From positions 1,798,001 through 1,862,000 of the forward strand of contig NZ_CP011504.1 in assembly GCF_001028665.1 (NCBI RefSeq): a DNA stretch of 64,000 nt, in the 5' to 3' direction. Under the pieces are notes generated by a model. It saw nothing but the letters and a program-made list of their open reading frames with translations. It was not told the origin of the DNA and did not search any database. This document shows, in pieces, positions 1-64,000 of this stretch; within the stretch, counting starts at the first letter, position 1; every line of letters starts with the position of its first letter. The translations under genes were made by a program, and so were the position numbers. This stretch comes from Burkholderia pyrrocinia. Lineage in GTDB: Bacteria; Pseudomonadota; Gammaproteobacteria; Burkholderiales; Burkholderiaceae.

Positions 1-2
1 GC

Positions 3-269
3 ACCGGGTCCGGCGTTCCGCGGTGGCGCGCGATGATCGACCGGTCGAAACAGGCCTGCGCGGCGGAGTTGAAGCGTTTTCGCGTGAACGGCAATGTCTG
101 GATCGCTGCAGACGAGATGCCGACCGGTGTCGACGTGCCGATGGCGTGGCGCGAATTGCTGACCGCACCTGACCATGCGCTTGCAGGTCGGCTGATGCGG
201 ATGTGGGCCGGCGTCGCCGATCGTTTGCCGGCCGTCGCGGAGTTCTTCCACACCGCCGACAGACGGTAA
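3..269 (+). CDS. Hypothetical protein, C-terminal part (runs off left edge)
   Basis: The frame is open from the left edge to a TAA at 267-269. An internal ATG at 33 has no obvious ribosome-binding site, so this is probably the C-terminal end (at least 88 residues) of a longer gene. The visible part is mixed alpha-helical with no transmembrane segment, signal or catalytic motif that I recognise. It lies about 320 bases upstream of the yfiRNB operon and is not evidently part of it. Function unknown. Confidence 0.5.
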   Translation, partial: TGSGVPRWRAMIDRSKQACAAELKRFRVNGNVWIAADEMPTGVDVPMAWRELLTAPDHALAGRLMRMWAGVADRLPAVAEFFHTADRR

Positions 270-590
270 CGCATGGCACCCCTAATGTGCCGCAAAACGA
301 TCCGGCGTGCCGCCGGAGAGCGTAGGAAGTTTGAGCTGGCCGCGCGTCCAATCCGCTGATCAATTTGCCGACGTCGAGACGGGGCCGACACCGGGTAGCG
401 CATTCGCCCGAATCATCGCGCACAGCGCCGATTCCGCATACTTTCCGATGTTTTTCGCGGGTGTTTCCCACTGGTTGGGCATGCGAATTTTTACCTAAGA
501 TGAAGCAATCGTGCGCGTGATACGGTGCCTGCTCGCGCACGGAGGGAGGCAGGAGGCAGCGCCGGAGCAACGCCAGCGGATGTTGCCATC
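270..590. other. Intergenic region upstream of yfiR
   Basis: This 320-base stretch holds no convincing gene. A 63-codon open frame at 307-498 lacks a ribosome-binding site and a recognisable product. The yfiRNB promoter should lie here. I see no perfect -35/-10 pair, although an AT-richer segment sits at about 480-510. Confidence 0.4.
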
Positions 591-1289
591 ATGGATGCAA
601 AAGTGTGCGCGGCGGCTACCGGTCTTGCGACTGCAACGACGCCAACGGGCGCGGCGACCATCGCCGCGCGCAAGACGTCCGGCCGGCCCGGCCGGGCTGC
701 TTCGCTGCGCCATGCGCTGATCGCAATCGTTTGCGTGTTGGGTGCGGCATCCGCGGTGCTCGTCGAGGATCCCGCCGATGCGGACGGCTCGCCCGACACC
801 ATGCGCATCGTCGCCACCGCGAGCCCCGCCGATCCCGCCGTTTCGTCACACGACTCCGCCGTGCGCCAGGTCGTGCTCGGCATCATCAGCTTCACGCGCT
901 GGCCGACGACGCCCGTTCGCCTGCATTTGTGCGTCACGGGCCGGCCCGACTACGCGCGCGGCCTGACCGACACGCTGCAGGCCGGCTCGACGCTGCTCGA
1001 CGTGCAGCGTGTCCGCTTCGACGATCCCTCGCTCGGCATGGCCTGCGACATCGTCTATATCGGCACCCTGAGCGACGTCGAGCGAACGCGGGTGAGAGCC
1101 GCGTTGGCCGGCCATCCGGTGCTGACCATCTCGGAACGCGATCCGTCCTGCACCGCAGGCAGCATGTTCTGTCTCAACGTCGACGGCGAACGCGTGTCGT
1201 TCGACATCAATCTCGACGCCGTGGCGCGCAGCGGCGTACGCGTGCATCCGAACGTGCTCAATCTCGCGCGACGGCCGGGGGCGCCATGA
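591..1289 (+). CDS. yfiR: YfiR-family periplasmic repressor of a diguanylate cyclase
   Basis: YfiR (DUF4154) proteins are periplasmic and hold the inner-membrane diguanylate cyclase YfiN inactive. Using ATG 591 gives 232 residues; a GTG at 525 in the same frame would add 22. A hydrophobic segment (LIAIVCVLGAASAVL) near residue 45 acts as signal or anchor. The YfiR core follows, with four cysteines (LCVTG, ACDI, PSC, MFC), as expected for the two disulfides of Pseudomonas YfiR, and a conserved ISERD stretch. The stop overlaps the yfiN start (ATGA), so the two genes are translationally coupled. The N-terminal extension before the signal is unusually long, so the true start is uncertain. Family call is firm from sequence plus context. 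Confidence 0.85.
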   Translation: MDAKVCAAATGLATATTPTGAATIAARKTSGRPGRAASLRHALIAIVCVLGAASAVLVEDPADADGSPDTMRIVATASPADPAVSSHDSAVRQVVLGIISFTRWPTTPVRLHLCVTGRPDYARGLTDTLQAGSTLLDVQRVRFDDPSLGMACDIVYIGTLSDVERTRVRAALAGHPVLTISERDPSCTAGSMFCLNVDGERVSFDINLDAVARSGVRVHPNVLNLARRPGAP

Positions 1290-2554
1290 GTCGGTTCGCG
1301 CCTCACTTTTCCCCCTCGCGGGTGTCGCGCCCGACGCTGCAAAGCGTGTTGCGCCGCGCGCACCTGCGCCTTGCGTTCGTCGCCGTCGCGATGGCCGCCG
1401 TGTCGTTGATCGTGGTCGCCGTGATCGCGTTGCGGGCCTATGCCGGCAACAACCTGAACCTGCTGGCGCGATCGCTCGGTTATACGGTCGAGGCGGCGCT
1501 CGTGTTCGGCGACCGCGTCGCGGCGAACGAGGCGATCGGGTTGATCGCCGGCGATGAGGACGTCGCGCAGGTGGTCGTCACGGACAGCAATGGCCAGCTG
1601 TTCGCGACGTGGCAGTTGCCTGCCGGCAGCCAGATCGCGCGGCTTGAGCGCGTCGTCGCCGACCTTGCGCTGCCCGGGCCCGTGACGGTTCCGGTGATGC
1701 ACGACGGCATCATCGTCGGCCACGTCGTCGTGCGCGGCCGCGGGCACCAGTTCTTCGGCTTCCTGCTCGGCGGCGTCGGCGGCATTCTCGGCGGCCTGGC
1801 CGTCAGCGTGTTCGGCGCGTATGTCAGCTCGAAGCGTCTGCTGCGCAACATCGTTTCGCCGCTGCGCGCGCTGGCCGGCGTGGCGCACGCCGTACGGCGC
1901 GACCGTGCGTTCGCGCGACGGGTCGCGCCCGTGCCGATCGCCGAACTGAACGAGCTCGGCGACGACTTCAATGCGTTGCTCGACGAATTCGAAGACTGGC
2001 AGAACACGCTGCGCGACGAGAACGCGTCGCTCGAACACAAGGCGACGCACGATGCGCTCACGGGCCTGCCCAACCGCGTGCAGTTCGAGTCGCGCCTTGC
2101 GCTTGCGCTCAGCGAAGCCAGGGCGACGGGCCAGCGGGTCGGCATCCTGTATCTGGACTGCGACCGCTTCAAGGAGATCAACGATTGCTTCGGCCACGAC
2201 GCCGGCGACGCGGTGCTGATCGACATCGCGGCGCGGCTGCGCGCGCAGGTGCGCGAGGCCGATCTGGTCGCCCGGCTGGGCGGCGACGAATTCGCGGTGA
2301 TGCTGTCGGCTGTGCGCGAAGCGGGCAGCGTATGTCGCATCGCCGACGAGATATTGTCCGGCATGGCGCCGTCGATCGAACTGTTCGACGGCCGCATGGT
2401 GGCCACCATGATGAGTGCCGGCGTTGCGCTGTATCCCGACCACGCGTCGGACGCGGGCGGCTTGCTGCGCGCGGCGGATGCGGCGATGTACCGGGCCAAG
2501 CGCACTCGGCCAGGCTCGTGGCAGTTGGCTGAAAGTGTCGCAGGACCGGTTTGA
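1286..2554 (+). CDS. yfiN: YfiN/TpbB-like membrane diguanylate cyclase
   Basis: This 422-residue protein makes cyclic di-GMP from two GTP. A transmembrane helix (about residues 30-55) leads into a periplasmic sensor domain beginning near GNNLNLLARS. A second membrane helix (GGVGGILGGLAVSVFGAY) and a HAMP-like linker follow, then the cyclase domain. GGDEF is intact at residues 332-336. A product-inhibition I-site (READ) lies five residues before it, so both catalysis and feedback inhibition should be possible. The start is ATG 1286, overlapping the yfiR stop. In the characterised YfiBNR system, YfiR binds the periplasmic domain and YfiB relieves that repression. The gene order here is the same (R, N, B). 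Confidence 0.9.
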   Translation: MSRFAPHFSPSRVSRPTLQSVLRRAHLRLAFVAVAMAAVSLIVVAVIALRAYAGNNLNLLARSLGYTVEAALVFGDRVAANEAIGLIAGDEDVAQVVVTDSNGQLFATWQLPAGSQIARLERVVADLALPGPVTVPVMHDGIIVGHVVVRGRGHQFFGFLLGGVGGILGGLAVSVFGAYVSSKRLLRNIVSPLRALAGVAHAVRRDRAFARRVAPVPIAELNELGDDFNALLDEFEDWQNTLRDENASLEHKATHDALTGLPNRVQFESRLALALSEARATGQRVGILYLDCDRFKEINDCFGHDAGDAVLIDIAARLRAQVREADLVARLGGDEFAVMLSAVREAGSVCRIADEILSGMAPSIELFDGRMVATMMSAGVALYPDHASDAGGLLRAADAAMYRAKRTRPGSWQLAESVAGPV

Positions 2555-2641
2555 TGCCGATCGCTTCGCGCTGCGGGCGAGGCCGCGGCAGCGGATCACA
2601 AAAAGCGCGCCCGACGCGGGCGCCCTCGAAGGGGATGTGAG

Positions 2642-3151
2642 ATGAACAACTCGTTTCCTGTGAGCACGGGGCGGATGTGCGTCACGAGCGCGCTGCTGCT
2701 GTGTTTGCTGCTGGGGGGCTGCAAGGCGCCGCCGCTTCATCGTGGGCTGACGCAGACGCAGGTCACGACGCTCAAGTCGGCCGGTTTCCACGAGACCGAG
2801 GAGGGTTTCGAGTTCGGCTCGACCGGACCGATCCTGTTCGATTTCGATCGATATAACCTCAAGCCCGATGTGCGGCGGATCGTCGAACGGATCGGGCGCA
2901 CGCTCAGGTCGGCGGGGATCAACGGGGTGCGGGTTTATGGGTACTCGGATCAGGAGGGGGCGGATGATTACGACTTCGAGTTGTCCAAGCGGCGTGCCGA
3001 GGTCGTGGCGATAGAACTCGTCGACGTCGGGCTGGATGGGAAGCGCATTGCGGTTGTCGGTAGAGGGAAGCGCGACCCGGTGGGCGACAACCGTACGCCG
3101 GCCGGCAGGATGCAGAATCGGAGGGCAGCGATTGTGGTTTCGCCGAGGTGA
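2642..3151 (+). CDS. yfiB: YfiB-like OmpA-family outer-membrane lipoprotein
   Basis: A 169-residue lipoprotein. The signal peptide ends in a lipobox (LLGGC), so the mature protein begins at that Cys and is probably sorted to the outer membrane. The C-terminal OmpA/Pal-like domain contains the YGYSDQEG strand and the NRTPAGRMQNRR segment that binds peptidoglycan. In the known system, envelope-anchored YfiB sequesters YfiR and so frees YfiN. It is 87 bases after yfiN and preceded by a GGGG-rich ribosome-binding site. It completes the yfiRNB operon. The alternative, a generic Pal-like lipoprotein, is unlikely given its position. Confidence 0.88.
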   Translation: MNNSFPVSTGRMCVTSALLLCLLLGGCKAPPLHRGLTQTQVTTLKSAGFHETEEGFEFGSTGPILFDFDRYNLKPDVRRIVERIGRTLRSAGINGVRVYGYSDQEGADDYDFELSKRRAEVVAIELVDVGLDGKRIAVVGRGKRDPVGDNRTPAGRMQNRRAAIVVSPR

Positions 3152-3235
3152 CGTTCCTGGCGGGATGGCAGCGTCCGGCGATGCGTATCGCGTATTGGTG
3201 TGCAGCGATTGGCCGCAATCGGAAGGAGACGAAAC

Positions 3236-3883
3236 ATGAGGTGGGCCACCGTCACGGAACTGAACAGCCTCATTCCGCTACCCGCCGGGTATGCGTTCTA
3301 GCAGTTGAGCCGCAGCCAGATTCCGGATCTCACGACGAAAGTCCGGCAATGGCACCCGGACATCGGGATTGGCGCCGGCAGTTGCTACGTCCGGGAACAG
3401 TTCTATCTCGACAAGACCTTCCTGGCGAATGAGGCTGAACGGGACGTCTACGTTCTGTTGATCAAGTTCGCCGACGAGATCGTCGGCATGTGGTCTTACG
3501 AGCGTGAACCCGATGCGCTGTCGATCTATGGGCGGCTATTGATCGTGGCGCCGGAGCACCGTGGCTCGAAGCTGGCCCTGAGCTGCATGTCCGGTACCGA
3601 ACGCATTTGTCGAACCTGCGGCGCCGAGTTCGTCTACACGATGGCGACGCTGAAAGTGCCGCACATGCAGGTCGCACTGGAACGCGCCGGCTATCTGCTG
3701 GTTGGTTTCGCGCCTGGCTACGACCGGGAGATCGGGAGCGATGGTGCCGTGAAGCGGATATTCGAGGCCGTCTATGGCAAGGTTCTCGTTGCTGACGAAG
3801 ACATGCTGCGCCCCGACCCGGCGAATCTCACACCGAAGGCGAAGGCGCTTTTCGACCTGATGTTTCCGATCGCCGCGCCATAG
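3236..3883 (+). pseudogene. GNAT-type N-acetyltransferase, interrupted by in-frame TAG
   Basis: Translation from ATG 3236, which has a strong ribosome-binding site (AAGGAG, 8 bases upstream), gives 21 residues and then hits TAG at 3299-3301. The same frame stays open without a shift to TAG 3881-3883. The downstream part reads as an acetyltransferase-like protein with an acetyl-CoA-binding-type segment (VAPEHRGSKLALSCM) and a C-terminal half typical of GNAT proteins. The leading 21 residues look like the natural N-terminus of the same family. A TTG at 3305 directly after the stop could restart translation (192 residues), but without a ribosome-binding site of its own. Either a recently inactivated gene, a sequencing error, or suppressed by readthrough. 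Confidence 0.7.
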
Positions 3884-4257
3884 GCAAGGGCGCTGCGTGT
3901 CGTAGGCGTATGAGCGTCTGCTCGGTACAAGCCGCGGACCTTCATGTTCTTGTCATGTGGACGGATCGTCGGCTGGAGCAGTCGTTGGCGACTGGAAGCT
4001 GCTCGATAAAGTCCGGATGGGGCTTTCATTTGCCCGAATAGAACGGTTCCGCCCGTTTTTTAACTCCCCATTGCCATTCCTTCCCCGCGGGCAAGCCTGC
4101 CCTGGCGCCCAGCCGCTGGTCTGGTTTTCCGAGTTTCAGGGCCCGAACGAAAACGTTTGCCGGTGTCTTTCGCATGGTCGGAATTTGTCCTACATTATCG
4201 GGGCTTCGGGCCGGCCAGACGGCCCACGGAACCTGAGATCACACGCAAGGAACAAGA
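3884..4257. other. Intergenic region upstream of the type VI cassette
   Basis: No gene is supported in these 374 bases. It is locally AT-richer (about 4050-4090 and 4170-4200), so the promoter of the vgrG-eag-rhs transcript most likely lies here. An AAGGAA ribosome-binding site sits just before vgrG. Confidence 0.4.
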
Positions 4258-6396
4258 ATGAGTTTCGCTCCGAACGGGGGTATTCCCAATGGTTTGGGCG
4301 GCGGCGCGCTCGGCTCCTTGAGCGCGCTCGGCGGCCTGGCAGGGCCGATCGCCTCGAGTGTTGCCGGGAGCCTCGGGCCGCTCGCGGGCCTGGCCGGGCA
4401 CGTCGACACCGTCCAGCGTGCGATGCAGCTCGCACAGACCGGCTTCTCGCTGATGGACAAGACGCCCGGCGCGGTTGCCGAAGCGATCAACGGCGCCGCC
4501 AACCCCGCGCGCCTGACCCAGCTCAATCGTTACGTCACGCTCGATACGCCGCTCGGCCCGGATGTGCTGCTGGTCAGCGCCGCCGTCGTCGACGAGTACG
4601 TGAACCGGTTGCCGGAAATCCACCTCGACCTGCTGTCGCATCGCCACGACCTGCGCCCCGACGACCTGATCGGCCAGCAGGTCAAGATTCGATTCGATCA
4701 GCAGGCGCGCCTGTCGACACTTGAACGCGTCGTTGCATCGGGTGCCGGCGAGAACGACCGTTATTTCGACGGCTACGTCGCGTCGTTCGACCGCGCCGGC
4801 AATCCCGGGAATGTCACGCAGTACCACCTGACGGCGGTGCCGTGGTTCTGGTTCCTGACGCGCTCGACCGACTGCCGGATTTTCCAGAACAAGACCGCGC
4901 AGGACATCCTCGCCGAGATTTTCCAGGAGCACGGATTCTCCGACTTCGTGTTCGACATCCGGACGAACCAGAAACCGCTCGAATACGTGGTGATGTACCA
5001 GGAGTCCTACTACAACTTCTGTGCGCGGTTGATGGAGCAGGAAGGGCTGGTCTGGACGCACCGCTACGAGAAGGACAAGCACATGCTTGTGATCGGCGAC
5101 ACGAATTTGCTGTTCCGCCCGATCGACGGGCTGGCAACCGTGCCGTTCGCCGCCACCGAGGCGAGCGAGGACAGCGGCATCGACCAGTTGCACGAAGGCC
5201 GGCGCTTTGGCGTCGGCAAGGTCACGTTCCGCGACTTCAATCACCAGAATCCGTCGTCGCCGCTGATGCTGGTGGAAGCCGGCCCGCAGAACCTCAAGCA
5301 CGCGCGGCTCGACTCGACCGAGCGGTTCGAGCACCAGTCGCTGTACGACCACGGCGACGACGGCAACCGTTATGCCCGTTTTGCGATGGAGGCCGAGGAG
5401 GCGCAGGCCCATCGCTATACCGGCGGCGGCTACGCATGGCGCATGACGACCGCCGGCGCCGTCAACGTGGCCAATCACCCGGTCCTCGAGAACAACCAGG
5501 AATACGTGATCCTGCACGTGCGTCACGAGGCGGTGAACGACTACACGCAGCACAGCGCAAAGCTGCCGTACCGCAACAGCTTCGCGTTGCTGCCGAAGAA
5601 GATTCCGTACCGCGCGCCGCGCGGCACGCCGAAACCGGTGATTCACGGCACGCAGTCGGCGATCGTCGTCGGTCCGAAGGGCGAGGAAATCTACACCAAC
5701 GGGAGCGCCGTGAAGGTGCATTTCCCGTGGGACCGGCGCGGCAAGAAGGATGGATCCGACTCGATGTGGGTGCGCGTGTCGCAGCCGTGGGCGGGCGATG
5801 GCTGGGGCGCGGCCGCGATTCCGCGGATCAAGCAGGAAGTGCTCGTGGCGTTCAATCAGGGCGATCCGGATAACCCGGTGATCGTGGGCCGCGTGTTCAA
5901 CGGCGAGCAAGGCAATCCGTACCACGGTGCGGCCGGCCAGACGATGGGGATCAAGAGCCAGACGCACAAGGGGCAGGGCTCGAACGAGATCCGCATGACC
6001 GACACGAACGGCATGCAGGAATTCTTCATGCACGCCCAGAAAGACATGAACACCGTGGTCGAGAACAGCGAGACGCACAAGGTGCTGGGGCCGATGCGTA
6101 CCGTCCTGGTGGCGACGGGCAGCGAAGAAAAGCAGATTCCGCAGGGCAACCTGACCGAGACGATCGCCGAGAAGCGGAGCACCACCGCGACCACGGTCGA
6201 GGTGACGACGCCTGCCAAGGATGGCGGCGGCGGCACGCAGGTCTACGTGGCCGAGCGCGGCATCCTGCTGAAGGTGCAGGACAGCTCGATCTCGCTCGCG
6301 CCCGAAGGCATTCGCCTCGAGCACAAGGGCTCCGTGATCCTGATGACCGACGACGGCGTGATGGTCAACGGCCAGCGCATCGATCTCAACAAATAA
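4258..6396 (+). CDS. vgrG: Type VI secretion system tip protein VgrG
   Basis: This 712-residue protein forms the trimeric spike at the tip of the type VI secretion tube. After a Gly/Ala/Leu-rich leader of about 80 residues comes the phage gp27-like base (from about TQLNRYVTLDTPLGPDVLL), then the gp5-like OB-fold and needle region (HFPWDRRGKKDGSDSMWVRV, with the VgrG-typical GWG and VGRVFNG segments). A DUF2345-type C-terminal extension with repetitive beta strands ends in LMTDDGVMVNGQRI. No extra enzymatic domain is evident, so this VgrG probably serves as carrier for the Rhs effector encoded two genes downstream. No structural T6SS genes (tss) are in the window, so it is an orphan vgrG locus. 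Confidence 0.95.
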   Translation: MSFAPNGGIPNGLGGGALGSLSALGGLAGPIASSVAGSLGPLAGLAGHVDTVQRAMQLAQTGFSLMDKTPGAVAEAINGAANPARLTQLNRYVTLDTPLGPDVLLVSAAVVDEYVNRLPEIHLDLLSHRHDLRPDDLIGQQVKIRFDQQARLSTLERVVASGAGENDRYFDGYVASFDRAGNPGNVTQYHLTAVPWFWFLTRSTDCRIFQNKTAQDILAEIFQEHGFSDFVFDIRTNQKPLEYVVMYQESYYNFCARLMEQEGLVWTHRYEKDKHMLVIGDTNLLFRPIDGLATVPFAATEASEDSGIDQLHEGRRFGVGKVTFRDFNHQNPSSPLMLVEAGPQNLKHARLDSTERFEHQSLYDHGDDGNRYARFAMEAEEAQAHRYTGGGYAWRMTTAGAVNVANHPVLENNQEYVILHVRHEAVNDYTQHSAKLPYRNSFALLPKKIPYRAPRGTPKPVIHGTQSAIVVGPKGEEIYTNGSAVKVHFPWDRRGKKDGSDSMWVRVSQPWAGDGWGAAAIPRIKQEVLVAFNQGDPDNPVIVGRVFNGEQGNPYHGAAGQTMGIKSQTHKGQGSNEIRMTDTNGMQEFFMHAQKDMNTVVENSETHKVLGPMRTVLVATGSEEKQIPQGNLTETIAEKRSTTATTVEVTTPAKDGGGGTQVYVAERGILLKVQDSSISLAPEGIRLEHKGSVILMTDDGVMVNGQRIDLNK

Positions 6397-6413
6397 CACG
6401 AACAAAACCAGCC

Positions 6414-6872
6414 ATGCACTACGCAATCCACGAAGGCACCTTCGAACTGCCGGACGCGGCGCTCGACCGCACCGTCAACATCCTCGTGATGCACGCCGGC
6501 CCCGGCGGCCTCAACCTCGTGATCGCCCGTGGGCGGCTGCGCGACGGGGAGGATATCGATGCGTTTGTCGCGCGCGAATGGGAAGTGGCGTCGCGCGATG
6601 CCAAGATGCTCACCGAGAAGGCGCGCCGGCCTGTGACGGTGGCGGGCCGCTCGGGCATCCAGATCGATTCCACGCACGAGCGGGATGGCCGGCTCTGGCA
6701 TCAACTGCAGACCATGTTCCCGTCGGACGACGCTGGCCGCGTGCTGGTGATGACGCTGACCAGCGCGGCACCGCTGACCGAAGAGCAGCAGGCGATCGCC
6801 GACCGGATGCTCGCCAGTTTCCAGCCGCGCGCGGCTCGACCGACCCTGCTCGGACCGGGTGACGCGTCGTGA
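6414..6872 (+). CDS. Eag/DcrB-like (DUF1795) T6SS effector chaperone
   Basis: A 152-residue cytoplasmic protein of the DUF1795/DcrB fold, opening with the typical strand MHYAIHEGTFELP and containing LVIARGRL and a C-terminal helix (EEQQAIADRMLASF). Family members bind the N-terminal transmembrane segments of PAAR-containing effectors and load them onto VgrG. It sits 17 bases after vgrG, and its TGA overlaps the GTG start of the rhs gene, which fits a dedicated chaperone for that effector. It has no signal peptide. Assignment is by family resemblance and position. Confidence 0.87.
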   Translation: MHYAIHEGTFELPDAALDRTVNILVMHAGPGGLNLVIARGRLRDGEDIDAFVAREWEVASRDAKMLTEKARRPVTVAGRSGIQIDSTHERDGRLWHQLQTMFPSDDAGRVLVMTLTSAAPLTEEQQAIADRMLASFQPRAARPTLLGPGDAS

Positions 6873-9800
6873 GCGCGGAAAACTTCGCGGCCGCGCGCTT
6901 CGAAGATCCGATCCAGCACACGTCGTTCCTGGGTGAGCTTGTCGGCACGGTCGGGTCGGTGGTCGGCGGTGCCATCGTCGGTGCATTGGTGGCGGAGGCG
7001 ATGGAGGGGCTGGTGTTCGTCGGCCTCGCTGCGCTCGAGATCGGCACGGCAGGGTTGGCGACGCCGCTCGTGATTGCGATCGGTGTGGGGGTGGCGGTCG
7101 GCTCGGGCGCGCTGATGGAAGCGAGCGGGATGAACGAGGCCATCGACGACGGCGCGAAAGCACTGGCCAATTCGATCGTGCCGCCCGAGATCAAAGGCAA
7201 GATCGCGAGCGGGTCGGGGAACGTTTACGTCAACAACAAGCCGGCGGCGCGGGCGGCGAAGCCGGGCGATCTCGATACCGTCGCTTGTACGGATCATCCT
7301 GGGCCTCAGATGATCGCCGATGGGTCGGGGAGCGTTTATATCAACGATCATCCGGCTGCGCGCGTTGGGGACAAGACGACATGTGACGGGACGATTGCTG
7401 AAGGTTCCGATAACGTTTTCATCGGCGGTGGTACGCAGCGGGTGCGGGACGTGAAGTCGGCTTCCCGGCTCGGATGGCTGGGGGCGGCGCTTGGTATTGC
7501 GCTGGCGGTTTGTGGCCGCGGGAAGATGAGCTGGGGGCAGTTTCTGAAAGGCAAGCTGCCTTGCCTCGCGATCAATTTTGCGGCCGGTGCCTTCGGTACG
7601 TGGCTCGGTAGTTTGGCGAGGCCGTCTGCGGGCCATCCGGTCAACGTCATTACCGGCGGCAAGATTCTCGACGGCACGGACGATACCGATTTCGCATTGC
7701 CCGGGCCACTACCGATCGTGTGGCGACGTTTTTACAGCAGTCACGATGATCGTGCAGACAGCCTGTTCGGGCCGGGCTGGAGCGTGCCGATCAGCGTTGA
7801 ACTGCGGCTTGCGCGTGAGCATGGCGAGATCACGTCGATCACGTATTGGGACGAGCAGGGGCGCGACATCGTGTTCCCGGCCGTGCCGCCGGGTGAGAGC
7901 CATTTCAGCGTGCCCGAAGGCATTTACCTGATCTGTACGGCCGGCGGCCATTACGTGGTTGAGACGGTCGATGGTTTGTATCGCGATTTCGGCCGTGCGC
8001 GTAGCGATGCGGACAACGAGACGCTCAAGCTGTGGCGTCTCGAGGATCGCAACGGTAACTGGATCGAGGTGGAGCAAGAGGCGGCCGATGAGGTTGTGCG
8101 GCCGGCTCGGCTGCATGACAGCGCCGGCCGCATGCTGACGCTGGTCTACGATAAATCGCAGCCGCGACGCATTGCCACGATTGAGCTGACTCGTGGTGTG
8201 GACGGTGAGCAACCCGACACGCTGGTGCGTTATGCGTACAACGATGCTGGCGAGTTGGTGGCCGTTACTGATCGCAGTGGCCATACTGCGCGACGCTTCG
8301 CGTACGAGCGCGGACTGATGGTCCAGCATACGTTGCGCGGTGGCTTGCAGTGCTTCTATGCGTGGGAGGGTGTCGGCCGTGACGCGCGGGTCGTGCGCCA
8401 CTGGACCGACGATGGTGAGGCGTACACGTTCAATACGGACCTTGCGCAGCGTGTGGTGGTGATCACCGACCAGATCGGCCGTGTTACGCAGTGGACGTGG
8501 AACGAGGATCAGCAGCCGACAAGCCATACGGATGCCGAAGGCCATGTGTGGTGGTTAGAGTGGAACGCGAAGCGGCAGTTGGTCAGCACGACCGATCCGG
8601 CTGGGAACACCACCCGCTTTGAATATGACGAGCGCGGGCGCCAGACCCAGCGCATCGACGCACTCGGTCAGGTTGAGCGCACCGAATGGAATGGGTACTA
8701 CGACTTGCCTGTCGCGGAAACCGATCCGACCAACTCGCGCTGGATCTACCGCTACGACGATCGCGGGAACCTGACGATGACGCGCGATCCGGCGGGCTTC
8801 GCGACTGAGTATCACCGGGACGAACGTGGGTTGGTGCATACGATTCGCGATGCGCGCGGCGGTTACAAGTTCCTGGAATGGAATGGCCGTGCGCAACTGA
8901 CCTCGTACACCGATTGCTCCGGCAAGATCACGCGGTTTGCATATGATGCACGTGGTGGGCTCGCGCGTGTGACCGATGCGGCTGGCCAGTCCACCGTGTA
9001 TGAAGCGGATGCGATGGGGCGTGTTACGGGGATCGGGATGGCCGACGGTGCCCGGCAGACGTTCCGTTACGATGCGGCCGGGCGTCTCGTCGAAGTTGTA
9101 GACCCGAATAACCGCAGCACACGCTATGAGATCAATGCGCGTGGACTGCTGCTGTCGCGAACTGACGCGGCTGATCGGGTCGTGCGGTTCGGCTACGACG
9201 ATGCGTTCCGGCTCGCGAGTTTGACCAATGAGAACCGTGAGTCTTATCGCTTCCGTTACGACCGACGTGATCTTCTGAGCGAAGAGGTTGGGCTGGACGG
9301 TAGCGTCCGCTCGTATGAGTACGATGCTCGTGGACTGGGCATCGGGCTTAGAGAGGGAAAACTCCAGACTAGCTATGAGCGCGACGCGCTCGGGCGGCTG
9401 GCGGCAAAGGCATCCGCGCGCGAACGCTGCGAATACCTGTATGACAAGGCGAGCCGTATTGCGTCCGGTGAACTGTACGCACTCACGGCCCGCGGCCCGT
9501 CGCTGAAGAATCGGGTCAACCTGAAGTACGACGCGCGCGGTGAGGTGCTCGAGGAGTACACACCGACCGGCTGGCTCGTGCACACTTACGACGAGCTTGG
9601 CAACCGAGTTAGTACGACGATCTCGGGCGAACGGACAATCGACTGGCTGCATTACGGTTCGGGACATGTGCACCAGATCCGTGTCGATGGCGCGGCGATC
9701 ACAGACATCGAACGGGACGATCTGCATCGAGAAGTGCTGCGCACACAGGGCAGACTGACCAGCCAATTCGGACATGACGCCGTCGGACGCCGTGCGCGAG

Positions 9801-11188
9801 TTGCTGCGCAGCGCGGCTCGGCAACGGAGGCGCTGCTCGCCAAGCAGTGGCAGTACGATGCAGCCGGCGATGTGACCCAAAAGCGAGACCAGCGCTACGG
9901 CACGACCAGCTATCGCTACGATTCGACCGGGCACATCGAGCATTCGATGGGACCGGGGTTGCCGTCTGAGGTATTCCGCTGGGATGCGGCTGCGAACCTT
10001 GTGTCGAGCGATCATCCGGGTGGCTATGTGGAGCACAACCGGCTCAGGATGTTCGAAGACAAGCGCTTTGAATACGACGCATATGGGCGCCTTGTTCGCA
10101 AGCTGAGCGGACACGGGCCCGCCAAAGAGTTGAACCTCGAATACGACGACTGGCATCAACTGAAGACCGTCGTGACCAAGGATCGTCTTGGGGTTTCGAC
10201 CACGCATTTTGAATACGATGCGTTTGGCCGGCGGATCCGAAAGCTCAATGGTGGCTACGCGAGTACGGATTTCCTGTGGGATGGCATGCGGCTGGTGCAG
10301 GAGACGTACCATGACCGGAGTGGCGAAGAGGCGCTGACCTATCTGTACGAACCGGACAGCTACGTGCCACTCGCACGTATTGACCAGGGGGCGCCGGCGG
10401 CGAACGACGCCGATGCGCGGGACGTTGTCTACTATTTCCATAACGACGTGTCAGGGTTGCCGGAGGAATTGACCAACGGCGATGGTGAGTTGGTCTGGCA
10501 GGCCCGCTATAAGGTATGGGGCAACGCGGTGCAGGAGGAGTGGATCGCGCCGGCGCCGCAGAGGCCGACGCCGTCTTGGGGCGAAGTGCAGGTAGCTGCG
10601 CCAACATCGACGAGCATTCCGCGGCCGCAGAACCTGCGCTTCCAGGGACAGTATCTGGACCGCGAGACCGGACTGCACTACAACACGTTCCGGTTCTACG
10701 ATCCGGACATCGGAAGGTTCATCAGCCACGATCCAATACGATTGGCGGGCGGAGATAATCTCTATGCGTACGCTCCCAACCCGATTGTTTGGATCGACCC
10801 CTTTGGGCTGTATAAGGGAGAGGGAACGCGTGATCTCGGCAAATACCACGTATTCCACGAACATACGTTAAATCGCGAAGAGTTCAAGCTGTCCGACCCG
10901 GAACACTTCCGGATCGCGAACGAAGGGGTGTATCAGCGAGCTCAAGTGGATGCTGAGTTCCGGCGAACGTTACAGACTAAATATCCGGGTGTCCTTGAAC
11001 ACGTGAGTCCAACGAGGACTGGACGGTTCAGAGGAACATCGCCGCCAGGAATGACGTGGCATCATGGTGACTCGCCTGGCTCGTTGAAGTTAGTGGACTT
11101 TGCTGACCATCAGAGTTATCACAAGGTCTACCATCCAGACGGAAAGGGCGGGAGAAATAAATGGGGCGGCGGTACCGAATGCCGATAA
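6869..11188 (+). CDS. PAAR-Rhs polymorphic T6SS effector with C-terminal WHH-type nuclease
   Basis: A 1439-residue effector. The start is GTG 6869, overlapping the chaperone stop. Residues about 7-17 (AARFEDPIQHT) match the prePAAR motif. Two hydrophobic hairpins follow (about residues 20-95), then a PAAR spike-tip domain (about 108-195, with repeated SGNVYVNN / SGSVYIND / SDNVFIGG), another hydrophobic segment, and a long series of Rhs/YD repeats forming the effector cocoon. The core ends in the conserved DPFGL cleavage-type motif at residues 1310-1314. The variable tail (1315-1439, from base 10811) carries TWHHGDSPGSLKLV plus several His, typical of the HNH/Endo VII-like WHH nucleases, so DNA cleavage is the predicted toxicity. 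The tail is more AT-rich than the core, as expected for an exchanged toxin tip. Confidence 0.93.
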   Translation: MSAENFAAARFEDPIQHTSFLGELVGTVGSVVGGAIVGALVAEAMEGLVFVGLAALEIGTAGLATPLVIAIGVGVAVGSGALMEASGMNEAIDDGAKALANSIVPPEIKGKIASGSGNVYVNNKPAARAAKPGDLDTVACTDHPGPQMIADGSGSVYINDHPAARVGDKTTCDGTIAEGSDNVFIGGGTQRVRDVKSASRLGWLGAALGIALAVCGRGKMSWGQFLKGKLPCLAINFAAGAFGTWLGSLARPSAGHPVNVITGGKILDGTDDTDFALPGPLPIVWRRFYSSHDDRADSLFGPGWSVPISVELRLAREHGEITSITYWDEQGRDIVFPAVPPGESHFSVPEGIYLICTAGGHYVVETVDGLYRDFGRARSDADNETLKLWRLEDRNGNWIEVEQEAADEVVRPARLHDSAGRMLTLVYDKSQPRRIATIELTRGVDGEQPDTLVRYAYNDAGELVAVTDRSGHTARRFAYERGLMVQHTLRGGLQCFYAWEGVGRDARVVRHWTDDGEAYTFNTDLAQRVVVITDQIGRVTQWTWNEDQQPTSHTDAEGHVWWLEWNAKRQLVSTTDPAGNTTRFEYDERGRQTQRIDALGQVERTEWNGYYDLPVAETDPTNSRWIYRYDDRGNLTMTRDPAGFATEYHRDERGLVHTIRDARGGYKFLEWNGRAQLTSYTDCSGKITRFAYDARGGLARVTDAAGQSTVYEADAMGRVTGIGMADGARQTFRYDAAGRLVEVVDPNNRSTRYEINARGLLLSRTDAADRVVRFGYDDAFRLASLTNENRESYRFRYDRRDLLSEEVGLDGSVRSYEYDARGLGIGLREGKLQTSYERDALGRLAAKASARERCEYLYDKASRIASGELYALTARGPSLKNRVNLKYDARGEVLEEYTPTGWLVHTYDELGNRVSTTISGERTIDWLHYGSGHVHQIRVDGAAITDIERDDLHREVLRTQGRLTSQFGHDAVGRRARVAAQRGSATEALLAKQWQYDAAGDVTQKRDQRYGTTSYRYDSTGHIEHSMGPGLPSEVFRWDAAANLVSSDHPGGYVEHNRLRMFEDKRFEYDAYGRLVRKLSGHGPAKELNLEYDDWHQLKTVVTKDRLGVSTTHFEYDAFGRRIRKLNGGYASTDFLWDGMRLVQETYHDRSGEEALTYLYEPDSYVPLARIDQGAPAANDADARDVVYYFHNDVSGLPEELTNGDGELVWQARYKVWGNAVQEEWIAPAPQRPTPSWGEVQVAAPTSTSIPRPQNLRFQGQYLDRETGLHYNTFRFYDPDIGRFISHDPIRLAGGDNLYAYAPNPIVWIDPFGLYKGEGTRDLGKYHVFHEHTLNREEFKLSDPEHFRIANEGVYQRAQVDAEFRRTLQTKYPGVLEHVSPTRTGRFRGTSPPGMTWHHGDSPGSLKLVDFADHQSYHKVYHPDGKGGRNKWGGGTECR

Positions 11189-11210
11189 GAATTTTCGAAA
11201 GGAGAGAAAT

Positions 11211-11516
11211 ATGAAATTAGTAAATGGGTTGAAAGCACTTATTTTGGAAAGACAGAATTTGCCGAAGGTGGGTTGGATATTTGTCGAAAAGGGATTCAAC
11301 AAGAATTCTGCCGATGCATTGATGATCGCAACGTTCCAAATTCCTGAAGATGAGGACGACGAGTTTTACGGTGAAGATCATCTTGCGTCGTGGCTGGAAG
11401 TGCCGACATTTCTAGCCGTTCTGGACCTGCGCGCGAAGAACCTTAAAGACCCGACGACAGAGGACTTTGCGAACGCAGCAATTCACTATCTGAAGAACGA
11501 TGACTTTTTGGAGTAA
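11211..11516 (+). CDS. Probable immunity protein for the Rhs WHH toxin
   Basis: A small acidic protein of 101 residues, starting at ATG 11211 behind a strong AAAGGAGAG ribosome-binding site, 22 bases after the rhs stop. Its position immediately downstream of the toxin tail, AT-rich codon use and acidic stretch (PEDEDDEFYGEDH) are those of cognate immunity proteins, which bind and block nuclease tips. I recall similar small proteins beside other polymorphic toxins but cannot name the family confidently. No signal peptide, consistent with neutralising a cytoplasmic nuclease. Confidence 0.75.
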   Translation: MKLVNGLKALILERQNLPKVGWIFVEKGFNKNSADALMIATFQIPEDEDDEFYGEDHLASWLEVPTFLAVLDLRAKNLKDPTTEDFANAAIHYLKNDDFLE

Positions 11517-11608
11517 GGGTAGTACGTGTCACTAGCTGGGCTCCGCATTCAAGAATTTCTTTGAGATCGTCCGCGAAGGGTACGGGAATTGGAAGGAAGG
11601 GTGAAGTG

Positions 11609-12154
11609 ATGATTGACAAACTTTCACAACTTGGAGCCACCCCGATCGATCGGCCACCAAGGGCGAAAGTGCAAATGTTGACTGACCTAGAGGCCGAGGC
11701 TGGCCGACTTCCGGACGATTACAGGAATCTGTTGATGCATTTCGGTGGAGATATTGAGTTCCATTCATCCATCAAATTTCAAGCTGATGAGCCGTCGCCT
11801 TGGGCCGCTGAAGATCGCACCGATTCTTTGGAGATCCTCTACGGGCTGGAGAGCAAGTATGGCTTGTCGATTCTCCAGATGTTTGAGACGTATAAGGGAC
11901 GCATCCCGGCAGATTGGATTCCAATAGGAGAGGCGCCGGGAGGTAACCAGATTTGTTTGAGGATCCACCCGTCGGACGGTTCTCAATCGGTCGAGTTCTG
12001 GGACCATGAAAGCGAGGTTGGACCGGGCTTGCCGCCAAGTGGCGATGGTCTAACGAAAATCACCAACTCCTTGCAGGATTTCGTTAACCGCCTCATGCCA
12101 GAGGATCTGCTAGAGAATACACCTCACGCCGTTAAAGTAGATCTTCAGTTTTAA
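11609..12154 (+). CDS. SMI1/KNR4 (SUKH) family protein, probable accessory immunity
   Basis: A 181-residue protein with the SUKH-type pattern: an N-terminal helix (LTDLEAEAGRLPDDYRNLLMHFGG), then an acidic strand-rich core with WIPIGEAPGGNQICL and VEFWDHE. SUKH proteins are the commonest immunity superfamily for contact-dependent nucleases. The ATG at 11609 has a good ribosome-binding site (GGAAGG). It lies 92 bases after the first immunity gene and is followed at once by the next gene, suggesting an immunity array. Whether it acts on the present WHH tail or on a toxin formerly at this site cannot be told from sequence. Confidence 0.8.
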   Translation: MIDKLSQLGATPIDRPPRAKVQMLTDLEAEAGRLPDDYRNLLMHFGGDIEFHSSIKFQADEPSPWAAEDRTDSLEILYGLESKYGLSILQMFETYKGRIPADWIPIGEAPGGNQICLRIHPSDGSQSVEFWDHESEVGPGLPPSGDGLTKITNSLQDFVNRLMPEDLLENTPHAVKVDLQF

Positions 12155-12155
12155 A

Positions 12156-12740
12156 ATGAATAGACCAACACCCTGTGCTCCAAACATTGAGTTGCATAAT
12201 AAATATCTCGAATCGATCCTCGCCACAGGTAAGCTCGAGATCATTGCTCGATTTGGGGTGTGGTGTTGTATTGGACTTGCGCATGACAAATCTATATTCG
12301 GGTTTCTTGCCAAGCAGACAGGAAGTACTGGTGCGCAAATCAATGAGCGAGTGGGTGATTACTTAGATCAAGTTTGGAATGGGAAAGAAAACTCCAATCC
12401 ATTAAGAGATCTAGAGCAGGTTGATTGGGATCCTGATGGCATCGAAATGGACGATGAAGCTGCGGCACAGGGAGCGACAGATTTTCTGGCAGGTCTATCG
12501 TTTTTAGCAAAATGGTGCGCTGAACATAAAGTTGAGAGACTGGTTGCATGTGCCGAGGTTTTGATAAACCGGATCGACTACTTGGAGAGTTTTGAGATGA
12601 TTCCCGGGCATGTTGCGAATCCGGTGGATCGTGAGATGAACGCACAGAAGAATTTTTCTCGTGAGCTAGTTGCAGGAACGTTGGCTGATGGTGATAAGGT
12701 GAAATATCACGAGTGGTTGTTCAATCTTAGCAGCTCATGA
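12156..12740 (+). CDS. Hypothetical protein, weakly DUF416/YjaG-like
   Basis: A 194-residue soluble helical protein starting one base after the SMI1/KNR4 stop, so probably co-transcribed. The segment KSIFGFLAKQTGSTGAQ followed by a YLDQVW helix and a central acidic block resembles DUF416 (YjaG) proteins, but only loosely. No catalytic motif, signal or membrane segment is visible. Codon use is AT-richer than the flanking core genes, as in the rest of the Rhs accessory tail. Location suggests an accessory or immunity role; this is inference only. Confidence 0.6.
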   Translation: MNRPTPCAPNIELHNKYLESILATGKLEIIARFGVWCCIGLAHDKSIFGFLAKQTGSTGAQINERVGDYLDQVWNGKENSNPLRDLEQVDWDPDGIEMDDEAAAQGATDFLAGLSFLAKWCAEHKVERLVACAEVLINRIDYLESFEMIPGHVANPVDREMNAQKNFSRELVAGTLADGDKVKYHEWLFNLSSS

Positions 12741-13017
12741 ATCGTGAGTTCTAGAAACGCACGCACAAACGATTGACCTCAGAGGTGCGGGCCGGACGAG
12801 GCAATAGCGACTGGGCGTAAAGTGACTCCCGGAAAATGGTTGCGGGGTAAGTGTGGTCTGCTGTTACTGGTTGCCTCAGTGGATCACAATTCAAGGAATC
12901 GTGAATATCACCCGAAGGCGCGCGGCGAGCGAAAAACGTGGGGTGGTTGTCTTCACGAAATCCTGTACTGCTGGGGCCAAACAACGGAAGTAAGCCGCCA
13001 TTGAAACCACTAAAATA

Positions 13018-13596
13018 ATGCTGGACGAAGTAAGAATGAATGACAAGCCGATCAAAGTTGACTTCGACATAGGAACACTTCTTGATCCCGATATCATTGT
13101 TCTCGCCGCTGAGACTGAGGATGATATTGGATGTATTTTGCGGTTGCACCTTCAGGTCGAACAGCTACTGGATTTTTATCTTGGCGTGACCCGAAAAGGA
13201 GGGATTGCCGAGTTTGTAAAGCAGCCGCGTGATTTCGGTGGCAAGTTGTCCATCGCCGTCGCCTTGGGCTTGCCCATCGTATTCGCACGCGTTGCGAAAC
13301 AGGTCAACGCAATCCGTAATCGTCTCGCTCACGACCATAAAGCGGCCATTAGTCCGGATGCCGTAAAGCTATTGGGAAAGGCCGTCAACGAGGTGCGTAC
13401 CTTGATCCCTGACTTGCTCCCCGTGGAGCGTCACTACATCGAGCTACTTCAGAAACGACCAAACGAAAGGTACGTTTACGGACAAGGAGAATGCCGGCTG
13501 GACTTCGTTCTCGCCGTGACGGCATTCTTGGGAGCAGCGGTCCCTTGGTTGAGTGGCCAATTCGCACCTCAACGCATTGTCGGCGATTCAACGTGA
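13018..13596 (+). CDS. HEPN/MltR-like protein
   Basis: A 192-residue protein. An N-terminal helical pair (LHLQVEQLLDFYLGV) and the run FGGKLSIAVALGLP precede IRNRLAHDH. RNRLAH fits the R-x4-H signature of HEPN ribonucleases, and the arrangement also recalls MltR-like proteins, which share that fold. An alternative ATG at 13036 would shorten it by six residues. It stands alone, about 277 bases after the preceding gene, with no nucleotidyltransferase partner beside it. It could be an RNA-cleaving toxin or defence protein, or a non-catalytic regulator. Composition is intermediate, consistent with the accessory region of the Rhs locus. Confidence 0.6.
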   Translation: MLDEVRMNDKPIKVDFDIGTLLDPDIIVLAAETEDDIGCILRLHLQVEQLLDFYLGVTRKGGIAEFVKQPRDFGGKLSIAVALGLPIVFARVAKQVNAIRNRLAHDHKAAISPDAVKLLGKAVNEVRTLIPDLLPVERHYIELLQKRPNERYVYGQGECRLDFVLAVTAFLGAAVPWLSGQFAPQRIVGDST

Positions 13597-14142
13597 TCCG
13601 AAAGTCCTGACCGGAGTAGTGCCTTTGGAGCAAATTGAAAGACCATTCCGGGTCGATAGCAGGCTAAGCGAGATGCTGAAAACCAGACATCACCTGCAAG
13701 CAATTTCCGGTGCCCCCGCACAACAACAAAGATTGAGCGGAAGTCGTATCCGCATCGAGACGAACTCATACAGTTCGTCTGATCCAATCGAACTGTTTCG
13801 AATCGTCAAGTTCAGATCAATCGCTCACTGTGGCAGATCGACGTTCGCCATCAGCTCCCGCAATGGCCGTGAGCATTGACGTCATTGTGTGCCTATAACG
13901 AACGGCTAACGTGTGCCCAAGCGACGAACATTGTCTAATAGGCAATGTTCAGCGCGATGATGATCGCGCGCGTGGATGGATACGTCGCACGTCCTGATCC
14001 ACACGTCGAGCCCCCGATCCCACTGACCCACCAACAAAGGAGGAATCCAAACCATCAAAACGCGGAAGTAAACGAGCGCGGGCCGCAAGTGCTACCAACA
14101 CTCACGACCCGCTAACCACAGCCAACTACAGTGGAGTTGTCC
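13597..14142. other. Non-coding stretch before symE
   Basis: No convincing gene in 546 bases. An open frame at 13553-13879 overlaps the HEPN gene and has no recognisable product. A perfect 8-bp inverted repeat (GAACATTG at 13926-13933, CAATGTTC at 13943-13950) lies about 190 bases upstream of symE. In type I symE systems an antisense RNA is encoded next to the toxin start, so the bases around 14050-14160 deserve a look for one on the minus strand, but I cannot identify it. Confidence 0.35.
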
Positions 14143-14361
14143 ATGGCTAAGCCGAATCATAAAGCACGACCACCGAAGACGGAACGTTTCGTAACGATCC
14201 AGGAAATGTGGGGTACGCCGAAAACCGACCTCAAGCCGGAGAAGTTCTACCCGTACATGAAGATTGGTGGAATGTGGCTGATCAGCGATGCGTGTTTTGT
14301 CCCGGGCCGAAAGGCGCGAATCGATATTGAGCCTGGCAGGCTGATCATCACGCAGTTGTAA
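14143..14361 (+). CDS. symE: SymE-family toxin-like protein
   Basis: A 72-residue protein with the SymE (AbrB/SpoVT-derived) pattern: PYMKIGGMWL, then FVPGRKARIDIEPGRLIIT, where GRLIIT is the typical end. ATG 14143 has a GGAG ribosome-binding site. A GTG at 14131 in frame is a weaker alternative. SymE of E. coli is an SOS-induced toxin controlled by an antisense RNA. In Burkholderia, SymE-like genes are frequent at the ends of Rhs loci, and here it marks the end of the accessory tail of the cassette. No LexA box was recognised upstream, so regulation is open. Confidence 0.82.
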   Translation: MAKPNHKARPPKTERFVTIQEMWGTPKTDLKPEKFYPYMKIGGMWLISDACFVPGRKARIDIEPGRLIITQL

Positions 14362-14446
14362 AAGGCAACGCCGCGAGATGCGGTCGCGCTGCGCGACGTC
14401 GCGCAGCGCGCCGGGTAGGGCTGCTGCTACCAGCCGCCCCAATGCA

Positions 14447-15070
14447 TCACCAAGCGATATTGCAAGACGACCGCGACGTCCTCGCACCGCCGGTAGCCGT
14501 GCAATGCGTGCCCGCGCCGTTGTCATAGAACGTGCGCGTCTCCGGCTGCGACACCGACGGATCGTACGGATTCGGCGTGCCATGCGGACCGCGTGCGGCG
14601 TCGTACGGCCGCATCGGCGCATACGAGCCACCACCACCAGCCGGCCGCGAGCCGTTATCTCGCAGGTACTCGTTCCAGTTCTGCTCGCGCTGTTCATATC
14701 CAGGCAACGCGCGACCAAGACTATCGCTGCCGCCTGCGCCGAGCGCGACGCGATTCGCGGGCAATACCAAATCGGGTTCGTGCTCCGACGAATGCGGCGG
14801 TGCCGCAAGCGTATCGCCCGTCACACGCAACGGCCGCGTATCCGGCGTATCGAACGGGCTACGCTCCACGGGCGCAGCGTACTGCACGCGGCGACGGCTC
14901 ATACGTGCCGTATGCCCGTCATCGCGAACAGCAGCACGCCGCTCCGAACGAAACACATTGGCACCGGCCGACCGATCGACCAGCGTATCGCGACCGGAAG
15001 CATCAGCTGCAGAAACAGAAAGCGCACACGCAAACGCGGCGGCGGAAGACAAGCGAAAAGGATGATTCAT
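14447..15070 (-). CDS. Hypothetical exported protein
   Basis: A 207-residue protein with an N-terminal signal peptide (MNHPFRLSSAAAFACALSV, cleavage near AADA). The mature part is of low complexity, rich in Arg, Pro, Gly and Asp, with no predicted fold, and ends in two cysteines (HCTATG and SSCNIAW) that could form a disulfide. Start is ATG at 15068-15070 (minus strand). An upstream in-frame start at 15082 is less likely. It is convergent with symE. Function unknown. It resembles lineage-specific Burkholderia secreted proteins. Confidence 0.6.
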   Translation of the reverse strand: MNHPFRLSSAAAFACALSVSAADASGRDTLVDRSAGANVFRSERRAAVRDDGHTARMSRRRVQYAAPVERSPFDTPDTRPLRVTGDTLAAPPHSSEHEPDLVLPANRVALGAGGSDSLGRALPGYEQREQNWNEYLRDNGSRPAGGGGSYAPMRPYDAARGPHGTPNPYDPSVSQPETRTFYDNGAGTHCTATGGARTSRSSCNIAW

Positions 15071-15877
15071 CAGCGGTCCCAATCAGGTGATGTGCATTGA
15101 GCAAAAACGGCAGATCACTGGCTGGCGAGACTGAACGACGGACGGGCGTCGAAGCGGCCCTGAGGCGACGGCGAAGCGCGGCGGGCGCGACTCGCAGGAA
15201 GGCTGGCTGGATTGCAGAGGCGAATTCGTATTATTTCACACAAATATCAACGAGCTTTCTAAGTGACCAAATCTGTCGGCAAACAGAAGGATTTCCCACC
15301 CACGCCGAGCGCACCGTGTTGGTGCTTCCCCTTCAAATCATCATCTGATTGATTTTCAACGATCGGGCCCTTAACAGACCAAACACGCTCCACACACGAT
15401 CCAGGATCGCCAAACCCAATACCCAGCAAGGCGGTCACCCAACCCGACACCCTCCAGCGCAACCCGATTGCACCGAAAGCAAACGTTCTCGCCTCCACCT
15501 GGTTGCCCTCCGGTCGCCACCCGATCCCTACGTGTTTTCCCTCGGTCGATCGGCATTTTTGACAGACAATTTAAAAACGCCCATATAATTTCGACTGCCT
15601 TGCCAACGGCTGTCGGACCATCCCTCCGATCAAGCGGTTTGGCAAGCGGGGCAGGCGAAACGCTTGCGCAATGCAAGACGCATCACGATGATGTCTTTCC
15701 GAACCAGACGTCCCCTTCGGGGACTGCAAGAGCCGGGCCCCGCTACGCAACATTCCGCCGGAGTTCCGTCTTCTATGTGTCTCGGGCGTGTCCCATGTCC
15801 TCGCCCCGGGTGCTGTTCGATTGCGCAAGTCATGCCGCCTTTGCCCGTATGACTAAACAACATCGAGGAGCTCCCAG
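15071..15877. other. Long upstream region of the liv operon
   Basis: About 800 bases without a supported gene, between the divergent exported protein and livK. The right third (15590-15877) would be a long 5' leader for livK if the promoter at 15559-15589 is used. It contains a perfect stem (GTCCCC-TTC-GGGGAC, 15710-15724) and other GC-rich inverted segments. Open frames here (e.g. 15468-15881) overlap the promoter and lack a ribosome-binding site. A small RNA or leader-based control is possible but not identified. Confidence 0.4.
15559..15589 (+). promoter_or_regulatory. Sigma-70 promoter candidate upstream of livK
   Basis: TTGACA at 15559-15564 and TATAAT at 15584-15589 are both perfect consensus hexamers, separated by 19 bases (slightly long). 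It points toward livK, with transcription expected from about 15596, leaving a leader of about 280 bases. In such GC-rich DNA two perfect hexamers together are unlikely by chance. Confidence 0.65.
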
Positions 15878-16996
15878 ATGACGCTGTCCCGTCTTACGTC
15901 CATTTCCGTCGCCGCCGTGCTGTTCGCCGCGGGCGCCGCTGCCGCGCAAGCGGAAACCGTGAAGATCGCCATCGCTGGTCCGATGAGCGGCTCGGTCGCC
16001 CAATACGGCGACATGGTGAAGGCCGGCGCGCTGACCGCGATCGAGCAGATCAACGCGGCAGGCGGTGCGGGCGGCAACAAGTTCGAAGTCGTGCTGATGG
16101 ACGACGCATGCGAACCGAAGCAGGCCGTCGCCGTCGCGAACAAGATCGTCAGCCAGAAGATCAAGTACGTGATCGGCCACGTGTGCTCGGGTTCGACGAT
16201 CCCCGCATCGGACATCTACGAGAACGAAGGCATCGTGATGGTCACGCCGTCGGCCACCGCGCCGCAGCTGACCGAAGGCAAGAAGCGCCACTTCATCTTC
16301 CGCACGATCGGCCGTGACGACCAGCAAGGCCCGGCCGCCGCGCACTTCATCATCAACAACGTGAAGCCGAAGAAGGTCGCGGTCCTGCACGACAAGCAGT
16401 CGTACGGCCAGGGCATTGCGTCGTCGGTGAAGAAGGACCTCGAAGCCGCGAAGATCCCGGTCGTGCTGTTCGAAGGCATCAACGCCGGCGATTCGGACTA
16501 CTCGGCGATCATCACGAAGCTGAAGTCGCAAGGCGTCGATTTCGTCTACTTCGGCGGCTACCACCCGGAAATGGGCCTGCTGATGCGCCAGGCGCGCGAG
16601 CAGGGCGTGAAGGCCACGTTCATGGGCCCTGAAGGCGTGGGCAACAAGGACGTGACGGCGATCGCCGGCCCGGCTTCGGAAGGCATGCTCGTCACGCTGC
16701 CGGCCGACTTCTCGGCCGACCCGGCCAACGCGGCGCTCGTGAAGGCGTTCGCGGACAAGAAGCGCGACCCGAACGGCCCGTTCCAGATGCCGTCGTACGC
16801 AGCGGTGAAGATCATCGCCGACGCGATCGCCGGCGCGAAGACGACCGATCCGACCAAGGTCGCCGCGTACATGCACAAGACGACGTTCGACACGCCGATC
16901 GGCAAGGTGTCGTATGACGCGCAGGGCGACCTGAAGGCGTTCAAGTTCGTCGTGTACACGTGGCACAAGGACGCGACGAAGACCGCCGCCAAGTAA
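15878..16996 (+). CDS. livK: Branched-chain amino acid ABC transporter, periplasmic binding protein
   Basis: A 372-residue periplasmic protein that captures Leu/Ile/Val for import. A signal peptide (LTSISVAAVLFAAGAAAAQA) precedes mature ETVKIAIAGPMSG, the typical start of LivJ/LivK/BraC proteins. The two-lobed type I fold signatures IEQINAAGG, LMDDACEPKQA, GHVCSGST and AVLHDKQSYGQG are present, including a Cys pair as in BraC. ATG 15878 has a GAGGAGC ribosome-binding site. It heads the livKHMGF operon, with a 172-base gap to livH, a common arrangement that lets the binding protein be made in excess. Confidence 0.93.
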   Translation: MTLSRLTSISVAAVLFAAGAAAAQAETVKIAIAGPMSGSVAQYGDMVKAGALTAIEQINAAGGAGGNKFEVVLMDDACEPKQAVAVANKIVSQKIKYVIGHVCSGSTIPASDIYENEGIVMVTPSATAPQLTEGKKRHFIFRTIGRDDQQGPAAAHFIINNVKPKKVAVLHDKQSYGQGIASSVKKDLEAAKIPVVLFEGINAGDSDYSAIITKLKSQGVDFVYFGGYHPEMGLLMRQAREQGVKATFMGPEGVGNKDVTAIAGPASEGMLVTLPADFSADPANAALVKAFADKKRDPNGPFQMPSYAAVKIIADAIAGAKTTDPTKVAAYMHKTTFDTPIGKVSYDAQGDLKAFKFVVYTWHKDATKTAAK

Positions 16997-17168
16997 TACG
17001 GAGTACCCGCCCCGCGCACCCGCTCTGCCCGTCACCCGGGCGGAGCGCGTGCGCATTTGGCCGTTCCGCGGCCAACGGGCGGCCCGAGACGACACCGTGC
17101 GTTGCGCGCGGCCGCAGCCGTGATCCGGCTGCGGCACGCGACGCGGCGCCAACGGGAGCTTCCCGCAC

Positions 17169-18095
<927 letters not shown>

Positions 18096-18106
18096 GGGAG
18101 ACGCAG

Positions 18107-19378
18107 ATGAGTACAGTCATTTCCGTTCGCCGCCCGGCCGCCGACGCTTCGTTCGGCCAGGCGCTGAAAAATGCCATGGCCGCCGCGCTCCTGACGGCGA
18201 TCCTCACGATCCCGGTGCTCGGGCTGCAGCTGAAGCTCGACGGCTACCAGGTCGTGCTCACGCCGCACTGGCGGCCGGTGTGGATCGCGGTCGCGGCCGT
18301 GTTCCTGTTCCAGTTGTTCAAGCCGTGGCTCGTGCGCGCGAAATCGGCGGTGAAGCTGCCGGCGATGCCCGCGATGGGCGCGCAGCAGCAGCGCGTGGTC
18401 GTGTGGGTGCTGCTCGCGGTCGGGCTCGTGTGGCCGTTCTTCGGCTCGCGTGGCGCGGTTGACGTCGCGACGCTCGCGCTGATCTACGTGATCCTTGGCC
18501 TCGGGCTGAACATCGTGGTCGGTTTCGCGGGGCTGCTCGATCTCGGTTATGTCGGGTTCTACGCGGTCGGCGGCTATACGTACGCGATGCTGAACCAGTA
18601 CTTCGGGCTGTCGTTCTGGGAGTGCCTGCCGCTTGCCGCGATCGCGGCGGCGACGTTCGGCTTCCTGCTCGGCTTTCCGGTGCTGCGGCTGCGCGGCGAC
18701 TATCTCGCGATCGTCACGCTCGGCTTCGGCGAAATCATCCGCCTGCTCGCGAACAACCTGACGAGCCTCACCGGCGGCCCGGACGGCATCTCGGGCATCG
18801 CGAAGCCGACGGTGTTCGGCTTCGAGATGGCGCGCTCGGCGAGCGTCGAAGGCGCGAAGACCTTCCATGAGCTGATCGGGCTGGAATACAGCGGCGAGCA
18901 CATGGTGATCTTCCTGTACCTGATCGCGCTGCTGCTGGTCGGCTTCACGCTGTTCGTCACGAGCCGGCTGATCCGCATGCCGATGGGCCGTGCGTGGGAA
19001 GCGCTGCGCGACGACGAGATCGCGTGCCGTTCGCTGGGTCTCAACCCGACGCGCATCAAGCTGTCGGCATTCACGCTCGGCGCGTCGTTCGCCGGTATCG
19101 GCGGTGCGTTCTTCGCGGCGCGTCAGGGCCTCGTGAATCCTGAATCGTTCACCTTCATCGAATCGGCGCTGATCCTCGCGATCGTCGTGCTCGGCGGGAT
19201 GGGCTCGCAGCTCGGCGTGATTCTCGCGGCGATCCTGCTGACCGTTCTGCCGGAAGTCGCGCGCGGCTTCGCCGAGTACCGGATGCTGATCTTCGGTCTC
19301 GTGATGGTGTTGATGATGATGTGGCGTCCGCAGGGCCTGCTGCCCGCGAGCCGTCCCCACGTGGAGCTGCCGCAATGA
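18107..19378 (+). CDS. livM: Branched-chain amino acid ABC transporter permease LivM
   Basis: A 423-residue permease. The start ATG 18107 follows a GGGAG ribosome-binding site, 11 bases after livH. The N-terminal third has extra helices before the conserved LivM core ([32 protein letters not shown] region, here starting near residue 125). The coupling loop is [21 protein letters not shown]. The C-terminal RPQGLLP is typical. The stop overlaps the livG start (ATGA), so translation is coupled. Confidence 0.94.
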
Positions 19379-20147
19379 GCGCGAATGCAGAACTGTTGAA
19401 GGTCGCCGGGCTGCAGATGCGCTTCGGCGGGTTGCTCGCGGTGGACGGCATCGATTTCGACGTGCGCCGCGACGAGGTGTTCGCGATCATCGGGCCGAAC
19501 GGCGCGGGCAAGACCACAGTGTTCAACTGCGTCGGCGGCTTCTACAAGCCGACCGGCGGCGACGTCGTGCTCGACGGGCACCCGATCGCGGGGCTGCCGA
19601 GCCACAAGATCGCGGTGAAGGGGCTGGTGCGCACGTTCCAGAACATCCGCCTGTTCAAGTCGCTGACGGTCGTCGAGAACCTGCTCGTCGCGCAGCATCG
19701 CAAGGTGAAGGCGGGGCTGCTGCCCGGCCTGTTCTCGACGCCCGCGTATCGTCGCGCCGAGAAGGAAGCGCTCGAACGCGCGGCCGTGTGGCTCGAACGG
19801 ATGGGGCTGAAGTCGGTCGCCAACCGGCAAGCCGGCACGCTGTCGTACGGGCACCAGCGGCGTCTGGAGATCGCGCGCTGCATGATCACCGAGCCGCGTC
19901 TCTTGATGCTCGACGAGCCGGCGGCCGGCCTCAACCCGCAGGAAAAGATCGAGCTGCAGCACCTGATCGACAAGCTGCGCCGCGAGTTCGGCGTGTCGGT
20001 GCTGCTGATCGAACACGACATGAGCCTCGTGATGGGCGTGTCGGACCGCATCCTCGTGATGGAGCACGGCCGGCCGATCGTGATCGGCACGCCGGAAGCG
20101 GTCCGCAACGACCCGCGCGTGATCAAGGCGTATCTGGGGGAAGAGTG

Positions 20148-20148
<1 letters not shown>
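19375..20148 (+). CDS. livG: Branched-chain amino acid ABC transporter ATPase LivG
   Basis: A 257-residue cytoplasmic ATPase. Walker A is GPNGAGKTT, the signature is [14 protein letters not shown] (a LivG-type LSYGxQ variant), Walker B is [13 protein letters not shown], and the switch His lies in [12 protein letters not shown]. It overlaps livM (ATGA) and its TGA overlaps the livF start. It pairs with LivF to power import. Confidence 0.96.
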
Positions 20149-20849
<701 letters not shown>

Positions 20850-20857
20850 TGAGGGAA

Positions 20858-20884
20858 GCCGCCGGCCTGCAATGGGCCGGCGGC
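20858..20884 (+). terminator. Hairpin after livF, probable transcription terminator
   Basis: GCCGCCGGCC at 20858-20867 and GGCCGGCGGC at 20875-20884 form a perfect 10-bp stem with a 7-base loop, nine bases after the livF stop. The downstream U-tract is weak (TCTTCTTCTTG further on), so efficiency is uncertain. Confidence 0.5.
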
Positions 20885-20947
20885 GCTGCTGATCTGATTG
20901 GCGTCTTCTTCTTGTGACGCTTTGGAACACAGGTTTGCAGGAAATGT

Positions 20948-21074
20948 GTAGCCGATCCAGCTTCGATCGTAGCCGAATCGGCTGCATTTAACTTGCCGAT
21001 CCGGACTGACAAGAGCATTCGTCGGGACGATATCTCGTAGCCAATTCGGCTACAATCGTAGCCAATCATGCTAC
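20948..21074 (+). promoter_or_regulatory. Four 17-bp palindromic operator-like sites before the MNT/HEPN pair
   Basis: Four related sites start with GTAGCC and tend toward GTAGCCRA-W-TCGGCTAC: 20948-20964 (degenerate right arm), 20969-20985, 21037-21053 (both near-perfect) and 21058-21074 (GTAGC...GCTAC, covering the start codon at 21068). The members of each pair start exactly 21 bases apart, two helical turns. Because the downstream protein has an N-terminal winged helix, autoregulation at these sites is the simplest reading. Confidence 0.7.
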
Positions 21075-21667
21075 GATCTATTGCCTCGACCCTATTTAGC
21101 GACTACCGGCGCCGTGTGCTGGGCCTGCTCCTGTTGCGGCCTGATCAGGCGTTACACGTTCGCGAAATTGCCCGTTTGACGGGCACAACCCCCGGTACCC
21201 TGCATAAGGAACTGAGCAAACTGGCCGAAGCCGGTATCTTGAGCCGGGATCGACAGGGAAATCAGGTTGTTTATCGCGCCAATCGAAGCTGTCCGATCTA
21301 TGAGGAGCTGGCTTCGATCATGCGAAAGACCTCGGGCATGGGTGACGTGCTGGCTGAAGCACTGCTGCCTTGCGCCGAGCAAATCGCCGTGGCGTTCGTG
21401 TTCGGCTCGGTCGCGCGCGGCCAGGAGACGGCGGACAGCGATGTCGACGTGATGGTGATCGGTTCGGTCGGGTTCGCTGCGGTGGTAGGAATGCTTTACG
21501 ATGCTCAAGCGACATTGGGGCGGGATATCAATCCCCAAGTACTGTCGCCCGACGAGTTTCGTGCCGGTGTCGACCGGCAAGACGCATTCTTGCGGGACGT
21601 GCTTGGAAAACCCAAGATCTTCTTGATCGGTAGCGACGATGACCTTGCAGAACTTACTCGGCGTTAG
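21068..21667 (+). CDS. Winged-helix protein with minimal nucleotidyltransferase domain (MNT-like)
   Basis: A 199-residue fusion. Residues about 10-85 form a winged helix-turn-helix (VREIARLTGTTPGTLHKELSK, then a wing at DRQGNQVVYRAN). The rest is a minimal nucleotidyltransferase with an exact GS-x10-D-x-D motif (GSVARGQETADSDVD) and a likely third acidic residue (GRDINPQV). MNT proteins act as antitoxins that nucleotidylate a HEPN partner in MntA/HepT-type modules. Here the next gene overlaps by 29 bases and is HEPN-like. The winged helix and the operator array suggest a sensor-repressor antitoxin. Start ATG 21068 lies inside the fourth operator site, so binding there would block initiation. 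Confidence 0.85.
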   Translation: MLRSIASTLFSDYRRRVLGLLLLRPDQALHVREIARLTGTTPGTLHKELSKLAEAGILSRDRQGNQVVYRANRSCPIYEELASIMRKTSGMGDVLAEALLPCAEQIAVAFVFGSVARGQETADSDVDVMVIGSVGFAAVVGMLYDAQATLGRDINPQVLSPDEFRAGVDRQDAFLRDVLGKPKIFLIGSDDDLAELTRR

Positions 21668-22085
21668 CCTCGACGCGGTCCAGCCGGACCGGGAACAAGC
21701 GACGCGGCTGCTGGCTGCTGCTGCGCGAAATCTGGCGGATGCGCAACTCGAGGGATTGAGCAACGAAAACCGCTTTGACGCGGCCTATAAGGCGATCATG
21801 CAACTTGCGATGCTGGCGTTGCACGCGAATGGCTTTCGCACGATGACGAGCCGCCCGGGACATCACCAGACAGCGATCCAGACGCTTCCGCAGACGATCG
21901 GCCTGCCGGTCGATCGCATGATCGTGCTCGACGCGCTGCGCAAGCAGCGCAATCTGTCGGATTACTCCGGGGACGTGGTTCAAGCGTCCGCGGTAAATGA
22001 GTGTTTTGCCAGTGCGACGGCGCTCATGATCGACGTGAAGACGTGGTTGACGACGAACAAACGCGAGTTGCTGGAAGCGCAATAG
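21639..22085 (+). CDS. HEPN-like partner of the nucleotidyltransferase
   Basis: A 148-residue helical protein overlapping the preceding gene by 29 bases in another frame, so the two are translationally coupled. Helix patterns ANLADAQLEGL-like (RNLADAQLEGLSNENRFDAA) and YKAIMQLAMLALHANGFR are typical of HEPN-domain proteins paired with nucleotidyltransferases. The region where HepT toxins carry R-x4-H-x-Y reads RKQRNLSDYSG here, without the His, so it may be non-cleaving or use a variant site. Role inferred from pairing: toxin or target of the neighbouring enzyme. Confidence 0.75.
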   Translation: MTLQNLLGVSLDAVQPDREQATRLLAAAARNLADAQLEGLSNENRFDAAYKAIMQLAMLALHANGFRTMTSRPGHHQTAIQTLPQTIGLPVDRMIVLDALRKQRNLSDYSGDVVQASAVNECFASATALMIDVKTWLTTNKRELLEAQ

Positions 22086-22170
22086 CTACGGCGGTTCTGA
22101 AGCGCCATCGTGCCTGGGTTTCGACTGCGACCTCGGGCAATTCTCGTGACACGACTCGCGGAGACAACCG

Positions 22171-22521
22171 ATGAAGGTCAAACGAATCGTCGCCAATATC
22201 GACACGCAGTCGGTCGATGACGCGAAGCGTTTCTATCAGCAGATCTTCGGTCTCGACCTGCTGATGGATCACGGCTGGATCGCGACGTACGGCAATGCCG
22301 AACAGATGGATGTGCAGATCAGCTTCGCATCGCAAGGCGGATCGGGCACGCCGACGCCCGGCCTGTCGATCGAGGTCGACGATCTCGACGAAGCGCTCTC
22401 GCGTGTTCGTTCAGCGGGCATTCCCGTCGAATACGGCCCGGCCGACGAGCCGTGGGGTGTCAGGCGTTTCTATGTACGCGATCCGTTCGGCAAGCTCGTC
22501 AACGTGCTGGCGCATCGCTGA
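22171..22521 (+). CDS. VOC (glyoxalase/bleomycin-resistance) family protein
   Basis: A 116-residue single VOC-fold protein. The N-terminal half has DAKRFYQQIFGLDLLMDHGW, and the C-terminal half LSIEVDDLDEALSRVRSAGI followed by PWGVRRFYVRDPFGKLVNVL, the typical closing strand. The fold usually works as a dimer binding a metal or small molecule. The substrate cannot be predicted. Start ATG 22171 is preceded by a GGAG site. A decayed second copy of its 3' end lies at 23936-24048, on the other side of the DUF2000/AraC pair. Confidence 0.88.
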   Translation: MKVKRIVANIDTQSVDDAKRFYQQIFGLDLLMDHGWIATYGNAEQMDVQISFASQGGSGTPTPGLSIEVDDLDEALSRVRSAGIPVEYGPADEPWGVRRFYVRDPFGKLVNVLAHR

Positions 22522-22548
22522 CCTGAAGCGTCGCGTTCGAACCGGCGT

Positions 22549-22956
22549 TCACGCATGCAACGCCAGCCCTTTCACTGCCTTGTCCACGGCCTTCTTCGGT
22601 CCGTGCAACGCCAGCCCGACCAGATCCAGATTCTCCGCATCCTCGGCGCGAAACACCTCGCGGTTGGCCGCGTCGTGCCCGGTCGAAAACATCGCGCGCA
22701 CGTAGGGCACGATCGTGAGTTCGCGCGACAGCGCCTGCCGGTGCGCGCCCTGCAATCCATTCAAATCGGCCGCGAACACCAGCATCGGCTGGCCGAACAT
22801 CCTGCCGTAGCGATTGCCGGCCGCATCCTCATAAGGCTCGCCGAGCGCTTGGGGCGCGCCCGCTGCGACGCCCGTCGCGAGAAACGCGACGACATTGAGT
22901 TTCTGCCACGCCGCGAGATCGTCGCGCACGATCAGTGCCACTTTCGTATCGAACAT
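22549..22956 (-). CDS. DUF2000 family protein
   Basis: A 135-residue protein beginning MFDTKVALIVRDDLAAWQKLNVVAFLATG, characteristic of DUF2000 (read here in short pieces), with FGQPMLVFAAD and the final GLALHGPKKAVDKAVKGL. Start ATG 22956 has a strong AGGAG site. It is the downstream gene of a two-gene minus-strand unit with the AraC regulator (44-base gap). DUF2000 proteins have a peptidyl-tRNA-hydrolase-like fold but no established activity. Confidence 0.85.
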   Translation of the reverse strand: MFDTKVALIVRDDLAAWQKLNVVAFLATGVAAGAPQALGEPYEDAAGNRYGRMFGQPMLVFAADLNGLQGAHRQALSRELTIVPYVRAMFSTGHDAANREVFRAEDAENLDLVGLALHGPKKAVDKAVKGLALHA

Positions 22957-23000
22957 GCTTGCTCCTCGTTGAAGCACTCATGATCGGATGTCGCGTGCGA

Positions 23001-23858
23001 TCAGTCTGGAACGTTTGTGCACATTTGCCGGTAGGCAGCAGGCGTGATCCGGTAAGCGCGGCGGAACCAGCGGCCCAGATGGCTCTGGTCGGCGAAGCCG
23101 ACGTCCGCGGCCGCCTGCGCGGGCGTGCGGCCGGCCGCCAGCAATCGTCGCGCGGCGCGCAGCCGCAAGCGCACCAGATACGCGTGCGGCGACGCGCCGA
23201 ACGCGCGCTGGAACAGCCGCGTCAGCCGGAACCGGTCGATCCCGGCGACGCTGGCCAGCTCGTCGAGCCCGAGGTTGCCGTCCATCTGTGCATGCAGCAG
23301 ATCGCGAACGCGCACGATCGCGGGCGGCACGACACCGCTTTCCAGCGCGAGCGGGCCGCGCAGCTCGCCGCCGAGCCGCGTCAGCAGGCGGTCGAGCGTC
23401 TGGTCGCGCGCGAGACGGCCCTCGTTGCCGTGGATCGCGAGAAACGCTTGCCGGATGGCATCGACGAGGCCGCGGTCGTCGACGAGCGTGTGGTCGAAAG
23501 CGGCCTCGACGCCGCCCAGGCCTGGCAGATCCAGCCGGCGCGCCGCGCGCTCGACCCATGCTTGCGGCAGGTACAGCATCCCGTAGGTGAAGCCGCCCGC
23601 TTCGGGCGCATGGCCGTCGTGCATCGCGCCCGGCTCGATCAGGATCGCGCGGCCGGGCACGCTCGTATGCAGCGACCGGTGGCACTGGAATTGCTGCACG
23701 CCCTGTTCGGTGAAGCCGACCAGCATGTCGTCGTGATCGTGCGCGTCGTAGGCATGGCCGTTGAAATGCGCGTGCAGGCTTTCGATGCCGGTTTCCTGAT
23801 CGCGGCGCGCGACGAGCCAGTGGTCGGTCGTGCCGATGTCTTTCGTCGCAGTCGTCAT
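23001..23858 (-). CDS. AraC-family transcriptional regulator with cupin sensor
   Basis: A 285-residue regulator. The N-terminal cupin domain (about residues 25-110, with HAHFNGHAYDAHDHDDMLVG and EPGAMHDGHAP) is the effector-binding part. The C-terminal pair of helix-turn-helix motifs (LDELASVAGIDRFRLTRLFQRAFG, then AAADVGFADQSHLGRWFRRAYRITPAAYR) is canonical AraC. Start ATG 23858. It probably controls the co-oriented DUF2000 gene and possibly itself. The same frame is open far upstream (toward 25280), but that is antisense to the ABC genes and ignored. Confidence 0.92.
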   Translation of the reverse strand: MTTATKDIGTTDHWLVARRDQETGIESLHAHFNGHAYDAHDHDDMLVGFTEQGVQQFQCHRSLHTSVPGRAILIEPGAMHDGHAPEAGGFTYGMLYLPQAWVERAARRLDLPGLGGVEAAFDHTLVDDRGLVDAIRQAFLAIHGNEGRLARDQTLDRLLTRLGGELRGPLALESGVVPPAIVRVRDLLHAQMDGNLGLDELASVAGIDRFRLTRLFQRAFGASPHAYLVRLRLRAARRLLAAGRTPAQAAADVGFADQSHLGRWFRRAYRITPAAYRQMCTNVPD

Positions 23859-23935
23859 CGGGTGCCTTGCACGTCGTCGTTGCGTGACCGGTAGTGTACG
23901 CAGTTCGCGTGATGCCGGTGGCAGGGGCGGGCCGT

Positions 23936-24048
23936 TCGTCCGGCGTTCGCGCGGCAAGCGATCCCGTCGAATACGGCCCGGCCGGCGCGCTGGGGGCGTC
24001 CGGCGTTTCCACGCACGCGATTCGTTCGGCAAGCTCGTCCATCGCTGA
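23936..24048 (+). pseudogene. Decayed duplicate of the 3' end of the VOC gene
   Basis: Bases 23936-24048 match the last about 110 bases of the VOC gene (22410-22521): GTCGAATACGGCCCGGCC is identical, as are TTCGTTCGGCAAGCTCGTC-like and CATCGCTGACC stretches. Relative to the intact copy there is a one-base deletion after GGCCCGGCC, causing a frameshift, and a clean 12-base deletion just before the final CATCGCTGA. The rest of the gene is absent. It is a truncated remnant of a duplication or rearrangement. Confidence 0.75.
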
Positions 24049-24173
24049 CCGGCGAGTCGCATCCCCTGCCATCCTTCGCACCGCTGCGTGATAAGATCGC
24101 GCGCTTTTCGTTCCGCGCCGACGCCGTCTGTCCGTCGGAGGCGGGCGAATCCGAACGCTACAGCGAGGATGGC

Positions 24174-25154
24174 ATGTCCCAGATCGTCGTCGAAGGATTG
24201 GCCAAGACCTACCGCATCGCGGAGCGGCAGCCCGGCATGCTCGGCCTGTTGCGCCGCCGCTGGCGCGAGGTCGAAGCGCTGAAGGACGTCAGCTTCAGCC
24301 TGCGGCACGGCGAGCTGCTCGGTTTCATCGGACCCAACGGGGCCGGCAAGTCGACCACCATCAAGATCCTGTCCGGCATCCTGCGGCCGACGTCCGGCAA
24401 GGTGATCATCGACGGTCGCGTGCCGTTCGACGACCGCATCGCGCACGTCGCGCGCATCGGCGCGGTATTCGGGCAGCGCAGCCAGCTCTGGTGGGATTTG
24501 CCCGTCGGCGACGGCTTCGACCTGCTGCGCGACATCTATCGCGTCGATTCCGGCGCGTATCGCCGCACGCGCGACGAGCTGGTCGCGATGCTGCGGCTCG
24601 AACGCCTGCTTGATCAGCCGGTGCGCCAGTTGTCGCTGGGGCAGCGGATGCGCGCCGAGATCGCCGCGGCGCTGCTGCATGCGCCGCCGATCCTGTTCCT
24701 CGACGAGCCGACCATCGGCCTCGACGCGCCGTCGAAGCTCGCGGTGCGCGAGTTCGTGAAGACGCTGAACCGCGAGCGCGGCGTGACCGTGCTGCTGACG
24801 ACCCACGACATGCACGACATCGAGGCGCTCGCGGAACGCGTGATCGTCATCGGGCACGGCCGGGTGCTGGCCGATCAGCCGTTCGATGCGCTGCGCGCCG
24901 GCGTGCTGTCCGATCGCCGCATCCTGGTCGATTTCGCCGGGGACGCTCCCGCGCTCGACATCGATGGCACGCAGTTGCTGCGGCGCGACGGGCGGACGGC
25001 CGAACTCGCGTTCGATCCGCGCGTCATCGGCGCGCCCGCGCTCGTCGCGCGCATCGCGGCCGAACATGCGGTCGAGGACATTCGCGTCGAGCAGCCGGCG
25101 ATCGAGGAGGTCATCGCGCGCTTCTATCATTTGCACGGCGCGGCGGAGGCATAA
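24174..25154 (+). CDS. ABC-2 type exporter ATPase
   Basis: A 326-residue ATPase of the NatA/DrrA-like class. Walker A is GPNGAGKST, the signature is LSLGQRMRAEIAAAL, Walker B is ILFLDEPTIGLD, and the switch His lies in LTTHDMHDIEAL. A C-terminal extension of about 90 residues is typical for this class. With the two permeases immediately downstream (4-base gaps) it forms a complete exporter. Substrate unknown. The QRSQLWWDLPV segment is seen in ATPases paired with DUF990-like permeases. Confidence 0.92.
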   Translation: MSQIVVEGLAKTYRIAERQPGMLGLLRRRWREVEALKDVSFSLRHGELLGFIGPNGAGKSTTIKILSGILRPTSGKVIIDGRVPFDDRIAHVARIGAVFGQRSQLWWDLPVGDGFDLLRDIYRVDSGAYRRTRDELVAMLRLERLLDQPVRQLSLGQRMRAEIAAALLHAPPILFLDEPTIGLDAPSKLAVREFVKTLNRERGVTVLLTTHDMHDIEALAERVIVIGHGRVLADQPFDALRAGVLSDRRILVDFAGDAPALDIDGTQLLRRDGRTAELAFDPRVIGAPALVARIAAEHAVEDIRVEQPAIEEVIARFYHLHGAAEA

Positions 25155-25158
25155 GCCG

Positions 25159-25986
25159 ATGGACTTCCTGCGCCCGTACGCCGCGGCCTTTTCGGCACGC
25201 TTCAAGACGCTGCTCCGGTATCGCGCGGCAGCCCTCGCGGGCTTCACGACCCAATGCTGGTGGGGGGCGCTCAAGGTCATGATCTATGCGGCCTTCTATC
25301 GTCACGCGACGCATGCGCACACGCCGATGACGCTCGAGCAGGTGACGACCTACACGTGGATCGCGCAGGCGCTGTTCGCGCTGCAGCCGTGGGGCGGCGA
25401 CCCCGACGTCGCGGCGGCGGTGCGGACCGGCGCCGTCAGCTACGACCGGTTGCGTCCGGTCGATACGTACGCGTGGTGGTTCGTGCGGGCGCTGGCGTGG
25501 ATGAGCGCGCGCGCGTTGCCGCGTGTGGTGCTGATGTTCGTCGCGGCGGCGATCGTGCTGCCGCTCGCCGGTTTCGGCGAATGGGCGTGGCAGCCGCCGG
25601 CGGATGCGCTGCGGGCGGTGCTGTTCGTCGTGTCCGTGCTGCTGATGATCGGGCTCGGCGCCGCGTTCGTGATGTTGCTCAACGTGTGCGTCGCCGCGAC
25701 GCTGACCGACCGCGGGATCAACACGCTCGCGCCGGCTTTCGTGATCCTGTTCTCGGGCAACCTGCTGCCGCTCGGCCTGTTCCCGGACCGGCTTCAGCCG
25801 CTGCTGATCGCTCAGCCGTTTGCCGGCATGCTCGACATCCCGTCACGGATCTACATCGGCACGCTGAGCGGCGGCGGCGCGTGGGCCGGACTGGCGCTGC
25901 AGGCGTTCTGGATCGTCGCGTTCGTCGCGCTGGGGCGGATGGCGATGCGCCGCGTGATGACGCGGCTCCACCTGCAGGGAGGCTGA
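25159..25986 (+). CDS. ABC-2 family permease (first subunit)
   Basis: A 275-residue inner-membrane protein with about six helices, starting four bases after the ATPase gene. An N-terminal cytoplasmic segment (FSARFKTLLRYRAAALAG) leads into hydrophobic stretches such as PRVVLMFVAAAIVLPLAG and LFVVSVLLMIGLGAAFVML, with the conserved TDRGINTLAPAFVILFSG-type region near the C-terminal third. It pairs with the next gene as a heterodimeric permease. Substrate unknown. Confidence 0.85.
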   Translation: MDFLRPYAAAFSARFKTLLRYRAAALAGFTTQCWWGALKVMIYAAFYRHATHAHTPMTLEQVTTYTWIAQALFALQPWGGDPDVAAAVRTGAVSYDRLRPVDTYAWWFVRALAWMSARALPRVVLMFVAAAIVLPLAGFGEWAWQPPADALRAVLFVVSVLLMIGLGAAFVMLLNVCVAATLTDRGINTLAPAFVILFSGNLLPLGLFPDRLQPLLIAQPFAGMLDIPSRIYIGTLSGGGAWAGLALQAFWIVAFVALGRMAMRRVMTRLHLQGG

Positions 25987-25990
25987 ACCG

Positions 25991-26794
25991 ATGAATACCA
26001 TCCGCCTGCTGGCACGCTACTTCGCGACGTCGATCCGGGCACAGCTCCAGTATCCGGCCTCGAGCCTGATGCTCGGCGCCGGCACCTTCCTGACCACCAT
26101 CATCGAACTGGCCGGCATCTGGGCGCTGTTCGACCGGTTCGGCGACGTGCAGGGCTGGCGGTTCGGCGACATCTGCATGTTCTTCGGGATGGTCAGCATC
26201 AGCTTCGCGATCGCGGATTTCATCAGCCGCGGATTCGACGTGTTCGGCAGCGAATTCATCCGGACCGGCGACTTCGACCGCGTGCTGCTGCGCCCGCGCA
26301 CGGCCACGCTGCAACTGATCGGCCATGACTTCCGGCTGCGGGTGATCGGACGCCTGCTCCAGGGGATCGTCGTGCTGACCGTCGCGACGCGTGCGCTCCA
26401 CTTCGACTGGAGCACCGCGTCGATCGCGCTTGCCCTATGGACGATCGCCGGCGGCGTCGCGCTGTTCTTCGGGTTGATGGTGTTGCAGGCGACGCTCGCG
26501 TTCTGGACGGTCGAAAGCCTGGAAGTCGTCAATGTCGTCACGTACGGCGGCGTGCAGGCCGCGCAATTCCCGATCAGCCTGTACGCGGACTGGCTCCGTC
26601 ATTTCCTGATATTCGTCGTGCCGATCGCGTGCGTCGCGTATTTCCCGGTGCTGGCGATCCTCGGCAAGCCCGATCCGCTCGGCGCGCCGCGCTGGTTCCT
26701 GCCGCTCGCGCCGGCGGTCGCGTTCGTGTTCCTGGGCGCGTGCTTCGCGGCGTGGCGGTTCGGGGTGCGCAAGTACACGTCGACGGGCACCTGA
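25991..26794 (+). CDS. ABC-2 family permease (second subunit, DUF990-like)
   Basis: A 267-residue protein with six hydrophobic segments (e.g. SLMLGAGTFLTTIIELAGIW, ALFFGLMVLQATLAFWTVES). Conserved polar patches GSEFIRTGDFDRVLLRP and the helix ending KPDPLGAPRWF are typical of DUF990-like permeases. Starts four bases after the first permease. Last gene of the exporter operon and convergent with dgdA, with a GC-rich 71-base gap holding small inverted repeats. Confidence 0.87.
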   Translation: MNTIRLLARYFATSIRAQLQYPASSLMLGAGTFLTTIIELAGIWALFDRFGDVQGWRFGDICMFFGMVSISFAIADFISRGFDVFGSEFIRTGDFDRVLLRPRTATLQLIGHDFRLRVIGRLLQGIVVLTVATRALHFDWSTASIALALWTIAGGVALFFGLMVLQATLAFWTVESLEVVNVVTYGGVQAAQFPISLYADWLRHFLIFVVPIACVAYFPVLAILGKPDPLGAPRWFLPLAPAVAFVFLGACFAAWRFGVRKYTSTGT

Positions 26795-26865
26795 GCGGCG
26801 GGTGCCCCGCATGCGGTGACGCGCCGGCACGGCGGATCGTGCGGCCCCGGGCAAGGGCCGCGCCG

Positions 26866-29131
<2,266 letters not shown>

Positions 29132-29376
29132 TGGGCGACGCGCGGCGGTGCGGACGACGCGCGTGATCGCCGTGGCTTCGAATCAGCCGACCATCGACGA
29201 TGGTTTGTGCAGGCGCGCGGCCATGCGCATCCACTGCCGCATCGCGCACCCGGATCTTCACCTGCATGCCTGGCAGATGTTGTTCGGTTTCCTGATATTA
29301 ATTGACCGGATCGGAGTCGGCGACGCCTGCAGCAGGCGGCGACTGACCGGAAAGCGCGGGGCGCCCGCCGCGCCCG

Positions 29377-30618
29377 TTACGCGCGGGCCAATCGACGTGC
29401 AGCGAGTAGCGCAACGGCGAGCAGCACCGCGACATACGCGGCGACGCTCGCCCACGCGCCATGCTGCCAGAACGACCCGCCGACCGAACCGAGCACGCTC
29501 GATCCGAGATAGTACGCAAGCAGGTACAGCGATGCGGCGTGCCCCTTCGCGGATCCCGCGAGGTAACCGACCCAGCCGCTCGCGACCGCATGGGCGACGA
29601 AGAAGCCGATCGTGACGAGCACGATGCCGACGACGATCGCGGCGAGCGAATGCGACAGCGTCAGCGCGAGGCCCGCCGCGAATACGAGAATGCCGCTGAC
29701 CAGCACCGGTGCGCGTCCGAGACGGTCGGCGAGCGCGCCGGCGCTCGATGAAGACACCATCCCGAACAGGTAGGCGCCGAAGATCAGGCCGCACTCGGTC
29801 GAGCTCAGGTTGAAAGGGGTCGCCGTGAGCCGGAACCCCGCGTAGTTGTAGATCGTCACGAACGCGCCCATCACCAGGAAGCCGATCGCGAACACGAACG
29901 GGAGCCGGGCGTGATGCAGTTGCGCGTTCCACAGCCGAACATGGTGGCGCAGCGTCAGATCGGTGCGCTTCACGAAGCGCCGCGATTGCGGCAGCAGCAT
30001 CACGAAGGCGACCGCCGCGACGAGATCGACGACGCCGATCGTCAGCATTGCCGTCCGCCACGAGAAGTGTTCTTCCAGCGCGCTCATGCCGATCCGTCCG
30101 ATCATGCCGCCGAACGCGGTCCCGCCGACATAGAGCCCCATCGAGAAACCGAGCCCGTCGGACGCGATTTCTTCCGCGAGATAGGCCATCGCGACCGCCG
30201 GGACGCCGCCCAGCGCGAACCCTTCGAGCGCACGCCAGACCAGCAGCAGGTTCCAGTTCGGCGACAGCGCGGCGAACACGTTGAACAGCGCGGCCAGCGT
30301 CATCGACGCGAACATCAGCCCGCGTCGCCCGACGCGTTCGGACAGTGCGCCGGCGCACAAGATGGACACCGCCAGCATCCCGGTCGACAACGACAGCGAC
30401 AGCGAACTCGATGCCGCGCCCAGCCCGAACTCCCGTGCGAACGCGGGAAGCAGCGGCTGGACGCAGTACAGCAGCGAGAAGGTGGAAAAGCCGGCGAGGA
30501 AAAGTGCCAGCGCGATGCGCTTGTACGCGGCCGAGCGCGGGGACACGCCGGCAGGCAGCGCATCGGATGCGGCGTTCTGCGTGCCGGGCGTGGATCGGGA
30601 AATCGAAGCGGAGGACAT
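29377..30618 (-). CDS. MFS transporter (12-TM, YnfM-like)
   Basis: A 413-residue major facilitator with about 12 helices. The N-terminal half shows FSLLYCVQPLLPAFAREFG and the loop 2-3 motif GALSERVGRRGLMF. The C-terminal half repeats it as GALADRLGRAPVLV. YnfM/arabinose-efflux-like proteins share these features. Start ATG 30618. Divergent from a LysR gene across a 139-base gap holding an AT-rich palindrome, so it is probably controlled by that regulator. Substrate unknown. Confidence 0.88.
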   Translation of the reverse strand: MSSASISRSTPGTQNAASDALPAGVSPRSAAYKRIALALFLAGFSTFSLLYCVQPLLPAFAREFGLGAASSSLSLSLSTGMLAVSILCAGALSERVGRRGLMFASMTLAALFNVFAALSPNWNLLLVWRALEGFALGGVPAVAMAYLAEEIASDGLGFSMGLYVGGTAFGGMIGRIGMSALEEHFSWRTAMLTIGVVDLVAAVAFVMLLPQSRRFVKRTDLTLRHHVRLWNAQLHHARLPFVFAIGFLVMGAFVTIYNYAGFRLTATPFNLSSTECGLIFGAYLFGMVSSSSAGALADRLGRAPVLVSGILVFAAGLALTLSHSLAAIVVGIVLVTIGFFVAHAVASGWVGYLAGSAKGHAASLYLLAYYLGSSVLGSVGGSFWQHGAWASVAAYVAVLLAVALLAARRLARA

Positions 30619-30664
30619 GGGTGCACTCGATGTGCGACGGAATGCCTGAATTCTTGCGTACCGT

Positions 30665-30685
30665 CATGTATATGTCCAATATATG
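30665..30685. promoter_or_regulatory. AT-rich palindrome between MFS and LysR genes
   Basis: CATGTAT at 30665-30671 and ATATATG at 30679-30685 form an inverted repeat with one mismatch and a 7-base centre, 47 bases before the MFS start and 73 before the LysR start. AT-rich dyads of this type are common LysR targets. Candidate operator only. Confidence 0.4.
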
Positions 30686-30757
30686 AAAGAAACCGCAGTG
30701 ATATGTTTTGCCACTGGCTGACGAGCCGGCCCGGCTCACCGTGAGGTCACCTAGCGA

Positions 30758-31630
30758 ATGGAACTCCGACATCTCCGATACTTTCTGGCCGTGGCGGCCA
30801 CGTTGAATTTCACCAAGGCTGCCGAAACGCTCGGCATCGGGCAGCCGCCGTTGAGCCAGCAGATCAAGGCGCTAGAAAGTGAACTCGGCGTGGAGTTGTT
30901 CAGGCGGACCGCGCGCGGCGCCGAGCTGACGCTGGCGGGCGAGGTCTTCGCGGAAGAGGCGCGCCGCGTGCTCGACGATGCCGAGCGGGCCGCACGGGCG
31001 GCAAGGCGGGCCGCACGCGGGGAAACCGGGCATCTGCGGGTCGGTTTCACCGGGACGGCGGCGTTCAATTCGAAAGTGTCGGATTTGATTCGCCGCTTTC
31101 GGGAGGCGTTTCCGGACGCCGAGCTGACGTTGCAGGAGGCGACGTCGCGCGTCCTGCTGGAGGCGCTGGATGCCGGGCATCTCGACGTCGCGATCGTGCG
31201 GCCGGAACGCCGTGTCGCCGCGACGTTGCGGGTGTCCGACTGGGACGAGGAACCGATGTTCGTCGCGCTGCCCGTGGCGCATCGGCTGGCGCAGCGTCGG
31301 CGCATCGATCTGGCCGAGCTGGCCGACGAGTCGTTCGTGCAGGTGCCGCGGGAAGCCGGCAGCGCGCTGTTCGACGACATCGTCGCCGCATGCAACGCCG
31401 CCGGATTCGAGCCGCGGATGGCGCAACCCGCGCCGCAGATCGCGTCCGCGGTGACGCTGGTTGCTGCCGGGCTCGGCGTGTCTGTCGTGCCGAAGGCGAT
31501 TACGCAGGTGCAGGTTGCCGGGGTCGTCTATCGGCCGTTCGCGGGCAATGCGCTTCGTGCAAGGCTGGCCATTGCGTCGCGATGCGACGAGCCGTCGGCG
31601 GTCGTTCGCAATTTTCTTTTGCTGGCCTAG
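30758..31630 (+). CDS. LysR-family transcriptional regulator
   Basis: A 290-residue LysR protein starting MELRHLRYFLAVAATLNFTKAAETLG, with the helix-turn-helix QPPLSQQIKALESELGVELF. The C-terminal effector domain resembles the BenM/CatM type (HLRVGFTGTAAFNSKVSDLI). Divergent from the MFS gene, which is the likely target. Ends about 100 bases before the tRNA-Leu terminator. Confidence 0.92.
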   Translation: MELRHLRYFLAVAATLNFTKAAETLGIGQPPLSQQIKALESELGVELFRRTARGAELTLAGEVFAEEARRVLDDAERAARAARRAARGETGHLRVGFTGTAAFNSKVSDLIRRFREAFPDAELTLQEATSRVLLEALDAGHLDVAIVRPERRVAATLRVSDWDEEPMFVALPVAHRLAQRRRIDLAELADESFVQVPREAGSALFDDIVAACNAAGFEPRMAQPAPQIASAVTLVAAGLGVSVVPKAITQVQVAGVVYRPFAGNALRARLAIASRCDEPSAVVRNFLLLA

Positions 31631-31731
31631 CGGAGTGTGCCGAAGTGCTTGGGGTAGATCCGTCGCGCGCTTGAATCTTCCGGTGTGCGCCGGGCTTGCA
31701 TCGGCATCGTGTTGTCGAACGCGATAAAAAC

Positions 31732-31763
31732 AAAAAACCCGCGAGGCCATGCGCTGTCGCGGG
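31732..31763 (-). terminator. Rho-independent terminator of tRNA-Leu
   Basis: On the minus strand CCCGCGA (31763-31757) pairs perfectly with TCGCGGG (31744-31738), followed by a run of six T (31737-31732). It lies 37 bases past the tRNA 3' end. Confidence 0.88.
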
Positions 31764-31799
31764 TGTCTGAAAATGCTCGAAACGCGGAGAAACCGCATC

Positions 31800-31884
31800 T
31801 GGTGCCGACGGCGAGACTCGAACTCGCACAGCTTTCGCCACTACCCCCTCAAGATAGCGTGTCTACCAATTTCACCACGTCGGC
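31800..31884 (-). tRNA. tRNA-Leu (anticodon GAG)
   Basis: An 85-base gene on the minus strand. The acceptor stem GCCGACG pairs with CGTCGGC, followed by A and an encoded CCA. The anticodon arm CTATC-TTGAGGG-GGTAG gives anticodon GAG, reading CUU/CUC. A long variable arm (GGCGAAAGCTG-type) and the T-arm GCGAGTTCGAGTCTCGC confirm a class II leucine tRNA. No integrated element sits at its end. Confidence 0.97.
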
Positions 31885-32030
31885 ACTGCACTGCAAGGGG
31901 CGCAATTCTAGCGTCACATTGCGCGTTTGTGAAGGGGGTATGACACGATTGCGGTGTGTGAGAGAGCGATCCCGGTAGAATTCGTGCGATCGGTCCGACT
32001 ATCATCGCAACCGCAACCCGCTTTCTCCCA

Positions 32031-33356
32031 GTGACCACCACCCTCGAACAACTGCAGGCCGGACAACTGTCGGGCGCCCGGCAACTCAAGCTCGCGTGCG
32101 GGCTGACCGAATTTCCGCGCGAGATCTTCGATCTCGCCGACACGCTCGAAGTGCTCGACCTGTCCGGCAATGCGCTCGCCGCGCTGCCGGACGACCTGCC
32201 GCGGCTGCACCGCCTGCGCATCCTGTTCGCGTCCGGCAACCGCTTCACCGCCTTCCCCGACGTGCTCGGCGCGTGTCCGCAGCTGGACATGATCGGCTTC
32301 AAGGCGAACCGGATCCGCACGGTGCCGCGCGGATCGCTGCCGCGTGCACTGCGCTGGCTGATCCTCACCGACAACGAAATCGACGCATTGCCCGCCGAGA
32401 TCGGCGACTGCTCGCGATTGCAGAAGCTGATGCTCGCGGGCAACCGGCTGCGCGCGCTGCCTGCCGAAATGGCCGCGTGCCGTGCGCTCGAGCTGGTGCG
32501 CCTGTCGGCGAACCGGCTGGACGAACTGCCCGACTGGTTGCTGCGCCTGCCGCGCCTCGCGTGGCTCGCATACTCCGGCAATCCGTTCAGCGCCGCGCCG
32601 GAAGCCGCGGCGTCGGCCGGGCCCGAGGTCGCGGACGTCGACTGGGCGTCGCTCTCGTGCGAACAGAAGCTGGGCGAAGGCGCGTCGGGTGTCATTTACC
32701 GCGCGCAATGGCGTGCGGACGGTCATGCGCCGCGAGCGGTCGCGGTCAAGCTGTTCAAGGGCGCGGTGACGAGCGACGGGCTGCCCGACTGTGAAATGGC
32801 CGCGTGCCTGCACGCCGGCCGCCACCCGAACGTGATTCCGGTGATCGGCAAGGTGCGCGGTCATCCGGATGGCACGCACGGCCTCGTGATGGAACTGGTC
32901 GATCCTGCGCTGACGAACCTTGCCGGGCCGCCGAGCTTTGCAACCTGCACGCGCGACGTGTATGCGGCCGACGCGCGATTCGAGCCGACGGAGGCCGTGC
33001 GGATCGCGCACGGCATCGCATCGGCGGCACGCCATCTGCACGCGCGCGGCATCATGCATGGCGACCTGTATGCGCACAACATCCTGCACGACGGTGCAGG
33101 CGGCGCGCTGTTGGGCGACTTCGGTGCGGCGTCGTTCTACGACACGAGCGACGTAAGGCATGGCGCCCGGCTCGAACGGCTGGAAGTCCGCGCGTTCGGC
33201 CACCTGCTCGGCGAATTGCTCGCGCACTGCGTACCGCATACATGGGCCGGGGGGAGCGATCTGGAAGCGCTCGCGGCGGCTTGCGCGAGCGAGGACATCG
33301 ACACCCGGCCGTCGTTCGACGGGATTGTCGACGCGCTGGCCGCGTGGAAGGTCTGA
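32031..33356 (+). CDS. Leucine-rich-repeat protein kinase
   Basis: A 441-residue fusion, start GTG 32031. Residues about 15-195 are leucine-rich repeats of the LxxLxLxxNxLxxLP type (LEVLDLSGNALAALP, LQKLMLAGNRLRALP, LELVRLSANRLDELP). Residues about 208-441 are a protein-kinase fold: glycine loop LGEGASGVIY, Lys240 in VAVKLF, catalytic loop HGDLYAHNIL (His343, Asp345, Asn350) and DFG at 363-365. The catalytic set is complete, though HGD replaces HRD. No transmembrane helix or signal, so cytoplasmic. No phosphatase or FHA partner is adjacent. Target unknown. It resembles LRR-kinase proteins scattered in beta- and gammaproteobacteria. Confidence 0.9.
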   Translation: MTTTLEQLQAGQLSGARQLKLACGLTEFPREIFDLADTLEVLDLSGNALAALPDDLPRLHRLRILFASGNRFTAFPDVLGACPQLDMIGFKANRIRTVPRGSLPRALRWLILTDNEIDALPAEIGDCSRLQKLMLAGNRLRALPAEMAACRALELVRLSANRLDELPDWLLRLPRLAWLAYSGNPFSAAPEAAASAGPEVADVDWASLSCEQKLGEGASGVIYRAQWRADGHAPRAVAVKLFKGAVTSDGLPDCEMAACLHAGRHPNVIPVIGKVRGHPDGTHGLVMELVDPALTNLAGPPSFATCTRDVYAADARFEPTEAVRIAHGIASAARHLHARGIMHGDLYAHNILHDGAGGALLGDFGAASFYDTSDVRHGARLERLEVRAFGHLLGELLAHCVPHTWAGGSDLEALAAACASEDIDTRPSFDGIVDALAAWKV

Positions 33357-33407
33357 GGGGGACGGGCTGCCTGCCGGGTCGCCCGTTGCCCGGCATGCAT
33401 ACGCTTG

Positions 33408-34037
33408 TCAAACCTGCCGCGCAGTCAGCAGCTTGATCCCGAGCCCGACGAACAGCAGCCCGCTGGCGCGCTTGAGTGCGCGCACCGCACGACTCATGCC
33501 GAAGCCGCGATGGAACCGGCGCACGCCGGCCGAATAGACGCTGTGAACGACCACGACGGTGCATGCGATCGTCGCGTACATCACGACGAACTGCAGCGCG
33601 AGCGGGCGGTCGTGCACGATGAACTGCGGCATGAACGCCGACAGGAAAATCATCGTCTTCGGATTGCTGCCCGACACGAACAGCGCTTCGCGGAACAGCT
33701 TCCTGCGGTCGGGCACGGCGATCTCCGCTGCGCCGGTCGACCCGGCGGCCTTGCGGTCGCCGCGCAGTTGCCGGACGCCCAGCACCATCAGGTACGCGGC
33801 GCCGACGACCTTCATCGCGACGAACAGCGGCGGCATCGCGACGAGCACCGCGCCGACGCCGAGCGCGACGAGCAGCACGACCACACCTTGCGCGACGAGG
33901 TTGCCCGCGATCGTCGCGGCGGTGCCGTGCGTGCCGTAGCGCACCGTGTTGCGGATCACGAGCAGCACGTTGGGCCCCGGCGACAGCGTGGTCGCGAGAT
34001 AGGCTGCGGCAAACAGCATCCAGGTCTGAATGGACAT
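33408..34037 (-). CDS. LysE/RhtB-family exporter
   Basis: A 209-residue membrane protein with six hydrophobic segments. The N-terminal LATTLSPGPNVLLVIRNTVRYG is the LysE/RhtB signature, and NPKTMIFLSAFMPQF is the conserved central motif. Such proteins export amino acids or homoserine lactones. Start ATG 34037. It is followed on the minus strand by nothing co-directional, and it converges with the LRR-kinase. Substrate unknown. Confidence 0.92.
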   Translation of the reverse strand: MSIQTWMLFAAAYLATTLSPGPNVLLVIRNTVRYGTHGTAATIAGNLVAQGVVVLLVALGVGAVLVAMPPLFVAMKVVGAAYLMVLGVRQLRGDRKAAGSTGAAEIAVPDRRKLFREALFVSGSNPKTMIFLSAFMPQFIVHDRPLALQFVVMYATIACTVVVVHSVYSAGVRRFHRGFGMSRAVRALKRASGLLFVGLGIKLLTARQV

Positions 34038-34129
34038 GCGTCGCTCCGAAAGGCGGTTCCGGCGGTCGGGGTGAAGCGATGATGCCACGCCAAAATGGCG
34101 CAAGCATCCGCCGGAACCGGCGCGGCGCG

Positions 34130-34303
34130 TCAGCGCGCGTCGCGCATGCAGTACGCGGGGATCGACGGCGGCGTATCGATCGCGGCGGGACGCGTCATCC
34201 ACGCGATCCACGCGGCCCACAACCCGCAGGCGATCAGCACGGCGACATTCAGCGGCGTCCGGTAGCGGACGATCAGGTCGGCCAGCGGCAGGCGGTTCTT
34301 CAT
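34130..34303 (-). CDS. Small single-pass membrane protein at the end of the copper cluster
   Basis: A 57-residue protein (61 if ATG 34315 is used) with one central hydrophobic helix (LNVAVLIACGLWAAWIAWM) and an external tail containing a single Cys. It lies 32 bases after the PCu(A)C gene in the same direction, so it is probably in that transcript. No family recognised. Role in copper handling is inferred from position only. Confidence 0.6.
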   Translation of the reverse strand: MKNRLPLADLIVRYRTPLNVAVLIACGLWAAWIAWMTRPAAIDTPPSIPAYCMRDAR

Positions 34304-34335
34304 GTGCGTCTCCATCGGTAGTTGCGCATGCAACG

Positions 34336-34782
34336 TTACAGGCCGGTGTACGTCGGCGCCTTCGCGTCGCAGGTCACGGACACCGTCGAGCCGTCCGCGA
34401 AATGCAGCCGGAACGGCACCTTCGCGCCGGGCGCGACGGGCTGGCGCGGCTGCTCCAGCATCACGTGATAGCTCTTCGGCCGGAATGTCACGGTGCCGTG
34501 CGCCGGCACCTCGACCGCGTCGACGTGAACCATTTTCGCGGTGCTGCCGTTCGTCAGCGTTTCGTGCACCATCGCCATCCCGTACGCGGGGGTGTCGATG
34601 CCTGTCAGCCGGGCGGGCGTATCGCCGTCGTTCTTCAGCGAGAAGTAGCCGGACGACGGCACCGTCGCCGGCATCGCGCGGATCCAGCAGTTGTCGGCCT
34701 GCACGACCGGTGCGGCGAACGTGGCGGGGGCTTGCAGCGCCAGCAGCGCGAAGAGCAGGCTGGTCGGAATCGGGCGTTTCAT
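34336..34782 (-). CDS. PCu(A)C periplasmic copper chaperone
   Basis: A 148-residue periplasmic protein that delivers Cu(I), classically to the CuA site of cytochrome oxidase. The signal peptide (LLFALLALQAPATFA) is followed by the PCu(A)C fold with ligands spread as H-M-H-M: VHETLTNG, KMVHVD and YHVML. Start ATG 34782 with an AAGGAGAA site. Third gene of the minus-strand copper cluster. Confidence 0.92.
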   Translation of the reverse strand: MKRPIPTSLLFALLALQAPATFAAPVVQADNCWIRAMPATVPSSGYFSLKNDGDTPARLTGIDTPAYGMAMVHETLTNGSTAKMVHVDAVEVPAHGTVTFRPKSYHVMLEQPRQPVAPGAKVPFRLHFADGSTVSVTCDAKAPTYTGL

Positions 34783-34865
34783 CGTTTGTTCTCCTTATGG
34801 GGTGTACTGCATGGGGCATCGACGGCAATCCGATCGGTGCGGCATGCCGACGCGCATCGCGTGCA

Positions 34866-35231
34866 TCACTTCAGCGTGAACGTGTAGCGGCCTTTCGTGC
34901 GATGGCCGTCGCTGGCTACCGCGATCCACGCGACCGTGTACGTGCCGGCCGTCAGGCTGGCCAGCGCGACGTGCATCCGCTTGCGGTTGCCGGCGTCGAC
35001 GGCCGATTTCCCGTCGGCGACCGACTGCCCGTGGCTGTCGGTGACGGCGATCGAGCTGAAGGCCGGCTCGAGCGCTTCGCTGAAATCGATCGTGACTGCG
35101 TGCGGTGCGCTCGAAAGCGTGGCGTCGGCGGCCGGTACCCGCGACTTCGGGAGCGCGTGGGCCTGGGCGGCCTGGATGACGACGAAGCCGAGTGCGGCGA
35201 GTGCGCCGCGAACGAAAAGGGCGGTTTTCAT
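34866..35231 (-). CDS. copC: CopC/YobA-like periplasmic copper-binding protein
   Basis: A 121-residue protein. The signal peptide ends AQA, leaving mature HALPKSRV with an N-terminal His, the Cu(II) ligand of CopC proteins. The second ligand region is near ASDGHRTKG. The protein is one beta-barrel domain and has no CopD membrane extension. Start ATG 35231. The frame is open further upstream to 35441 with its own good ribosome-binding site, but that would add an Arg/Cys-rich stretch that masks the signal peptide, so I reject it. 83 bases upstream of the PCu(A)C gene. Confidence 0.9.
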   Translation of the reverse strand: MKTALFVRGALAALGFVVIQAAQAHALPKSRVPAADATLSSAPHAVTIDFSEALEPAFSSIAVTDSHGQSVADGKSAVDAGNRKRMHVALASLTAGTYTVAWIAVASDGHRTKGRYTFTLK

Positions 35232-35531
35232 GGCTGGTTGTGCGAGTGGCGAATCGGTTGGAGACACACGGATTCGACGGACGGATGCGCGAGCGGCATC
35301 GCAGCGGCACCGATGCCGGCTGCTGCCGGCGCGAACGTGTGCGGCCCGAGGTTCGCATGCGAGCGAAGATCGGCGACAGTGCGAACCGGAAGCGGCCAGC
35401 CGCACGCACGGCACGACGCCGCGCGCAATACGGTGAGACATGATCGTCCTTCGAAACGTGACACGTCACGCACGCCGGTGGCGTGCGCGGGCCGCGCGAT
35501 GCACTACGGCATCACGCGTGACGACGACGGT

Positions 35532-35909
35532 TCAGGACGCGAACGGAGGGGCGCGCGGCTGCGCGGCCGTGAGCGGCAGCGCGCGGCGCAGGCTGTCGAA
35601 GCGGGTCGCTTCGCGGTGCTGGATGACGCGCACGTTGGCCGCGAACGTCAGTTCGGGCGCGGGCAGTGCGGGTGTGTGGGCAAGCAGGCTGCAATAGCCG
35701 CATGCCTGGAGGTGGGCCTGCAGGCTCTTCGGCGACGAATCGGCGGAGCGATCGCCGGTGGCCGGCGCGGCCGTACAGTAACCGGCCAGCAGTGCATCGA
35801 CGCGGCCTTGCGTCGTCAGCGCCTGCGAGATCGTCGGCGCGAGCGCCGTCATCAGGATGGCGAGCATCCCGATCAGACTGCCGATCTTCCGGAGACGACG
35901 ACTCAGCAT
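35532..35909 (-). CDS. DUF2946 family protein
   Basis: A 125-residue protein with an N-terminal membrane helix (IGSLIGMLAILMTALAP) and the DUF2946 hallmark QACGYCSLLAH, whose two Cys and His suggest metal binding. DUF2946 genes commonly accompany copper-handling genes, as here. Start ATG 35909. A 300-base gap (35232-35531) separates it from copC. That gap holds no supported gene but does hold the dyad CGTGAC-AC-GTCACG at 35455-35468. Confidence 0.82.
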   Translation of the reverse strand: MLSRRLRKIGSLIGMLAILMTALAPTISQALTTQGRVDALLAGYCTAAPATGDRSADSSPKSLQAHLQACGYCSLLAHTPALPAPELTFAANVRVIQHREATRFDSLRRALPLTAAQPRAPPFAS

Positions 35910-36001
35910 GCGATGCGCGGCGGCGTATGGGCGACGATGGTGCGGATTATGCCACGCACGTCGATCCGCATGTCGGCAGCGGCGTGCGGCATCGCGGCAC
36001 G

Positions 36002-36496
36002 TTACGCGTGCTTCTCCAGATATTTCGTGATCAGCGTCATCTGCGCGGCCCAGCCCTGATCGTTCATCTCGCGCGCTTTCGCGCGACGCGCTTCGATCAA
36101 CTGGTCGAAGCCCGTTTCCGTGACCGTCAGCAGCGTGCCGCCGGCCTGTGCGGCGAGCGTGAACGTGACGAGCGTCATCGGCTCGGACGTGTAATCGAAG
36201 TTCGGATCGATCGCGAACGGATGCCAGCGAAACGAGAACAGTTGCTTCGGCTCAACGCGATCGACGACGATTTCGAACACAGTGCCCGCATAGGGTTCCT
36301 GTGCCTTGGCGACGTCGTCGTCGACGCGCGTCGGCGTGATGCGGCCGAACAGCGGCTGGTCGGCCGCGAACGGTCCGTCGAACGCGACGCCGAACCAGTG
36401 GCCGAATTCCCCGGAATTGCTGACGGCTTCCCAGGCGCGGTCGGGCGATGCCGAGAGCAGGGTCTGCTTTTCGATGCGATCGGTTTGCTGGGTCAT
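36002..36496 (-). CDS. SRPBCC/AHSA1-family protein
   Basis: A 164-residue protein of the START-like Activator-of-Hsp90 ATPase homology family (polyketide cyclase fold). KQTLLSASPDRAWEAVSNSGEFGHWFG opens the domain, and LVTFTLAAQAGGTLLTVTETGFD then QGWAAQMTLITKYLEKH close it. It probably binds a hydrophobic ligand. Role unknown. Start ATG 36496 with GGAG six bases before it. Not linked to the flanking copper genes by sequence. Confidence 0.87.
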   Translation of the reverse strand: MTQQTDRIEKQTLLSASPDRAWEAVSNSGEFGHWFGVAFDGPFAADQPLFGRITPTRVDDDVAKAQEPYAGTVFEIVVDRVEPKQLFSFRWHPFAIDPNFDYTSEPMTLVTFTLAAQAGGTLLTVTETGFDQLIEARRAKAREMNDQGWAAQMTLITKYLEKHA

Positions 36497-36554
36497 GACG
36501 TTCTCCACGCAGGATCAACCGTTGCAGGACGGCGCGCGTGACCGCACGCCGCGT

Positions 36555-36857
36555 CTAGTCGAGCATGACCGCGTCGGGCACGTCGAGCACGAGGTCCGAC
36601 GTCGCGACGGCCACGCACGGCAGCGTATAGCCGTCGGCCTTTTCCTCGCGGCTCAGCCCCGGCCATTCGATCGTGTAGCGTACGCTGCCGCTGACGATCC
36701 GGCAAAGGCAGCTTCGGCACGTGCCGTTGCGGCACGAGCGCGGCAGCGATACGTGCGCGAACGCGGCGGCCTCGAGCAGCGTCAGCGAGTCGGGCGCATC
36801 GAAGGTCGCGCCGAGCGGCTCGATGCGCACGAGGGGAGGGTGTTCCGGATCGGTCAT
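36555..36857 (-). CDS. 2Fe-2S plant-type ferredoxin
   Basis: A 100-residue electron carrier. The cluster motif CRNGTCRSCLC (C-x4-C-x2-C) and the distant fourth Cys in LPCVAVA are intact, as in [2Fe-2S] ferredoxins of the plant type. Start ATG 36857. It lies 58 bases upstream of the SRPBCC gene in the same direction. No oxygenase or reductase is adjacent, so its partner is not evident. Confidence 0.9.
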   Translation of the reverse strand: MTDPEHPPLVRIEPLGATFDAPDSLTLLEAAAFAHVSLPRSCRNGTCRSCLCRIVSGSVRYTIEWPGLSREEKADGYTLPCVAVATSDLVLDVPDAVMLD

Positions 36858-36939
36858 GGTTGAAGCGGGCGGCGGTTCGGCGGCAACGCGCCAAGCATAC
36901 CCGAAGCCGCTTGCGGCCGGCGCCGGCCGGCCGCGGGCG

Positions 36940-38844
<1,905 letters not shown>

Positions 38845-38859
38845 GACTTGTCTCCTGTC

Positions 38860-38942
38860 GACCAGAGTTAGCGCTTCAGCGCTTACTCTGGTCCCATGCT
38901 TCGCGGTCGGCCTCGGTCAGCGCTTCAGCGCTCACTCGGGCC
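38860..38942 (-). repeat. Two tandem 34-nt palindromes in the leader of the sigma-54 activator gene
   Basis: 38860-38893 is a nearly perfect hairpin: GACCAGAGTTAGCGCT and AGCGCTTACTCTGGTC, 16-nt arms with one mismatch and a 2-nt loop. 38909-38942 is a second, more diverged copy with the same AGCGCT-TC-AGCGCT centre. The first ends 15 bases before the start codon. A related pair lies at 47370-47431. Confidence 0.7.
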
Positions 38943-39226
38943 CCATGCTCGTCGATCGGTCGATCCTGTGCGTCGTTACATGCCGAAGCGCCATCACCGA
39001 AACCACCCGCGGACTCCACGTTCCGCTTGCGGCGCACCATCGGGCACGAAGGCCGACCATCCGGGTACGCATCATCATACAAGCGCGACGTGCGATATGC
39101 GACCGCGAACAAAATCCCCTTGCTTTTAAATGGCCGCATGCAATGATGGAAATGGAGCACGCACGCGCCGTGTTCCGCATTGCAACACGCATGCGACGTG
39201 ACATGCATCCGTTCGGGAGACGCATC

Positions 39227-39418
39227 ATGGTTCGGACGGAACTGAGAGTCGTGCTGGCGGCCATCGCCACCTTCATCATGCTGGGCGGCATTGCCGTGGC
39301 GATCCACGGTTTGCTGTTCGATCTGACCGATGCGGTGCTATACGGGGCGGCCGCGATTGCGGCGGGCGTCACGACAGCCGCGGTCGCGCTCAACGTCTGG
39401 CCCACCGATCCGCACTGA
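39227..39418 (+). CDS. Small two-helix membrane protein
   Basis: A 63-residue protein with two hydrophobic helices (VLAAIATFIMLGGIAVAIHG and LYGAAAIAAGVTTAAVALNV) joined by a short acidic loop. Start ATG 39227 with GGGAG eight bases upstream. No family recognised. Isolated between the sigma-54 activator and a DUF1488 gene. The 280 bases upstream (38943-39226) hold no supported gene. Confidence 0.6.
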   Translation: MVRTELRVVLAAIATFIMLGGIAVAIHGLLFDLTDAVLYGAAAIAAGVTTAAVALNVWPTDPH

Positions 39419-39658
39419 CACCCGTTTCCGAAACGGTGCCGGATGCCGCGCTGATCTGATGAAATGCGCGTCGGAACGCCGCACACCGGAAAATTTGTCT
39501 CCTGCGCGAAACCGTCTAAAGTGGAAAGCAACCAGCATGCATTGTCCGCGCCATACCTCCGTGGACGGTGCCTCCGCTGGCGAGCCCGCGTACATTTCGT
39601 CCGGCCGGTAGCGGACGACGGACGCGGTCATTCGTGTTCTACCGGTCGAGGCGGCTTC

Positions 39659-39946
39659 ATGCAGATCCATTTCACGAACGAGAAGCCTGAATATTCGGGG
39701 CGCGACCTGATGCTTGGGTTCACCGCGCTGGTCAATGGCGAGCGCGTCCAATGTCAGATCACCGCCGAGGCGCTGGAAGACCACTTCGGCGCGGCATCGC
39801 CGCGTTTCGAGGATATGGTCGGCGCATTCGACCAGCACCGCGATCGCATCGAGGCGGCTGCTCGGCGCCTGCTGTCGGAGACGCGCGCGCAATGCGTGAC
39901 GCTGCGCAGCGGTTACGTTCGCTTCTACGAGGCGAACTGGCGCTGA
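39659..39946 (+). CDS. DUF1488 family protein
   Basis: A 95-residue cytoplasmic protein matching DUF1488: an opening strand, then GERVQCQITAEALEDHFGA, a helical stretch ending RIEAAARRLLSE, and the final VTLRSGYVRFYE. Start ATG 39659 near a GAGGCGG site. The function of the family is not established. Confidence 0.8.
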   Translation: MQIHFTNEKPEYSGRDLMLGFTALVNGERVQCQITAEALEDHFGAASPRFEDMVGAFDQHRDRIEAAARRLLSETRAQCVTLRSGYVRFYEANWR

Positions 39947-40129
39947 CGAAACGACGCTCGTCTTGCGTCGCGCGTCGCTGACAATGCGCGCGCGGAAAGA
40001 CGTCGCGTGTTCAAGCAATGCCGTTCGGCGAGGGCCGGGCGGCATTTTCGTATGCGCGCCGCGCCGGCTGCGCATGCGTCGGCATGACCGGACGCGTCAT
40101 TTCGTCAGGATCGCAGAAGAGATCATTCG

Positions 40130-40158
40130 AAAAAAAACGCCACCCGAAGGTGGCGTTT
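40130..40158 (-). terminator. Rho-independent terminator of the NCS2 permease gene
   Basis: On the minus strand AAACGCCACC (40158-40149) pairs with GGTGGCGTTT (40144-40135) around a TTCG loop, followed by a run of eight T in total (40137-40130). It lies about 31 bases past the permease stop. Confidence 0.9.
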
Positions 40159-40188
40159 CTCGTCGTGCATCGCGCCGAAGCGCGTCCG

Positions 40189-41490
40189 TCATTCGCTGCC
40201 GAGATAGAAGTAGCGGAACAGGAACACGGCCGCGATGATCCACACGATCGGCTTGACCGTGCGGGCCTGGCCCGTCAGCAGCTTGAGGCCGCCGTACGCG
40301 ATGAAGCCGAACGCGACACCGTTCGCGATCGAGTACGTGAACGGCATCAGCAGCGCGGTCAGCGCGGCCGGCACGGCTTCCGTCGCATCGTCCCAGGGCA
40401 CATCGACCATCTCGCGCAGCATCAGGCACGACACGTACAGCAGCGCCGGTGCCGTTGCGTAGCCCGGCACGACGCCGGCGAGCGGCGCGATGAACAGGCA
40501 CGCGAGGAACAGCACCGCGACGGTGATCGCCGTCATGCCCGTGCGGCCGCCGGCCTGCACGCCCGATGCGCTTTCGATATACGCGGTGGTCGACGACGTG
40601 CCGAGCACCGAGCCCGCGACGATCGCCGTGCTGTCGGCGAGCAGCGCCTTGTTCAGGCGGTTCATCTTGCCTTCGACGAGCAGGCCCGCGCGGTTCGCGA
40701 CGCCCATCAGCGTGCCGGTCGCGTCGAACAGCTCGACGAGGAAGAACACCAGGATCACGTTGATGATGCCGGTGGACAGCGCGGCGCCGATGTCGAGCTT
40801 GAACAGCGTCGCGTCGATCGACGGCGGCGCGGAGAACACGCCGTGGAACTGGTTGTCGCCGAAGAAGAACGACAGGATCGTGACGCCGATGATGCCGATC
40901 AGGATCGCGCCGCGCACGCGCAGGTGGTCGAGCGTGACGATCGTGAAGAAGCCGACGATCGCGAGGATCGTGTCGTGCTTGTGGAGGTCGCCGAGCGTGA
41001 CGAGCGTGGCCGGGCTGCCGACGATCACGCCCGACGTCTTCAGCGAGATGATGCCGAGGAACAGGCCGATGCCGGCCGTGATCGAGATCCGCAGCGATTT
41101 CGGAATGCCGTTGACGATCGCCTCGCGCACGCGGAACAGCGTGACGAGCAGGAACAGGCAGCCGGAGATGAATACCGCGCCGAGCGCGGCCTGCCACGTG
41201 AAGCCCATCCCCTTGACGACGGTGTATGCGAAATACGCGTTCAGGCCCATGCCGGGCGCGCACGCGATCGGGTAGTTCGCGTACAGCCCCATGATGATCG
41301 ACGCCAGCGCCGCGACGAGGCAGGTCGCGACGAACACGGATTCCTTCGGCATGCCGGCGTCGCCGAGGATCGCGGGGTTGACGAAGATGATGTAGGCCAT
41401 CGTCAGGAACGTGGTGACGCCCGCGAGTATTTCGGTGCGGAAGTCGGTGCCGGCTTCAGCGAAGCCGAAATACCGCTTGATGGATTCCAT
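40189..41490 (-). CDS. NCS2 family purine permease (AzgA-like)
   Basis: A 433-residue proton symporter with about 12-14 helices. The AzgA subgroup signatures are EILAGVTTFLTMAYIIFVNP near the N-terminus, GMGLNAYFAYTVVKGMG, and TSSTTAYIESASGVQAGGRTG in the centre. AzgA-type members carry adenine, guanine or hypoxanthine. Start ATG 41490 with a GGAG site. Single-gene transcript ended by a clear terminator. No purine riboswitch was recognised upstream. Confidence 0.92.
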   Translation of the reverse strand: MESIKRYFGFAEAGTDFRTEILAGVTTFLTMAYIIFVNPAILGDAGMPKESVFVATCLVAALASIIMGLYANYPIACAPGMGLNAYFAYTVVKGMGFTWQAALGAVFISGCLFLLVTLFRVREAIVNGIPKSLRISITAGIGLFLGIISLKTSGVIVGSPATLVTLGDLHKHDTILAIVGFFTIVTLDHLRVRGAILIGIIGVTILSFFFGDNQFHGVFSAPPSIDATLFKLDIGAALSTGIINVILVFFLVELFDATGTLMGVANRAGLLVEGKMNRLNKALLADSTAIVAGSVLGTSSTTAYIESASGVQAGGRTGMTAITVAVLFLACLFIAPLAGVVPGYATAPALLYVSCLMLREMVDVPWDDATEAVPAALTALLMPFTYSIANGVAFGFIAYGGLKLLTGQARTVKPIVWIIAAVFLFRYFYLGSE

Positions 41491-42248
41491 TAGGGCGTTT
41501 CTCCGGTCGGGTTGTCGTGTTGCTTGTTGTGCCGAATTGTTGTAAAGGCAGCGGCCGGCTTAATGTAACCAGCCACTATTGCCCGGCTATCGGCGGATTG
41601 TAATAGCGCGGATAGCTCGGACGATATAGTTGGAGGGCACGATCGGCTGCCTGCGCGCGAACGGTCTGGCAGCCCGGTCGCGCGACGAAGGCGCGCATTT
41701 TACCGGTTCGGGCGGAACGGGCAGGCGGAAAGGGTAAAAACGGGAGCGTGACGAACCGGCGGGGCCGGCCGATGCGTGCGCAACGGCACGCGGGCCGCAT
41801 TGCGCGCGGCCGGTACGCGATGACATTCGACTGAAACGGAGCGCCCGCATGCTGCACGAACACGGTGCCGGCATCGCGTGCGCGCGAACGCGCGTGCGTG
41901 GCCGGTGCGAGAGCGCAGCGGCGTGCAGCGGCCATTCGTCAGTCCAGGCGGTTGCAGATATCGAGCTATCCTGCGCCGAAGCCGTTCCGTCCGCAACTGT
42001 CATTTGGCGATGCGCGGGCGACTGTGGTTTCTGTGTAAAAGATTGCAAGACCCCATCGCATAAACCGGCAAGTCTTTCTAGGATAGATACACCGCGCATG
42101 CACACGCCGGCCGGTAATTGCCGACGCGGGGGAGTCGCAGTCCGTGCAGGCCAGGCGGTGAATGGCGGTCAAGGCCGTTGCGCGTTCGGGCAGGCACGGC
42201 CGATTGCGATTGCCCGATGCGGGTTCGTCCGTAATCACGGAGGTCAGC
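41491..42248. other. Non-coding region between divergent permease and small coiled-coil gene
   Basis: These 758 bases contain several short open frames on both strands, none with a ribosome-binding site plus a plausible product. An AT-richer block (41520-41640) next to the permease start probably holds its promoter. A second AT-richer patch around 42000-42090 may serve the 42249 gene. I see no RNA gene. Confidence 0.4.
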
Positions 42249-42527
42249 ATGTTGAACTGGATCAGCCGTTGGGCGATGCGACACGCCCCCACGCCGGAAA
42301 AAACCGCTGCGTCGATGCTCGTGACGGCGCGCATGGAACTGTTCGCAGCCGAACAGCGCGTCATCGATGCGAAATTACAGGCGGATTACTGGCGCACACG
42401 TGTGTCATTCCTCGAGGAGGTGCAGAAGCAGGGCATCGATCCGTGGGTGACCTCGCAGGCATCGCAACGCCCCGAGCTCGATTCGACTCCCCGAAGCACG
42501 GGCCCGCGTCTCGCCGCCAGCACCTGA
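42249..42527 (+). CDS. Small hypothetical protein with coiled-coil-like helix
   Basis: A 92-residue protein starting at ATG 42249 behind GGAGG. The middle (LVTARMELFAAEQRVIDAKLQADYWRTRVSFLEEVQ) looks like one long amphipathic helix, suitable for a coiled coil. The C-terminus is Ser/Pro-rich and probably disordered. No signal or membrane helix. Family not recognised. Possibly a lineage-specific Burkholderia protein. Confidence 0.55.
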   Translation: MLNWISRWAMRHAPTPEKTAASMLVTARMELFAAEQRVIDAKLQADYWRTRVSFLEEVQKQGIDPWVTSQASQRPELDSTPRSTGPRLAAST

Positions 42528-42687
42528 TGCACGTGCTGCATCCAGTAGCTGCGCACGGCGCGCGATCGCTCGCGGCACGCACTGGCGTGCCGCGTCATTC
42601 GAAGCGCACCTGCGGCGCGTTGCGCCGCGGGTGCGTCCGTTTCCGGTCACGGCCGTTCCGCGTCTCGCGTGCGTGACCACGCGTCAA

Positions 42688-43062
42688 TCATCCACTCCTT
42701 CTCCATACCCCGACGAGCAAACGTTGCACTTGCGCGAGCGTGCGCTTGAAGCGCTCGCCGCGCCGCACGTAGGCGGTCGTGATCGTTGCTTCGGCCGCTC
42801 GGTCGGCATCGGTGCCGAGCCAGATGCGCTCGCCGCGTGCGATGCGCAGCACGTCGCCGGGCTGCACCCAGTAATCGTCGACGCTCGGCGGGCGCGTAAT
42901 CCACAGCGCCGCGCCGTGCGCGCGGATCTCCGCGTCTTGCGGCGCGCGCCAGGTCATCGTCGTGCGCGGCGCGACCGCGAAACGGATCACGACAGTCGGT
43001 AACGCGATCGTGCCGGCGCGGCGCCGATCGGGACGGTCAAACAGCTGGCTTGCCTGGTCCAT
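42688..43062 (-). CDS. DUF2917 family protein
   Basis: A 124-residue protein with the beta-rich DUF2917 pattern: MTWRAPQDAEIRAHGAALWITRPPSVDDYWVQPGDVLRI in short pieces, including ALWITR and DYWVQPGD. Start ATG 43062 with GGAG seven bases before it. ATG 43074 would add four residues. Burkholderia genomes carry several such small proteins of unknown role. Confidence 0.78.
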   Translation of the reverse strand: MDQASQLFDRPDRRRAGTIALPTVVIRFAVAPRTTMTWRAPQDAEIRAHGAALWITRPPSVDDYWVQPGDVLRIARGERIWLGTDADRAAEATITTAYVRRGERFKRTLAQVQRLLVGVWRRSG

Positions 43063-43107
43063 CGTCTTCTCCATTCAGTGAGCCGGACGGATGACGCGCA
43101 CCAGAAC

Positions 43108-43139
43108 AAAAAGGCCTCATCCGTTTCCGGCGAGGCCTT
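43108..43139 (-). terminator. Rho-independent terminator
   Basis: Minus-strand AAGGCCTC (43139-43132) pairs with GAGGCCTT (43118-43111), followed by T residues to 43108. It lies about 175 bases beyond the stop of the 43313-43600 gene and would end transcripts coming from the 43-47 kb cluster. Confidence 0.7.
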
Positions 43140-43312
43140 GTGTGACATGCGGTACTGCTCGATTGCTAACGCACAAGCGCCTCCCGTGATCCATTCTTTC
43201 GAATGTTCACCGGGCAATGATTCGCGATGGCGATGAGCTTGAACGTAGGCATGCGAACGAGTTTGTCGTGGCAGCGCGGCGCTGTCAACGATATTTTCGA
43301 GATACGTGGCGG

Positions 43313-43600
43313 TTACGCGTCGCGTTGCGCGAGACCGTTCACGAGCAGTTCGGACAGCAGGCCCGTCATCCCTTCGGGATGCGTGGCTGCGCGTGCCTTG
43401 AGCTGTTCGACGAGCTCGGCGTTGAGCTTGCACGCGAACGGCACGAGCCCCTGTTCCTGGTCGAGCTTGCGCTGCGCACGGCGGTCGAGCTTTGCCGCGT
43501 CCTCGGCGCCCTTGCCGAAACGGGCGGCGCCCGACTGCTTCATCGCTTGCGTCAGCTTGAGCGCCTTGTTCTTTTCGAGATCGGTTTTCTTCATGGCCAT
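43313..43600 (-). CDS. Hypothetical protein, small and basic
   Basis: A 95-residue protein starting MAMKKTDLEKNKALKLTQ with a GGAGG site. The N-terminal half is Lys-rich (KKTDLEKNKALK, KLDRRAQRKLDQ). The C-terminal half (FACKLNAELVEQLKARAATHPEGMTGLLSELLVNGL) resembles a ribbon-helix-helix-like segment. This could be a small DNA-binding protein, but the match is loose. It follows the metal-dependent hydrolase gene by 78 bases. Confidence 0.6.
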   Translation of the reverse strand: MAMKKTDLEKNKALKLTQAMKQSGAARFGKGAEDAAKLDRRAQRKLDQEQGLVPFACKLNAELVEQLKARAATHPEGMTGLLSELLVNGLAQRDA

Positions 43601-43678
43601 CGCGGCACCTCCGGGAAATGAAGCCGCGATTGTACGCATTTCGGCGGGCGCCGCCCGCCGCGCTCGCCAGAAACCCGG

Positions 43679-44584
43679 TTACGCGCCCTTCGTCGTGCCC
43701 CAGTTGCCGCCGTGCGCGGCCGCCTGCGCGGCCGGCGAGCGCGCGAGGTATTCGAGCGCCTGTTCGGTCGAGCCTTCGTGGTGCGGCGTGTAGCTTGGCT
43801 TGAAATAGCGCAGCGCAGCGCCGATCACCTTCCAGAACGACGGCAGGTGCCCGCGCCGCGAACCCTGCCACCACGCGAGCACGAAGCCCGGGTAGCGGCC
43901 GGCGTCCGGGTCGCGCCGGTACATGAACTTCGCGCCGGTCGTGATGTAGTAGAGCAGCAGCAGGATCACGAACGCCATGTGCACGCAGCGTTCCGGATAG
44001 GTGCCGCCCAGGTGCCGGTAGATGTCGAACGCGACGGTGCGGTGCTCGACTTCCTCGGCGCCGTGCCAGCGCAGTAGGTCGACCATCGTCGGGTCGGCCT
44101 TGCCTTCGTCGAGCCCGTGCGCGTTGAGCACCCAGTTGCCGAGATAGCCGAAGAAGTGCTCGAGCGATGCGATCACCGCGAGCTGCTGCCGCAGCCAGAA
44201 GCGCGTATGGCCGATCTTCAGCCCGAGCGGCTGTTCGCCGAGCACGCGCGTGAACAGCCGGTTGAGCTTCTGCGTGAACGGCTTCGTGTCGATCCCGTGC
44301 CGGTCGTAGTAGTGCTTGAGCACGCCGCCGTGCGAACGCGAATGCACGGCTTCCTGCCGCAGGAAGCCTTCGGCCTCGTCGCGCAGGCGCGCATCGGCGA
44401 TCAGCGGCAGCGCCTTGTTGTACACGCGGCAGAACCACAGCTCGCCTTCCGGGAACAGCAGGTTCAGCGTGTTGATGATGTGGGTGCTGCCCGGATCGTT
44501 CGGCACCCAAGTGATCGGCGTGTCGCTGAAGTCGAACTTCACGTGCCGGGCCTTGATCTTGTGGTAGTCGGCGGTAGCGGTCAT
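43679..44584 (-). CDS. Predicted metal-dependent hydrolase (PF10118-like)
   Basis: A 301-residue protein. Conserved acidic/His pairs DEAEGFLRQEAVHSRSH and RWHGAEEVEHRTVAFD, with LEHFFG between them, suggest a di-metal centre in a helical bundle, as predicted for the PF10118 family. One hydrophobic helix (MAFVILLLLYYITTGAKFMY) may touch the membrane. Start ATG 44584. It lies 34 bases after the hydrolase-SDR fusion gene and appears co-transcribed with it. Reaction unknown; lipid or fatty-acid chemistry is a guess from the neighbours. Confidence 0.82.
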   Translation of the reverse strand: MTATADYHKIKARHVKFDFSDTPITWVPNDPGSTHIINTLNLLFPEGELWFCRVYNKALPLIADARLRDEAEGFLRQEAVHSRSHGGVLKHYYDRHGIDTKPFTQKLNRLFTRVLGEQPLGLKIGHTRFWLRQQLAVIASLEHFFGYLGNWVLNAHGLDEGKADPTMVDLLRWHGAEEVEHRTVAFDIYRHLGGTYPERCVHMAFVILLLLYYITTGAKFMYRRDPDAGRYPGFVLAWWQGSRRGHLPSFWKVIGAALRYFKPSYTPHHEGSTEQALEYLARSPAAQAAAHGGNWGTTKGA

Positions 44585-44618
44585 TTGTGTCTGTCTCCCT
44601 GTGCGGCGTCATGCGCCG

Positions 44619-46406
44619 TCAATGCGATGCCATGCTGACGCGGGCGATCATCCGGCCGAGCCACGGCATGAAGCGGCCGACGAAGCGCATCGCGTGCGCT
44701 TCGCCGCCGACCGCGACGACGGGGCGGTTGCGCAGCACGCCGTCGACCATCGCCTTCGCGACGGTTTCGGGTGTCAGGCCGCGCATCTGGTACAGCTTCG
44801 TCGCGCGCTTGCGCAGCCGCGCTTCGTCCTGCGCGTTGGCGCCCGCGTATTGCGTCGACGCCATGATTCCGGTTTCCGCGAAGCCGGGGCACACGGCCGT
44901 CACGCCGATGCCTTGCTCCGCGAGTTCCGCGCGCATGCATTCGCTGAGCATCAGCACGGCGGCCTTCGTCGTCGCATACGCGGGCAGGTCGCGCGACGGC
45001 CCGAACGCGGCGGCCGACGCGGTGTTGACGATGTGGCCGCCGGTGCCGCGCGCGGCCATCTGCTGCGCGAACAGTCGCGAGCCGTGGATCACGCCCCACA
45101 GGTTCACGTGCAGGATGCGCTCCCAGTGCCGCGTGCTCGTGTCGAGGATGCCGCCGGCCATGCCGATGCCGGCGTTGTTGATCACGACGTCCGCGCCGCC
45201 GAGTTCGCTGCCGACCCATGCGGCGAGCGCTTCCATTTCGTCGGCGGACCCGACGTCGACGCGTTTCGCATGCGCCTGCGCACCGGTCAACCCGATCAGC
45301 AGCGCGGTGCGCTCGGCGCTCGCGACGTCGATGTCGCACGCGACGACCGTCGCGCCTTCGCGTGCGAACGCGAGGGCCGCGCAGCGGCCGATGCCGCTGC
45401 CCGCGCCGGTGACGACCGCGACCTTGCCGCTGAAGCGCCCGCTGGTTGCGCGGCGGCGCGCGTTCGCGAGCGCGGGCGGTTCGGTGCCCGCTTCGACTGC
45501 GTCGATCAATTGCCCGGCGAGATCCGCGAAGCGCGCGGGATCGGCGAGCGGCAGCCAGTGGCCGGCCGCGACCTCGCGCCGGTAGTACTGCGGCACCCAG
45601 CGCGACAGGTTCTCGGACAGCGCGGGGCTCACGTACTTGTCGCCGAGCGGCACGATCGTCTGCACGGGCGCATGCGCGTAGCGTTCGCGCGGCGCGAACA
45701 GGCAGCGGATGAAGTTTGCGCGATAGAGGCGCACGCCGCGCGCGCCGTCGTCGGCCTGCGTCGCGCGCGGCGCGGCGGGCGTCTTTTCGAGCCGGCGCAG
45801 CAGGCGCGGCCATGTGCGGCCGAGCCACAGCCGCCAGCCGAGCTCGGGGATGAACGGCAGGTGGAACAGGTACACGTACCACGACCGCACGAGCTGGCCG
45901 CCGAGCTTGGCCAGCGACGCGGGCGCGGGGTGCAGCACGCGTTCGCGCAGCCAGAAGCCGACGTGGTCGAGGCACGGCCCCGAGCATGACGTGTACGACG
46001 CGATGCGGCCGGAAAGGCGCGGATCGGTGACGAATTCCCAGCCCTGGATCGAGCCCCAGTCGTGCGCGATCAGGTGCACGGCGCGGCCGGGGCAGAGCGC
46101 GTCGATCACCGCGACGAAATCGTCGGTCAGCTTCGCGAGGTGATAGTCGGCCGTGCGCTTCGGCACGCCGGACAGGCCCGCGCCGCGCACGTCGTACGCG
46201 ATCACGTAGTGCTTGCGCGCGAGCAGCGGCGCGACGTGCTGCCAGACGCTGCTGTCGTCGGGATAGCCGTGCACGAGCACGACCGGCGAACGGGCCGGGT
46301 CGCCCCAGGTCTTGACCGCGAGCGTCAGGTCGCCGGAGGCGACCGCCGTCTCGCCATGAGCCGATTCGAACAGGGCCAGCGGCGCTTCGTCGGAAAGAGG
46401 CTGCAT
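44619..46406 (-). CDS. Fused alpha/beta-hydrolase and short-chain dehydrogenase (EphD-like)
   Basis: A 595-residue two-domain protein. Residues about 25-300 form an epoxide-hydrolase-type alpha/beta hydrolase: oxyanion motif HGYP (46-49), nucleophile Asp116 in AHDWGS, and a likely catalytic His in AAGHWLPL. Residues about 325-595 form an SDR: cofactor loop TGAGSGIG, NNAG and the YATTK active site. The same fusion order is known from mycobacterial EphD. Start ATG 46406. Flanked by the M24-like gene (45 bases upstream) and the PF10118 gene (34 bases downstream). Substrate probably hydrophobic, by analogy only. Confidence 0.9.
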   Translation of the reverse strand: MQPLSDEAPLALFESAHGETAVASGDLTLAVKTWGDPARSPVVLVHGYPDDSSVWQHVAPLLARKHYVIAYDVRGAGLSGVPKRTADYHLAKLTDDFVAVIDALCPGRAVHLIAHDWGSIQGWEFVTDPRLSGRIASYTSCSGPCLDHVGFWLRERVLHPAPASLAKLGGQLVRSWYVYLFHLPFIPELGWRLWLGRTWPRLLRRLEKTPAAPRATQADDGARGVRLYRANFIRCLFAPRERYAHAPVQTIVPLGDKYVSPALSENLSRWVPQYYRREVAAGHWLPLADPARFADLAGQLIDAVEAGTEPPALANARRRATSGRFSGKVAVVTGAGSGIGRCAALAFAREGATVVACDIDVASAERTALLIGLTGAQAHAKRVDVGSADEMEALAAWVGSELGGADVVINNAGIGMAGGILDTSTRHWERILHVNLWGVIHGSRLFAQQMAARGTGGHIVNTASAAAFGPSRDLPAYATTKAAVLMLSECMRAELAEQGIGVTAVCPGFAETGIMASTQYAGANAQDEARLRKRATKLYQMRGLTPETVAKAMVDGVLRNRPVVAVGGEAHAMRFVGRFMPWLGRMIARVSMASH

Positions 46407-46451
46407 CGTGAGTCCGTCGTTCAGGGATTCGGGAAGAAAGGCGTGGGCACG

Positions 46452-47351
46452 TCAGGCGGCGGCCGGCACGGTCGCGACGGCCTGTGCGCGTTCGGCCTGG
46501 CGGCGCTGCCAGCGGCGCACGTGCGGCAGGTCGTTGTCGAGCCAGTACGCGTCGTCTTCGGTGATCACGAGCAGTTCCTCGAATTTCGCGCCGACGCCGG
46601 CGAAGCCGAGATGCGGCTCGACGGCCCACAGGCCCGGCACGGGCGCATGCTCGGAGCGGCGGTCGATCGACCACAGCGGCGACCAGCCCTGCTGCTTCGC
46701 CGCGCGGCCCTGGTCGAGCAGCAGGTTGCGCGTCGCGTTCAGCCCGAAACGCGCGACGAAGCGCGGCTTCGACAGCTTGTGGATCTTCGCGACGCGATGC
46801 GCGAGCACCTTGAACGGATAGGCCTTGTGGCGCGGCTCGACGCCCTGGCGGCGGCACAGCGCGTCGACTTCCTGCGCGACCTCGGCCATCGGCCGGCGCG
46901 CCTTCACGAGCCGCACGATCATGTCGCGGTGGTCCATCAGGTCGTCCTGCAACTGCTCGAGGATCGGGTTCTCGCCGAGGCAGTGCGCGTAGCCGACGTC
47001 GGCCACGATGCCGTCGAGCACGGGCGCGACGTCGAGGATCACCGGCATGTCGGTCTCGAGCTGCCGGCTGCTCGGGAAGAACGCGAGATTGAAGCCGCCC
47101 ATGTGCTTGAGGCCCGAGAAGCCCTCGAACGCGGTGCGGTCGCCGAACCACGCGAACGGCTTGTGCAGCCAGTCGTGCACGCCGTTGTCCTGCAGCCATT
47201 CGGTCAGCAGGCGCGCGGCTTCCTTTTCGGTGATGCCGGGGTAGAGCATCGCGCCGACGGTTTCGACACAGCGGTAGGCAAGCTGCTGGACCGCGCGGAA
47301 TTGCGGCAGCTCGTCGAGGTGGACTTCCGGCAGCGGGTGGTGGTCGGCCAT
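46452..47351 (-). CDS. M24-family metallopeptidase-like protein
   Basis: A 299-residue protein with the pita-bread fold of creatinase/aminopeptidase P. The metal ligands can be traced: Asp pair in VILDVAPVLDGIVADVGYAH, a His in the RHKAYPFKVLAHRV region, and two Glu in LWAVEPHLGF and AKFEELLVI. All five positions appear conserved, so it may be active. Start ATG 47351. First gene of the minus-strand cluster, with palindromic repeats in its leader. True substrate unknown; M24 members also hydrolyse non-peptides. Confidence 0.87.
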   Translation of the reverse strand: MADHHPLPEVHLDELPQFRAVQQLAYRCVETVGAMLYPGITEKEAARLLTEWLQDNGVHDWLHKPFAWFGDRTAFEGFSGLKHMGGFNLAFFPSSRQLETDMPVILDVAPVLDGIVADVGYAHCLGENPILEQLQDDLMDHRDMIVRLVKARRPMAEVAQEVDALCRRQGVEPRHKAYPFKVLAHRVAKIHKLSKPRFVARFGLNATRNLLLDQGRAAKQQGWSPLWSIDRRSEHAPVPGLWAVEPHLGFAGVGAKFEELLVITEDDAYWLDNDLPHVRRWQRRQAERAQAVATVPAAA

Positions 47352-47369
47352 GATGCGTCTCCATATGTC

Positions 47370-47431
47370 GGCCGGAGTGGGCGCTTCGGCGCTTGTCGAC
47401 CGGTGTTGGTGCTTCAGCACTGACTCCGGTC
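47370..47431 (-). repeat. Two overlapping 34-nt palindromes in the leader of the M24-like gene
   Basis: 47398-47431 pairs GACCGGTGTTGGTGCT with AGCACTGACTCCGGTC around TC (three mismatches). 47370-47403 is a degenerate copy with centre GGCGCT-TC-GGCGCT. Same length, loop and outer GACC/GGTC as the pair at 38860-38942, and again directly upstream of a minus-strand start codon. Confidence 0.6.
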
Positions 47432-47980
47432 CCACGCAAAGCGCGCTACGGACCTGTGCAAAGCGGGGCGCTGATCCGGAATGCATTCGCGGTGTTCCCG
47501 TCGCGGATTATCCAGTCAGCATTTAATGTGCCATTGAGCGATGTAATGATAATAGCTGGTTCGACGTGGCGCGCTAGCCCCCGGGGGGGAGGATTTGTCC
47601 TAATGAAGGGCCGAAATGGAGTGGAGACTCTAGGTTTCCGGAGGTTGGGGCCGGATGACCGTCGGCGCGCATGTGTACGGATCGGGGCGCCGGCCGGAGG
47701 TTGCCTCACGGGCGGGCCCAGCGCCGGCCCGGATGGCCGCGCGTACAGCCGCCATGTGACGACCCCGCCTTGTGACGGCCCGGCATGTCGCGCCGGATCA
47801 ACTCCCTGTCGCATCACGATGTGACACTGTCAAATTGCCGAAATAATTTCGTCACATCATTCGCCCCCGGTTCGGAGCCATCCCGGCTTCGCCGCGCCGA
47901 TGAGCCGCCGGTGCGCGGTGCGCCGCGCGGGGTAGTGACCGAAGCCGATTCGAGACTCGACATTTCCACGGAGAGAGACC
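47432..47980. other. Intergenic region upstream of the Tat-exported HAD gene
   Basis: No supported gene in about 550 bases between two divergent genes. A perfect 8-bp inverted repeat, GATGTGAC (47818-47825) and GTCACATC (47851-47858), brackets a locally AT-rich segment about 125 bases before the start codon and is a plausible regulator site. Within it, CTGTCA (47827) and TCGTCA (47849) are spaced 22 bases apart. Confidence 0.4.
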
Positions 47981-49258
47981 ATGCAACGCCGCAAGTTCAT
48001 GAACACCCTTGCCGCGGCGACCGCCGCGACGTCGCTGATGCTCAAGGCCGGCACGGCCGACGCGAAGAGCGCAACCGCGCCGGATGCGCTGGACCCGGGC
48101 CGCTGGTCGCCGTTCAACGCCGCGCGCCTGCAGGCGGTGCTCGACCGGCATGGCGTCGCGAGCGCGCGCTACGACGAAAAGCGTCGCCCGTACGCGGTGT
48201 TCGACTGGGACAACACGTGCATCATGAACGACTGCGAAGAGGCGCTGCTGATGTACCAGATCAACCATCTGCAGTACAAGCTGACGCCGGACGAATTCGT
48301 CGACGTGATGTGGAAGGACGTGCCGAAGGGCGCCTTCATGAAGGACTACACGACGGTGGACGGCAAGCCGGTGACGATGGAGGACCTCGCCGCCGACGTC
48401 GAATCCGACTATCGCTGGCTCTACGCGAACTACAAGGGATTCGGCGGCGACAAGAGCCTCGACGAGATCCGCGAGACCGATCAGTTCAAGGATTTCCGCG
48501 CGAAGCTGTATTTCATGTACGACGCGATCTGCGACACGCACCCGCTCGAGATCGGCTACAAGTGGATCATCTACTTCTACAGGAACATGACGACCGCCGA
48601 GCTGCAGGCGATGGCGGAAGCGTCGAACAACTACGGCATCGGCGACGCGCTGCGCAAGGTCCGCTACGAAAGCCCGAAGACGCTGCCGGGCAAGGCCGGC
48701 GTGGTGGCCGACACGCATTTCCACGGCATCCGCATTCATGAGGAAATCCGCGCGGTGATGCACACGCTGCGCGCGAACGGCATCGACGTGTACGTGAGCA
48801 CCGCGTCGCTCGACGATGTCGTGCGCGTGTTCGCCGGCAATCCGAACTATGGCTACGGCGTGCCGCCCGGGAACGTGATCGGCCTGCGTCTCGACATGCG
48901 GGACGGCAAGTACACGAGCACCTATCCGGCCGGCTGGCATTTCAACTGGGGGCCCGGCAAGACGGTGGGCATCCGCAACGTCCTCGAATCGAAGAAGGGC
49001 TACGGCCCGCTGCTGGTGTTCGGCGACAGCGACGGCGACGCGTGGATGCTGCGCGACTTCAAGGACACCGCGGCCGGCGTGATCGTCAACCGGATGAAGA
49101 AGGGCGAGATCGGCGCGGACAGCAAGCTCGCCGCCGAGCAGGTCGGCAAGCCGGACGCGCGCTTCCTGCTGCAGGGCCGCGACGAGCACACGGGCCTGAT
49201 GATCCCGGACGAGAAGTCGATCAAGTACGGCAAGACCGAGCGCAAGCTGCTGGCTTGA
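47981..49258 (+). CDS. Tat-exported HAD-superfamily phosphatase-like protein
   Basis: A 425-residue protein. The N-terminus QRRKFMNTLAAATAATSLML is a twin-arginine signal, so it is exported folded. The HAD motif I is FDWDNTC (Asp-x-Asp), a motif II-like segment is VYVSTASLDD, and the motif III/IV Lys and acidic residues are in LLVFGDSDGDAWML. The large insert between motifs I and II is the cap domain. HAD proteins in the periplasm are usually phosphatases. Start ATG 47981 with GGAGAG upstream. A GC-rich hairpin (49271-49291) follows. Substrate unknown. Confidence 0.88.
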   Translation: MQRRKFMNTLAAATAATSLMLKAGTADAKSATAPDALDPGRWSPFNAARLQAVLDRHGVASARYDEKRRPYAVFDWDNTCIMNDCEEALLMYQINHLQYKLTPDEFVDVMWKDVPKGAFMKDYTTVDGKPVTMEDLAADVESDYRWLYANYKGFGGDKSLDEIRETDQFKDFRAKLYFMYDAICDTHPLEIGYKWIIYFYRNMTTAELQAMAEASNNYGIGDALRKVRYESPKTLPGKAGVVADTHFHGIRIHEEIRAVMHTLRANGIDVYVSTASLDDVVRVFAGNPNYGYGVPPGNVIGLRLDMRDGKYTSTYPAGWHFNWGPGKTVGIRNVLESKKGYGPLLVFGDSDGDAWMLRDFKDTAAGVIVNRMKKGEIGADSKLAAEQVGKPDARFLLQGRDEHTGLMIPDEKSIKYGKTERKLLA

Positions 49259-49339
49259 CGTGCGCGGGGCGCCGGGCCATCGCGGCCCGGCGTGCATCGG
49301 GATCGATGGCGGCGTCGCGCGGGCCGGGAAACGGGTGTT

Positions 49340-50113
49340 TCAGCGCTCGCGCGGCATGCCCAGCCGCTCCAGCATCGCCCCCAGAAAATCGACCGGCAGC
49401 GGAAACACGATCGTCGAGTTCTTGTCCGCCGCGATCGTCGTCAGCGTCTGCAGATAGCGCAACTGCATCGCCTGCGGCTCCTGCGCGAGCTTTTGCGCGG
49501 CCTGCAGCAGCTTCTCGGACGCCTGCAGTTCGCCTTCCGCATGGATCACCTTCGCGCGCCGTTCGCGCTCGGCCTCGGCCTGCCGCGCGATCGCGCGCAC
49601 CATCGTCTCGTTCAGGTCGACGTGCTTGATCTCGACCGTCGACACCTTGATCCCCCACGCATCGGTTTGCGCGTCGAGCGTCTTCTGGATGTCGGCGTTC
49701 AACTGTTCGCGCTCGGCGAGCAGCGCATCGAGCTCGTGCTTGCCGAGCACCGAGCGCAGCGTCGTCTGCGAGAGCTGGCTCGTCGCGTCGAAGAAGCGCG
49801 CGACCTGGATCACGGCCTTCTCCGGATCGACGACGCGGAAATACACGACCGCATTCACCTTCACCGACACGTTGTCGCGCGTGATCACGTCCTGCGGCGG
49901 CACGTCGAACACGACGGTGCGCAGGTCGATCCGCACGACCTGCTGAACGATCGGGATGATCAGCACGAGCCCCGGCCCTTTCACTTTCCAGAAGCGGCCG
50001 AGCATGAACACCACGCCGCGCTCGTACTCGCGAAAGATGCGGATCGACGACGCGACCAGCACCACGACGAAGACGATCAGGACGCTGCTGAAGCCGAATG
50101 TGTAGCCGATCAT
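49340..50113 (-). CDS. Slipin (stomatin-like SPFH protein)
   Basis: A 257-residue membrane-anchored SPFH protein. The N-terminal helix ([19 protein letters not shown]) precedes [22 protein letters not shown] and the SPFH core with [25 protein letters not shown] helical tail ([19 protein letters not shown]) drives oligomerisation. Its start overlaps the end of the nfeD gene by four bases, the standard slipin/NfeD pairing. Probably organises membrane microdomains. Confidence 0.93.
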
Positions 50114-51681
50114 GTTGGTTCACCTTGATGTTGTTGTTCCTGCGCCGGCACGTCGTACAGCGGCGCGACGGTGAGCATCAGCCCCTGGCGGCCGGTGACG
50201 CGCACGCGGCAGCCCGCGGCGAGCGGCACGCTGCTCGCGACGCGCCAGCGCTCGCCATGCACGCGCGCCCAGCCCGCGGCCGATGGCGCGGGGCCGGCCG
50301 CGCCGTGCGGCTGGTCGGCGCACAGGCCGTCGTCGAGCACTTCGCCGATGCTGCCGACCATCGCTTCGGCGCCGGTCACGACCGGGCGCCGCCGCGCGCG
50401 CAGCGCAACGCTCGACACGCCCGCGACCAGCAGCCCGCCGCCGAGCGCGAGGCTCCCGATCACGGGCCACGGAATCCCGTAGCCGGGCACGTCGGTGTCG
50501 ATCAGCATCAGCGCGCCGATCGTGAACGACACGATCCCGCCGAAGCCGAGCACGCCGAAGGTCGGCAGGAACGCCTCCGCGACCAGGCAACCCAGGCCGA
50601 GCAGCACGAGGCCGAGGCCCGCATAGCTGATCGGCAGCAACTGCATCGCGAACAGCCCGATCAGCAGGCAGATCGTGCCGACGAGGCCCGGCAGCACGAA
50701 GCCGGGGTTCGCGAATTCGAAAAAGAGGCCGTAGATGCCGATCGTCAGCAGGATCAGCGCAACGTTCGGATCGGCGATGATCGACAGGAACCGGCTGCGC
50801 CAGTCGGGCTCGACCACGACGAGCGGCGCATGCGCGGTCGCGAGCCGTACCGTGCCGGCGGTGGTCGTCGCGCTGTGGCCGTCGAGCTGGCGCGCGAGGT
50901 CGGCCGGATCCAGCGCGATCAGGTCGACGACGTGCTGCGTGCGCGCCTCGTTCGCCGACAGGCTGACGGCTTCGCGCACCGCGCGTTCGCCCCATTCGGC
51001 ATTGCGCCCGCGCAACTGCGCGAGGCCGCGGATATAGGCCGACGCGTCCTGCATCGCCTTGCGGATCTCGGTCGATTGCGTGTCGGTCGGCAGCGCGGCC
51101 GGCGTCGTGCCCGGGGTTCCTGATGCACCCGGCGTCCCGGCCGGCGGCGCTCGTGGCGCAGCGGGGTTCCCGCCCGGCGGCGTGGCGCCGCCGACGCCGA
51201 TCTGCACGGGCGACGCCGCACCGAGGTTGGTGCCGGGCGCCATCGCCGCGAAGTGGCTCGCATAGACGATGTAGGTGCCCGCGCTCGCGGCGCGCGCGCC
51301 GCTCGGCGCGACGAACGCGGCGACCGGCACCGGCGAGCCGAGGATGGCCTTGATGATCTGCCGCATCGACGAGTCGAGGCCGCCGGGCGTGTCGAGTTGC
51401 AGGATCGCGAGCGGCGCGTGCTCGCGTGCGGCGCGGTCGAGCGAGCGAACGATGAAGTCGGCGCTGGCCGGCCCGATCGCGCCGTTGATGGGGATCACGA
51501 TGACCGGGTGTGCGGCTGCGGTTGCGGGTGCAGCGGCGGGCGGCGGCGCGGCGACGGCCGCGCACACGACGAGCAGCGCCGCGAACAGTGCGGCGCGTGC
51601 GACCCGCGCGGACAGCGGGTGACTGGGGTGGCCGTCGGACGCGGCAAGCGCCGGCGGCGGCCCGTGATGTTGAAAGCGCAT
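50110..51681 (-). CDS. nfeD: NfeD membrane protein with ClpP-class serine protease domain
   Basis: A 523-residue protein from ATG 51681 (a GTG at 51702 would add seven residues). After a signal sequence, the ClpP-like domain carries the Ser in [11 protein letters not shown] and a likely Lys in [15 protein letters not shown], matching the Ser-Lys dyad of long NfeD proteases. A Gly/Pro-rich insertion of about 45 residues ([16 protein letters not shown] region) interrupts the domain. Four to five helices and a C-terminal OB-fold ([11 protein letters not shown] onward) follow. The archaeal homologue cleaves stomatin. Here the slipin partner is the next gene. Confidence 0.9.
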
Positions 51682-51802
51682 TGGGGCGTCCGGGCGGCGC
51701 ACGGCCGCGCGCCGCCCGGCTCGCGGAAAGGGCGTTGGCCCGATGCTTAAAGATTAGGCGGTTTCGGCGGAAAGCGCGAAGCCGAGGCTGCCGCGGCCGG
51801 AT

Positions 51803-52837
51803 TCAGCCCGCGCCGCCGCCCCGCGCGAGCACTTCGTCGCGATAGTCGGCCGGACTGCGCCCGCTCCATTTGCGAAACGCGCGGTAGAACGCGCTCGGTT
51901 CCGCGAAGCCGGTCGCGGCCGCGACGTCGGCGATCGTGCGCGCGGGGTCGGCCAGCGCCTCGAACGCGAGATCGCGCCGCAGCGTGTCCTTGATCGACTG
52001 GTACGCGTGGCCTTCCTGGTGCAGCTTGCGGCGCAGCGTGGCCTCGGCCACGTGCAGCCGCGCGGCCATCCCGCCCGCGCCCGGCCACGAGGCGGGCGGC
52101 ATCCCGCGCAGCACCGCGCGCACCCGCTGCGCAAGCGCATTCGGGTTGCGGTACTTGACGATGAAGCTCGCCGGCGCGTTGCGCAGGAACGTCTTCAGCG
52201 TCTTCGCGTTCTGCACGACCGGCAGCGTCGCGAATTCGGGATCGAAATCGACATACGAATCGGGCTCGTTGAAACGCATGTCGTCGCAGAACATCGACGG
52301 GTATTCGTGGTCCGCGGGCGGCGTGTCGCAGCGGAAGCTCGCATGCAGCAGCGGGATGCGCCGCCCGATCAGCCAGCAGGTGAGCCCGTAGACGATGATG
52401 AAATAGGTCGCGTACGTGAACATCGCAGGCGTCGCGCCGTTGTTGCGGTGCACGAAACGCAGCCGCACGCGCTGCGGGTTCGCGTCGAGCTCCGCGTGCA
52501 GGTCGTCGAGCACGCAGTGCATGAATTTCACCGCGCGCGCCATCGCGTGCAGCCCGTCGCGCGCGGACAGCGCGGCCTGGCTCATCGCGATGAAGCTGCC
52601 GCTGCGCATCGGGTGGCGATCCTGCCCGAAAAACTCGTCGTCGAGCGCGCGTGCGATCGCGTTCCACAGCGCACCGTATTGCTGCGCGGACACGCGTGCG
52701 CGCGGCTGCCCGAGCAGCGCGGGCGCGATACCGGCCTGCGCGAGCAGCGGCTCGGCCGCGACGCCGCGCCGGGTCGCGAGCGCGACGCTGTACGCGACGA
52801 GGCTGATCGCGACGGTTCCCTTGTCTTCCTGCTTCAT
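51803..52837 (-). CDS. AraC-family regulator, probable activator of the valine/isobutyrate operon
   Basis: A 344-residue protein of the OruR/arabinose-binding-like AraC subgroup. The N-terminal ligand domain (about 1-200, with FFGQDRHPMRSGSFIAMSQAALS) precedes the C-terminal double helix-turn-helix (HVAEATLRRKLHQEGHAYQSIKD, then ADVAAATGFAEPSAFYRAFRKWSGRSPADYR). Start ATG 52837, 137 bases from the divergent acyl-CoA dehydrogenase gene. By position and family it corresponds to MmsR, the activator of mmsAB in Pseudomonas. The shared gap holds an inverted repeat, CGCTCA-N7-TGAGCG (52861-52879), a possible target. Confidence 0.88.
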   Translation of the reverse strand: MKQEDKGTVAISLVAYSVALATRRGVAAEPLLAQAGIAPALLGQPRARVSAQQYGALWNAIARALDDEFFGQDRHPMRSGSFIAMSQAALSARDGLHAMARAVKFMHCVLDDLHAELDANPQRVRLRFVHRNNGATPAMFTYATYFIIVYGLTCWLIGRRIPLLHASFRCDTPPADHEYPSMFCDDMRFNEPDSYVDFDPEFATLPVVQNAKTLKTFLRNAPASFIVKYRNPNALAQRVRAVLRGMPPASWPGAGGMAARLHVAEATLRRKLHQEGHAYQSIKDTLRRDLAFEALADPARTIADVAAATGFAEPSAFYRAFRKWSGRSPADYRDEVLARGGGAG

Positions 52838-52872
52838 CGGTGTCGCCGGTGTGGCAAAAACGCTCAGTGTAA

Positions 52873-54108
<1,236 letters not shown>

Positions 54109-54275
54109 GTCGCGGCGGTCGCGCCGACAGAACGGAAGCATCACGCAGGGCACGAGGGCAGCGCGGTGAACGCGGCACGCAACGGCGTGACCGTGCGCCG
54201 CGCAACAGGAAACCGGGCATGTGCTGCAGCGCATGCGCCGGTTGACCGCGATGCATGGAGACTGGAGAAGACACG

Positions 54276-55982
54276 ATGACGGTACAGGCATTCCTGGACG
54301 CACGCGACTTTCTGCTGCGCCATCGAACCGACTACGAAACCGCGTACCGCGATTTCGAGTGGCCGGTGCTCGATGCGTTCAACTGGGCACTCGACTACTT
54401 CGATCCGATGGCGCGCGGCAACGACCAGCCCGCGCTGTGGATCGTCGACGCGGCGACCGGCACGGGCGATCCGTATTCGTTCGCGCAGATGTCCGAGCGT
54501 TCGTCGCGGATCGCGAACTGGCTGCGCTCGATCGGCGTCGTGCGCGGCGATCGTATCCTGCTGATGCTGCCGAACCGTGTCGAACTGTGGGATGCGATGC
54601 TCGCCGCAATGAAGCTCGGCGCGATCGTGCTGCCCGCCACCACGCAACTGTCGGCCGACGACGTGCGCGACCGCGTGCAGATCGGCGGCGCGAAATACGC
54701 GATCGTCGACGAGAACGAAACCGCGAAATTCGAACAGCCCGACCTCGGCCTCGCGCAGAAGATCGTCGCCGGCGCGCCGCGCGCGGGCTGGCTCGCGATG
54801 AACGACGGCTACGCGGCGAGCGCCGCGTTCGAGCCGGACGCCGTCACGCATGCGGGCGATCCGATGCTGCTGTACTTCACGTCGGGCACGACGTCGAAGC
54901 CGAAGCTCGTCGAGCATACGCACCGCACCTATCCGGTCGGCCATCTGTCGACGATGTACTGGGTCGGCCTGCAGCCGGGCGACATCCACTGGAACATCAG
55001 CTCGCCGGGCTGGGCGAAGCACGCGTGGAGCTGCTTCTTCGCGCCGTGGAATGCGCAGGCGTGCGTGTTCGCATTCAACTACGCGCGCTTCGAGCCGAAG
55101 GTCGTGCTCGATGCGCTCGTCAAATACCAGGTGACGACGCTGTGCGCGCCGCCGACCGTATGGCGGATGCTCGTGCAGCAGCCGCTCGCGTCGTTCGACG
55201 TGAAGCTGCGCGAGATCGTCGGCGCGGGCGAGCCGCTGAATCCCGAGATCATCGAGCGCGTGAAGAAGGCGTGGGGCATCGCGATCCGCGACGGCTACGG
55301 CCAGACCGAGACGACCTGCCTGATCGGCAACTCGCCGGGCCAGCCGGTCGTCGCGGGCTCGATGGGCCGGCCGCTGCCCGGCTACCGGATCGCGCTGCTC
55401 GATCCGGACGGCGTGCCCGTGACCGAAGGCGAGGTCGCGCTGCCGATCGGCGCGGACGTCGCGCGCCCGGTCGGGCTGATGAACGGCTATGCGAACAACC
55501 CCGACGCGACCGCCTACGCGATGCGCGACGGCCACTACCGCACGTCCGACATCGCGATGCGCGGCGACGACGGTTACTACGTGTACATCGGCCGCGCGGA
55601 CGACGTGTTCAAGTCGTCCGACTACCGGCTCAGCCCGTTCGAACTCGAAAGCGTGCTGATCGAGCATCCGGCGATCGCCGAGGCAGCCGTCGTGCCGAGC
55701 CCCGACCCCGTGCGGCTGTCGGTGCCGAAGACCTTCATCACGCTGCGGCAGGGCTACGAGGAAAGCCCGGCGCTCGCGCTGGAGATCTTCCGCTTCTCGC
55801 GCGAGAAGCTCGCGCCGTACAAGCGCATCCGCCGCCTGCAGTTCGCGGAGCTGCCGAAGACGATCTCGGGGAAGATCCGCCGCGTCGAGCTGCGTCGTCG
55901 CGAAATCGAGCGCGGCGACGACGCGACCGCGCGGATGCCCGGCGAATACTGGGAAGAAGATTTCGCCGCTGAATTGAAATGA
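54276..55982 (+). CDS. Acyl-CoA synthetase (AMP-forming, medium/short-chain type)
   Basis: A 568-residue enzyme activating a carboxylic acid with ATP and CoA. The phosphate-binding loop is YFTSGTTSKPK, the adenine motif is DGYGQTETTCLIGN, and the catalytic Lys is in TISGKIRRVELR. Start ATG 54276 with GGAGAAG upstream. In context it could activate isobutyrate or a related branched acid so that it enters the same pathway as valine. Chain-length preference cannot be read from sequence. Confidence 0.9.
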   Translation: MTVQAFLDARDFLLRHRTDYETAYRDFEWPVLDAFNWALDYFDPMARGNDQPALWIVDAATGTGDPYSFAQMSERSSRIANWLRSIGVVRGDRILLMLPNRVELWDAMLAAMKLGAIVLPATTQLSADDVRDRVQIGGAKYAIVDENETAKFEQPDLGLAQKIVAGAPRAGWLAMNDGYAASAAFEPDAVTHAGDPMLLYFTSGTTSKPKLVEHTHRTYPVGHLSTMYWVGLQPGDIHWNISSPGWAKHAWSCFFAPWNAQACVFAFNYARFEPKVVLDALVKYQVTTLCAPPTVWRMLVQQPLASFDVKLREIVGAGEPLNPEIIERVKKAWGIAIRDGYGQTETTCLIGNSPGQPVVAGSMGRPLPGYRIALLDPDGVPVTEGEVALPIGADVARPVGLMNGYANNPDATAYAMRDGHYRTSDIAMRGDDGYYVYIGRADDVFKSSDYRLSPFELESVLIEHPAIAEAAVVPSPDPVRLSVPKTFITLRQGYEESPALALEIFRFSREKLAPYKRIRRLQFAELPKTISGKIRRVELRRREIERGDDATARMPGEYWEEDFAAELK

Positions 55983-56091
55983 CCGACCGCGGGCCGCGCG
56001 CGCCGCATTCCGCGGCCGCCGCCCGCAGCCGAATTGAACCGGCCGCCGGGCGGGATTCCGCATTGCGGCCCTCTGCAAGGAGAAAGGATCG

Positions 56092-57621
56092 ATGAACGCG
56101 AATCCGACGCCCCAGACGGGGCAAGACGTGCCGACGGTCAAGCTGCTGATCGACGGAGCCTTCGTCGAGTCCGCCACGAAAGAGTGGCGCGACATCGTCA
56201 ACCCGGCGACGCAGCAGGTGCTCGCGCGCGTGCCGTTCGCGACCGTCGCGGAAGTCGACGCGGCCGTGCAGGCCGCGCACGCCGCGTATGCGACGTGGAA
56301 GAACGTGCCGATTGCCGCGCGCATGCGCATCATGCTGAAGTTCCAGGATCTGGTGCGCACGAACCAGCAGCGCATCGCGAAGACGCTGACGGCCGAGCAG
56401 GGCAAGACGATCCCCGATGCCGAAGGCGACATCTTCCGCGGCCTCGAAGTGGTCGAGCACGCGTGTTCGATCGGCTCGCTGCAGCTCGGCGAATTCGCGG
56501 AGAACGTCGCGGGCGGTGTCGACACGTACACGCTGCGTCAGCCGCTCGGCGTGTGCGCGGGCATCACGCCGTTCAACTTCCCCGCGATGATTCCGCTGTG
56601 GATGTTCCCGATGGCGATCGTCTGCGGCAACACGTTCGTGCTGAAACCGTCCGAGCAGGACCCGATGTCGACGATGGAGCTTGTCCAGCTCGCGATCGAG
56701 GCCGGCGTACCGAAAGGGGTACTGAACGTCGTGCATGGCGGCAAGGAAGTCGTCGATGCGATCTGCACGCATCCGCTCGTGAAGGCGATCTCGTTCGTCG
56801 GCTCGACCACCGTCGGCACGCACGTGTACAACCTCGGCAGCGCGCACGGCAAGCGCGTGCAGTCGATGATGGGCGCGAAGAACCATGCGGTGGTGTTGCC
56901 CGATGCGAACCGCGAGCAGACGATCAATGCGCTCGTCGGCGCCGGCTTCGGCGCGGCGGGGCAGCGCTGCATGGCGACGTCGGTCGCGGTGCTGGTTGGC
57001 GACGCGCGCGACTGGCTGCCCGATCTCGTCGCCAAGGCGAAGCTGTTGAAGGTGAATGCCGGCGCGGAAGCCGGCACCGACGTCGGCCCGGTCGTGTCGA
57101 AGACCGCGAAGGAACGCATCCTGTCGCTGATCGAAGCGGGCGTGAGCGAAGGTGCGAAGCTCGAGCTCGACGGCCGCGACGTGAAGGTGGCCGGCTACGA
57201 AAGCGGCAACTTCATCGGCCCGACGATCTTCTCGGGCGTGAAGACCGACATGTCGATCTACACGCACGAAATCTTCGGCCCGGTGCTCGTCGTGCTCGAA
57301 GCCGACTCGCTCGACGACGCGATCGCGCTTGTCAACGCGAACCCGTTCGGCAACGGCGTGGGCCTGTTCACGCAAAGCGGCGCGGCCGCACGCAAGTTCC
57401 AGAGCGAGATCGACATCGGCCAGGTCGGCATCAACATCCCGATCCCGGTACCGGTGCCGTTCTTCAGCTTCACCGGTTCGCGCGGGTCGAAGCTCGGCGA
57501 TCTCGGCCCGTACGGCAAGCAGGTCGTGCAGTTCTACACGCAGACGAAGACGGTCACCGCGCGCTGGTTCGACGACGACACGACGGCCGGCCCGGTGAAT
57601 ACCACGATCCGGCTGCATTGA
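56092..57621 (+). CDS. mmsA: Methylmalonate-semialdehyde dehydrogenase (CoA-acylating)
   Basis: A 509-residue aldehyde dehydrogenase that converts methylmalonate semialdehyde to propionyl-CoA. MmsA features are [21 protein letters not shown] in short pieces ([12 protein letters not shown]), the catalytic Cys in [11 protein letters not shown], and ETFLGPVLV-type end here [24 protein letters not shown] is a strong ribosome-binding site. Followed by mmsB after 18 bases. Confidence 0.95.
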
Positions 57622-57639
57622 GCGGCGGAGGACACGAAC

Positions 57640-58542
57640 ATGAAAATCGGATTTATCGGCCTGGGCCACATGGGTGCGCCGATGGCGCTGAACCTGTTGA
57701 AGGCCGGCCATGAAGTGCATGCGTTCGACCTGAGCGCCGATGCATTGCGCGCGCTGCAGGACGCCGGCGCGCAGGTTGCCGCGTCGCCGCGCGACGCCGC
57801 GTCGGGCGCGACGTTCGTGATCACGATGCTGCCGGCCGCGCCGCACGTGCGTTCGGTGCTGACCGGCGAGAACGGCGTGCTCGCCGGCCTCGATGCGGGC
57901 GCGACCGTGATCGATTCGAGCACGATCGACCCGGCGAGCGCGCAGGCATTCGGCGCGCTGGTGCGCGAGCACGGCGGCGCGTTCGTCGATGCGCCGGTAT
58001 CGGGCGGCACCGGCGGCGCGGCGGCCGGCACGCTGACCTTCATGGTCGGCGGCAGCGATGCCGATTTCGAGCGCGTGAAACCCGTGCTCGCAGGCATGGG
58101 CAAGAACATCGTCCATTGCGGCGCGACGGGCATGGGGCAGGTCGCGAAGGTCTGCAACAACCTCGTGCTCGGCATCTCGATGGCGGCCGTGTCGGAGGCG
58201 ATGTCGCTCGGCGTTGCGCTCGGCATCGACCCGAAGGTGCTGGCCGGCATCGTCAACACGTCGACGGGCCGCTGCTGGAGCTCGGACACGTACAACCCGT
58301 ATCCGGGCGTGATCGACACCGCGCCGTCGTCGCGCGGCTACTCGGGCGGCTTCGGCACCGACCTGATGCTGAAGGATCTCGGCCTCGCGAACGATGCGGC
58401 GAAGCAGGCGCGCCAGCCCGTCTACCTCGGCGCGCTCGCGCAGCAGCTGTACCAGACGATGAGCAGCCGCGGCGACGGGCAGCTCGATTTCTCGGCGGTG
58501 ATCCGCCTGTACCAACCCGCACCGAAGAAGGACGCGCAATGA
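57640..58542 (+). CDS. mmsB: 3-Hydroxyisobutyrate dehydrogenase
   Basis: A 300-residue NAD-dependent enzyme oxidising 3-hydroxyisobutyrate to methylmalonate semialdehyde, the substrate of MmsA. N-terminal MKIGFIGLGHMGAPMALNLLK is the beta-hydroxyacid dehydrogenase signature. The substrate motif DAPVSGGTGGAAAGTL and the catalytic Lys in GMGQVAKVCNNLVL are intact. Its stop overlaps the next start (ATGA). Confidence 0.96.
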   Translation: MKIGFIGLGHMGAPMALNLLKAGHEVHAFDLSADALRALQDAGAQVAASPRDAASGATFVITMLPAAPHVRSVLTGENGVLAGLDAGATVIDSSTIDPASAQAFGALVREHGGAFVDAPVSGGTGGAAAGTLTFMVGGSDADFERVKPVLAGMGKNIVHCGATGMGQVAKVCNNLVLGISMAAVSEAMSLGVALGIDPKVLAGIVNTSTGRCWSSDTYNPYPGVIDTAPSSRGYSGGFGTDLMLKDLGLANDAAKQARQPVYLGALAQQLYQTMSSRGDGQLDFSAVIRLYQPAPKKDAQ

Positions 58543-59330
58543 TCGAACTGGATTTCGTCGACGACGGCGCGATCGCGTGCGCGACGCTCAAGCGTCCGCC
58601 CGCGAACGCCTTTACCGCCGACGGGCTGCAGCAACTGCAGGAAACCGTCGCCGAACTGAATGCGAACCCGCGCGTGCGTGCGCTGGTGATCACGGGCGAC
58701 GGCCCGAAATTCTTCAGCGCGGGCGCCGACCTCAACACGTTCGCCGACGGCGACCGCGCGGTCGCGCGCGCGATGGCGTCGCGTTTCGGTGCGGCATTCG
58801 AGGCGCTGCACGATGCGCGCGTCGTGACGATCGCGGCGATCAACGGTTATGCGATGGGCGGCGGCCTCGAATGCGCGCTCGCGTGCGACCTGCGGATCGC
58901 CGAGACGCATGCGCAGATGGCGCTGCCCGAGCCGTCGGTCGGCTTGCTGCCGTGCGGGCTCGGCACGCAGACGCTGCCCTGGCTCGTCGGCGAAGGCTGG
59001 GCGAAGAAGATCATCCTGACCGGCGCGCGCGTCGACGCGGCGACGGCGCTCAGGATCGGCCTCGTCGAAGACGTGGTCGAGAGCGGGGCCGCCCGCGACG
59101 CGGCGCTGGCGCTGGCGCGCAACGTCGCGCGGCAGAGCCCGCACGCGGTTGCCTACAGCAAGGAGCTGATCGGCCTCGCACGCCGCGGCGTGCCGCGCAG
59201 CGCGGCGCTCGCGGTCGAGCGCGAACGCTTCGTCGACCTGTTCGACACGAACGATCCGCGCGAAGGCGTGGCCGCGTTTCTCGGCAAGCGCGCGCCGCAG
59301 TGGAATACCGACGGAGAGCCGCAACGATGA
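58539..59330 (+). CDS. Enoyl-CoA hydratase (probable methacrylyl-CoA hydratase)
   Basis: A 263-residue crotonase-fold enzyme. The oxyanion segments FFSAGADLNTF and AAINGYAMGGGLECALACD are present. The second catalytic Glu region is LPEPSVGLLPCGLGTQ, with one Glu. In this operon it would hydrate methacrylyl-CoA to 3-hydroxyisobutyryl-CoA. It overlaps mmsB upstream and the hydrolase gene downstream, both by ATGA. Confidence 0.9.
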   Translation: MIELDFVDDGAIACATLKRPPANAFTADGLQQLQETVAELNANPRVRALVITGDGPKFFSAGADLNTFADGDRAVARAMASRFGAAFEALHDARVVTIAAINGYAMGGGLECALACDLRIAETHAQMALPEPSVGLLPCGLGTQTLPWLVGEGWAKKIILTGARVDAATALRIGLVEDVVESGAARDAALALARNVARQSPHAVAYSKELIGLARRGVPRSAALAVERERFVDLFDTNDPREGVAAFLGKRAPQWNTDGEPQR

Positions 59331-60466
59331 GCACGCCGGTGACGAATCACGACGCGTTCGCGGAAGCCGCGCCCGAGGTGCTGTTCCGCGTGGTGAACCG
59401 CGTGGCGCTGATCACGCTGAACCGGCCGGCCGCGCTCAACGCGCTGTCGTACGCGATGATCGGCGAGCTGGCCGCGCTCTTCGAGCGCTGCCGTCACGAC
59501 GACCAGATCGTCGCGATCGTGCTGCGCGGCGCGGGCGAGAAGGGCTTCTGCGCGGGCGGCGACGTGCGCGCGCTGTACCGGATGGTCGCGCAGCGCGAAA
59601 CCTGGCTGCCGTTCTTCGTCGACGAATACCGGCTCGACTACGCGATCCACACGTTCCCGAAGCCGGTGGTCGCGCTGATGGACGGCGTGACGATGGGCGG
59701 CGGCATGGGCCTCGCGCAAGGCGCGGCGCTGCGCGTCGCGACCGAGCGCAGCAAGATCGCGATGCCGGAGACGCGCATCGGCCTCGTGCCCGACGTCGGC
59801 GCGACGCATTTCCTGTCGCGCATGCCGGCTGATCTCGAACTGTACGTGGGGCTGACCGGCGCGATGCTGTCGGGCGCCGACGCGTTGACCGCGAAGCTGG
59901 CAGACCTGTGCGTGCCGTCCGCATGGCTCGACACGTTCGAGACGCGCATCGAAAGCGTCAAGTGGGACGGCGACGTGTTGCCGGCGCTGCGCAAGGTGTT
60001 CGAGCCGCCGTGCAACGTCGTGCCGCATGCGGCGCTCGACAGCCAGATGCCGTGGATCGTCCGTCACTTCGACAAGCGTTCGACCGTCGAGCGGATCGTC
60101 GCGACGCTGACGCAGGATCTCGCGCGCGACGAGCTGACGCGCGAGCACCGTCAATGGCTGCAGGCGACGCTCGATGCGCTCGCCAGCCATTCGCCGACGA
60201 TGCTGCACGTGACGCGCGAAGCGCTGCTGCGCGGCCGGCAGATGACGCTGGCCGAATCGTTCCGGATGGAACTCGGCATCGTTGCGCGCGCGATCGAGGA
60301 AGGCGACTTCTGCGAAGGCGTGCGCGCGCATCTCGTCGACAAGGATCGCAAGCCGCGCTGGGCGCCCGCATCGCTCGTCGAGCTGCGCGCCGAACGCGTG
60401 CGGCATTTCCTGACGTCGCCGTGGAAGCTGTTTGCCCATCCGCTCGCCGATCTCGGCGCCGCGTGA
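59327..60466 (+). CDS. 3-Hydroxyisobutyryl-CoA hydrolase
   Basis: A 379-residue crotonase-fold thioesterase, the length of the HIBCH subgroup (longer than hydratases). Typical motifs are RNRPAALNAL-like (LNRPAALNALSY), KGFCAGGDVRALY, MDGVTMGGGMGL and PETRIGLVPDVGATHFLSR. It releases free 3-hydroxyisobutyrate for MmsB. Start ATG 59327 overlaps the preceding stop. Last gene of the operon, followed by a terminator. Confidence 0.93.
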   Translation: MSTPVTNHDAFAEAAPEVLFRVVNRVALITLNRPAALNALSYAMIGELAALFERCRHDDQIVAIVLRGAGEKGFCAGGDVRALYRMVAQRETWLPFFVDEYRLDYAIHTFPKPVVALMDGVTMGGGMGLAQGAALRVATERSKIAMPETRIGLVPDVGATHFLSRMPADLELYVGLTGAMLSGADALTAKLADLCVPSAWLDTFETRIESVKWDGDVLPALRKVFEPPCNVVPHAALDSQMPWIVRHFDKRSTVERIVATLTQDLARDELTREHRQWLQATLDALASHSPTMLHVTREALLRGRQMTLAESFRMELGIVARAIEEGDFCEGVRAHLVDKDRKPRWAPASLVELRAERVRHFLTSPWKLFAHPLADLGAA

Positions 60467-60470
60467 TGGC

Positions 60471-60502
60471 CCGACGCGCCGTGCGGCGCGTCGGTTTCAT
60501 TT
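60471..60502 (+). terminator. Terminator closing the valine/isobutyrate operon
   Basis: CCGACGCGCC (60471-60480), GTGC loop, GGCGCGTCGG (60485-60494), then TTTCATTT. A perfect 10-bp stem with a T-rich tail, five bases after the last stop. The minus-strand LysR gene ends inside the tail. Confidence 0.85.
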
Positions 60503-61426
60503 CATCTCGTTGATGTCATCCCGGCGCTCGATCATCGGCGGCACCGCCTGTGCGAGCGCGTCGATCACGCAGCGCGTCTTGCGCGGCAGGTAACGCGTCT
60601 TCGGCCAGATCGCGTGAATGTCGCCTTCGCAGACGAAGCAGCGGTCGAGCACGACCACCATCTCGCCGCGCTTCACGTAGTGATCGAGCAGCCAGCTCGG
60701 CAGCCATGCGATCCCGAACCCCGACGCGCCGGCCGCCGCGATCGCCTGCACGTCGTCGAAACTCAACTGATGCTGCATGTCGACGCGCACCGTCGAGCCG
60801 TCCGGCGCGCGCAGGTCCCACGGCTGCGGCACACCCGAGCGTGAATACGCGATCGTCCGGTGGTGCTTCAGGTCGTCGAGCGACTTCGGCATCCCGTAGC
60901 GCGCGAGATACGACGGCGCCGCGCCGAGGCTGCCGTACTGCGTGCCGAGCCGGCGCACCGCGAGGCTCGTGCTGTCTGCGAGCGTGCCGATCCGTACCGC
61001 GAGATCGATGCCTTCCTCGACGAGATCGACGAAGCGATCGGTGATCGACACGTCGATCCGCAGATGCGGATAGGTGCGCGCGAGGTCGAGCACGATCGGC
61101 GTCACGCAGTGGTGCCCGAACGCGAGCGGCACGCTCAGCCGCAGCTTGCCGCGCGCCTCGTTGCGGCCGCAGTCGAGATCGGCTTCCGCCGCTTCCAGTT
61201 CCGCGAGCGCACGCACGCAGCGGTCGTAGTACGCCTGGCCGTCGTCGGTCAGGCTCTGGCTGCGCGTCGTGCGCTGCAATAGCCGTGCGCCGAGACGCTT
61301 CTCGAGCCGCGCGATCGCCTTGCCGACGGCCGAGCGCGTCATGTCGAGCCGCTCCGCGGCGAGCGCGAAGCTGCCCGATTCCACCACCTGGACGAAGGTC
61401 GTTACGCCGTCGAGTCTGTCGGTCAT
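60497..61426 (-). CDS. LysR-family transcriptional regulator
   Basis: A 309-residue LysR protein. The helix-turn-helix is FALAAERLDMTRSAVGKAIARLEKRLG, followed by LLQRTTRSQSLTDDG and an effector domain (GKLRLSVPLAFGHHCVTPIV) of the common proteobacterial DNA-modifying-antirepressor-like subgroup. Start ATG 61426, divergent from the MFS gene across 178 bases containing a 12-bp perfect palindrome (61491-61502). Likely controls that exporter. Confidence 0.92.
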   Translation of the reverse strand: MTDRLDGVTTFVQVVESGSFALAAERLDMTRSAVGKAIARLEKRLGARLLQRTTRSQSLTDDGQAYYDRCVRALAELEAAEADLDCGRNEARGKLRLSVPLAFGHHCVTPIVLDLARTYPHLRIDVSITDRFVDLVEEGIDLAVRIGTLADSTSLAVRRLGTQYGSLGAAPSYLARYGMPKSLDDLKHHRTIAYSRSGVPQPWDLRAPDGSTVRVDMQHQLSFDDVQAIAAAGASGFGIAWLPSWLLDHYVKRGEMVVVLDRCFVCEGDIHAIWPKTRYLPRKTRCVIDALAQAVPPMIERRDDINEMK

Positions 61427-61490
61427 CGCAAGTTGGGCTGATTGGGTCCTGTGGTTCCCCAGTTCGTGGAAATGGGCGCGTCAATGGGGA

Positions 61491-61502
61491 TGAGAATTCT
61501 CA
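61491..61502. promoter_or_regulatory. 12-bp perfect palindrome between LysR and MFS genes
   Basis: TGAGAATTCTCA is a perfect dyad, followed at once by CTATAGTA, which resembles a -10 element. It lies 65 bases from the LysR start and 103 from the MFS start. Candidate operator for the LysR protein. Confidence 0.45.
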
Positions 61503-61604
61503 CTATAGTACCGATTCCCGTCCAGCGTGCGTCGCCGGCCGCGCGCGGCGAACCCCTCTCACCTGGAGGCGCGCGGCCTGTTGCCGGGCCGCCGCGCAAT
61601 ACGC

Positions 61605-63143
61605 ATGACGCTATCTGACTCCCGCAGGAATGCGGTCGCGCTCGCGGCCGTCTGTCTCACGTCGCTGATGTTCGGCCTCGAAATCTCGAGCGTGCCGGTG
61701 ATCCTGCCGACGCTCGAACACGTGCTGCATGGCGATTTCAACGGCATGCAGTGGATCATGAACGCGTACACGATCGCGTGTGCGACGGTGCTGATGGCGA
61801 CCGGCACGCTCGCGGACCGGTTCGGCCGCAAGCGCGTGTACGTGATCGGCACCGTGCTGTTCGGCGCGACATCGCTGCTGTGCGGGCTTGCGCCGAACGT
61901 GCCGGTGCTCGTCGCGGGCCGGCTGCTGCAGGGCGCCAGCGGCGGCGCGATGCTGATCTGCCAGATTGCGGTGCTGTCGCACCAGTTCCGCGAAGGCCGC
62001 GAGCGCGGCCGCGCCTTCGGGATCTGGGGGATTGTGTTCGGGATCGGGCTCGGCTTCGGGCCGATCGTCGGCGGCGCGATCGTCGCGCTGGCGAGCTGGC
62101 CGTGGGTGTTCCTCGTCCATGCGCCGCTTGCGGCTATCGCGCTCGTGCTGATCGGCGGCGCGGTGCAGGAGTCGCGCGATCCGCATGCGGGCACGCTAGA
62201 CGTCGCGGGCATCGTCACGCTGTCGCTCGCGGTGCTCGGCCTGGTGTTCTACATCACGCAGAGCGCGGAGCTCGGGCTGACGAGTGCGGCCGGCCTTGGC
62301 GTGCTCGGCGCGACCGTGCTGGCGCTCGTGGGTTTCTTCGTCGCGGAACGCGCCAGCGCGCGGCCGATGTTCGATTTCTCGGTGTTCCGGATTCGCGCAT
62401 TCACCGGTGCGATCTTCGGGTCGATGGGGATGAACTTCAGCTTCTGGCCGTTCATGATCTACCTGCCGATCTGGTTCCAGGTCGCGCTCGGCTACGACAG
62501 CGTGACGGCCGGCCTCGCGCTGCTCGCGTACACGCTGCCGACACTGGTCGCGCCGCCGTTCGGCGAACGGCTGGCGCTGCGCTACGGGCCGGGCGTCGTG
62601 ATCCCGGGCGGCCTGTTCACGATCGCGGCCGGCTTCGCGCTGATGCGGGTCGGCAGCGCGGCCGACCACGCGAGCTGGCTCACGATGCTGCCCGGCTGCG
62701 TGATCGCCGGCATCGGGCTCGGGCTCACGAACACGCCGGTCACCAACACGACGACGGGCGCGGTGCCGAGCGCGCGGGCCGGGATGGCATCGGGCATCGA
62801 CATGAGCGCGCGAATGATCTCGGTCGCGCTGAACATCGCGGCGATGGGCTTCGTGCTGGTCGCGGGGATCGTCGCGAGCCTGAAGGGCGGCGTCGCGGGC
62901 ACGATCGGCGAAACGGCGCTGCGCCGGCTCGCGCAGGAAATCGCGTCGGGCCGCACCGACGGGCTGCAGCAGATCGCACCGGCACTCGCGCAGGCCGACC
63001 CGAGCGGCGCGGCGCTGCACGCGGCGCTCGTGCACGGGTTCGGCTGGGTGATGGTGTACGGCGCGGCCGGTGTAGCGGTGCTCGCGACCGCGAGCGCGGT
63101 GGCGTTCGCGCCGGCGAGGCGCGGGGCGGCCGTGTGCGAATGA
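61605..63143 (+). CDS. MFS multidrug exporter, 14-TM (EmrB/QacA type)
   Basis: A 512-residue transporter with about 14 helices. ALAAVCLTSLMFGLEISSVPVILPTLE opens helix 1. Motif A is GTLADRFGRKRVYV, and GRLLQGASGGAM and FGIGLGFGPIVGGAIV are DHA2 motifs (the latter containing the antiporter motif C GPxxGG). I chose ATG 61605, although it lacks a clear ribosome-binding site. A TTG at 61581 with GGAGG 11 bases upstream is an alternative. Convergent with an outer-membrane factor gene. No membrane-fusion (EmrA) gene is visible between them. Confidence 0.88.
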   Translation: MTLSDSRRNAVALAAVCLTSLMFGLEISSVPVILPTLEHVLHGDFNGMQWIMNAYTIACATVLMATGTLADRFGRKRVYVIGTVLFGATSLLCGLAPNVPVLVAGRLLQGASGGAMLICQIAVLSHQFREGRERGRAFGIWGIVFGIGLGFGPIVGGAIVALASWPWVFLVHAPLAAIALVLIGGAVQESRDPHAGTLDVAGIVTLSLAVLGLVFYITQSAELGLTSAAGLGVLGATVLALVGFFVAERASARPMFDFSVFRIRAFTGAIFGSMGMNFSFWPFMIYLPIWFQVALGYDSVTAGLALLAYTLPTLVAPPFGERLALRYGPGVVIPGGLFTIAAGFALMRVGSAADHASWLTMLPGCVIAGIGLGLTNTPVTNTTTGAVPSARAGMASGIDMSARMISVALNIAAMGFVLVAGIVASLKGGVAGTIGETALRRLAQEIASGRTDGLQQIAPALAQADPSGAALHAALVHGFGWVMVYGAAGVAVLATASAVAFAPARRGAAVCE

Positions 63144-63173
63144 CACGGCCTGCCCGTTGCGTGGGTACGCCGG

Positions 63174-64000
63174 TCAGGACATCCCGCCGCCGAGCGCGCG
63201 ATACAGCGTCATCTGGTTGTTGAGCCGGTTCAGCCGCGTCAGCTCGTCGGCGCTTTGCGCATCGCGCAGCCGCTGCTGCTGGTCGAGCCACGGCTGCACG
63301 GCGGTCGCGCCGGCCGCGAACCGCGCGGCGGCAAGCTGCTCGGCGCGCTGCGCCTGGGCCAGCGACAGCGCACGCTGTTCGGCCTCGCGTTCGAGCTGTA
63401 CGCGCGCCGACAGCGCATTCTCGACTTCCGCGAGCGCCGTGTAGAGCCGCTGGCGGAACCCGACCACCGCTTCCTCGTACTGCGACTTCGACACCTTGAT
63501 CTGCAGTTGCATCGTGTTCCACTGGATGAACGGCAGCGCGAGGCCGAGCCCGAGCGTGCCGACCGGATTCGTCAGTACGCGTTCGAGGCTCGTGCTCGTC
63601 GTGCCGGCGCTGCCGGTCAGCGTGAAGGTCGGGTAGAAGCTCGTGCGTGTCGCGTCGACCTGCGCGAGCGATTCGCGCAGCCGGAATTCCGCCGCGCGCA
63701 GGTCGGGGCGCCGGCCGAGCAGGCTGGCCGGCAGGCCGGCCGCTACTTCCGGCGGCGGCGCGTCGGGCAGCGCCGACGGTTCGGCCGCGTGTTGCTGCGG
63801 CGGCCGGTCGAACAGCAGCGCGAGCGCGTGGCGGTTCTCGGTGCGCTGCTGGATCAGTTGCGTTTGCGCGGCGCGTTGTACGGACAGGCTCTGTTCGGCC
63901 TGCGCGAGATCGAGCCCGGACACCGCACCGGCCGCATGCCGCGACCGGACGACCGCGAGCGTGCGCACCGCATACGCGATGTTCGCGTCGCCGAGCGCGA
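63174..64000 (-). CDS. RND-type outer-membrane efflux factor (OprM/NodT family), partial
   Basis: The C-terminal 275 or so residues of an outer-membrane channel protein; the gene runs off the right edge. The visible part holds the second repeat of the OMF fold: SGLDLAQAEQSL, then LPASLLGRRPDLRAAEFRLRE, SFYPTFTLTGSAG and the final helix pair RFAAGATAVQPWLDQQQRL. RRPDLRAAE is a hallmark of NodT/OprM proteins. The N-terminal lipobox is outside the window. Partner pump genes probably lie upstream, beyond the edge. Confidence 0.92.
   Translation of the reverse strand, partial: ALGDANIAYAVRTLAVVRSRHAAGAVSGLDLAQAEQSLSVQRAAQTQLIQQRTENRHALALLFDRPPQQHAAEPSALPDAPPPEVAAGLPASLLGRRPDLRAAEFRLRESLAQVDATRTSFYPTFTLTGSAGTTSTSLERVLTNPVGTLGLGLALPFIQWNTMQLQIKVSKSQYEEAVVGFRQRLYTALAEVENALSARVQLEREAEQRALSLAQAQRAEQLAAARFAAGATAVQPWLDQQQRLRDAQSADELTRLNRLNNQMTLYRALGGGMS

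Follow-up and report, generated by a model that had tools for sequence, protein, structure and literature searches.

The question raised by this locus of Burkholderia pyrrocinia is whether a nucleotidyltransferase (NTase) that carries its own winged helix (wHTH) represses, through the dyads that precede its gene, the operon that it shares with a HEPN-like partner. The window, that is, the whole stretch of 64,000 nucleotides that was analysed, encodes two proteins that strongly match the M05A and M05B models of PDC-M05, a phage-defence candidate for which the PADLOC database describes neither operator nor mechanism. The module is therefore PDC-M05 and is not private to Burkholderia. Its features are located in Table 1.

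Table 1. Features of the PDC-M05 locus, in positions of the window.
Feature	Position	Strand	Remark
Distal pair, dyad 1	20948-20964	.	GTAGCCGATCCAGCTTC
Distal pair, dyad 2	20969-20985	.	GTAGCCGAATCGGCTGC; offset 21 from dyad 1
Proximal pair, dyad 3	21037-21053	.	GTAGCCAATTCGGCTAC; perfect arms
-10 element TACAAT (probable)	21051-21056	+	At the end of dyad 3; fits the first register (+6)
Proximal pair, dyad 4	21058-21074	.	GTAGCCAATCATGCTAC; offset 21 from dyad 3
M05A, wHTH-NTase, 199 aa	21068-21667	+	PADLOC PDC-M05A (PDLC04368), E=1.3e-82
Putative recognition helix codons, residues 38-52	21179-21223	+	Placed by HTH sequence; highest operator covariation
GS-x10-D-x-D catalytic motif, residues 113-127	21404-21448	+	Invariant in 73 A2 sequences
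M05B, HEPN-like, 148 aa	21639-22085	+	PADLOC PDC-M05B (PDLC04379), E=4.7e-72
RN-L-S-D-Y motif, residues 104-109	21948-21965	+	Occupies the place of Rx4-6H

Paired dyads before a winged-helix nucleotidyltransferase

M05A joins an N-terminal winged helix and an NTase in one chain, as a preliminary description of this DNA had proposed. The winged helix is ArsR/MarR-like and the NTase of the Pol-beta type, and the Pfam models HTH_20, Polbeta and NTP_transf_2 score above cut-off in M05A. The catalytic motif named there is present as G113-S114-x10-D125-x-D127, and each of its positions is kept in 95-97 of 99 rows, gaps in truncated rows being scored as misses. In the hand-cut alignment A2, which holds 73 of the 92 M05A reference proteins, all 73 members match the PDC-M05A model. 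The NCBIfam model of the MntA antitoxin, NF047752, gives M05A 27.5 bits, below its cut-off of 60. Among solved structures, the M05A profile matches 8xeh and 8xeo best, and also 2rff and chain E of 9xbd, which ranks below the other three; the structural assignments made here come from sequence profiles of this kind.

The four 17-bp dyads lie in two pairs at the positions that had been claimed for them, and the offset within both pairs is 21 bp. The arms GTAGCC/GGCTAC, ascribed to the whole array, are perfect in dyad 3 and imperfect in the other three dyads. The last dyad does cover the start codon, since 21068 is the first start codon of the NTase frame. The right arm of dyad 4 is formed by the first M05A codons (ATG CTA C), and ATGCTAC is found in 12/12 close orthologues, so that operator and N-terminus constrain one another.

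Matches to the 17-bp dyad with up to 3 mismatches number nine in the 64-kb window, against a shuffle mean of 1.84, and 0 of 100 shuffles reach nine; eight of the nine are the four dyads, each read on both strands. When twin dyads are scored at offset 21, the proximal pair (21037) is the top of the window with 16.5, and the distal pair (20948) obtains 14.0, a value equalled at 22853, 37440 and 53710, so that the distal pair alone would not be conspicuous. A scan of the genome itself for one dyad plus the next half-site, allowing up to 2 mismatches, returned the M05 promoter and one more place, C1:2420753; at 3 mismatches, ten further places appear elsewhere in that genome. The paired operator is nearly restricted to the M05 promoter within its own genome, and a wider regulon was rejected on the scan at up to 2 mismatches.

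Operator spacing and operator letters among relatives

Twelve Burkholderia loci form the close orthologue set (at least 85% identity, the window's own copy counted in), and in 11 of them both pairs are present upstream of the orthologous genes, each at the 21-bp offset. Counted from codon 10, the start of the distal pair varies from -139 to -150, its internal offset being 21 in all 11, and in the twelfth orthologue (L031, at the same place as L014) the proximal pair was found and the distal pair was not. The distance between distal and proximal pair ranges among the orthologues from 81 to 92 bp, so helical phase is not fixed, and looping between the pairs at a fixed phase was rejected because these distances keep no phase. 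The constraint would act within a pair, as expected of two dimers touching on one DNA face. Two pairs occur at further loci, namely L101 and L144 (near -63 and at -167), and a locus of the ATCC class (L110) has four dyads at -104, -83, -56 and -35.

To follow the geometry beyond the close orthologues, loci without a tblastn match (L026, L053) were dropped and identical ones merged (143 to 137); removal of L102, L104 and L052 left 134, of which 99 are non-redundant, with upstream windows less than 70% identical to each other. All twin-dyad offsets from 12 to 40 bp were scanned. Offset 21 ranks best in 59 of 99 promoter windows; among control windows it does so in 3 of 97 placed near -500 and in 7 of 99 taken from within the gene. 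The loci behind these counts share phylogeny and are not independent of each other. Over the 99 non-redundant loci, the mean score of offset 21 exceeds that of the other offsets by 19.7 sd. Windows of double width give a similar picture (60/98 against 5/96 and 2/99 in the controls), and an earlier version of the score had placed 21 first in 56/99 promoters and in 20/495 dinucleotide shuffles. In the narrow window, 40 loci have another best offset; 11 of them give 21 in the wide window, of which 10 were accepted, the remaining one (L091, with a pair at -219) being judged spurious; about 30 of the 99 have no clear 21-bp pair. A search for homologues with conserved upstream dyads had been suggested, and the spacing is kept in distant relatives.

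Offset 21 is also the top one in loci from metagenome-assembled genomes assigned to Deltaproteobacteria (L045), to Calditrichaeota (L046) and to an unplaced bacterium (L043), the pair of L045 being not clean and omitted from later steps, and it is likewise best in a Planctomycetales locus (L044). A plasmid copy from Legionella fits a 21-bp pair, with 4/100 shuffles equally good, and one from Cupriavidus fits weakly (24/100); for the Rhodococcus and faecal-phage homologues, the pair is not above chance in the same shuffle test. The possibility that the dyads are chance or low-complexity palindromes, which the three other places in the window matching the distal pair's score might suggest, is opposed by the window count that no shuffle reaches and by the 21-bp rule of the whole family; it was rejected at the family level on shuffles and control windows, and its probability is close to nil.

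While the spacing is kept, the letters of the dyads differ by clade (GTAGC, GAAGC, TACCC, GTTCAT, ATCCC/T, GTGCTA, TCTC). They were compared with the protein in loci taken from the 56 at offset 21, of which 49 were left after removal of half-integer centres, L045 and L121, and 47 after that of L096 and L151, both partly truncated and still inside the 49-locus correlation. With NTase divergence controlled, operator distance correlates best among 10-residue protein windows with residues 38-47 (partial r 0.49, 49 loci), and residues 38-51 give a partial r of 0.41 that 0 of 2000 permutations reach (49 loci). Residues 10-19 of the wHTH are almost as strong (r 0.44, 49 loci), and, among every fifth window along the protein, those in the NTase are near zero except for two at 0.18 and one at 0.10. 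Helix 38-52 keeps an r of 0.30 (0/1000 permutations) once the remaining wHTH and the NTase are both controlled; the remaining wHTH retains 0.25 of its own (0/1000), and the NTase domain adds nothing (-0.02, all in 47 loci). The dyad sequence thus tracks the winged helix, and most of all its putative recognition helix, rather than the catalytic domain; in view of residues 10-19 and of the rest of the wHTH, the covariation is not confined to the helix.

Several copies may coexist in one genome. A hand-made list of 14 multi-copy genomes contains 4 in which a copy lacks a readable pair; among the 10 left, 7 have copies of different operator classes. In one genome (G311), two M05 copies with equal scores and the same operators (L061 and L112) lie about 6.4 kb from each other, probably a recent duplication.

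Promoter-like letters were read in 49 loci after alignment on the first dyad. Hexamers that share at least 4/6 letters with TATAAT start at +6 from its centre in 15 loci and at +9 in another 10, while TTGACA-like hexamers start at -17 in 7 and at -14 in 14; with either -10 register, the spacer to the -35-like positions seen most often measures 17 bp. In 18 of the 49, the best -10-like match is at -5 to -2, inside the first dyad and off both registers. A -10-like element often lies between the dyads, in about half of the aligned loci. In B. pyrrocinia, the -35 partner of TACAAT is weak, and a strict sigma-70 consensus scan of 20850-22200 found no promoter. Transcription would be expected to start about 5 nt before the ATG at 21068, and the mRNA would then be nearly leaderless.

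It could be argued that the dyads are sites of another host regulator, or RNA hairpins, instead of sites of M05A. Dyad 2 scores as terminator-like, one of 2 such sites in the stretch, which is no more than in shuffles (mean 1.3), and dyad 3 would not be transcribed as a hairpin, since it is upstream of the expected start. The constancy of the spacing while the letters change with the M05A wHTH, and the near restriction of the paired site to the M05 promoter in its own genome, argue against another regulator, and we consider this explanation very improbable. Self-repression by M05A, which the preliminary description had put forward, is supported by the spacing kept at great distance, by dyads that track the wHTH and by a site nearly restricted to its own promoter. 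Judging from these sequence patterns, the wHTH-NTase is very probably an autorepressor whose dimers sit on one DNA face.

The HEPN-like partner and the setting of the module

M05A and M05B overlap by the 29 bases that had been counted (21639-21667). Of 137 loci, 124 have a B-like frame after A and 106 still do if a start codon is required; 98 of the 106 frames begin before A ends when the longest frame is taken. The M05B family profile matches the HEPN chains 9xbd, 9xbc and 2hsb, 9xbd being the solved entry that both the NTase and the HEPN profiles match; a literature search for the codes 9xbd and 9xbc found no relevant paper. The two HEPN chains of 9xbc/9xbd differ at the conserved Tyr (RNRSDY vs RNRSDF), which looks like a test of that residue by the depositors. 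A plasmid of Legionella hackeliae (L152, 1489-3296) has a third gene that overlaps M05B and is annotated as a member of the aminoglycoside adenylyltransferase family, the three genes apparently forming one operon.

Within M05B, R104 and N105 are kept in 96% and Y109 in 94% of 107 rows, which comprise 105 distinct sequences and were not otherwise thinned. Among the 103 rows having R104, which are all the testable ones, RN-x2-[DE]-Y is found in 84 and Rx4-6H in none. The hand-cut alignment A1 contains 72 of 76 M05B reference proteins, 69 of which match the commonest PDC-M05B model; the Pfam family PF05168 is matched at E<=0.01 by just 6 of the 72, and not by M05B of the window.

These features bear on the role of the pair. 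The locus had been seen as a self-repressing variant of a toxin/antitoxin (TA) or phage-sensing module. The fusion of wHTH and MNT and the HEPN partner are confirmed, whereas the word toxin finds no support in the motif; M05B as a classical RNase HEPN was rejected on this ground. A classical type VII TA, with M05B as RNase toxin, M05A as AMPylating antitoxin and a wHTH that merely adds autoregulation, would account for the HepT/MntA-like gene order, the overlap, the GSx10DxD motif and the conserved HEPN Tyr (PMC7641770). However, Rx4-6H is missing from M05B, and class II HEPNs lack the RNase motif according to the account in PMC7641770, so that M05B is likened to class II HEPN/MNT rather than to the RNase toxin HepT. 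The missing motif is not proof against RNase activity, since a Legionella HEPN is described as cutting RNA through another, metal-binding site (PMC11586414), and the type VII reading is retained as unlikely but deserving serious attention.

The NTase could instead be the effector, as in AbiE and MenT, with M05B as a subunit that binds the substrate or restrains the NTase and a wHTH that keeps the enzyme scarce. The catalytic motif kept in A and the HEPN motif missing in B fit such an arrangement, PMC2701414 saw the possible toxin in MNT and suggested that HEPN might bind the substrate, and NTase toxins are reported in PMC7319586 and PMC10435456. On the other hand, HEPN is given as the toxin in tested class I pairs (PMC7641770, PMC4621449), and an effector NTase seems rather doubtful.

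At E<=1e-3, 3676 homologous proteins were collected, the wHTH being checked in part of them. In the genus Burkholderia, 20 of 65 genomes have a relative at that threshold and 12 of these an orthologue of at least 85% identity, and relatives at E<=1e-20 were found in 54 of 369 genomes of the class, 38 of 299 of the family and 14 of 398 of the phylum, samples that overlap. The E. coli genomes gave no match to the M05 locus. A single-protein scan of viral contigs confirmed no relative, with 4 stretches matching a pattern, and phage and plasmid records yielded 1 weak match among 50,697 and 19 matches among 72,556, respectively; carriage by phages or plasmids was rejected as rare at the sensitivity of these scans.

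In the window, the M05 pair has an ABC gene of livF type on one side and a VOC-type gene on the other (names given by eye). None of the 12 orthologues is more than 5.2 kb away from its genome's best livF match, but the gene order varies among them (the VOC gene comes first in G008), and in seven genomes without an orthologue (G013, G020, G024, G032, G036, G063, G064) the gap between livF and VOC is 76-195 bp. M05 is therefore a presence/absence cassette at a variable site. In other genomes without an orthologue, some kilobases separate livF from the VOC gene, and a VOC match at E<=1e-20 is absent in 31 of 65 genomes of the genus. One such site without M05 (L224 in G018, 750-4850) is occupied by about 4 kb of other genes, named by eye as a LysR regulator, a methyltransferase, a dioxygenase and an EamA-type transporter. 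Partial second 3' ends of livF are present beside the cassette at two loci, one of 243 bp (L227 in G033, 2556-2798) and one of 115 bp (L226 in G034, 5603-5717), the latter with two VOC genes. Recombination at the livF 3' end is suggested as the way in which the cassette moved.

A proposed twin-operator model and its comparison with known systems

The proposed model, to which we assign a probability of about 0.7 as a whole, is that of a self-repressing NTase M05A with its HEPN partner M05B, a twin-operator clamp and a nucleotidylation switch. It draws on the dyads, their spacing, the covariation with the wHTH, the -10-like element, the gene pair and the catalytic motif, all read from sequence, and from these we infer dimers, binding, repression, nucleotidylation and an inducing signal. 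Winged-helix dimers of M05A would bind the 17-bp dyads, and two dimers placed 21 bp, or two helix turns, apart on the same DNA face would clamp the -10 region. The larger part of the -35/-10 spacer would lie under dyad 3, as would half of the -10 element, and dyad 4 would overlie both start site and ATG, which would exclude RNA polymerase; the distal pair may serve as an auxiliary site with the same arrangement about 90 bp upstream. The gene overlap would couple M05B to M05A, which probably binds and nucleotidylates its partner, likely on Tyr109 by analogy with MntA/HepT. The free, bound or modified state would then set the occupancy of M05A on DNA, and the operon would be released by stress or infection. 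AMPylation, toxicity and phage sensing are likewise putative properties of the module.

A bolder proposal, advanced only tentatively, is that PDC-M05 is not a TA at all but a nucleotidyl-transfer switch, in which the promoter is the place where the NTase reads out its own activity, the HEPN protein is the modified sensor, and operator sequence and recognition helix drift together. If this were true, a HEPN free of the RNase motif would load and unload M05A on a fixed twin-operator geometry, and the drift of the operator would allow several copies per cell without cross-talk.

Under the twin-operator model, a nucleotide-transfer enzyme and promoter control are linked in one chain, which suggests how such a module could remain silent until stress or infection. 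The fixed geometry and the clade-specific letters predict the DNA bound by each M05A and permit swap tests, in a widespread group (class II HEPN/MNT and PDC-M05). A phage link is hinted at by transcription in B. cenocepacia K56-2, where the PDC operon is reported to change as a whole under phage Bcep176, with PDC-M05A up (PMC12584637), in a strain other than that of the window and perhaps in a copy of another clade.

PDC-M05 resembles the HepT/MntA type VII TA in its two-gene order, its GSx10DxD NTase and a HEPN partner with a conserved Tyr, and differs from it in the RX4HXY motif of HepT, which the M05B rows lack. Classical MntA had been said to carry no DNA-binding domain, and none is predicted in it, yet MntA of Shewanella (SO_3165) is reported to bind and repress its own promoter, where two dissimilar palindromes lie (PMC4621449), so that self-repression itself is not new. 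The class II HEPN/MNT pairs (PF05168/PF01909) are similar in their HEPN without RX4H, their conserved Tyr and their GSx10DxD NTase, and no biochemistry of the class II module was known to the authors who describe it (PMC7641770). The passages on class II there mention no fused wHTH, whereas M05A has one, and class II HEPNs belong to PF05168, which few M05B members match.

A winged helix is also carried by AbiEi. As proposed for M05A, this antitoxin of the AbiEi/AbiEii type IV TA (and likewise Rv2827c) is described as a repressor of the operon to which it belongs, acting on two or four tandem repeats (PMC7319586). AbiE divides wHTH and NTase between two proteins, whereas M05A holds both domains in one chain; the AbiE repeats are given as 23 bp long with gaps of 3 or 13 bp, in contrast to the 17-bp dyads offset by 21 bp of M05. 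The AbiEi model matches M05A with E=0.052, and separate AbiEi and AbiEii proteins are not found here. In a body of literature with few subscription papers and no preprints, no paper was found that, judged by title and abstract beginning, deals with PDC-M05 operators or with a twin operator of a wHTH-MNT protein. Self-repression being known from MntA, what is new is a dedicated wHTH on an MNT protein, combined with regular twin operators.
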